From NCBI GenBank assembly GCA_902766095.1, contig CACXCN010000063.1:1-34612 (forward strand): a stretch of 34,612 bases of DNA, read 5' to 3'. A model generated the notes under the pieces. The model had not been told where the DNA came from and ran no database searches. It saw only the letters and a program-made list of their open reading frames with translations. Shown in pieces: positions 1 through 34,612 of this stretch; within the stretch, counting starts at the first letter, position 1, and each line of letters begins with the position of its first letter. The stretch is from an uncultured Selenomonas sp. Its GTDB lineage: Bacteria > Bacillota > Negativicutes > Selenomonadales > Selenomonadaceae. Both the position numbers and the translations under genes were made by a program.

Positions 1-30
1 CTGAATTTAGTCGAACTTACCCAGGGCTTT

Positions 31-77
31 AGGGGCGCTTATCTCCCACCTGAAGAGGTGGGAGTCTTAGCGCCCCT
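31..77. repeat. Two-step hairpin, possible right end of an IS200/IS605-type element
   Basis: Two nested perfect stems are visible. The outer arm AGGGGCGCT (31-39) pairs with AGCGCCCCT (69-77). The inner arm CTCCCACCT (43-51) pairs with AGGTGGGAG (56-64) across a GAAG loop. Such subterminal hairpins with small bulges are typical of the ends of IS200/IS605 elements, whose right end also forms the 3' part of the omega-RNA used by TnpB. The element body would lie left of position 1, so no transposase can be seen. A plain terminator of an upstream gene is the main alternative, although no T-run follows the stem. Confidence 0.4.
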
Positions 78-110
78 TAGCATCGGAAAAATGCCGCCAG
101 CGCGTGACAT

Positions 111-139
111 TTGCGGCTATCTGTGATATTCTTTAGAAT
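111..139 (+). promoter_or_regulatory. Candidate promoter for the FAH-family gene
   Basis: A -10 box TAGAAT (134-139) lies 17 bases after TTGCGG (111-116). The -35 match is weak, but the same -10 word serves stronger promoters elsewhere in this window. The start codon is about 30 bases further on. Confidence 0.4.
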
Positions 140-170
140 ACAAAATAAAGCATACAAGGGGGACGAGCTC

Positions 171-1031
171 ATGAAACTATTCAACTTCTATGCCGGGACC
201 GAGCTGCATCTCGGCGCTACCGACGGCCAGCGCTGGGTCGATGTCACGGCCTGCTATCCCATCACGATGCAGGATGTCATCAGCGACCAGCGCGGCGAGC
301 ATCTGGCCAACATCGCCAGCATCGTGCGCAAGGGACGACCGCTCGTCCCTGAATCTACGAGCCCGAGCGGGCAACTTCATTTCGCGCCGGCGGTGACGGA
401 TCCGGAAAAGATCATCTGCGTCGGCCTGAACTATGAGGCCCATCGCGACGAAGCTGGCATGGGACGTCCCGAGTATCCGGCGCTGTTCAGCAAGTTCAAC
501 AATGCGCTCAACGCGCACAACCATCCTCTGGTCCTGCCTGATACGGCTACGGAGTTCGACTACGAGGCCGAGCTCGTCATCGTCATCGGCCGCCCGGCCC
601 GCAAAGTATCGCGCGCGGCAGCGCCGGATTACATATTCGGCTACACCTGCGGCAACGATTTCTCGGCCCGCGACCTGCAGCGGCGCACGCCGCAATGGCT
701 GCTCGGCAAGACCTGCGACGGCTTCGCCCCGATCGGTCCCTGCATCGTGACGGCCGACAGTATCGATCCGCAGAACCTCGCGATCAAGAGCTATGTCAAC
801 GGCGAACTGCGCCAGGATGGCAATACGCGCGATATGATATTCGACTGCGCGACCATCGTGAGCTACATATCGGACTACTTCACGCTGCGCCCCGGCGACG
901 TCATATTCACCGGCACGCCGCAGGGCGTCATCCTCGGGCAGGCCGAGGCCCAGCGCCGCTGGCTCAAGGCCGGTGATATCGTGACCGTATCCATCGAGGG
1001 CATCGGCGAGCTCACGACCCCGCTGCGCTGA
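171..1031 (+). CDS. Fumarylacetoacetate hydrolase (FAH) family protein
   Basis: This is a 286-residue FAH-superfamily enzyme, a cytoplasmic metal-dependent hydrolase/isomerase acting on 2-oxo or 2-hydroxy acids such as acylpyruvates and ring-cleavage products. A short N-terminal domain (1-70) precedes the FAH fold (about 78-285). The metal-binding signature is present: D130, E132 and E134 in FDYEAELVIVIG, then D163 in CGNDFSARD, followed by the conserved GKTCDGFAPIGP loop and a C-terminal TGTPQGV. The ATG at 171 was chosen because AAGGGGGA sits just upstream; an in-frame TTG at 111 adds 20 residues without homology or a ribosome site. The azlCD exporter genes follow after 38 bases, so co-transcription is likely. 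The exact substrate cannot be read from the sequence; oxaloacetate decarboxylase or acylpyruvase activity is as plausible as aromatic degradation. Confidence 0.85.
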   Translation: MKLFNFYAGTELHLGATDGQRWVDVTACYPITMQDVISDQRGEHLANIASIVRKGRPLVPESTSPSGQLHFAPAVTDPEKIICVGLNYEAHRDEAGMGRPEYPALFSKFNNALNAHNHPLVLPDTATEFDYEAELVIVIGRPARKVSRAAAPDYIFGYTCGNDFSARDLQRRTPQWLLGKTCDGFAPIGPCIVTADSIDPQNLAIKSYVNGELRQDGNTRDMIFDCATIVSYISDYFTLRPGDVIFTGTPQGVILGQAEAQRRWLKAGDIVTVSIEGIGELTTPLR

Positions 1032-1069
1032 ATCGTCCCCCAACTTTATGTAATTAAGGAAGTTTTACC

Positions 1070-1981
1070 ATGACCGTATCCCAGAACCACGCCGAACCAC
1101 TGCCGACGACCAGACGCTCCGTCTTCGTCGAGGGCATGCATGACGGACTGCCCATCGCGTTGGGCTACTTCGTCGTGTCCTTCACACTCGGCATCGCGGC
1201 GCGCAACGCTGGCCTGAGCCCATTCGAGGGGTTCCTGGCGAGCCTGCTCAACAATGCATCGGCAGGCGAATACGCCGGCTTCACCGTCATTGCGGCCGGC
1301 GGCACCTACATCGAGCTGGCCATACTGACGCTCATCGCAAACGCCCGCTACATGCTCATGAGCTGCGTCGTGAGCCAGCGCTTCGCGCCCGGTACGTCCA
1401 TATGGCACCGCCTGTTCGTAGGATTCGATGTCACGGACGAGATATTCGGCCTGACCATCGCGCGTCCCGGCCTGCTGAATCCCTACTATAACTATGGCGT
1501 CATGGCCGTGGCTATGCCCGGCTGGTCCGTCGGTACGCTCTGCGGCGTCGTCGCCGGCAACCTGCTGCCCCTCGTCGCCACGAGCGCGCTCTCGGTGGCG
1601 CTATACGGCATGTTCATCTGGGTCATCATCCCGCCGGCGAAGCAGGACCACATGGTGGCTGCCCTGATTGCTGTCAGCTTTGCCGCCAGCTGGCTCGCCG
1701 CCAACCTACCCGTCGTCGCCGATATATCGAGCGGCACGCGCACCATCATCCTGACGCTCGTCCTCGCGGGACTCGGTGCCTGGCTGAAGCCGGTCGCAGA
1801 CGAGCCAGAGCTCGCCGACAGCCAGCCGCTGGCAGATGAGACTGCCACGGGATACCCGGATGACGGCCTCGACGCCGAGCAGGGTGATGCCCCGGCGCCC
1901 ACACTCTACCCGGCGACGACGCTCTCCGAGACCGAGCGCTATGACCTGAACCATGACAACTACCGCGGAGGTGATTTCTGA
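1070..1981 (+). CDS. azlC: AzlC family branched-chain amino acid exporter, large subunit
   Basis: This is a 303-residue integral membrane protein of the AzlC family, the large half of the AzlCD exporter for branched-chain amino acids and their analogues. The family signature runs from GMHDGLPIALGYFVVSFTLG through the conserved NNASAGEYAG and NARYMLMS segments, with about seven hydrophobic helices up to residue 240. Residues 243-303 form an acidic, Asp/Glu/Pro-rich hydrophilic tail absent from typical AzlC proteins of about 230-240 residues. AAGGAAG upstream sets the ATG at 1070. The stop overlaps the azlD start (TGATG at 1979-1983), so the subunits are translationally coupled. Confidence 0.9.
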   Translation: MTVSQNHAEPLPTTRRSVFVEGMHDGLPIALGYFVVSFTLGIAARNAGLSPFEGFLASLLNNASAGEYAGFTVIAAGGTYIELAILTLIANARYMLMSCVVSQRFAPGTSIWHRLFVGFDVTDEIFGLTIARPGLLNPYYNYGVMAVAMPGWSVGTLCGVVAGNLLPLVATSALSVALYGMFIWVIIPPAKQDHMVAALIAVSFAASWLAANLPVVADISSGTRTIILTLVLAGLGAWLKPVADEPELADSQPLADETATGYPDDGLDAEQGDAPAPTLYPATTLSETERYDLNHDNYRGGDF

Positions 1982-2289
1982 TGTCGCACAGCATCATGGG
2001 CTATATCGCCGTCATGTCCATCGTGACCATACTGATACGCATACTGCCGCTGACGCTCATCCGCCGTCAGATAAAGAATCGCTTCCTGCGCTCATTCCTC
2101 TACTACGTGCCCTACGTCACGCTGGCCGTGATGACATTCCCGGCCATCACCGAAGCCACACAGATACCGGCCGCCGGCACCGCTGCCCTCGTCATCGGCA
2201 TCGCGCTGGCCTGGATCGGTGCGAGCCTGTTCAAGGTATCTGCCGCCTGCTGTCTGACCGTATTCGCCGTCGAGGCGCTGCTGCTCTGA
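1981..2289 (+). CDS. azlD: AzlD family branched-chain amino acid exporter, small subunit
   Basis: This 102-residue protein has three to four hydrophobic helices. It matches the AzlD family in length and layout: IRILPLTLIRRQIKNRF near residues 20-36, then an FLYYVPYVTLAVMTFPA segment. AzlD works with AzlC in export of branched-chain amino acids. It begins one base inside the azlC stop codon and has an upstream GGAGG-like site within the azlC end. A strong hairpin with a T-run closes the unit right after the gene. Confidence 0.9.
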   Translation: MSHSIMGYIAVMSIVTILIRILPLTLIRRQIKNRFLRSFLYYVPYVTLAVMTFPAITEATQIPAAGTAALVIGIALAWIGASLFKVSAACCLTVFAVEALLL

Positions 2290-2304
2290 CAGTTCTCGTG
2301 CGTC

Positions 2305-2351
2305 ATAGGGCCGCCGCGTGGCATGCCGCCATGCGGACGGCCCTATTTTTC
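2305..2351 (+). terminator. Rho-independent terminator after azlCD
   Basis: GGGCCG (2308-2313) pairs with CGGCCC (2338-2343), and ATA/TAT pairs flank it. An inner stem CGCGTGGC/GCCATGCG contains one G-U pair. A T-rich tail TATTTTTC follows. It separates azlD from the MATE gene, whose ribosome site starts only about 15 bases later. Confidence 0.75.
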
Positions 2352-2374
2352 TTTCCATTCGAAAGGAGGTCATC

Positions 2375-3775
2375 ATGCGTCGTTGGACGCTTGCCAAAAT
2401 CCTGCGCGCCCCGCGCGGCTTCGTGGGGCGCCCCGCCATACTGGGCCTGCTCCTGACCATGAGCCTGCCCGCCATCATGGCCCAGCTCTCCGCTACCATG
2501 ATGAGCTACATCGATGCGGCCATGGTCGGCAGCCTCGGTGCCGAGGCCAGCGCCAGTGTCGGACTCGTCGAGGCCACCATCTGGCTGTCGGGCGGCCTCA
2601 TCGTCGCCGCCGGCGTCGGATTCTCCATACAGGCTGCTCAGAAAATAGGCGCCCGCGACCACAAGGCCGCTCGCGCCATATTCCATCAGGCCCTGCTGGC
2701 CGGCGGCACTTTCTCCGTGCTGCTGCTCGCCATCATGGTCCTCATCAGCCGGCCTCTCCCCCACTGGCTCGGCGCTCCGGCTGACATTGCCCCGCTCGCC
2801 AGCGGCTATTTCCTGGCCTACATGCTGTCGCTGCCCTTTTTCCAGCTGCGCTATATCGGCGCCGCCATGCTACAGGCGACCGGCAACATGCGCACACCGG
2901 GGCTCATCTCGGTATTCGTCTGCCTGCTCGATGTGTTCTGGAACTACCTGTTCATCTATCCTGCGCACAGCGTCGAGCTGCCCGGCTGGATGCTCACCGT
3001 CCCCGGCGCCGGCCTCGGCGTCATCGGTGCCGGCCTCGGCACGACAGTGGCCGAGATCTGCGGCGCGCTGCTCATGCTCCGCATCGTACTGCGGCATTCC
3101 GAGATCCTGCATACCCGTCCCGGCGAGCCCTGGCGCCTCACGCGTCCCGTCGTCGGCCGCGCCATACGCCTCGCCGTCCCCGTGGGACTGCAGGGCACCG
3201 TACTGACCGGAGCTCTCATCGCCGTCACGATGATCATCGCACCGCTCGGAGCGGCCTCCATCGCCGCGAACTCCTTCGCTACGACCGTCGAGGGCTTCTG
3301 CTATATGGCGGGGTTCGGCCTCTCCATAGCCGTATCGCCGATCGTCGGCCAGTGCCTCGGCGCGCGGCGTCCCGACCTCATACGGACATTTTCCCACTGC
3401 GCCGTCTACTCCGGCATGGTCGTCATGGGCGTGCTCGCCATCATCCTCTACCTCATGGCGCCACATATCATGACGATGCTGACGCCGGACGAGGAGGTAC
3501 GCCAGCTGGCCACAGCCGCGCTGCGCGTCGAGCTCTACGCCGAGCCGCTGTTCGCTGCGGCCATCATATCCTCCGGCGCACTGAACGGTCTCGGGGACAC
3601 CGCTGGCCCCAGCGTCATATCGGCGGTCTGCGTCTGGGGACTGCGCCTGCCGCTCTCGCTGCTCGTCGCCGCCGACTATGGCGTCGTCGGCATCTGGGCC
3701 GTCATGTGCGGCGAGCTCTCGGTGCGCGGCATCATCATGTACGGACGCCTCGCCCACCGCACGCGCCGACTTTGA
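2375..3775 (+). CDS. MATE family multidrug efflux transporter
   Basis: This is a 466-residue, 12-helix multidrug and toxic compound extrusion transporter, expected to export cationic drugs or metabolites using a Na+ or H+ gradient. Typical features are the first-helix pattern LPAIMAQLSATMMSYIDAAMVGSLG, the mid-protein repeat of the same pattern from about residue 275 (AVPVGLQGTVLTGALIAV), and the pseudo-duplicated 6+6 helix organisation. The start at 2375 is set by AAAGGAGG eight bases upstream; an in-frame start at 2318 lies inside the preceding terminator and is rejected. No obvious promoter lies between that terminator and the gene, so expression may depend on read-through. Confidence 0.9.
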   Translation: MRRWTLAKILRAPRGFVGRPAILGLLLTMSLPAIMAQLSATMMSYIDAAMVGSLGAEASASVGLVEATIWLSGGLIVAAGVGFSIQAAQKIGARDHKAARAIFHQALLAGGTFSVLLLAIMVLISRPLPHWLGAPADIAPLASGYFLAYMLSLPFFQLRYIGAAMLQATGNMRTPGLISVFVCLLDVFWNYLFIYPAHSVELPGWMLTVPGAGLGVIGAGLGTTVAEICGALLMLRIVLRHSEILHTRPGEPWRLTRPVVGRAIRLAVPVGLQGTVLTGALIAVTMIIAPLGAASIAANSFATTVEGFCYMAGFGLSIAVSPIVGQCLGARRPDLIRTFSHCAVYSGMVVMGVLAIILYLMAPHIMTMLTPDEEVRQLATAALRVELYAEPLFAAAIISSGALNGLGDTAGPSVISAVCVWGLRLPLSLLVAADYGVVGIWAVMCGELSVRGIIMYGRLAHRTRRL

Positions 3776-3824
3776 TCTTTTTCTCAAGAAAGGATTTTCG
3801 CAATGCGAAATGCTGTTTCCTGCG

Positions 3825-3853
3825 TTGACAGCCCTATTTTCCTGTGCTAGACT
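3825..3853 (+). promoter_or_regulatory. Strong sigma-A promoter of the CapA-DcuC-AbgA unit
   Basis: A perfect TTGACA (3825-3830) and TAGACT (3848-3853) are separated by exactly 17 bases, giving an expected start near 3860. The transcript would carry a leader of about 97 nucleotides before the start codon at 3957. Confidence 0.85.
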
Positions 3854-3858
3854 GAAAT

Positions 3859-3876
3859 CGTTCAAGCAGGTGAACG
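3859..3876 (+). promoter_or_regulatory. Inverted repeat at the transcription start
   Basis: CGTTCA (3859-3864) and TGAACG (3871-3876) form a six-base inverted repeat around AGCAGG, starting at the predicted +1. It could be a 5'-end RNA hairpin or a DNA operator. A smaller stem CGTT/AACG (3889-3892 with 3899-3902) follows. Confidence 0.45.
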
Positions 3877-3902
3877 AAAGTCGAATATCGTTTATGGCAA
3901 CG

Positions 3903-3936
3903 TAGCCAGTATCCATAGGAGATACTGGCTATTTTA
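3903..3936 (+). terminator. Leader attenuator-like terminator hairpin
   Basis: TAGCCAGTATC (3903-3913) is perfectly complementary to GATACTGGCTA (3921-3931), with a seven-base loop and TTTT directly after. It lies between the strong promoter at 3825-3853 and the first gene, about 25 bases upstream of the start codon. An intrinsic terminator at this place implies conditional read-through. Confidence 0.75.
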
Positions 3937-3956
3937 CTAAATGGGAGGTATGCAAC

Positions 3957-5252
3957 ATGTCAAGTATATCTGTCGTGCTCGCTGGAGATTCATTCATCAC
4001 CCAGCACCTGCCGCACGACCAGCGCCGCGAAGCACTGCGGAACTATCTGGCCGGATTCGATGTGCGCTTCACGAATCTCGAGGTACTGCTGCATGATTTC
4101 GAGGTCTACCCGGCTCCGGTCAGCGGCGGCACCTGGGCGGCTGCCCGGCCGGAGATGCTCGAGGACCTGCTCTATCTGGGGTTCAACATGTTCACCTGGG
4201 CCAACAACCACATCATCGACTGGAACCTCGGCGGCATACTCACGACGATGCGCCACCTCGATGAGCACCACTGCCTGCACGCCGGTGTCGGCCGCAATCT
4301 GGCCGAGGCCGCGCAGCCGAAATACCTCGATACGCCGCAGGGCCGCGTGGCCATCATCGGCGTGACCTCGACCATGAGCCCCTGGGGCATGGCCAGCCAG
4401 CCGCGGGCCGACGTCCTGGGGCGCCCGGGAGCCAATGTCCTGCGCTATAACACCGTGCATTATATCGCACCTGAGGAATTCGACCATTTCGCCGAGCTCA
4501 TCGACAAGACCGACGTCAATGCCAACCGCCGCCTCAACGAGATCGAGGGCTTCACGAAGCCGGTACAGGGCGGCTGCTATGTGGGCGATATCCGCTTCGA
4601 GCCCGGCAAGCCCGGCACAAAGACGACGTACAACGAGACCGATGCCCACCGCATCGTCAAATCCATCCAGGAGGCCCGCCGCCAGGCCGATGTCGTCCTC
4701 GTCAGCCATCATACCCACGAGCGCAAAGGCCTCGACAAAGAGAAGCCGGCCGACTTCGCCCGCGACTTTGCCCATCTCTGCCTCGACTCCGGCGCTGACG
4801 CCTATATCGGGCACGGTCCGCATATCTGGCGCGGCATCGAGATATACAATAAAAAGCCCGTATTCTACAGCCTCGGCGATTTCATATTCCAGAATGAATC
4901 CGTCGAGCGTCAGCCGACCGAGTTCTACGACCTCTACAATCTGGGGCCGAGCAACACGCTCTCCGATGGACTGGACCGCCGCAGTGCGAATGGCACGCGC
5001 GGCCTCGCCGCCGATGAGCGCGTCTATGAATCCGCCCTGCCCTCGTTCTGCATCGACGGCGGCCGCATCAGCCATATCATGCTGCAGCCGATATCGCTCG
5101 GCTTCTCGCTCACGCGCGGCCGCAAGGGTCGTCCCTGCCTCGCTCCACCTGCCGAAGCCAAGAAGATACTGCGTCACATCGCTGAGCTATCCGCCCCCTA
5201 TGGCACCGAGATGACCATAGAGAACGATATGGGGCAGATACGCATCAGCTGA
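3957..5252 (+). CDS. CapA-like (PGA_cap) metallophosphatase-fold protein
   Basis: This 431-residue protein belongs to the CapA/PgsA family, first known from poly-gamma-glutamate capsule synthesis and structurally a calcineurin-type metallophosphatase. The metal-site motifs occur in order: GDSF (D11), FTNLEV (N40, E42), NNHIID (N84, H85, D88), VSHHTHE (H251, H252) and GHGPH (286-289), ending with YSLGDFIFQ. There is no signal peptide or membrane anchor, unlike capsule-type CapA, so a cytoplasmic enzyme is likely. GGGAGG upstream supports the ATG. It is the first gene of a unit with a DcuC-family carrier and an AbgA-like amidohydrolase and no capBC genes, which argues against capsule synthesis and for a role in processing a gamma-glutamyl or N-acyl amino-acid compound. 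That last point is inference. Confidence 0.8.
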   Translation: MSSISVVLAGDSFITQHLPHDQRREALRNYLAGFDVRFTNLEVLLHDFEVYPAPVSGGTWAAARPEMLEDLLYLGFNMFTWANNHIIDWNLGGILTTMRHLDEHHCLHAGVGRNLAEAAQPKYLDTPQGRVAIIGVTSTMSPWGMASQPRADVLGRPGANVLRYNTVHYIAPEEFDHFAELIDKTDVNANRRLNEIEGFTKPVQGGCYVGDIRFEPGKPGTKTTYNETDAHRIVKSIQEARRQADVVLVSHHTHERKGLDKEKPADFARDFAHLCLDSGADAYIGHGPHIWRGIEIYNKKPVFYSLGDFIFQNESVERQPTEFYDLYNLGPSNTLSDGLDRRSANGTRGLAADERVYESALPSFCIDGGRISHIMLQPISLGFSLTRGRKGRPCLAPPAEAKKILRHIAELSAPYGTEMTIENDMGQIRIS

Positions 5253-5286
5253 TAAGTGTTTTTTGAAGAGAATAGGAGGTTCTTAA

Positions 5287-6552
5287 ATGGTTACTTTGAT
5301 GTTGATCGCCGGCGTCGTCATCGTCTGCGCTGTCGTCGTGGCCCTCGTCAAGGGCTTTGAGGCGCGCGTGACGCTGATCGCTGCCGGCATACTCATGGCC
5401 TGCATCGGCGGAGCGCCCATGTCGGCCCTGAACGCCTTTGCCAAAAGCATGACGAACAGCGGACTCATACAGGCCGTCTGCTCTGTCATGGGCTTTGCGA
5501 TGGCCGTGCGCTTCACCGGCTGCGACAAGCACCTGATCAACGCGATGGCTTCCGTCATATCGCGGTTCCGCTTCGCTCTCATACCAGGCGTCGTCATCTG
5601 CACGTACCTCGTCAACATCGCCCTGCCGAGTGCCGCGGGCACTGCGGCTGCCGCCGGTGCCATATTCATCCCGCTGCTCATGGCTGCCGGCGTCGCCGCA
5701 CCGCTCGCCGCTGCCGCCGTCAAGTGCGGCACCTATGGCAGCATGCTGAACCCGGGCCTCGCCCATAACCCGTTCGTCGCCAAGATCGCCGGCGTCGATG
5801 TCATGGACGTCATCGCCTTCCACTACAAGGCCAACATCGCCTCGCTCATCGTCGCTACCATCGCCATCACCATCATCGCCCACTATCTCAAAGAGGATAA
5901 GGGCCATATCCCCGAAAACCTGCAGATAAACAAAGACTTCAAGGTCAACTACCTCTATGCCCTGATGCCAATCATACCGATCGTCATCCTGCTCCTCGGC
6001 TCCACAGGACTCGTGCCACTGTTCAAGATGGGTGTGCCGCAGGCCATGATCATCGGTGCCATCCTGACGCTCGTCGTCACGCGCAGCAAGCCGCAGGACA
6101 TCTCGGATGCCTTCTTCGAGGGCATGGGCAAGGCTTATGGCAAGATTCTCGGTATCATCATTTCCGCCGGCGTATTCGTCGCCGGCCTCACCGCGATCGG
6201 CCTCGTGAAATTCTTCATCGAGCTGATGCTGGACAACCCTGCCATCGTCAAGCTCTGCGCTGCCTTCGGACCGTTCCTGCTCGGACTGCTCGTCGGCTCC
6301 GGCGATGCCGCTACCTTCGCCTTCAACGAGGCCATTACTCCGTACGCTCAGGATTTCGGCATGACCGAGGTCCAGATGGGCAGTATGGCTACCCTGGGCG
6401 GTACGCTCGGACGCACGATGTCGCCAATCGCGGGCGCGACCATCATCTGCGCCGGCATCGCCGGTGTCAACCCGATGGAGATCACGAAGCGCAACGCCAT
6501 CCCGATGCTCTGCGCTCTCCTCGTCGGCATGTTCATACTGCTCTATCTCTGA
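5287..6552 (+). CDS. DcuC family C4-dicarboxylate/anion transporter
   Basis: This is a 421-residue membrane protein with about 12 helices, resembling the anaerobic C4-dicarboxylate carrier DcuC and related ion-transporter superfamily members. Characteristic stretches are LPSAAGTAAAAGAIFIPLL, KCGTYGSMLNPGLAHNPFVAKIAG and, in the second half, LVGSGDAATFAFNEAITPYA with GGTLGRTMSPIAGATIICAGIAGVNPME; these are the paired re-entrant-loop regions. AGGAGG precedes the ATG by about ten bases. It sits 34 bases after the CapA-like gene and 20 bases before the amidohydrolase gene. In the E. coli abg operon the transporter beside the hydrolase is AbgT, so here a different carrier family seems to fill that place. 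The substrate is unknown; an amidated or acylated dicarboxylic amino acid fits the context. Confidence 0.8.
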   Translation: MVTLMLIAGVVIVCAVVVALVKGFEARVTLIAAGILMACIGGAPMSALNAFAKSMTNSGLIQAVCSVMGFAMAVRFTGCDKHLINAMASVISRFRFALIPGVVICTYLVNIALPSAAGTAAAAGAIFIPLLMAAGVAAPLAAAAVKCGTYGSMLNPGLAHNPFVAKIAGVDVMDVIAFHYKANIASLIVATIAITIIAHYLKEDKGHIPENLQINKDFKVNYLYALMPIIPIVILLLGSTGLVPLFKMGVPQAMIIGAILTLVVTRSKPQDISDAFFEGMGKAYGKILGIIISAGVFVAGLTAIGLVKFFIELMLDNPAIVKLCAAFGPFLLGLLVGSGDAATFAFNEAITPYAQDFGMTEVQMGSMATLGGTLGRTMSPIAGATIICAGIAGVNPMEITKRNAIPMLCALLVGMFILLYL

Positions 6553-6572
6553 TGTGACAGGAGATCTTATCC

Positions 6573-7883
6573 ATGAAAGAAAAACTTTTTGCCCTGGCGG
6601 ATGAGCTGCTGCCCGAGCTGCAGCAGTGCCGCCGCGATATCCATCGCTACCCCGAGCCCGGCTGGACCGAGTTCCGCACGGCCGCTAAGGTAGCCAGCAC
6701 GCTCAGCGAGCTCGGCTACGACGTGCAGACCGGCGCCGACGTCATCCGCCCGGACTGCATGATGGGCGTACCAGCAGCCGATACGCTGGCCGCCGAGCAG
6801 CAGCGCGCCATAGACGAGGGTGCCGATCCGGAGTGGGTGCACCGCATGGATGGCGGTCTGACCGGCGTCGTCGGCACCATGCACTTCGGCGACGGCCCCA
6901 TCGTGGCCGTGCGCTTCGATATGGACAGCAACGACATCACGGAGACCGATGACCCCGGACATTTCCCGAACAAGGAAGGCTTTGCCTCGCATCACCCCGG
7001 CGCCATGCACGCCTGCGGTCATGACGGACATACGTCCGTCGGCCTGTTCCTGGCCCGCATCCTCGCGGCCTGCCGTGACGAGCTGGGCGGCACGATCAAG
7101 CTCTGCTTCCAGCCCGCTGAAGAGGGCGTGCGCGGCGGCTACGCCATGTCGCAGAGCGGCGTGCTCGACGATGTCGACTACCTGCTCGGCGCCCATTTCG
7201 GATTCAAGATGCGCCATACCGGCAGCGTCGCCTGCAACGTCACCGGCTTCCTCGCCACGAGCAAATACGATGCCCGCTTCACCGGCATCCCGGCCCATGC
7301 CGGCGCTGCCCCGGAGCAGGGACGCAATGCTCTGCTGGCCGCCGCCTGCGCCACGCTGAACCTCCATGCCATCGCCCGCCACTCCGCCGGCGCCTCCCGC
7401 ATCAATGTGGGCCGCATCGAAGCCGGCAGCGGCCGCAACATCATCGGTGACCACGGCCTGCTCTGCCTCGAGACGCGCGGTGCCACGAGCGAGATCAACA
7501 CGTATATGGAGCAGGAGGCCCAGCGCATCATAAAGGCGGCAGCCGCCATGTATGACGTCTCTGTCGACATCACGAAAGTCGGCGGTGCCGCCGGCGGCAG
7601 CAACTCGCCGGAGCTCGCGGCATTCCTCGAGAAAGCTGCCAATGACTCCGGCCTGTTCGACAACGTCGTCGGCGAGTGCCCCTTCGGCGCCAGCGAGGAC
7701 TTTTCCTACCTCATGGAACGCGTGCAGTCGCACGGCGGTCAGGCTGCCTACATGATGGTAGGCGCCGACCTCGCCGCCGGCCACCACGACAGCCATTTCA
7801 GCTTCGACGAGCGCGCCCTGGGCTACTCGCTGAAATTCATGGCCTACGCGGTCACAAAGCTGCTGAACGGCGCAAATGCCTGA
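6573..7883 (+). CDS. M20 family amidohydrolase, AbgA-like
   Basis: This is a 436-residue zinc-dependent M20 amidohydrolase, the same length as E. coli AbgA and recognisably similar throughout (RRDIHRYPEPGWTEFRTA near 20-37, HACGHDGHT 146-154, CFQPAEEG 178-185, FTGIPAHAGA near 235, AGHHDSHFSFDE near the end). C148 and H150 are metal-binding positions and E183/E184 the catalytic base/ligand pair. AbgA with AbgB cleaves p-aminobenzoyl-glutamate; no abgB partner is present, so it may act alone on another N-acyl or aminoacyl amide. It is the last gene of the CapA-DcuC unit, with AGGAG 11 bases upstream and a strong terminator after it. Confidence 0.85.
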   Translation: MKEKLFALADELLPELQQCRRDIHRYPEPGWTEFRTAAKVASTLSELGYDVQTGADVIRPDCMMGVPAADTLAAEQQRAIDEGADPEWVHRMDGGLTGVVGTMHFGDGPIVAVRFDMDSNDITETDDPGHFPNKEGFASHHPGAMHACGHDGHTSVGLFLARILAACRDELGGTIKLCFQPAEEGVRGGYAMSQSGVLDDVDYLLGAHFGFKMRHTGSVACNVTGFLATSKYDARFTGIPAHAGAAPEQGRNALLAAACATLNLHAIARHSAGASRINVGRIEAGSGRNIIGDHGLLCLETRGATSEINTYMEQEAQRIIKAAAAMYDVSVDITKVGGAAGGSNSPELAAFLEKAANDSGLFDNVVGECPFGASEDFSYLMERVQSHGGQAAYMMVGADLAAGHHDSHFSFDERALGYSLKFMAYAVTKLLNGANA

Positions 7884-7903
7884 CCCATAATGGAGCTATA
7901 ACA

Positions 7904-7947
7904 AAGAAGCCATCTCTGGCTGTCGCGCCAGAGATGGCTTCTTTTCA
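7904..7947. terminator. Bidirectional terminator between convergent genes
   Basis: AAGAAGCCATCTCTGGC (7904-7920) is perfectly complementary to GCCAGAGATGGCTTCTT (7927-7943), with a six-base loop. The stem ends in T-rich sequence on the plus strand. It lies between the convergent amidohydrolase and porin genes and can serve both. Confidence 0.85.
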
Positions 7948-7980
7948 TCTTATGGTTTCCGGTATCCTCCAGGGGGAAGA

Positions 7981-9255
7981 TCAGAAGAAGAACTCGACCG
8001 TACCGAAGAGGTTGTAGATATCATGGTCCGTATCGAGCGTCTTGCCGTTCGCATAGCGCAGCGTCGCTACCGTATTCGCGAACGGTACGTACTCAGCGCC
8101 GACCTCCCAGGCCTTCTGGTTGGCGGATACCGCATCATACGTCGAAGCGATGAGCGCATTCTCGCCGAGATGACGATAAGCTACCCAGGCACCCCAGGTG
8201 TTCTTGTTCTCCTGATCCGCGCCCTTGTACTTGACCTCGGCATTGCCGATCTTCTCGAAGAAGTCAGCTTCGCTGTTCTCGCCATAGTAGCCGTTGAAGC
8301 CCCAGTTCTGGTCGAACTGATAGCTGCCCTTCAGGAACCAGATATTAGCATCGTCGGTCTTACCATGATTGTCCTGATACTCGAAATCTTTGCCATTCAG
8401 ATGATGGAAATGCACACCGGCAGTGAGCTTCGATTTCTCATAGTCGAGGGCTGCATACTGATAGTTGGCTGCATCCTTGCCCAGATTTCCCTCATGGAAG
8501 TCGCCAGCATCATCACTGCTGATGCGGCCGGCACCAACCGTGAAGCCCAGACCATCTTTATGATAGCCGAGCTCGCCGCCCGAGAACTGCGTATCAGCAA
8601 TCGACTCATCATCGATTGGAGCGAACTTACCGACCTTTACACCGAAGTTGTCGTAGTTGCCCTGCGCCCAGATGCGCTTGAGAGCCAGCTTATCCTCATT
8701 CGTTGAGTTTCCATCCTCATCCTTCGCCGATGCGTCCGTATTCATCTCCGTATAGGCATCGATACGGGCATTCACATGCCAGTGGTCATTGACCTCGGCA
8801 CTCGGCTCGAGACGGAACATGACCTGATCCTGATTATCACGCTCATGAGCATCCTTGTCGCGGGCAGATGTGTATTTATACTGCATCTCGCCGTTCCATT
8901 TCACCTTGTCGGCATTGCGCTCGAGGTTTGCCACGCGGACGCCGAGGTTGTTGAGCTCATCGGAGAACTCAGCAGCCAGCTTGTCGAGCATGGCCTTGTC
9001 CGTGCCGCCGACATTCGTCTTGGCCATAGCCTTCGCGATCATCGTCGCCATCTCGTAGCGCGTGATGTTCTTGTCGCCCTGGAACGTCGTGTCGCCGTAG
9101 CCCTCGATGACACCATCAGCAGCCAGCTGGCTCACATAGTCATACGCCCAGTGGCCCTGTGGCACATCACTGAACGGATTCGCCGCTGCAAACGTCGTGC
9201 TGGCAGCGCCGACCACCATAGCCGTAGTCAGAGCCATTACGATAGATTTCTTCAT
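7981..9255 (-). CDS. SLH-domain outer-membrane porin
   Basis: This is a 424-residue outer-membrane channel of the Negativicutes type. A signal peptide (1-24, MKKSIVMALTTAMVVGAASTTFA without the last Ala) precedes one S-layer homology domain (about 27-80: NPFSDVPQGHWAYDYVSQLAADGVIEGY..., ITRYEMATMIAKAM). A short helical linker (85-110) and a C-terminal beta-barrel of alternating polar/aromatic strands follow, ending in EFFF as expected for an outer-membrane protein. The SLH domain is known in this class to bind polyamine-modified peptidoglycan and so link outer membrane to cell wall. GGAGGT precedes the ATG, and a near-consensus promoter drives it alone from 9359-9387. Confidence 0.92.
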   Translation of the reverse strand: MKKSIVMALTTAMVVGAASTTFAAANPFSDVPQGHWAYDYVSQLAADGVIEGYGDTTFQGDKNITRYEMATMIAKAMAKTNVGGTDKAMLDKLAAEFSDELNNLGVRVANLERNADKVKWNGEMQYKYTSARDKDAHERDNQDQVMFRLEPSAEVNDHWHVNARIDAYTEMNTDASAKDEDGNSTNEDKLALKRIWAQGNYDNFGVKVGKFAPIDDESIADTQFSGGELGYHKDGLGFTVGAGRISSDDAGDFHEGNLGKDAANYQYAALDYEKSKLTAGVHFHHLNGKDFEYQDNHGKTDDANIWFLKGSYQFDQNWGFNGYYGENSEADFFEKIGNAEVKYKGADQENKNTWGAWVAYRHLGENALIASTYDAVSANQKAWEVGAEYVPFANTVATLRYANGKTLDTDHDIYNLFGTVEFFF

Positions 9256-9358
9256 GGGATCATACCTCCTGACACTAGAACGAACAAATATTCATCCAGC
9301 TGCGAGGCCGCTATAGTGTCCATGTTCCCTATACCATCCCGCCACCGGACTTGTTTAA

Positions 9359-9387
9359 ATTCTAGCATAACTGAAAATGATTGTCAA
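9359..9387 (-). promoter_or_regulatory. Porin promoter
   Basis: On the minus strand TTGACA (9387-9382) and TAGAAT (9364-9359) are separated by 17 bases. The predicted leader is about 95 nucleotides, a long untranslated region often seen on abundant porin mRNAs. Confidence 0.85.
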
Positions 9388-9407
9388 ATAATAGGTATGC
9401 TCCATGA

Positions 9408-9929
9408 TCAAAACCGTGGCAGGCGCTGCACGACCGGCAACACCAGCAGCGCTACGACCGTATTGAATATGCCCTCCAGGAACAGACCCGGCGCTGAGGC
9501 CAGACCGGCCGCCAGACTATCGTACAGTCCGGCACCGAACAGCGTATACGCCACGGCCATCCATACGGACGAGGCCAGGAAGCCCAGCAGGCAGCGACCA
9601 CGCCCGGCGATGCGGCCATCCTCATCCACCGCGATGCGCCAGACGATCCAGGCCATGACCAGCTTTATGAAGAACGTCGGCACCGCCCATATCGGGAAGC
9701 CACCGAGCACGTCCGACAGCACCGAGCCCAGGCAGGCCGCCGTGAACGCCTCGCGCCGCCGCACGACGAGCACGCTGAGGAATATCACTGCATCGCCAAG
9801 ATGCGCGTACCCCAGCGGTATCGGTATGCGTGGCACGAATGTCGCCACGAACACCAGCGCCGTGAGCACTGCCGCTACACATATATCACGCGCGGTCAGC
9901 CGGGAGGATTCTGCGGTATAAGTCGTCAT
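9408..9929 (-). CDS. ECF transporter S component
   Basis: This is a 173-residue membrane protein with about six helices, resembling substrate-capture (S) components of energy-coupling factor vitamin transporters. The IPIPLGYAHLGDAVIFL segment and LGSVLSDVLGGFPIWAVPTFFIKLVMA are typical of the riboflavin-type/general S-component family. The A and T subunits (EcfA, EcfA', EcfT) are not in the window, as usual for group II systems that share one module. AAGGAAG precedes the ATG. The gene has its own promoter and an operator-like palindrome, so repression by a small-ligand regulator is likely. The vitamin is not identifiable from sequence alone. Confidence 0.8.
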   Translation of the reverse strand: MTTYTAESSRLTARDICVAAVLTALVFVATFVPRIPIPLGYAHLGDAVIFLSVLVVRRREAFTAACLGSVLSDVLGGFPIWAVPTFFIKLVMAWIVWRIAVDEDGRIAGRGRCLLGFLASSVWMAVAYTLFGAGLYDSLAAGLASAPGLFLEGIFNTVVALLVLPVVQRLPRF

Positions 9930-9944
9930 GATATCAACTTCCTT

Positions 9945-9953
9945 CGATACAAT
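9945..9953. promoter_or_regulatory. Operator half-site just downstream of the transcription start
   Basis: CGATACAAT repeats one half of the palindrome at 10024-10039. It lies 10-20 bases after the predicted start of the S-component transcript, between promoter and ribosome site. Confidence 0.45.
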
Positions 9954-9971
9954 TGAGAAAACTTTTCTCTC

Positions 9972-10000
9972 ATATTACCGCAAGCTGACCGGCTTGTAAA
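9972..10000 (-). promoter_or_regulatory. Promoter of the ECF S-component gene
   Basis: On the minus strand TTTACA (10000-9995) and TAATAT (9977-9972) are separated by 17 bases. Transcription would begin near 9965, within an inverted repeat GAGAAAA/TTTTCTC (9955-9969). Confidence 0.7.
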
Positions 10001-10023
10001 TATTTCCTATATGTTTTGTCTTA

Positions 10024-10039
10024 ATTGTATCGATACAAT
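10024..10039. promoter_or_regulatory. Perfect 16-bp operator-like palindrome
   Basis: ATTGTATCGATACAAT is fully self-complementary. It lies about 24 bases upstream of the -35 box of the S-component promoter and 17 bases beyond the stop of the diguanylate cyclase gene. Lack of a T-run and of a G/C-rich stem argue against a terminator; a dimeric repressor or activator site is the best reading. Confidence 0.65.
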
Positions 10040-10056
10040 ATCCATCAGAGAGCCAT

Positions 10057-11328
10057 TCATTTTTCTTTGCTCATGATCTGGCTGCCATCATATACCTGGC
10101 AGCTGCCGCGACGGGCTTTTTTCGCCGCATAGAGCGTATCGTCACAGTGCTGCATGATGATTTCGAACGACGTCATCGCGAGGTCGCCTGTCGCGATGCC
10201 TGCGCTGGCACTCACATGCCGGGTCTCCTCTGACATCTGGTAGTACCGCAGCAGCTCAGCCTGAAAATCCTCCACACGCTGCCGGATGAGCGACTCATCC
10301 GGCTGTTCGTTGCCGGTCGAGATGACGATCATGAACTCATCCCCACCGAGCCGCACTGTCAGTGCATCGGGGAACGCCTGCTTCAGCAGGGCTCCCGCAA
10401 CCATCAGCGCGGCATCGCCCGACTGATGACCGTACTCGTCATTGGTCCGCTTGAAATAATCGAGATCGAGCATCACCAGTGCCAGCCAGCCCGCATGCAG
10501 GTCACGGTAGAACTCGTTGAGCCGGTGCCGGTTTGCCAGACCGGTCAGCTGATCCGTGTTGGCCATATTGACGATGGTCTTTTCGTACTCGTACATCTTC
10601 GTCACATCGCGCGCGATGCCGACAGTGCCGATGATCTCGTCACCATCGAATATCGGCGTCTTGTACGTCTTCAGTTTCCGCAGGCCGTCAGCCGCCATCA
10701 CCTCTTCATCATAGAGGCAGGTCTTGCGGGCCTTTATGACATCCGCCTCGGTATCGACACAGATGTAGTCCGAGTTCTCATATTCCTCGCGCGATATGCC
10801 CCAGATGTAGTAGTGGTCGCGTCCCTCGACATCTTCCTTCGTCTTGTTGACCGATTGGCAGAATGCATCGTTGACCTTCAGGTGCAGCCCCTCGATATCC
10901 TTGAACCAGACCATGTCTGGCAGCGTATTGATTGTCCGTTCGAGATAATTCGAGGTCAGCCAGGCATCTTTGCGCGCTTTCTGTCGCTGCTGCAGCCGGG
11001 CAAAGTGGAACCGCGCGAGCTCCGGCGTAAGCTCTGCCTCCCAGAGCTCGTCGATACGATCAAGCGCCTCTGCCGGAAACGCCTGCGGATGTGCCGCACA
11101 GACGATGACCGTCCCCTGCGTCCCGACAGCCGCCCGTAGCGCCGCGATCTCCACAGGATCATCCGTCACTGCTATGACCACACCATACTCCGACGCCACG
11201 ATCTCCCCGATATCCATGACCACATGGAATGCATGGGTGAACCGTGCCAGCGGTGCCATCGCCCGCCATATATCCAGGATGTCTCCCCCTACGCCCCTGG
11301 TCCATATATCCATCAAGACATGATACAT
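10057..11328 (-). CDS. PAS-GGDEF diguanylate cyclase
   Basis: This is a 423-residue signalling protein that should make cyclic di-GMP from two GTP. The N-terminal 115 residues resemble a degenerate receiver-like alpha/beta domain. A PAS domain follows (about 125-245: LERTINTLPDMVWFKDIEGLHLKVNDAFC ... GIARDVTKMYEYEK), then a complete GGDEF domain (about 255-415). The active site is intact: LDLDYFKRTND with metal-binding D288, and GGDEF at 328-332. The RxxD inhibitory site that normally lies five residues before GGDEF is absent (FPDA there), so product feedback inhibition is not expected. No membrane segment is seen. A G-rich ribosome site precedes the ATG. The PAS ligand is unknown. Confidence 0.88.
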   Translation of the reverse strand: MYHVLMDIWTRGVGGDILDIWRAMAPLARFTHAFHVVMDIGEIVASEYGVVIAVTDDPVEIAALRAAVGTQGTVIVCAAHPQAFPAEALDRIDELWEAELTPELARFHFARLQQRQKARKDAWLTSNYLERTINTLPDMVWFKDIEGLHLKVNDAFCQSVNKTKEDVEGRDHYYIWGISREEYENSDYICVDTEADVIKARKTCLYDEEVMAADGLRKLKTYKTPIFDGDEIIGTVGIARDVTKMYEYEKTIVNMANTDQLTGLANRHRLNEFYRDLHAGWLALVMLDLDYFKRTNDEYGHQSGDAALMVAGALLKQAFPDALTVRLGGDEFMIVISTGNEQPDESLIRQRVEDFQAELLRYYQMSEETRHVSASAGIATGDLAMTSFEIIMQHCDDTLYAAKKARRGSCQVYDGSQIMSKEK

Positions 11329-11669
11329 AGTTGTCTCCCCCCCAGAACTATGCGAATCTATATTTTGAATTCTACGTATTTCTTCTCATTCCTTTTATTA
11401 CGTTAAAAATCATGGACTTTATCAATTTTTTTCTGACCCTGCCAGACACGAGGCATCTGTAGGGCCGCAAAATCAACAGACGGGCTCACCAGCCGTCATC
11501 TGCTGCACCTTATATGGCACACCCCCGGCTCCACGCCTCGATGATCTTCCAAGATACCATTCCATTTCATGTTCAAAGTGCATATACAATCATATAATAG
11601 TACAAGCCGTGCGACTTTTCTGCCGCACGGCTTGCTTTCTGTCTGTATTTTTCACCATCAGGCCCTGGC
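11329..11669. other. Intergenic stretch between cyclase and sucrose genes
   Basis: This 341-base stretch is AT-richer than its neighbours and contains no convincing gene. It must hold the promoter of the diguanylate cyclase on the minus strand, but no hexamer pair stands out. The sucrose-operon terminator hairpin is at its right side. A lone TATAAT (11593-11598, plus strand) has no matching -35. Confidence 0.5.
11603..11634 (-). terminator. Terminator hairpin of the sucrose operon
   Basis: CAAGCCGTGCG (11603-11613) pairs with CGCACGGCTTG (11624-11634) around a ten-base loop, about 35 bases after the end of the hydrolase gene. The minus-strand tail is only TACTATTATAT, so termination there may be partial. 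The plus-strand tail is also T-rich. Confidence 0.6.
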
Positions 11670-13151
11670 TCAAACATAGCGGAAATCCGCGAGCTCCCAG
11701 GCCTCGCCGGTCACATTCTCCATCGGTGCATCGGAGTACAGACGCAGCTCTGGCACGATGTTCTTCTGCGGGAACACGTAGAGGCTCGCCACCTCGTCGC
11801 CGTGCTGAAAGAATGCCTCCACGGCCGTGCGGTCGACGAATAGCTGCAGCGACAGATGCTCGTCTGCATAGAGGCGGAACTTGCGCACGCCCTTGCCGCC
11901 GAGCTGCAGGTCCGTGCGGTCGATCGTCATGGTCTGCGCCGTGCGGTCATAGATGAATTTCAGCCGCTCCAGGCCATAGGCGAGCTCGAGCGTCAGATGC
12001 TGAGCCTCGCCGAGCGTGATATCCATGATGACCTCCGAGCCCTCATAGAGATCCGCCTCGAGGCTGCACGTATCATCAGCGTCGATGCTGAACGCCGTCT
12101 CCTGCAGGCGCAGCGCCCGCAGTTCGCGCGCCGGCTGAGCGTATATATGACCCTGACGCAGCGTCAGCACGCGCGGCAGCGTCAGGCAGTACATCCAGCC
12201 CTGCTCCGCCGTCGGATAGTCCGCATCGCGGTCCGGCATGCCCATCCAGCCTAACATGATGTGGCGCCCCTCATGCTGGAACACCTGCGGCGCATAGAAA
12301 TCGAAGCCGTGATCGAACTCCTGGAATTTGCCATGCGCGAGCATGTCCATGCTGTCGAGCGACATCTTGCCGGCGATATAGCCGGACTCGTAGAGATTCT
12401 GCCGGTCGTACTCGCGTGCCGGGAGGCCCTGCGGACAGAACGCCAGCACATCGTAGTCGCCGAAATGCATGATGCCCGGACACTCCCACATATAGCCGAA
12501 ATCTCCGAGACGCGTCGCGAGCTCGCCCATATTCTGCCAGCTGCCATCGTCCGCCTCGCGGTATATGAGCACGGTCCCGCGCTCGCCCGGAGTGCCATCG
12601 CTGAGCTGCTCCGCCTGCGCGCCGAGCACCATATAGCGGCGGCCATGCCGCCGGAACAGATACGGGTCGCGGAAATGGCCCGTTATCCCTGCGGGGCTGT
12701 TCGGGATGACGATCTCCTGCTTCTGGATCGTGCCATCGCTGCGCAGCACGCCGAACCGCTGGGCCGGCGTCCGCACGCCCTGCTCGTCTTTCGCGTTGCA
12801 GGTGTAGAGGACGCGCAGCTGACCGTTCTCGACCGTGCCACAGCCCGAGTAGCAGCCGTCCTTGTCATGCACATCGCCCGGATGCATGGCCAGCTCCGGC
12901 ACACTGTACGTGACGAAATCCCGCGTATGCGTGTGCGCCCAGCATTTGTTCTTATGCTCGCAGCCGAGCGGATTCCATTGATAGAATATATGATACTCGC
13001 CGTTATAATAAACCAGACCATTGGGATCATTGATGAGCCCGAACGGCATCTCGAGATGGAAGCGATTATGCCAGCGATGCGTGAATGGCAGTCCCTCGCG
13101 CACCCGTGCATTGATGCCCGCCCGATCGAATTCCCTGCCAATCTCCTGCAT
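11670..13151 (-). CDS. scrB: Sucrose-6-phosphate hydrolase (GH32)
   Basis: This 493-residue glycoside hydrolase of family 32 is expected to split sucrose-6-phosphate into glucose-6-phosphate and fructose in the cytoplasm. The five-bladed propeller carries the catalytic triad motifs: INDPNG (nucleophile D42), FRDP (D162) and MWECPG (acid/base E223). A C-terminal beta-sandwich spans about residues 340-493. AAGGAGGG upstream of 13151 sets the start; an in-frame extension to 13214 runs into a repeat element and is rejected. It follows the PTS permease gene, with a MITE-like repeat in the 229-base gap. Fructan or inulin-derived phosphorylated substrates cannot be excluded. Confidence 0.92.
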   Translation of the reverse strand: MQEIGREFDRAGINARVREGLPFTHRWHNRFHLEMPFGLINDPNGLVYYNGEYHIFYQWNPLGCEHKNKCWAHTHTRDFVTYSVPELAMHPGDVHDKDGCYSGCGTVENGQLRVLYTCNAKDEQGVRTPAQRFGVLRSDGTIQKQEIVIPNSPAGITGHFRDPYLFRRHGRRYMVLGAQAEQLSDGTPGERGTVLIYREADDGSWQNMGELATRLGDFGYMWECPGIMHFGDYDVLAFCPQGLPAREYDRQNLYESGYIAGKMSLDSMDMLAHGKFQEFDHGFDFYAPQVFQHEGRHIMLGWMGMPDRDADYPTAEQGWMYCLTLPRVLTLRQGHIYAQPARELRALRLQETAFSIDADDTCSLEADLYEGSEVIMDITLGEAQHLTLELAYGLERLKFIYDRTAQTMTIDRTDLQLGGKGVRKFRLYADEHLSLQLFVDRTAVEAFFQHGDEVASLYVFPQKNIVPELRLYSDAPMENVTGEAWELADFRYV

Positions 13152-13172
13152 GATATCCCTCCTTCGTATTAC

Positions 13173-13374
13173 AAGCTGCCCCCTTTGGGGGAAGTGCCGA
13201 GCATAGCGAGGCAATAGGGGTGGCGAAATACTAACTTACGTTACGGCAACACTTTGACTGACCGGCTACTTAGGCTTTTCGACTGGTGGGCCGTTTATGC
13301 TTTAGCACTCCAGTTCATTTACTGACTCGCCACCTCATCCGCCCTACGGGGCACCTTCCCCATAGGGGAAGGCT
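13173..13374. repeat. MITE-like element with terminal inverted repeats
   Basis: The two ends are related inverted copies. The left arm (about 13173-13230) contains hairpin CCCCC-TTT-GGGGG (13179-13191) and ends in GGGGTGGCGA. The right arm (about 13321-13374), read on the other strand, starts with the hairpin CCTTCCCC-ATA-GGGGAAGG (13354-13372) and ends in GAGGTGGCGAGTCAGT. The interior of about 90 bases has no coding potential. The left arm also matches 34531-34590 in this window. It sits between the PTS gene and scrB in the same operon, so it is transcribed and could reshape the mRNA. Confidence 0.7.
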
Positions 13375-13380
13375 CCGCTC

Positions 13381-15261
13381 TCAGTCTTCCTCCGGTTTGA
13401 ACAGCGTATAGGTCAGCGCGAAAGCGATGATGAAGCCGATGGCGTTGACCAGGATGTAGGCTGGCAGCTGGTTCAGATAGAGCAGCGTGCCCGGCAGGAC
13501 CGTGATGCCCATGCCTGTGCCCGCGAGGCCGAGGAAGCTCGCCGTGCCGCCAGCGAAGGCACCGCCGACGAGGCCATAGATGAACGGCTTCATGAAGCGC
13601 AGGTTGATACCGAAGATCGCCGGCTCCGTGATGCCGAGGAACGCCGGTACTGCCGACGAGATGTAGAGTGCGCGTTTCTTCCTGTTTTTCGTCTTTGCCG
13701 CGACAGCGACCGCTGCACCGCCCTGCGCGATGATCGCGCCCGTGATGATCGCGTTGAACGGATCGACGCCCGTCGAAGCCAGCAGCTGGACCTCGAGCGC
13801 ATTGAACACATGATGCACGCCGAATACGACGATGACCTGCTGCAGACCGCCAACGACGAAACCGCCGATACCGAACGGCAGCGTCAGGAACGCCTGCACA
13901 GCGCCAAATATGCCAAGCTCGATCGTATGCATGATCGGGCCGACCACGAGCAGGCCGAGCAGCATCGAGATGAACAGCGTCAGGAACGGCGTCACGATGA
14001 GGTCGATGACATCAGGCACGAACGTCTTCAGCCATGCCTGCAGCTTGGCCGCGAATATACCGAGGATGAGTGCCGGCAGCACCGATCCCTGATAGCCGAC
14101 GACCGGCACCGTGAATCCCAAGATATCCATATCGATCGGCTGTGCCGTGCCACCCGCGATCGCATAGGCATTCGGCAGCTGCGGGGCCACGAGCATGAGG
14201 CCGAGCACGATACCGATGACCGGCGTCCCGCCGAAGCGCTTCATCGTCGACCAGCAGACGAGCGCCGGCAGGAAAGCGAATGCCGTATCCGTCAGTATCT
14301 GGCTCATCGTCAGCAGGTTCGGGCTGAACTCCACGCCTAGGCTCTGCGCCGCACCGCGCAGGCCCATGAAGAGTCCGGTCGCCACCAGCACGGGGATGAT
14401 CGGCACGAAGACATCGCCGAGCGTGCGGGAAATCTTCTGCACGAGCGTCATCTGCGCATAAGCCTCAGCCTTGTTGTTGCTGGCCCCTGCGAGATTCGTG
14501 CCCGCGACGAATTCATCATAGACCTTGTCGACGAATCCGGTGCCCAGGATGATCTGGTACTGAGCCGCCGCATAGAACTGGCCCTTGACGCCATCGATAT
14601 TCTCGATCGCTTTCTCATCAACCTTCGACTTGTCGTTCAGTATCAGGCGCAGGCGCGTCGCACAGTGCTCCGCACTGCGGACATTGTCCATGCCGCCGAC
14701 GAAACGCTCGATGAGCTGGGCGACCTGCTTCTCGAGCGGCAGATCAGACAGTGCCGCCTGAGCCTCCGCCACAAGAGCGACCTTGTCCTCGGCAGCCGAT
14801 CCGGACTCCTCGGCAGCTGCCGCATTATCCGAGCTGACCTCCTGCCCCGCGAGCGCGACCGTGATCCGGCCATAGTCCGCCGCATTCGTCACGACGACCG
14901 GCGTCGTCGTATCGTAGCCGGCCGCCTTTATGGCTGCCGGATCGAACTCCAGCAGCAGCTGGCCTTTCCTGACCTTGTCGCCCTGTGCCACATGCCCCGT
15001 GAAATGCTCGCCATTCAGCTTCACCGTATCGAAGCCGACATGCACGAGCAGATCGATGCCGTCATCGCTGTGCAGGCCGATGGCATGCAGCGTCGGGAAC
15101 AGCACCGATACCTCGCCGTCAAACGGCGCATAGAGCTTCCCCTCAGGCTCGCGCACCGCAGCGCCGCGGCCCATGGCCCCACCGGCGAAAGCCGGATCAC
15201 TGACCTCGCTGAGCAGGATCAGCTGCCCCGCCAGCGGACTATCCAGACGAATGTCCTTCAT
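13381..15261 (-). CDS. PTS sucrose-type permease with IIA-IIB-IIC domain order
   Basis: This 626-residue phosphotransferase permease imports and phosphorylates a sugar, very probably sucrose given the adjacent scrB-type hydrolase. Domain order is unusual. A glucose-family EIIA comes first (about 1-140, phospho-His H74 in LLVHVGFDTV, partner H59), then an Ala/Glu-rich linker (145-170), EIIB (about 175-250, phospho-Cys C200 in EHCATRLRL), and EIIC (about 270-626, with GITEPAIFGINLRF and some ten helices). Classical SacP/ScrA proteins are IIBC and BglF-type ones IIBCA. Start 15261 has GGGGAAAG upstream and begins at the EIIA fold; an in-frame start at 15378 adds a Gly/Ser-rich stretch without a ribosome site. 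Trehalose or a beta-glucoside are possible alternative substrates. Confidence 0.9.
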   Translation of the reverse strand: MKDIRLDSPLAGQLILLSEVSDPAFAGGAMGRGAAVREPEGKLYAPFDGEVSVLFPTLHAIGLHSDDGIDLLVHVGFDTVKLNGEHFTGHVAQGDKVRKGQLLLEFDPAAIKAAGYDTTTPVVVTNAADYGRITVALAGQEVSSDNAAAAEESGSAAEDKVALVAEAQAALSDLPLEKQVAQLIERFVGGMDNVRSAEHCATRLRLILNDKSKVDEKAIENIDGVKGQFYAAAQYQIILGTGFVDKVYDEFVAGTNLAGASNNKAEAYAQMTLVQKISRTLGDVFVPIIPVLVATGLFMGLRGAAQSLGVEFSPNLLTMSQILTDTAFAFLPALVCWSTMKRFGGTPVIGIVLGLMLVAPQLPNAYAIAGGTAQPIDMDILGFTVPVVGYQGSVLPALILGIFAAKLQAWLKTFVPDVIDLIVTPFLTLFISMLLGLLVVGPIMHTIELGIFGAVQAFLTLPFGIGGFVVGGLQQVIVVFGVHHVFNALEVQLLASTGVDPFNAIITGAIIAQGGAAVAVAAKTKNRKKRALYISSAVPAFLGITEPAIFGINLRFMKPFIYGLVGGAFAGGTASFLGLAGTGMGITVLPGTLLYLNQLPAYILVNAIGFIIAFALTYTLFKPEED

Positions 15262-15621
15262 TTTCTTTCCCCCATTCCATCGGCCGCCGCCCCCGCAGCT
15301 GCCGACGCCAGAACCGAAAACACTTCTTTTAGATTTAGCTAGTGGATAGGTTATGATTACATATGATGGACTCCTCATGTAGTAGTTTCGCGCTCTCGCG
15401 CGCCTTTACCTGCATGTGAAATCAATTCCATATTCATAATATAAAAGAATTGCGCGCATTTGTCAAGGATTATTCGGCAAAATACGCGCAAAAAATACTG
15501 ATACTGATTTCATATCAACGATAAGCTGGGGACACTGAGAAAGAAAATCCAATACAGAAGGAGCCAAATGGCCTTAGCTAATACTTTAATCAAACTTATT
15601 TATAGTCTGCTGTAGGAGTAA
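15262..15621. other. Leader and upstream region of the sucrose operon
   Basis: The stretch contains the sucrose promoter (15438-15466) and a leader of about 170 nucleotides. The leader includes a GC stem CGCGC-GAGA-GCGCG on the minus strand (15402-15389). No terminator-antiterminator pair or gene is evident. A 15-codon reading frame at 15568-15615 is too short to support. Confidence 0.5.
15438..15466 (-). promoter_or_regulatory. Promoter of the sucrose PTS-hydrolase operon
   Basis: On the minus strand TTGACA (15466-15461) and TATATT (15443-15438) are 17 bases apart. The spacer contains the near-palindrome ATGCGCGCAA, a possible repressor contact. No LacI-type scrR regulator gene lies next to the operon in this window. 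Confidence 0.75.
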
Positions 15622-16143
15622 TCACAGCATAGCTATCTTTTTAAAGGCCTCAGGAGTCATGCCTGCCATTTCCGCTGCCTCGGATATCGTAATCTTTCCG
15701 AGCTGAACCATCTTCTTAAAAGCCGATATCTCGCCACGCTTCTCGCCCTCTTCGCGGCCACGCTTCTCTAGTATATCTGAATAAAGTTCATATGCTTTTC
15801 CGCCCATGATGCCATCTACTCCTTTCTTCACTGACTCGTCATTCCGGAAGATGTGATTATCTACTTCGCGCATCAGGTCCACCAGGTCGATATATACCTT
15901 TGCCTGCTCCGCTGGGGGGAGTTCCTCCTCCAGACGCTCCTGCAATCGACGGAAGTCTACCAGTATCTTTTCTTTTTCAGCAATATCCATGCCGCCGACT
16001 CGATGCAGTGCTTTCTCGTAATGCATCGCATAGAACGGTACTAGGAATAACAGCTTCTTCTGGAAAATATCGTCCTGCGTGTAGTCCTGTGCAAACATCG
16101 TAGCCGTAGTATAGGTGACTTCCTGTCCATCCGGCAGAAATCA
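15622..16143 (-). pseudogene. C-terminal remnant of an Rpn/PD-(D/E)XK nuclease family transposase
   Basis: The open frame (16098-15622, 158 residues) matches the C-terminal half of the Rpn-like 'PD-(D/E)XK nuclease family transposase' proteins. It shows the helix IFQKKLLFLVPFYAMHYEKAL, a charged EKRGREEGEKRGE stretch, and the terminal helix-turn-helix-like EAAEMAGMTPEAFKKIAML. Homologous-looking sequence continues in frame upstream (PDGQEVTYTTAT) to about 16143 before an in-frame TGA. The catalytic N-terminal half, with its PD...ExK motif, is missing. It is therefore a 5'-truncated relic, although the remaining frame is intact. Confidence 0.7.
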
Positions 16144-16296
16144 GCTATGAGTTATGCTAATTTGCTCGAATTTAGAGGTGCCGCTACTAACCGGCCTAAA
16201 AAGATGCCTCAAGCCGTGTAGAATATGGGCGGAATGGGATTTTTATACCCACATGTTTGCCAGAAGAGCCCTATTTTTATGCAGCAGCTGCGTATA

Positions 16297-19200
16297 TCAT
16301 TTTTTCCTCTGGTAGCTCGTCCCCGCCTCGGCGGCCATGATGCCGTCAGTCGATGCAGGCATATCCTCGCCGAGGATATAGGCGCGGAGGTACTTATCCA
16401 GCCGCGATTTGGCCTTGAATGAGGGCAGCGTCTCGCCGTAATATTTCTCTAGGAATGGGCGGGCCTTCTTCATATCCGCCGTAGCCTTCAGCTCGGTGAA
16501 GCGATTGAAATCATCGAGATTGTCTATATTCGGATGTGCGTCCATGAGCGCCATGAATTTCACTTCATCGAGCCCCAGAGCAACACAGATGCGTTTCCTC
16601 TCCTGCTGTTCAGCGTCATCCATGCGCTCGGTTATGAGGTCAGTGAATGACTGCACCTGCGCGAGATCGACCTCCCCCATCTCCATATCGTGCAGCAGGA
16701 TATTCGCGTACCTCTGCCGGTCGCGCGGCAGCGCGGCAAACTGTCTATGCAGCATATCCCGCGCCTGGGAGATAATATCGGCATCGCCCGCGAGCATGGC
16801 GGTCTTATACCGCTTGAAATTCGCCTCCATGTAGTCCTGGTCGATGGCCTCGTTTTCCTGCTCCGTAATGTAGGGATGGATATCAAAGGGAGCCTCCGTA
16901 TCGCCGCCACTGCCGCCGCCAGACGAGAGTTCCTGATAGCGCGTCAATAGTACGCGATAGATATGCTCATCAAAGGCCAATTCCTCATGCCATTGCGGCT
17001 CCTCGTCCGGCTCAGAGTCATAGACGAGCCTATCCCAAGTAAAGCCCTGCAGCCGCGCCGCCGTCAGATTCTCGCTCAGATGATTGAACTGCTGCACGAA
17101 GCGGCGCACATCTGCCTTGTCACTAGGCAGGCTGGCGAAATCTGCTATACCGGCATTCGCGAAAATATCGCGAATCTCTGTGTAGGCATGATTCATCGCC
17201 CGGATGCGCTCGGGCAAGCGCTGTACGAACAGCCCGCGCGGGCCGTTCCCGGCATAGAGCTCGACCGCCTGTTCTATATTCCGCTTCATCGTATGCGGCT
17301 GACGGTAGTAGCGAATGATGCCGAATGGCTTCAAGTCCGAGTCAAGAACGCGATTCGTGCGTGAGAATGCCTGTATTAGCTGCTCATAGCGCAGCACCTT
17401 GTCGAGGAACAGGGTATTCACCCACTTCGAGTCAAAGCCCGTGAGCATCTGGTCGACCACGATGAGCAGGTCGAGCCGCTCCTTTTCACGCCCCGGCTGA
17501 TTGAGGCCGATATAGTTGCCCTTGTGCGCGAGACGATCGGATATATCCCTCTTCATCGCTGCAAAGGTCTGCACTTTATAATTCTGGCCATAGCGCTCAT
17601 CGTAGTCCTGCACTATCTCCGTCAGTGCCTCTTCCTTCGTCAGCGCTCCCTCGTTGTTGTCGATATTCGGATCGAAAAGCGCCGTGACCGCGAGCTCGGG
17701 CAGCATTTCCTTTATGAGCCGGTAGTAGGCGACCGCCTCCGCGATGGACGAGGTCGCGAGCAGCGCATGGAACTGCACCGGCGTACTGTGCGTGAGCTCC
17801 TCGAAGCGCTCGCCGATATCGCTGACGACCGCCCGGCGGTACTCGTCGCTATCGTACTGGCTGCGCGGTATGTAGTCCTCGATACCTTTTTGATACTCGC
17901 CCGCCTCGTCTATGTAGCCTGCCATGCGGACGGCCTTTTTATCCATATAGTGATTATATATAGCGAGCTTCTTCTCATCACCGCGCGCCTCGGCCAGGCT
18001 GCTCGCATGAGCCCGCGCGAGTGCGACTGCTTCACGCAGCTTATGGTCGGGCCAGACCATGACCTGCGTCGGGTCGAAGCCGAGCACATTCTTATCCCTT
18101 ATGCCATCGGCGAGGCTGTAGCGATGTAGCTCATTGCCAAAAATCTCGGCCGTCGTCGTATCCTTCTTCGCATTGGCCGTCTGTATAGGCGTGCCCGTGA
18201 AGCCGAAGAAAATAGCATCGGGCAACGTCGCCTTTATATGCACAAGCATATCGCCGAAGGTCGAGCGATGCGCCTCGTCGATGATGAAGACGACGCGCTT
18301 CGCGCGGATAGCCTCGATGTCAGCCGCGTTCGCCTCCGTCGCCTCGATGCGGCTCATCTTCTGTATCGAAGTCACTATGAGCGTATCGTCGGGCTCATCG
18401 CTCACGAGCTTCGCGAGCAGGACCTGCGCACTCTCCGTGCCCTGCACGCTCTCATTGTCATCGGCGAAGTTCTGATACTCCAGCAGCGACTGCGTGCCGA
18501 GCTCGATGCGGTCCATGAGGAATACTACCTTGTCGGCATCGTGCGAGGCCGCTATGAGCTGGGCCGACTTGAAGCTCGTCATGGTCTTGCCGGAGCCCGT
18601 CGTGTGCCATACATAGCCGCCGCGCTGCTGATGACCGCCCCAGTCGGCGCGCGCCACGGCATCCGAGATGCGCGACGCCGCATAGTACTGGTAGCTGCGC
18701 ATGACCTTCAGCACGCCGTCGGTCCTATCCGCCACGGTGTAGAAACCTATGAGCTGATGCGCCATCGGTATCGAGAGCAGGCTCTCGAGCACCTCGCTCC
18801 AGCGCTGCACAGGCTCATTATCCGCATAGCCCCAGTGGAAGGCAAAGGCGGGCAGGAAGCGCCCCTTCGGCCCCGGGTTCGCAAAGTAGATAGTCTCATC
18901 GGGCGTCATGCAGACGAATACCTGCACGAGCGACAGGATGCCGCTATAGACGCCCTCGCCCATGTACTTCTCTATCTGATAATAGGCCTGCTGTACCGGC
19001 ACGCCGCTGCGCTTCAGCTCGATATGGATGACCGGCATGCCATTGATGAGCAGCAGCAGATCGCCGCGCCGGTCGCTATTCAGCGCCGAGAGAGTCGGGA
19101 AAATCGGCTGCTGCGCTATCTGGTAGCGGCTCTTGCCGGCCGCGATCTCGAGGCGGTTGTAGATGGCCAGCGAGACCTCGTGCCCGAGGTGCAGCGAGTC

Positions 19201-19494
19201 GGCCGGATTGTCGCGGCGGATGGCGATGGAGCCGCCATTGATGAAGCCATTCAGCGCGACGGGCGTCGCGAGTGCCGCGACCTGATCGAGTATCTGCTGC
19301 ATCTCGGTCTCGGAGAGCGGTACGTCGTTCAGCTGGTCCCGGCCGCGATTGTTCTCAAAGAGGATTTTCGCCCAGTTCGCGACGAGCTGCTCGGGCGTTG
19401 GCCGCTCGAGCACCTCCTCCCAGCCGTAGCTACCGAGGAGCTTCTTCACCACGGCGGCCTCGAACGCCGCCTCACTCTGGAAAGACTCAGACAT
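16297..19494 (-). CDS. hsdR: Type I restriction enzyme R subunit (HsdR)
   Basis: This is the 1065-residue motor and nuclease subunit of a type I restriction system, cutting unmodified DNA after ATP-driven translocation. The N-terminal nuclease shows D145, E159 and K161 (GDLLLLINGMPVIHIELK) and a following QxxxY-like AYYQIEKY. The two RecA-like helicase domains carry Walker A HTTGSGKT (297-304), DEAH (406-409) and FTGTPI. A C-terminal helical region (about 780-1065) binds the methylase core. AAAGGAGG lies just upstream of the ATG, 12 bases after hsdS. It is last in an hsdM-hsdS-hsdR operon and appears intact. Confidence 0.95.
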   Translation of the reverse strand: MSESFQSEAAFEAAVVKKLLGSYGWEEVLERPTPEQLVANWAKILFENNRGRDQLNDVPLSETEMQQILDQVAALATPVALNGFINGGSIAIRRDNPADSLHLGHEVSLAIYNRLEIAAGKSRYQIAQQPIFPTLSALNSDRRGDLLLLINGMPVIHIELKRSGVPVQQAYYQIEKYMGEGVYSGILSLVQVFVCMTPDETIYFANPGPKGRFLPAFAFHWGYADNEPVQRWSEVLESLLSIPMAHQLIGFYTVADRTDGVLKVMRSYQYYAASRISDAVARADWGGHQQRGGYVWHTTGSGKTMTSFKSAQLIAASHDADKVVFLMDRIELGTQSLLEYQNFADDNESVQGTESAQVLLAKLVSDEPDDTLIVTSIQKMSRIEATEANAADIEAIRAKRVVFIIDEAHRSTFGDMLVHIKATLPDAIFFGFTGTPIQTANAKKDTTTAEIFGNELHRYSLADGIRDKNVLGFDPTQVMVWPDHKLREAVALARAHASSLAEARGDEKKLAIYNHYMDKKAVRMAGYIDEAGEYQKGIEDYIPRSQYDSDEYRRAVVSDIGERFEELTHSTPVQFHALLATSSIAEAVAYYRLIKEMLPELAVTALFDPNIDNNEGALTKEEALTEIVQDYDERYGQNYKVQTFAAMKRDISDRLAHKGNYIGLNQPGREKERLDLLIVVDQMLTGFDSKWVNTLFLDKVLRYEQLIQAFSRTNRVLDSDLKPFGIIRYYRQPHTMKRNIEQAVELYAGNGPRGLFVQRLPERIRAMNHAYTEIRDIFANAGIADFASLPSDKADVRRFVQQFNHLSENLTAARLQGFTWDRLVYDSEPDEEPQWHEELAFDEHIYRVLLTRYQELSSGGGSGGDTEAPFDIHPYITEQENEAIDQDYMEANFKRYKTAMLAGDADIISQARDMLHRQFAALPRDRQRYANILLHDMEMGEVDLAQVQSFTDLITERMDDAEQQERKRICVALGLDEVKFMALMDAHPNIDNLDDFNRFTELKATADMKKARPFLEKYYGETLPSFKAKSRLDKYLRAYILGEDMPASTDGIMAAEAGTSYQRKK

Positions 19495-19506
19495 GGTGAA
19501 CCTCCT

Positions 19507-20667
19507 TTAGACAAACATCTTGGCGAGCAGGGATTGCTTTACGGCTTGCAGTTTCGCGAGTTTTTGCTGCTCGGCTGCTATGATATCATCTTGCTTGTTG
19601 AAAAAGGCCCCTATCTTATGTTGTTCATCTGGTGATGGTACTCTGAATTTGTAGTTCAATGCCTCATCCAGCTTCAAAACCCTATTTCTACCGGCGCCAC
19701 CTGGTGACGATAACGTAAGATGATGATGAAATCTTTCATCCAAGATAACATATTTTAGAAACTCAGGACATAATGCTTCTGATAGCGTAAATTGAGGAAA
19801 GCGATGTGACACAAGCTTTCCTGCATCATTTTCGTCTGTAATTGCTACCGCATGCTCCCAGGAAAAAGTAATATTGAAAATCAATTTATTAGCTGCGACG
19901 CGGTGCATCTGCGCTGTCTCTAGCTCATGACCAGCTGGCACATATTCATGGAATGTTCCCTTCGCATGACTGCGAATACCAAGGCGGAAATAGCCATCAT
20001 GAGGTGTTTCTACTGGGTCAGAATAGCTTTCTACTATATCTCCAAGCCTCTGTTCCTTCCATTCGCCTGTAAATCCCTGAAAGCGAATTTCCGGCACGCG
20101 GGCACCGGCTTGCGGGAACATTTTTTGCAGCAAGGATTGTTTGAGAGATTGTAGCTTGTTGTATTTATGAGTTTGTTGCTCGATTAGGACATCCAGTTCA
20201 CTCAAAACTTTTTTAATCTTGTGCTGCTCCTCTACGGAAGGAAAAAGTGCAGTAATATCTGCCAGCATATTCACTGCTAATCCTGGCTGAGCTGACTGAG
20301 TGGAATACATGCCTAAGTCCATCTCGCCTAAGCAATAGTAAAGAAATCGCGTATCGCTATTCTTATTTCCTTTTACTGCTATGGCATGTTCTGTGAAATA
20401 TGCTCTACCTTTTGAGTATTTCATATTACCACATAGAGCCCCTTGACGGCCTATCAATGCATACTCGCCATCGTGGTTATAATGATTTACATAGCCTCTA
20501 ATACCATTTCCACCAAAAGCAGGATATTTTCCAACTGCTTTTATCTCATCTGAATTTATCGCATTGCCGCTCTTAAATTCATCAGTCATTTCACTAATAC
20601 TATGTGACTGCCACTCGTCCGTAAATCCCTTAAACCGTATCTCCGGCACTTTTCTCTTTTCGTCCAT
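19507..20667 (-). CDS. hsdS: Type I restriction specificity subunit (HsdS)
   Basis: This 386-residue specificity subunit has two target-recognition domains, each followed by a helical spacer, and defines a bipartite recognition site. The internal duplication is plain: VPEIRFKGFTDEW at 7-19 and VPEIRFQGFTGEW at 191-203, and the spacer pattern ELDVLIEQQTHKYNKLQSLKQSLLQKMF at about 157-184 recurs as KQDDIIAAEQQKLAKLQAVKQSLLAKMF at the C-terminus. Its bases are visibly more AT-rich than hsdM and hsdR, as expected for exchangeable recognition domains. The ATG at 20667 has GAGGTG six bases upstream; an in-frame GTG at 20676 is the alternative. No second hsdS or inverted repeat for phase switching is seen. 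Confidence 0.93.
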   Translation of the reverse strand: MDEKRKVPEIRFKGFTDEWQSHSISEMTDEFKSGNAINSDEIKAVGKYPAFGGNGIRGYVNHYNHDGEYALIGRQGALCGNMKYSKGRAYFTEHAIAVKGNKNSDTRFLYYCLGEMDLGMYSTQSAQPGLAVNMLADITALFPSVEEQHKIKKVLSELDVLIEQQTHKYNKLQSLKQSLLQKMFPQAGARVPEIRFQGFTGEWKEQRLGDIVESYSDPVETPHDGYFRLGIRSHAKGTFHEYVPAGHELETAQMHRVAANKLIFNITFSWEHAVAITDENDAGKLVSHRFPQFTLSEALCPEFLKYVILDERFHHHLTLSSPGGAGRNRVLKLDEALNYKFRVPSPDEQHKIGAFFNKQDDIIAAEQQKLAKLQAVKQSLLAKMFV

Positions 20668-20677
20668 CGTGCTCACC

Positions 20678-23470
20678 TCACTCTGACTTCAGCAGGCTTT
20701 GCAGGGTCTTTACGCCCTGCAGGTCGTATTCGCTGCCGGTGAGCTCGCTGAGCAGCTGGGCTAGCTCGGCTCCGTCGGCCTTTATGTCCTGCTCGATGGC
20801 GGGCAGGGACTTTGCGTATTTCTGTACGAGCTGACGCATGGCCTGCTCGAATTCACTCAGGCGCTGCTCCATGAGGGCGAGGATGTGCTGCTCGAGCGGA
20901 GCTATCCACTTCGCGTGCAGCAGGTCGTCGGCCTCGGCGTCAGTCAGGTGCTCGATGCGGTCGATGGTCTTTTGCTCGAGCTCGGCTTGCATATCCTTTA
21001 TCTCGCTGTCAAGAGCCGCCTTGCGCTCGATGGTCTGGATGGCGAGGTTCACGGCATGCTCCCAGCTACCTTCTTGCTGGCTTTGCTCTTGCGCGATGGC
21101 CTCGAGGCGACTCATGATTTCCTTCTTCGTGTAGGTTCCGTTCTTAGAGGCCTGCATGGCCTTCCAGTTGACCTCGAGATGGAGCAGACGAAATTGTTTC
21201 TTCGCCGCCGTGCCCGTGAGCTCCAAGTACTCATGCAGGGACTGGGCCTCAGGTGTCTCGAGGTCATCAAGTATGGTCTGCCAAGCGGCTTTGAGTTCCT
21301 TTTTCTGGAACTTCGTGTGATCCTCGCTGACGGCATCGCTCTCGAGCTGCTCGGCACTCAGGCTGCTCAGTATGTCGCTGAGCGTCTCCGCGCAGGCGGC
21401 GCTGGCGGCCTCCTGCGCGCGCAGGGCGGCGAGGTCGTCGGGCAGTAGCCACTCCTGCACGAGCGCGAAGGGCAGTATGCGGCCCTCCCAGCCGTCCTGC
21501 TGCTCGGTCTCGTGGCCGTCGCTGTCCTTTTTGATGACCAGGTGCGGCTGGACGGTGCGCACGGCGTCGGCCTCGTCGGTCTGTATCATCTCGAGGTCGG
21601 CGGCGATGGTCCGCCAGGCGTCGTCGAGCTCCTGATAGGCGTCGTAGGCGTCCAGCAGCGGCACGCCCGCGCAGCGCCGGAATACGTCGCCGGCGATGTG
21701 TTCCTCCTCGCTCGCGAGGGCGACGGTCTGCCGCCCGGCCACGAGGCGCGCGTGCAGGTCGGTGGCGAAGCCCGCGAAGTGGTCGCGCAGCTGCTGCGTG
21801 AGCGCGACCGCGCTCGGGTGCGTCGCGATGGTCGTGGCGATGTCGTCCGTGCGCACGGTGTAGTAGGCATCATTCAGCGACGCGAACAGGTCGTCGCGCA
21901 GTCCCGGTAGCGCTGTCCACTCCGCGGCGTAGCGGTCTAGCTCGGCCGCGGGTATACCGCCCTGCATGAGGGCATAGAGGTCCCACGGCTCCTCGGCGGC
22001 CGCGGCGTCAACGTAGCGCGGGATATTCAGATTGTAGTCGTTCTGGCGGATTTCTGCCTTGGACACGAGACGGGAGAACTGGGCGCAGTCGCGCTTCTCG
22101 CGGTAGGTGTCGACGATGCGGCGGATGTCCTTGGCGCGCAGGGCATTCTTCTTGCCGACCTTCGCATAGCCTTGGGCGGCATTGATGATGAGGACATCGC
22201 TCGCGTCGCGCTTTTGGCGCAGTACCATGATGAGCGTCGGTATCGAGGTGCCGAAGAAGATATTCTCGGGCAAGCCGATGATGGCCTCGATCTGGTTGCG
22301 TTCGATGAGCTCGCGCCGGATGTCGTACTCCTCGCCGCCGCGAAAAAGGACGCCGTGCGGCAGAACGATGCACATTATGCCGTCAGGCTTCAGATGGTAG
22401 AGGTCATGTAGCAGAAAGGCGTAGTCGGCCTTCGACTTCGGCGCGAGGCCATAGCTCGCATAGCGCGGGTCGCTCTCCTTATTCTTCGGGTCCCAGTGCT
22501 GGGAGTAGGGCGGATTCGAAACGACGGCATCCACGCGCAGCGCCTCGTATGTAGTCTCGCGGTTCTCCTCGGTGTCGAAATACGGCCAGTCGGCCTCGAG
22601 CGTGTCGCCGCGGCGGGCCGTGATATTCTGCGCACTGATGCCGCGCATGACGAGATTCATGCGCGTGAGGTTGTAGGTATTTTCCTTTAGCTCCTGGGCG
22701 TAGTACTCTATCTGGTCGGCGCGGCCCGTCTCGCGGGCCACCGAGCGGCCGATATTCAGCAACAGCGAGCCCGAGCCGCTTGTCGGGTCGTATATCTTTA
22801 TCTGCTGGCGGTCGCGCAGGTGATAGGCGACTATGTCCGACATGAGCAACGAGACCTCATGTGGCGTATAGAACTCGCCCGCTTTCTTGCCTGCGTTCGC
22901 GGCGAAATTACTGATGAGGTACTCGTAGATGAAGCCGATAACATCGTAGTCCTGCTTCCGGTCCATCGGTATCTCGTCGATGAGTGCGAGCAGGCCGCGG
23001 ATGGCCTTCGTCTGCGCGCCGGTGGAGTCGCCGAGCTTTGAGAGGCCTGTGCTGAGTGAGTCGAGTATGCCCTCGAATACGCGGCGCTTTTTCTTATCCT
23101 CCTGTGAGGGATGATGCGGGTCGACTGGCACTAGCAGTCGATTGAAGGCCGATAGCGCCTCGCGCACGTCGGCCACGCTGAAGGCGCCCTTTTTCTCTCG
23201 CCAGGTGGAGAATAGATTGTCGTAGCCGATAAAGTAACCAAGAGCCCGCTGCGCCCAGAGCAGATCGTCGGCGTCGAGATTCTTCTCCGTCATATCGGCG
23301 AGCTCGTCCTCCGCGACGCCCTGCTCGCGCCAGAAGGCAACCTGCCGCTCGGAAAGGAATTTGTAGAACATGAAGCCGAGGATATAGTCCTTGTACTCAT
23401 TCGCTTCGATGCGCGACCGCATCTTGTTCGCCGACTGGAATATCTTGTTCGCTAGCTGCTGCTTGTTCAT
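20678..23470 (-). CDS. hsdM: Type I restriction-modification DNA methyltransferase (HsdM), long form
   Basis: This 930-residue adenine methyltransferase subunit has an N-terminal helical HsdM_N domain (about 5-150), then the N6-MTase domain (about 165-480) with SAM motif I DPTSGSGSLLL (228-238) and catalytic NPPY (319-322). A long C-terminal region (about 490-930) follows, rich in Glu/Gln/Leu with probable coiled coils. EcoKI-type HsdM is about 530 residues, so the extension of about 400 is notable, though long forms are known in Firmicutes. AAGGGG precedes the ATG. The stop lies about ten bases before the preferred hsdS start. It is first in the operon; a promoter was not identified and may lie in the antitoxin remnant upstream. 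Confidence 0.93.
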   Translation of the reverse strand: MNKQQLANKIFQSANKMRSRIEANEYKDYILGFMFYKFLSERQVAFWREQGVAEDELADMTEKNLDADDLLWAQRALGYFIGYDNLFSTWREKKGAFSVADVREALSAFNRLLVPVDPHHPSQEDKKKRRVFEGILDSLSTGLSKLGDSTGAQTKAIRGLLALIDEIPMDRKQDYDVIGFIYEYLISNFAANAGKKAGEFYTPHEVSLLMSDIVAYHLRDRQQIKIYDPTSGSGSLLLNIGRSVARETGRADQIEYYAQELKENTYNLTRMNLVMRGISAQNITARRGDTLEADWPYFDTEENRETTYEALRVDAVVSNPPYSQHWDPKNKESDPRYASYGLAPKSKADYAFLLHDLYHLKPDGIMCIVLPHGVLFRGGEEYDIRRELIERNQIEAIIGLPENIFFGTSIPTLIMVLRQKRDASDVLIINAAQGYAKVGKKNALRAKDIRRIVDTYREKRDCAQFSRLVSKAEIRQNDYNLNIPRYVDAAAAEEPWDLYALMQGGIPAAELDRYAAEWTALPGLRDDLFASLNDAYYTVRTDDIATTIATHPSAVALTQQLRDHFAGFATDLHARLVAGRQTVALASEEEHIAGDVFRRCAGVPLLDAYDAYQELDDAWRTIAADLEMIQTDEADAVRTVQPHLVIKKDSDGHETEQQDGWEGRILPFALVQEWLLPDDLAALRAQEAASAACAETLSDILSSLSAEQLESDAVSEDHTKFQKKELKAAWQTILDDLETPEAQSLHEYLELTGTAAKKQFRLLHLEVNWKAMQASKNGTYTKKEIMSRLEAIAQEQSQQEGSWEHAVNLAIQTIERKAALDSEIKDMQAELEQKTIDRIEHLTDAEADDLLHAKWIAPLEQHILALMEQRLSEFEQAMRQLVQKYAKSLPAIEQDIKADGAELAQLLSELTGSEYDLQGVKTLQSLLKSE

Positions 23471-23504
23471 GGTTGCCCCTTATATCGCCAGAGCTAGGTA
23501 TAGG

Positions 23505-23687
23505 CTATGGCTCCTGCTTTAACTCATCCAACAATTCTTCTATACTATGATAGGTCTTATATTTTTCCGGATGTTTCTTCATGTCCTCATGTTCGGCCAG
23601 AGCTTGGCATGTTTCAGCGTTAGGCTCTTCCTCTCGCTCTTCTTCATTTCTCACCATCATAGCCCCCCATCCTGATATTTGCTTCAC
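23505..23687 (-). pseudogene. C-terminal remnant of a RelB/DinJ-type antitoxin
   Basis: The last 40 or so residues (PNAETCQALAEHEDMKKHPE followed by KYKTYHSIEELLDEL) match the C-terminal, toxin-neutralising tail of RelB/DinJ antitoxins. The N-terminal ribbon-helix-helix DNA-binding part is missing. The frame opens on a GTG overlapping the stop of the orphan dnaB end, or on internal ATGs about 30 bases later. No toxin gene follows; hsdM begins 35 bases downstream. It is best read as a relic left when neighbouring DNA was inserted or deleted. Confidence 0.6.
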
Positions 23688-23866
23688 TGCATGAGCAGGT
23701 TCTGGAACCTCGTGTATTGTTTCTGGAACATGAGGTTGACGGTGCCGATGGCACCATTGCGGTGCTTCGCTATGATGAGCTCCGTGACGCCCTGGTTCTC
23801 GGTGTCTTTGTCGTAGTAGTCCTCACGGTAGAGGAACATGGCTATGTCAGCGTCCCGCTCGTGGGA
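23684..23866 (-). repeat. Orphan duplicate of the dnaB 3' end
   Basis: About 180 bases ending exactly at a TGA stop repeat the 3' end of dnaB (25469-25651) with roughly a dozen differences. Half of these fall in the outermost 30 bases. The encoded peptide is identical to the DnaB C-terminus from DADI onward except Ala for Val in DADI(A/V)MFLYRED; all other differences there are synonymous. An open frame to 23881 exists (GTG start directly after the nuclease gene stop) but has no ribosome site or independent domain. It is therefore a fragment rather than a gene. Confidence 0.9.
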
Positions 23867-23881
23867 TTCTGCCTCGTTCAC

Positions 23882-24403
23882 TCAGGCACCATTCCCATCT
23901 ACAAGCTGCAATGGGAAAAGTCCGTATCGTTCATTCCACTCGTCTATACTCAGCACTTCAATCGAATCAATCATCGTTTCCGGCATCGCGACCTGCTTTT
24001 GGAGCGCAAATGGCAATCGCGCGGCTAACAGCTCACGAACGTGTTTTCTTAGGACTATATCGCCATTCGAGCACTCCAGTATATAGACATAGTGCTTCTT
24101 CTTCGCTAAGCCGCGGTGCATCGCCTGTAGGAATTGCAGGCTATTGAAGTACTTCAAGGCCACATTGTTTATCCGCTTGTCCTCCATGGGACGAAAGGCT
24201 TCGGGATGGCTGGCTTGTGGCAGATTCGCATTCTTGTACTCGACCAGCAGCAGCTCATTCTCTGTCTCCGCGACGAAATCAACATCTCTGAGAATGAACA
24301 GTCCGGCCGCATGGAATATATCATGTATGCTATCGGTGGCCCATAGGGCAGCGGAGAAATCTATTTTGCAGGAATGGTTTTCATCGCCAAAAATCTGGCT
24401 CAT
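23882..24403 (-). CDS. Small PD-(D/E)XK-like nuclease candidate paired with AAA ATPase
   Basis: This protein of 173 residues belongs to no family I recognise with confidence. Residues 40-60 (DVDFVAETENELLLVEYKNA) have the spacing of a PD-(D/E)XK nuclease core: D42, then E55-x-K57 on a hydrophobic strand. A second helical part (75-105, KRINNVALKYFNSLQFLQAM) and a strand-rich C-terminus follow. The ATG at 24403 lies one base after the ATPase stop (TGAGATG), with AGGTGA inside the ATPase end; a GTG at 24412 would overlap. The tight coupling suggests one complex in which the ATPase gates the nuclease, the usual logic of two-gene anti-phage systems. The nuclease call is inference from one motif, and the function is unproven. 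Confidence 0.6.
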   Translation of the reverse strand: MSQIFGDENHSCKIDFSAALWATDSIHDIFHAAGLFILRDVDFVAETENELLLVEYKNANLPQASHPEAFRPMEDKRINNVALKYFNSLQFLQAMHRGLAKKKHYVYILECSNGDIVLRKHVRELLAARLPFALQKQVAMPETMIDSIEVLSIDEWNERYGLFPLQLVDGNGA

Positions 24404-24404
24404 C

Positions 24405-25397
24405 TCACTCACCTACCTGCAGATGATACACTTCGTCTAGCAGCCGATCGAAGGTCTGCATTATCGCATTGTGCTCCAAATCGGCAAAATGCGGCTTCGT
24501 TTCGCAGCTTACGGCACCTGCTTCATTCGCGTATAACGAATGGTAGGCTAGTTGGTCGCCCTGTTTCCTGCGCACTTCAAAATATTTGGCAAAAATGTAA
24601 TTATGCGTACTCAGGAATATCTGCACGCCATGACGGGAAAGCTCTAGCAGACATTCGACCAGTATCGGTAGAAAATCTGGATTCAGGTTGGCCTCAGGCT
24701 CATCCCATAGCAGGATACTATCCGTAGTGATGCTCTCATTCATCAGTAGCTGCCAGAGCAAGCCGATCTTCTTTATCCCCTCGGCCTCGACGGAGAACTT
24801 CACCATGCGGCCATCGTTTTTCCTGATATAGAATTCTTCATTCTCTATGACGACCTGGCCGTCCATGACCTGCTCCAGATGAGGCATTATCTTCGCCGCT
24901 ATATCCGGTACGTCGCGCAGTTTCCACTGATTAGCCTTGGTGATGATATCCAGCAACGTCTGGTCGAAAGGAAAATCTTGATATTTATCCGCCATCGCCA
25001 AAAGGCCTTTGGCATGCGTCAGCATATCCTTGACCGGGATATATACCATGCTAGGAACATCCGGCGAATAGATAAAGCGATAGCAATCATTCGAACGAAA
25101 ATTATGCGGGACGACCGTTACAGCATAGTTTTCGTTGCCTGTATCAAGCTGGATTTCGCTTTCTTGCTTGGCCTCATCGCGAAGCAATCTAGGATCATGT
25201 CCGCGCACGCCAAAGCACGAATAAAACGATTCTCGGCCCTTGCTTGGCATCAGCGAGCCGACGTACAGGAGTTTCAGCAGCTGCGTCTTGCCCGTGCCAT
25301 TCTTGCCGATTACGATATTTACTCCCGCTGACGCTGCTATATCCGTATGCTCAAAAACCGTGAAATTCCGAATACAGATGCGCTCTATATATCGCAT
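24405..25397 (-). CDS. ABC/SMC-like AAA family ATPase, candidate defence protein
   Basis: This 330-residue ATPase is of the AAA_15/AAA_21 (OLD/SMC-like) type. The N-terminus IERICIRNFTVFEHTDI leads into Walker A GKNGTGKT (31-38). A divergent signature region (VEAEGIKKIGLLWQLL, about 203-218), Walker B ILLWDEPEANLNP (228-240) and an H-loop STHNY (263-267) complete the ABC-type head. The insert between the Walkers is only about 180 residues, with no coiled-coil arms and no fused TOPRIM domain. GGAGG lies six bases before the ATG at 25397; another ATG six bases earlier is too close to it. It begins about 70 bases after dnaB and has no clear promoter, so read-through from the dnaB operon is likely. 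Such ATPases with a small effector gene are common in defence islands. Confidence 0.8.
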   Translation of the reverse strand: MRYIERICIRNFTVFEHTDIAASAGVNIVIGKNGTGKTQLLKLLYVGSLMPSKGRESFYSCFGVRGHDPRLLRDEAKQESEIQLDTGNENYAVTVVPHNFRSNDCYRFIYSPDVPSMVYIPVKDMLTHAKGLLAMADKYQDFPFDQTLLDIITKANQWKLRDVPDIAAKIMPHLEQVMDGQVVIENEEFYIRKNDGRMVKFSVEAEGIKKIGLLWQLLMNESITTDSILLWDEPEANLNPDFLPILVECLLELSRHGVQIFLSTHNYIFAKYFEVRRKQGDQLAYHSLYANEAGAVSCETKPHFADLEHNAIMQTFDRLLDEVYHLQVGE

Positions 25398-25468
25398 ATT
25401 CATCCTCCATAAGTGTATCAGCTATAACCTCAGAGCCAATCACTAACCGCGGTAGAAACAGCGAAATA

Positions 25469-26794
25469 TCACTGCATGAGCAAATTCTGGAACCTCGTGT
25501 ATTGTTTCTGGAACATGAGGTTCACGGTGCCGATGGCGCCGTTGCGGTGCTTCGCTATGATGAGCTCCGTGACGCCCTGGTTCTCGGTGTCTTTGTCGTA
25601 GTAGTCCTCGCGGTAGAGGAACATGACGATATCGGCGTCCTGCTCGAGGGAGCCGGATTCGCGCAGGTCGGAAAGCATCGGGCGCTTGACCTGGCGGCTT
25701 TCGACGGAGCGGGACAGCTGCGACAGGGCGATGACGGGGACATCGAGCTCGCGGGCCAGTGCCTTGAGCGAGCGGGAGATCTCGGAGACCTCCTGCTGGC
25801 GGCTGTCGTTGTTCTTGCTCGCGCGCCCCTGCATGAGCTGCAGGTAGTCGATGATGATGATGTCGAGACCGTGCTCGGCCTTCAGCCGGCGGGCCTTCGA
25901 GCGCAGCTCGCGGACGGTGATGCCCGGCGTATCATCGATGTAGATGTTCGTATGCGAGAGCTTGTCGGCGACGCTGACGAGGTTCGTCCACTCCTCGACC
26001 GACAACTCACCGGTGCGCAGGCGCTGGGAGTCGATGAGCCCCTCAGCTGCCATGAGACGCTGCATGAGCTGGGATTTCGACATCTCGAGGGAGAAAAAGG
26101 CCACCGTCCCGCCATGCAGGCCGATATAGCTCGCGATGTTCAGCGTGAAGGCCGTCTTGCCCATCGACGGACGGGCAGCCACGATGATGAAATCCGAGGG
26201 CTGCATGCCGGCCGTCATCTTGTCGAGGTCGGTGAAGCCGGTCGCGAGACCAGTCAGCGCGCCCTGTGCATTCGCGACCTGATCCAGATGCTTCATCGTT
26301 TCCATCGCGATGTCCTTGATGGACTCGAATCCGCTCCCGGACCGGTCGCCCGCCACGGCCAGTATCTTTTTCTCGGCGTCGTCCATGATATTGTCGACGT
26401 CGTCCGCTTCCTCATAGGCAGCGGAGGCGATCTCGGTCGCCGCATCGATCAGGTGGCGCAGCTCGGATTTCTCCCGCACGATTTTCGCATGATAGGTCAC
26501 ATTGGCCGCCGTCGGTACAGACTGGGCCAGCATCGTGACGAACGATATGCCGCCTACTTCCTGCAGCTGGCCCTCTTTATTCAGCTCATCAACGAGCGTG
26601 ACGAGATCTACGGGCTTCCCCTCGGACTGGAGCTTCTGGATAGCCTCGTAGACGATACGATGCGCCGGCCGATAGAAATCCTCGGGGCGCAATATCTCCT
26701 GCGCCGCCACCACAGCCTCTTTGCTGATGACCATGGCGCCGAGTACGGACACCTCGGCGTCTACATTATGTGGCGGTTGACGATCCTCCGGCAT
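25469..26794 (-). CDS. dnaB: Replicative DNA helicase DnaB
   Basis: This is the 441-residue hexameric replicative helicase. The N-terminal primase-interacting domain spans about 8-110. A linker helix region follows, then the RecA-like motor (about 180-440) with Walker A ARPSMGKTA (207-215), IIIIDYLQLMQG as Walker B, and the C-terminal SRSVESRQVKRPMLSDLRESG and QKQYTRFQNL segments. AAGGGAGA precedes the ATG. It is the last gene of the yybS-gdpP-rplI-lonC-dnaB run. Its last 180 bases are the part duplicated at 23684-23866, so the 3' end may have been supplied by the inserted module. Confidence 0.97.
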   Translation of the reverse strand: MPEDRQPPHNVDAEVSVLGAMVISKEAVVAAQEILRPEDFYRPAHRIVYEAIQKLQSEGKPVDLVTLVDELNKEGQLQEVGGISFVTMLAQSVPTAANVTYHAKIVREKSELRHLIDAATEIASAAYEEADDVDNIMDDAEKKILAVAGDRSGSGFESIKDIAMETMKHLDQVANAQGALTGLATGFTDLDKMTAGMQPSDFIIVAARPSMGKTAFTLNIASYIGLHGGTVAFFSLEMSKSQLMQRLMAAEGLIDSQRLRTGELSVEEWTNLVSVADKLSHTNIYIDDTPGITVRELRSKARRLKAEHGLDIIIIDYLQLMQGRASKNNDSRQQEVSEISRSLKALARELDVPVIALSQLSRSVESRQVKRPMLSDLRESGSLEQDADIVMFLYREDYYDKDTENQGVTELIIAKHRNGAIGTVNLMFQKQYTRFQNLLMQ

Positions 26795-26911
26795 CGCTGC
26801 TGTCTCCCTTCATGTGCAAAGCCGTGCTGACGCGGCAGACAACGTCCCTTCGCGCGTCATCGCGGTCCGTGAGGGGACCAGCGGCTACGGGGATCTCTTA
26901 CTCCGCTGCAT

Positions 26912-28885
26912 TCAGTCAGCAAATATCAGTTGGAAAGCCTCTTCGGCTGTATCTACGGGGTGGATGTCGAGACCGAGGTGCTCCTCGGGGATATCCTTCT
27001 CATTTTCGCGCGGTATGACCATGGTCTTGATCCCGGCCTGTGCAGCGCCATAGGCTTTCTCGAGCACGCCGCCGACCGGGCGCACGCGCCCCGCGAGCGA
27101 GATCTCGCCAGTGACGGCTACATCCTGGCGGATGAGCCGGCCGGTCACAGCGCTCACGAGCACGGCCAGTATGGCCGTACCGGCGGACGGGCCGTCGATA
27201 TTGCCGCCGCCGATGACGTTGATATGCACGTCGTAGTCATGGATATCCTTGCCGGTCAGGCGCCGCATGACCGAGGCCGCATTGAATACGGAATCCTTGG
27301 CCATGCTGCCGGCCGTATCGTTGAAGCGGATTGTCCCCTTGCCATGCTCGGCATGGAAAGCCACAGCCTCGATCTCGATGACCGAGCCGAGGAAGCCGGC
27401 GACGCCGAGGCCGAATATGTGCCCCTGCTGAGCCGTATGGCTGGCCTTCTTCGTGACGAACTGGTAAAGGCGTCCCACGCGGGCGACCTCGTAGATATCA
27501 TCGCGTGTGATCGTGAGACCGGCCCGCTCGGCAGCCACGCCGCTCAGCAGCTCATCGTGGCTGGCTTCATTCACGAGGCCGCTGCGCTCGAGCGCGAAGC
27601 TGTAGGCATCAGCGAGGATGCCGACGGCTTTGCGGCCCTCGACGGTATACTCGCTGATGAGCGCGGCCACCTCATCCGAGAGGCCGATGTGCAGCCGGGC
27701 AGCAGCCCGGTTCACGATCTCGACGATGTGCTGCGGCGTGAGCGGCTCGAAATAGATCTCGGCACAGCGCGAGCGCAGCGCCGGATTGATATGCGAGGCA
27801 TCGCGCGTCGTCGCGCCGATGAGCACGAAGTCCGCCGGGGCACCTTTCTCGAACAAGTAGCGGATGTAGGGTGGCACCTTCTCATCCGTCGGGTCATAGT
27901 AGGCCGATTCGAAATAGGCCCGCTTGTCCTCGAGCACCTTCAGCAGCTTGTTCTGCAGCATCTCATCCATCTCGCCGATCTCATCGATGAACAGGATGCC
28001 GCCGTGGGCCTCCGTGACGAGGCCCGGCTTCGGCTCCGGGATGCCGCTGTCGGCATAGTTTTTCTGCGCGCCCTGATAGATCGGGTCATGTACCGAGCCG
28101 AGCAGCGGATTCGTCATGTCGCGCGGGTCCCAGCGCAGCGTCGTGCCATCCGTCTCGACGAAAGGCGCATCGGCCGCGAACGGCGATGAGTTCTTCTGCC
28201 GGGCCTCGGCCAGCACGAGCCGTGCGGCCGTCGTCTTGCCTACGCCCGGCGGCCCGTAGAGCAGCAGGTGCTGCGGGTAGGGCGACGACAGCTTCGCAAG
28301 CAGCGACTCGACGGCCCGCTCCTGTCCGACGATGTCCTCGAGCTTGCGCGGGCGCAGCAGCTCCATGATGGACTGGGTCAGATGGATCTTTTCGAGCTTT
28401 TCGAGCTGCTCGCGCTTCTTCGCGTCATGCGGCGACTCAGCGCCGGGCTTGGCCTCCTTGATGACCTGCGCCCGGATGTCGTCGACGTATTCGTCGTGCT
28501 CCTGCTCGAGTTTCTCATTGACCTTCTGCTCGATGCTGTCCTCGACCGCATTGCGTGCGCGGATGTCGGCGACTCGCTCAGCGAGCTCGGACAGGACGTC
28601 GGGCAGCTGGCTGTCGGTCGGCGCCGGCGCGAGCAGTGGGTCATTGTGCAGCACGCGCTGCAGCGCCAGCACGCGCTCGCCGCGCTTCGCGGAGCGCATG
28701 AGGTTCAGCGCGTTCAGCTTGCCAGCGGCCAGCACGAGCTTCTCGGTCCCCATCGTATCGACCAGAGCGGCATAGAGGGCGTTGATCTCGCGGTCTATAG
28801 GCTCCAGCGGCGGCAGCTCGGTACCGGCCTCCGGAGCCGGGGCCTGCTTGCCGGACCGCTTGAATATCTTATCCAGGAAACTCAT
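26912..28885 (-). CDS. lonC: Lon family ATP-dependent protease LonC
   Basis: This 657-residue protease is of the Lon/LonB-related LonC type. A coiled N-terminal region (1-175) replaces the classical LAN domain. An AAA+ module has Walker A GPPGVGKT (211-218) and Walker B ILFIDE (297-302), and the C-terminal Lon protease domain has a Ser-Lys dyad (S567 in GPSAGTA, K610 in LEKAYGA; 43 apart as in Lon). It degrades misfolded or regulatory proteins in the cytoplasm. Its ATG at 28885 overlaps the rplI stop (TGATG), so it is translationally coupled. Placement between rplI and dnaB is, as I recall, characteristic of lonC in some Firmicutes. Confidence 0.9.
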   Translation of the reverse strand: MSFLDKIFKRSGKQAPAPEAGTELPPLEPIDREINALYAALVDTMGTEKLVLAAGKLNALNLMRSAKRGERVLALQRVLHNDPLLAPAPTDSQLPDVLSELAERVADIRARNAVEDSIEQKVNEKLEQEHDEYVDDIRAQVIKEAKPGAESPHDAKKREQLEKLEKIHLTQSIMELLRPRKLEDIVGQERAVESLLAKLSSPYPQHLLLYGPPGVGKTTAARLVLAEARQKNSSPFAADAPFVETDGTTLRWDPRDMTNPLLGSVHDPIYQGAQKNYADSGIPEPKPGLVTEAHGGILFIDEIGEMDEMLQNKLLKVLEDKRAYFESAYYDPTDEKVPPYIRYLFEKGAPADFVLIGATTRDASHINPALRSRCAEIYFEPLTPQHIVEIVNRAAARLHIGLSDEVAALISEYTVEGRKAVGILADAYSFALERSGLVNEASHDELLSGVAAERAGLTITRDDIYEVARVGRLYQFVTKKASHTAQQGHIFGLGVAGFLGSVIEIEAVAFHAEHGKGTIRFNDTAGSMAKDSVFNAASVMRRLTGKDIHDYDVHINVIGGGNIDGPSAGTAILAVLVSAVTGRLIRQDVAVTGEISLAGRVRPVGGVLEKAYGAAQAGIKTMVIPRENEKDIPEEHLGLDIHPVDTAEEAFQLIFAD

Positions 28886-29328
28886 CAATCAGCTACTACC
28901 TTTACTTTTATCGTACTCGTTATGGTCGGGTGGACCTTGATGACGGCCTCGTAGACGCCCTCACCGGTCACTTCGCCCTTTATGGTTATCTTGCGCTTGT
29001 CGATGTCGATGTTCTGCTTGGCCAAGGCATCCGCTACGTCCTTGCCCGTGACCGAGCCGAACAGCTTGCCACCGGCACCGATCTTCACCGGTATAGTGAC
29101 CTCGACCTGCTTCAGCTGCGCCGCCATGAGCTTCGCCTCGTCGGCGGCCATGGCCTCGCGGCGCTTCTTCGAGCCCTCCTGAGCCTTGGCGACATTCAGG
29201 TTCTGCGAGGTCGCCGCCGCTGCGAGCTTGCGCGGCAGGAGATAGTTGCGGCCGTAGCCGTCCGATACCTCGACGATCTCACCCTTCTTGCCTATTTTCT
29301 TAACGTCCTGCAGCAGTATCACTTTCAT
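28885..29328 (-). CDS. rplI: 50S ribosomal protein L9
   Basis: This 147-residue ribosomal protein has the canonical opening MKVILLQDVKKIGKKGEIVEVSDGY (first 20: MKVILLQDVKKIGKKGEIVE) and YGRNYLLPRKLA. A long linking helix follows (about 42-75), then the C-terminal rRNA-binding domain. The ATG at 29328 is chosen because L9 begins MKV; an in-frame ATG nine bases upstream sits almost on the GAGGAG site. The gene starts 29 bases inside the 3' end of gdpP, so translation is coupled. Confidence 0.97.
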   Translation of the reverse strand: MKVILLQDVKKIGKKGEIVEVSDGYGRNYLLPRKLAAAATSQNLNVAKAQEGSKKRREAMAADEAKLMAAQLKQVEVTIPVKIGAGGKLFGSVTGKDVADALAKQNIDIDKRKITIKGEVTGEGVYEAVIKVHPTITSTIKVKVVAD

Positions 29329-31318
29329 CTTGATCATTCTCCTCTATGTATTTGCGGCTGATTGTTACAGCCTTGTCTTTGATCTCCTCGAGCGTCATAT
29401 CGCCGCCACGCACCTGCGCGCCAGCCACATTCTGATGGCCGCCGCCACCGAAAGCCTCCATGATAACCTGGACATTCAGCTCGCCCGTCGAGCGCGCCGA
29501 GAGGCCCACCGTGTCCGGCGAAAGCTGCGATACGACGATGCTCATGCGCACCCCGTCGATGGACAGCAGCGCATCGGCCACCTGGGCCGCTATGATCTGG
29601 GCATTCGTCATGATTTCCGGGCAGGTGGTCACGATGAGACCGCCCTCGTACAGATGGGCTCTGGCCTCAGCCTTGGCGAGGGCCACCGATGTCTCATAGT
29701 CCGTGCGGAAAAGGTGGCGCACGACGACCGGATCGGCCCCGCTGCGCCGCAGATAGGCCGCCGCATCGAACGTGCGCACGCCGGTCTGCACGGCGAAATT
29801 CTTCGTATCGACGACGATGCCCGAGTAAAGGGCCGTCGCATCGAGACGCGAGAGCCGCAGATTATCATCGAAATACATCAGAAGCTCCGTCACGAGCTCG
29901 CTCGTCGAGCTCGAAGCCGGCTCGATGTATACGAGCAGCGGATTCTTTATGAAATCCTCGCTGCGGCGATGATGATCGATGACTATGACCTGGTGCACGC
30001 GGCTGAGCAGCGACGGCGCCGCTACGAGATGCGGGATATGTGTATCGACGATGACGAGCAACGGGTTCAGCGCTGTCAACGTCTCGGCCTCATCGCTACG
30101 CATGAATATGCCCTCATACTCCGGCTCATCATGCAGCAGGCTGGCGAATTTATCAATGCCCTCGTTCATATCGCTGAGCACGATATGCGGCTGCTTGCCG
30201 AGCTGGCGCACCATCTTCGCGACGCCGAGCGCCGCGCCGAAGCAGTCGAAATCCTCGTTATGATGGCCCATGATGAATATCTCATCCGCGCCTTCCATGA
30301 TTTCCCGGATGGCATGTGCCACGACCCGGGCGCGGACGCGCGTATGCTTCTCGACCGCCTTGGCCTTGCCGCCGAAGAACTGGGTCTTGCCGCCGATGCC
30401 GACGGCCACCTGGTCGCCACCGCGGCCGAGCGCGAGGTCGAGCCCCGACTGCGCCTCGCTGCCGAGCTCGGCCATCGTCTGGCTGTCAGCAGCAGCCACG
30501 CCCATCGAGAGCGTGACCGGCAGGCGGTTCTTCGCGCTCTGCAGCTGGCGCACCTTGTCGAGCACGTCGAACTTCGTCTTTATCGCCCGGTCGAGGGCCG
30601 CGCGGTCCAGTACCGCGATATAGAGTTCCTCGGACACGCGGCGCATGAAGCCGCCGAGCCCCTGCATCCAGTTGTCGATGCACTGGTTCACGGCGAGCAG
30701 CAGCTGGGTGCGCTCCGCCTCGCCGAGGCCCTGCATGACCTCGTCGAAGTTATCGATCTGGATATAGGCCAGCACCGTGCGGCTCGCCTGATAGGCATTG
30801 TGCAGACGTTCCTCCGCCGTCACGTCCTGCATGTACATCGCCATGAGCGGCGGCTGATGCGGCGGCAGGGCGACCGGCCGGTAGAACACGTGGTAGTAAT
30901 GCTCCTCGTGCCCGAACACATATTCGCCAGTCGTGCCCCATATAGGACCTATGATGATATTCGGCCAGACCTCGCGGACGTCCGTATCCTGCTCGAGCTC
31001 ATGCCCGACGATTTCCTTGACGCGGGAGTTCGCCCATTGCAGGCGTCCCGCCTCATTGATCACGATGATGGACTGCGGCAGTTCCTCGACTGCATAGTTC
31101 ACCATTTCATTCACGTTCTCGACGATGTTGCGGCAGTAGCGCTCGAAGCGGCGCGAGCGGTCGTGACAGCGCTCCCGGGCGAACGATACGAGGCAGATCC
31201 ACAGCACGAAGGCAATGCCCGCCACATAGCAGTTATAGGAAGCCAGCACGCCGATCAACACCAGCATGATAGCCAGATGGATGGTCAAATCAATCCAGGC
31301 GGAAAGATTCCGCGGCAT
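29300..31318 (-). CDS. gdpP: Cyclic-di-AMP phosphodiesterase GdpP (DHH family)
   Basis: This 672-residue membrane-bound enzyme hydrolyses c-di-AMP to pApA and so controls osmotic, cell-wall and potassium homeostasis. Two N-terminal helices (about 10-46) are followed by a PAS domain (about 75-170) and a degenerate GGDEF domain (about 178-310; SEELY at 229-233 where GGDEF would be). The DHH domain carries GHHNEDFD (351-358), VDTH (424-427) and IDHH (447-450), and the DHHA1 domain carries GGGGH (624-628). It starts 20 bases after yybS and its end overlaps rplI. The order yybS-gdpP(yybT)-rplI-dnaB matches B. subtilis. Confidence 0.95.
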   Translation of the reverse strand: MPRNLSAWIDLTIHLAIMLVLIGVLASYNCYVAGIAFVLWICLVSFARERCHDRSRRFERYCRNIVENVNEMVNYAVEELPQSIIVINEAGRLQWANSRVKEIVGHELEQDTDVREVWPNIIIGPIWGTTGEYVFGHEEHYYHVFYRPVALPPHQPPLMAMYMQDVTAEERLHNAYQASRTVLAYIQIDNFDEVMQGLGEAERTQLLLAVNQCIDNWMQGLGGFMRRVSEELYIAVLDRAALDRAIKTKFDVLDKVRQLQSAKNRLPVTLSMGVAAADSQTMAELGSEAQSGLDLALGRGGDQVAVGIGGKTQFFGGKAKAVEKHTRVRARVVAHAIREIMEGADEIFIMGHHNEDFDCFGAALGVAKMVRQLGKQPHIVLSDMNEGIDKFASLLHDEPEYEGIFMRSDEAETLTALNPLLVIVDTHIPHLVAAPSLLSRVHQVIVIDHHRRSEDFIKNPLLVYIEPASSSTSELVTELLMYFDDNLRLSRLDATALYSGIVVDTKNFAVQTGVRTFDAAAYLRRSGADPVVVRHLFRTDYETSVALAKAEARAHLYEGGLIVTTCPEIMTNAQIIAAQVADALLSIDGVRMSIVVSQLSPDTVGLSARSTGELNVQVIMEAFGGGGHQNVAGAQVRGGDMTLEEIKDKAVTISRKYIEENDQDESDTAAGR

Positions 31319-31338
31319 ATAATCGCCCCATTCCAGTA

Positions 31339-32298
31339 TTACCGCCTGAGTCTGCGGCGATAATCAAACACCATGTCTACCAGTCCTGTGAAAGCTACAA
31401 CCTGAGCCAGAACGCCATTCATCAGGACGAGCACATATATGACGATACGGAAGAACGTCGCGAGCCGGTAATGCCGCATCACGCAGTGCAGCAGCGACAG
31501 CCCCTGCAGGAGGCCGGCCAGGATGGCCAGCACCTCGGCATTGAGCGACAGCTCATAGAGCCACGTCACATCGCGCGACGAGCCCCAGTAAAGGCCCACG
31601 AGCGCGAAGCCGAACACGTACAGGAAAGCATGCGGCAGGCGCCACTCCGCAAACGGCGGCAGCGACGGCACCTCCGTGCCGAGACGGCGCAGGATACGGC
31701 CGCCCAAGGCAAAGCCGACGACCGTATCGATGAGCCCCATGATGACGACGATGAGCGGCAGCAGCAGGCTCACGACATGGAGCCCCTGCTCCACCTGCTC
31801 ACGGCTCTGCGACAGGCTGGCCGCATCGATACCCAGCTCGCTGTAGAGCTGGAACGAGGCATCGAACGACTGCGACAGCATATCGAGCTGCATCTGGAAC
31901 GGATTGACCGCCGTCACCCAGAACAGCAGCGCGATAGCCAGCAGCTTCGCTGCCACCGAGCTCACGAAGCCGGCGGCGAATACGCGCGTGCCGCTCCAGC
32001 CCCGATGGAAGCCATAGCCCAGCACGAGCCCCGTCAAGCCGAACGACAGGACCAGCCGCAGCGACAGCAGCGGCTCGATGAGCATGGCCATGAGCACGGC
32101 GGACACAAGCACCGCCATGATGCCATAGCGCAGCCCCCGCCGCACTACTAGTACTATTATCGGCAGCGGCCAGCATACGAGTGCCACCATGCCCAGCACC
32201 GGCAGGTATACCGCCGCCAGGGCCAGCGCCACCGTCAGCGCCGCCAGGAGGCCGCTCTCCGTCAGCGGCCGCACCGCACGCCCATTCGCCTGATCCAT
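31339..32298 (-). CDS. yybS: YybS family (DUF2232) membrane protein
   Basis: This 319-residue protein has about eight hydrophobic helices and belongs to the DUF2232/YybS family, of unknown biochemical role. It is a constant partner upstream of gdpP and rplI in Firmicutes. The N-terminal LTESGLLAALTVALALAAVYLP and mid-protein FGLTGLVLGYGFHRGWSGTRVF segments fit the family. GAGGTG upstream sets the ATG. It is the first gene of the operon transcribed from the promoter at 32397-32425. An S-component-like role has been suggested by fold only. Confidence 0.85.
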   Translation of the reverse strand: MDQANGRAVRPLTESGLLAALTVALALAAVYLPVLGMVALVCWPLPIIVLVVRRGLRYGIMAVLVSAVLMAMLIEPLLSLRLVLSFGLTGLVLGYGFHRGWSGTRVFAAGFVSSVAAKLLAIALLFWVTAVNPFQMQLDMLSQSFDASFQLYSELGIDAASLSQSREQVEQGLHVVSLLLPLIVVIMGLIDTVVGFALGGRILRRLGTEVPSLPPFAEWRLPHAFLYVFGFALVGLYWGSSRDVTWLYELSLNAEVLAILAGLLQGLSLLHCVMRHYRLATFFRIVIYVLVLMNGVLAQVVAFTGLVDMVFDYRRRLRR

Positions 32299-32396
32299 CC
32301 ATTCACCTCATATAGGAAACAATTCTCTAAGCCGCCCGTCCCGCGGACCCCCGCGGCAGCTATGGCTCAATCACTCATTTTTCGTAAACAGAGTAT

Positions 32397-32425
32397 ATTA
32401 TAGCAGAAATACATCAGCTTGTCTT
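32397..32425 (-). promoter_or_regulatory. Extended -10 promoter of the yybS-dnaB operon
   Basis: On the minus strand a perfect TATAAT (32402-32397) is preceded by TGC (extended -10). AAGACA (32425-32420) lies 17 bases upstream. The leader of about 90 nucleotides contains a CCGCGG/CCGCGG inverted repeat (32341-32356) without a T-run. Confidence 0.8.
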
Positions 32426-32514
32426 GCCAGCAGGTACTAAGTCCCGCCCCCTGACCGGAGCCGCCTGCAAGCGTGACAGCCCTTTTTTTCATCTGTAAAA
32501 AACACGCCCAAAGC

Positions 32515-32542
32515 TTGAAAGCCTCAGAAGAAGGTGTAGAAT
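32515..32542 (+). promoter_or_regulatory. Promoter of the DUF2284 gene
   Basis: TTGAAA (32515-32520) and TAGAAT (32537-32542) are 16 bases apart. The site is divergent to the yybS promoter about 90 bases away. Together with the two leaders these account for the gene-free stretch 32299-32635. Confidence 0.65.
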
Positions 32543-32635
32543 TTAGATATGCAGAAACTGCATTCACAAAAACCGGTACAGCTTTCGGAGGCAGCAGATG
32601 CTGCCCTGCTATTGTCTTCAGAAGGGAGAATCACC

Positions 32636-33253
32636 ATGTCTTCTGCGTACAACGTCGTCCTGCATCATGCCAGCCTGCCTATGGCGGAGTTCCGGACCAG
32701 ATATCAGGATCAGGCCCGGTATATCGGCTACTGCCAGGCTTGCAAGAACTACGACCATGTCTGGAGCTGCCCGTCGCTGCCGTTCTCGGTCGCAGACTAC
32801 CTGGCCCCCTATCAGCAGGTGGAGATCATCGCCGCCCGCATCGATCTCGCGCCCGCGACCATCGCTGCGGCCGACACCCCGGAAAAAATCCGTACGACCG
32901 GCTATGACATCGTCATCACCGTCAAGCGCCAGCTCGAGGACCTCATGCTGGACCTCGAGCCGCAGCTGCCCGGCAGCCGCATGCTTTCCTCCGGAGGCTG
33001 CAACCGCTGCGAGCGCTGCGCCCGCGCCGACAAGCAGCCCTGCCGCTTCCCGGACCGTATGCGCTACTCGCTCGACTCGTTCGGCTTCGACCTCAGCGCC
33101 ATCGCCCACGACCTGCTCGGCATCGACATCGAGTGGGCCCGCGACCGGCTCCCCGACCACTTCACCCTCGTCCATGCCCTCCTGCTGCTAAAGCCTGTGG
33201 AGTATGATTGGGAGCGTTTCCTGCAGGACACCGCCGCCAAATTTCGAAACTGA
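32636..33253 (+). CDS. DUF2284 cysteine-rich metal-binding protein
   Basis: This 205-residue protein of the DUF2284 family is annotated elsewhere as a predicted metal-binding protein, with no established reaction. Cysteines form two groups: YCQAC and WSCPS near residues 32-47, and GGCNRCERCARADKQPCRFP near 121-140, the latter ferredoxin-like in spacing and suited to an iron-sulfur cluster. No membrane segment is seen. AAGGGAGA eight bases upstream supports the ATG at 32636; an in-frame ATG at 32549 lacks a ribosome site. A terminator follows directly. Related proteins often occur with corrinoid or redox enzymes, but nothing here identifies a partner. Confidence 0.85.
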   Translation: MSSAYNVVLHHASLPMAEFRTRYQDQARYIGYCQACKNYDHVWSCPSLPFSVADYLAPYQQVEIIAARIDLAPATIAAADTPEKIRTTGYDIVITVKRQLEDLMLDLEPQLPGSRMLSSGGCNRCERCARADKQPCRFPDRMRYSLDSFGFDLSAIAHDLLGIDIEWARDRLPDHFTLVHALLLLKPVEYDWERFLQDTAAKFRN

Positions 33254-33271
33254 AGGTCATAAAAATTTGAC

Positions 33272-33312
33272 AAGTCCCCCTGAAGGCTGGTACGCTTCAG
33301 AGGGACTTTTTG
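33272..33312 (+). terminator. Rho-independent terminator after the DUF2284 gene
   Basis: AAGTCCC (33272-33278) pairs with GGGACTT (33302-33308) and CTGAAG (33280-33285) with CTTCAG (33295-33300), with one C/A mismatch between them. The tail is TTTTTG. It lies between the DUF2284 and MFS genes and could also act as an attenuator for the latter. Confidence 0.85.
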
Positions 33313-33345
33313 TCTTGGCTACACGATTTAGGAAAGGTTGGGATT

Positions 33346-34524
33346 ATGCAGAAAGAACGTCTTTGGACTCCGGAATTCCTGAGCATGGGAGGTACGAACC
33401 TCCTGTTGTTCATGAGCCAGTACATCATGATTGCCGCACTGCCGATATTCATCATGGAGGAGCTCGGCGGCGGCGATATCGAAGCGGGCATGGCCATGAC
33501 GGCCTTCCAGGTGGGGACCGTGCTCTGCCGCCCGCTCGCCGGCAAGCTCATCGATGCCGTACAAAAGCAGCGGCTCATGCTCGCCGCCACGATCGCACTG
33601 CTGCTCGTCATGGCGGCTTTCAGCGTGCTGCACGCCCTCACAGCCATCTATGCGCTGCGCTTCGCGCACGGGGTCATATTCGCCCTGTCGACGACAGCCG
33701 CGGCTACGATGGCCACGCTGGTGCTGCCGCCTACGCGCAAGGGCGAGGGCATCGGTTATTTCGCCCTGTCGACGAACCTGGCCATGGTCGTCGGCCCGCT
33801 CGTCGGCCTCCTCGTCATCGGCCACTTCGGCGGCGAGATATTCTTTCTGTCCATGATCGGTCTCGCTGTCCTGACGCTCGTCACCGCGAACTGCCGCCGG
33901 CTGCCGCAGGAGGTGACCGCACCGGCCGTGCGGGATCGCCATGGTTTCCACCTGACCGACTTCATCGAGCGGCAGTCGCTCGCGCCGGCCCTGCTCGGCG
34001 GTGCCGTCTTCTTCGCTTACGGCGGCATACTGACCTTCATACCGCTCTATGCGAAAAGCCTCGGCCTGCAGGCGGAGACAAGCCTGTTCTTCATGGTGTT
34101 CGCGCTCGTCATCGTCATCACGCGCCCGGTCATCGGCCGCGTATTCGACCGGCGCGGACCGGACTGGACGGTATATCCGGGCTTCCTGCTGTTCGCCATC
34201 GGCATGATCTGCTTCAGCCAGGTGGGCAGCGTAGCCGGCCTGCTCGGGTCAGCCGCTCTGCTCGGCGTCGGCTTCGGCGCGCTGTCGCCCGCTTTCCAGA
34301 CGCTGGCCGTGCAGTGTGCGCCGCCAGCCCGTGCCGGCGTAGCGACCGCCACGTATTTCTGGTCGCTCGATATCAGCGTCGGCCTCGCAGCCCTGCTGCT
34401 CGGCCTCGTCGCCACGAGCTGCGGCTACGCCTTCATGTACGGCGTCGTCAGCACCATCGTCATCATCCTCAACACCGCCGCCTACACCCTCTGGCGCCGG
34501 GAAACGAACGAGGTGTCACGATGA
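33346..34524 (+). CDS. Major facilitator superfamily (MFS) transporter
   Basis: This is a 392-residue, 12-helix MFS permease, probably a drug or metabolite exporter. The loop 2-3 signature region reads CRPLAGKLIDAVQKQRLML, and the second half repeats it as ITRPVIGRVFDRRGPDW. LSTTAAATMATLVLPPTRKGEGIGYF matches motif C/D regions of DHA1-type efflux proteins such as YfkF/YwoG-like members. The ATG at 33346 has AGGAAAGG upstream; an in-frame start at 33310 lies in the terminator tail and is rejected. Its stop overlaps an ATG in ATGA (34521-34524) preceded by GAGGTG, hinting that a coupled gene once followed. Confidence 0.88.
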   Translation: MQKERLWTPEFLSMGGTNLLLFMSQYIMIAALPIFIMEELGGGDIEAGMAMTAFQVGTVLCRPLAGKLIDAVQKQRLMLAATIALLLVMAAFSVLHALTAIYALRFAHGVIFALSTTAAATMATLVLPPTRKGEGIGYFALSTNLAMVVGPLVGLLVIGHFGGEIFFLSMIGLAVLTLVTANCRRLPQEVTAPAVRDRHGFHLTDFIERQSLAPALLGGAVFFAYGGILTFIPLYAKSLGLQAETSLFFMVFALVIVITRPVIGRVFDRRGPDWTVYPGFLLFAIGMICFSQVGSVAGLLGSAALLGVGFGALSPAFQTLAVQCAPPARAGVATATYFWSLDISVGLAALLLGLVATSCGYAFMYGVVSTIVIILNTAAYTLWRRETNEVSR

Positions 34525-34530
34525 ATGAAG

Positions 34531-34612
34531 CATCCCCCTCTGGGGGAGGAGGACCGCGCTAGCGGTGGTGGGGGTGGCGAGCTAGTAACTTTACTCGAGT
34601 ACTATCGCATAA
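34531..34612. repeat. Second copy of the MITE-like repeat family (partial)
   Basis: The hairpin CCCCC-TCT-GGGGG (34534-34546), followed by GGTGGGGGTGGCGAG and a TAGTAACTTTACT stretch, aligns with the left arm of the element at 13173-13240. The window ends inside it, so its full length is unknown. It begins within a few bases of the MFS stop codon. Confidence 0.65.

Follow-up and report, generated by a model that had tools for sequence, protein, structure and literature searches.

A probable ANTAR-type attenuator, of variant form, in the leader of a CapA-like/DcuC/M20-amidohydrolase operon of an uncultured Selenomonas sp.

The window, a 34,612-nt stretch of DNA from an uncultured Selenomonas sp. 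(contig CACXCN010000063.1), contains a leader of about 97 nt lying between a strong promoter and the start codon of a CapA-like/DcuC/M20-amidohydrolase operon, and we propose that this leader is probably a protein-dependent attenuator of the ANTAR type. The proposal is based on the anatomy of the leader, on the overlap between a hexaloop hairpin (P2) and the terminator, on a regulator pair encoded by the genome, and on the occurrence of the same module at nitrogen genes both in this genome and across the class; within it we infer binding, dependence on phosphorylation, in which direction control works and what kind of signal is involved. The features concerned are as follows.

3825..3853, + strand: sigma-70 promoter, TTGACA-N17-TAGACT with extended -10 TGC
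3858..3877, + strand: upstream P1-like hairpin, TCGTTCA[AGCAGG]TGAACGA, 7 bp, -6.8 kcal/mol
3895..3908, + strand: ANTAR-type hexaloop hairpin P2, TGGC[AACGTA]GCCA, with an A1/G4 loop, C:G closing and a 3' arm in common with the terminator
3903..3935, + strand: intrinsic terminator, 11-bp stem, 7-nt loop and TTTT, from pairing and fold energy
3957..5252, + strand: CapA-like (PGA_cap) protein, first gene of the operon (PF09587, E 2.7e-50)
5287..6552, + strand: DcuC-family anion transporter (NF037994, E 8e-124)
6573..7883, + strand: M20-family amidohydrolase (TIGR01891, E 1.1e-87)

The promoter has a -35 element TTGACA (3825-3830), a 17-nt spacer and a -10 element TAGACT (3848-3853), and the near-consensus character claimed for it in the original prediction is borne out by 10 matches at the 12 consensus positions together with an extended -10 TG. 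Transcription is likely to start near G3860. Two further features are seen in the DNA just upstream. A perfect 15-bp palindrome, TTTCGCAATGCGAAA, is situated 5' of the promoter at 3796-3810 and is a possible protein-binding site, and within 3785-3850 the ribosome-site-like stretch AAGAAAGGATTTTCGCAATG opens a 15-codon frame (MRNAVSCVDSPIFLC) that overlaps the promoter; this 21-nt stretch serves as a start site in the relative G056 (L096).

The leader is indeed structured, being more stable than all of 200 dinucleotide shuffles (z = -3.98). The terminator arms TAGCCAGTATC (3903-3913) and GATACTGGCTA (3921-3931) are 100% complementary over 11 bp, with a T-run (TTTT, 3932-3935) directly 3' of the stem, just as predicted, and the structure has an energy of -17.5 kcal/mol. 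A stock terminator scanner makes no call at 3903-3935, and the U-tract is short (UUUUACU), which counts against the ANTAR reading. Of the two small stems that had been proposed upstream of the terminator, the one placed at 3859-3876 is present but extends over 3858-3877, giving 7 bp, one pair more than first described, whereas the one at 3889-3902 (CGUU/AACG) exists but is weak, and an overlapping hairpin at 3895-3908 is better.

This overlapping hairpin, which the original prediction overlooked although it is the diagnostic element of the leader, is P2. In RNA, UGGC[AACGUA]GCCA (-4.4 kcal/mol) has at least 3 bp and a hexaloop with A1 and G4, and its closing pair, C3898:G3905, is the C:G pair described for ANTAR hexaloops (PMC7496416) and asked for by the NasR SELEX criterion. 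The published features of ANTAR targets are such a hexaloop, a P2 that overlaps the terminator, and an association with nitrogen genes (PMC3369931). Here the 3' arm of P2, GCCA at 3905-3908, falls inside the terminator arm 3903-3913, and the two structures are mutually exclusive. The terminator wins in the fold of the full-length leader (-17.5 versus -4.4 kcal/mol), so that polymerase could read through only if some factor kept the small hairpin in place. The P2 hairpin alone is unspecific, as a covariance model of the ammonium-transporter (amt) modules described below ranks it only fourth in a search of the window, with an E of about 1; its specificity rests on its position relative to the terminator.

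A candidate for the holding factor is encoded in the genome, where just one clear ANTAR protein is found: a response regulator with a receiver and an ANTAR domain (PF03861, E 2.5e-21 / 8.2e-21), whose gene lies directly downstream of a GAF_PdtaS/HisKA_2 kinase gene. An ANTAR protein is present in 53 of the 60 relatives tested. We propose that by default RNA polymerase would initiate near 3860 and halt at the 11-bp terminator. The PdtaS/EutW-like kinase would phosphorylate the response regulator, which would then bind the hexaloop of UGGC[AACGUA]GCCA, with the upstream hexaloop hairpin as a probable second target; P2 in its bound state would withhold GCCA from the terminator stem and allow polymerase to enter the operon. 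The original prediction of regulated read-through at a leader terminator is supported, with an anatomy that fits a protein-dependent (ANTAR) attenuator.

Because ANTAR regulons favour nitrogen genes (PMC3369931), the amt loci of Negativicutes were chosen for reading. Of 29 such loci taken from other Negativicutes genomes, 26 carry a hexaloop-plus-terminator module ahead of amt (27 if L195 is included, for which a G:U pair must be allowed), and 16 have two modules in tandem. The two loci that lack a module are L193, in a genome that has an ANTAR protein, and L197, in genome G011, the only tested genome with amt but without an ANTAR protein (n=1). The module consensus in these leaders is G-R-C-[A-A-U-G-R-M]-G-Y-C. 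The scan asked for no more than three pairs, of which two had to be G:C, together with A1 and G4, so the conservation of a C:G closing pair (43/43), loop A2 (41/43) and an outer G:C (41/43) is largely independent of it, and P2 of the window matches at all of these positions. The amt leaders (L168-L201) and the window leader are alike in having a promoter, a GGC[AANGNN]GCC hexaloop, an overlapping terminator and a short distance to the gene; the former are often tandem and usually lack an upstream hairpin, whereas the latter has one module together with its 7-bp upstream hairpin. Rfam searches of the amt leaders matched no leader family.

Other features of the amt leaders were seen in passing. 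In the approximately 100-450 nt before amt at L168-L196, modules are found in most leaders and a canonical, closely spaced first hairpin almost never. Many of the terminator loops contain the self-complementary GGTACC, as in AGGTACCGG (L178, L179, L184, L185, L186, L189, L190 and L196). A conserved CATCARCAA(G)A-like element is found at the 5' end of amt-type leaders just past the -10 (L174, L178, L183, L184, L188-L191, L194 and L201); it may be an initial transcribed sequence or else a weak first hairpin, and is similar to the loop CAAGCAGG in the window leader.

Modules elsewhere in the same genome were sought by whole-genome pattern scans followed by reading of the loci. They are found before amt (C1, C44 and C69), before an operon of dimethylamine methyltransferase, corrinoid protein and amt genes (C24), before corrinoid proteins (C10 and C44, the latter named by eye from sequence) and before glutamine synthetase (C39). 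Genome-wide, 10 of 11 GGC/GAC modules with an overlapping terminator (that of the window leader counted) are situated in 5' leaders, mostly of nitrogen genes. One operon with an ANTAR-type leader includes a dimethylamine methyltransferase gene (mtbB; L201:2708-4111) that is interrupted by an in-frame stop and gives a PYLIS_2 match of 57.8 bits, and the genome probably uses pyrrolysine. The leader of a hydantoinase B gene (C29; L264) represents an alternative way of coupling hexaloop and terminator, in which the hexaloop AATGTG is itself part of a terminator arm (GACAATGTG/CACATTGTC). The geometry nearest to that of the window leader is seen before two paralogous LuxR-family regulators of 255 and 257 aa (C77 and C82; L276 and L277), where in each case an unrelated 5' hairpin of 6-7 bp is separated by a 19-nt linker from an ANTAR-type hexaloop with its terminator.

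The upstream hairpin of the window leader, with arms TCGTTCA (3858-3864) and TGAACGA (3871-3877), does not conform to a canonical P1. Its loop, AGCAGG, has A1 but carries A rather than G at position 4, its closing pair (A3864:U3871) is A:U rather than C:G, and the linker between it and P2 is 17 nt. In the Enterococcus faecalis eut leaders a G-to-A change at position 4 of the P1 loop lowered induction, natural linkers are 5-12 nt, and a 14-nt linker impaired induction (PMC3369931), whereas the relaxed search model used for actinobacteria allows one point variation and linkers of 2-25 nt (PMC8164766). The window leader passes this relaxed definition and fails the strict two-hairpin one. A strict P1 within 25 nt is rare in the lineage, occurring at 1 of 55 modules (the window leader counted), and either Negativicutes recognise single hexaloops or the first element differs from the textbook P1. 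While we have good confidence that the window leader would act as an ANTAR attenuator, because of this misfit we class it among the variants of the type and not with its canonical members. More tentatively, and with somewhat less than even confidence, we suggest that the two-component ANTAR regulator of Negativicutes may act on single hexaloops, one per terminator and often in tandem, rather than on close canonical pairs, and that the window leader may be of a subtype whose canonical first hairpin is replaced by a stable hairpin of unrelated loop, situated on the 5' side about 17-19 nt upstream.

Comparison with known systems places the leader similarly. The EutV-regulated eut leaders of E. 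faecalis (PMC3369931, Ramesh et al. 2012) share the A1/G4 hexaloop whose 3' arm overlaps the terminator 5' arm, a two-component ANTAR response regulator and kinase in the genome, and a nitrogen-related regulon; the window leader differs in the A4, A:U closing and longer linker of its first hairpin and in its CapA-like/DcuC/M20 targets. The Klebsiella oxytoca nasF leader bound by NasR (PMC7496416) likewise has an ANNGNN hexaloop closed by C:G at the terminator base, although NasR is a one-component nitrate sensor acting at two canonical hairpins, as opposed to a two-component regulator and a single canonical hairpin here.

The CapA-like protein is related to MslH-type peptide epimerases (NF038314, 276.7 bits, under the 700-bit cut-off of that model), its start at 3957 fits with the Shine-Dalgarno sequence GGGAGG, and we infer that the operon would suit the import and hydrolysis of an organic-nitrogen compound. 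DcuC and CapA genes adjoin in many Negativicutes loci, so that the operon itself is old and the window leader local; gene order differs at several of the CapA/DcuC/M20 homologue loci. A leader kept ahead of homologous CapA/DcuC genes, on which the original prediction would have relied, is not seen: it is lacking at all 17 Negativicutes homologues retrieved by a contig search, and it is instead before amt, in the same class, that the module is kept. Searches for DNA similarity to the leader in 189 genomes of the family and in phages, plasmids and viral contigs yielded nothing beyond fragments of promoters or ribosome sites and matches by chance, with one exact hairpin match among the viral contigs.

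A simpler explanation is that the structure is a plain leader terminator, serving for constitutive partial termination or to halt transcripts running in from the upstream MATE gene, with the hexaloop coincidental and expression set by promoter strength. When the terminator arm is held fixed and the upstream sequence shuffled, an overlapping hexaloop arises in 0.27-0.28% of cases, or 0.11-0.18% if loop A2 is required, and at this chance rate of about 0.1-0.3% per terminator many terminators would give a few; C60 (L252), whose loop is AACGTG, looks like an ordinary downstream terminator with just such a chance hexaloop, and the non-canonical upstream hairpin also favours this explanation. Among 273 terminator-like structures in stretches of the genome totalling about 430 kb, only that of the window leader has the strict overlapping hexaloop (a looser definition gives 3). 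We consider a plain terminator unlikely given that a strong promoter lies ahead of the module and a start codon behind it, that P2 agrees with positions conserved in the lineage but not demanded by the scan, and that such modules are concentrated in 5' leaders, mostly those of nitrogen genes.

The inverted repeats could alternatively be DNA operators, with the 20-bp repeat TCGTTCA-N6-TGAACGA over +1 (3858-3877) and TTTCGCAATGCGAAA binding a repressor or activator and the hairpins incidental. The 20-bp repeat contains no mismatch and covers the predicted start of transcription, and both could work alongside attenuation, but operators would leave the terminator and its overlapping hexaloop unexplained; there is no second perfect copy of TCGTTCA-N6-TGAACGA in the genome, one-mismatch copies lie mostly in long open frames, and the C77 and C82 leaders have their unrelated hairpins at a similar distance from the hexaloop, so this explanation is very unlikely. 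A small-molecule riboswitch of an undescribed class, as the original prediction had entertained, would suit a leader this compact and stable, in which several pairings exclude one another. However, covariance models of 4227 Rfam families gave no match to the leader at the gathering threshold or at E up to 10, in keeping with the earlier view that it belongs to no recognised riboswitch class; no conserved aptamer was found at homologous operons, nor similar DNA in the 189 family genomes, and with the key features accounted for by a protein-dependent explanation we regard a riboswitch as extremely improbable. The GCAGG of the upstream hairpin loop resembles a BglG/LicT-type RAT; such an antiterminator was rejected, as the upstream hairpin and the terminator have no overlap. 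Leader-peptide attenuation was also rejected, as on inspection the frame from GTG 3870 to TAG 3905 and a 3-codon frame at ATG 3894 have neither a spaced Shine-Dalgarno sequence nor a run of regulatory codons.

With the leader read as a probable ANTAR-type attenuator, a previously unrecognised element is assigned to a protein-dependent mechanism, and its likely regulator is named from the same genome. The operon would join ammonium transporters, glutamine synthetase and methylamine methyltransferases in a concrete nitrogen-scavenging regulon proposed for Negativicutes, for which we found no paper describing one. The rarity of the two-hairpin textbook form among ANTAR targets here bears on how RNA is recognised by one ANTAR dimer, and on why covariance searches may overlook such targets.
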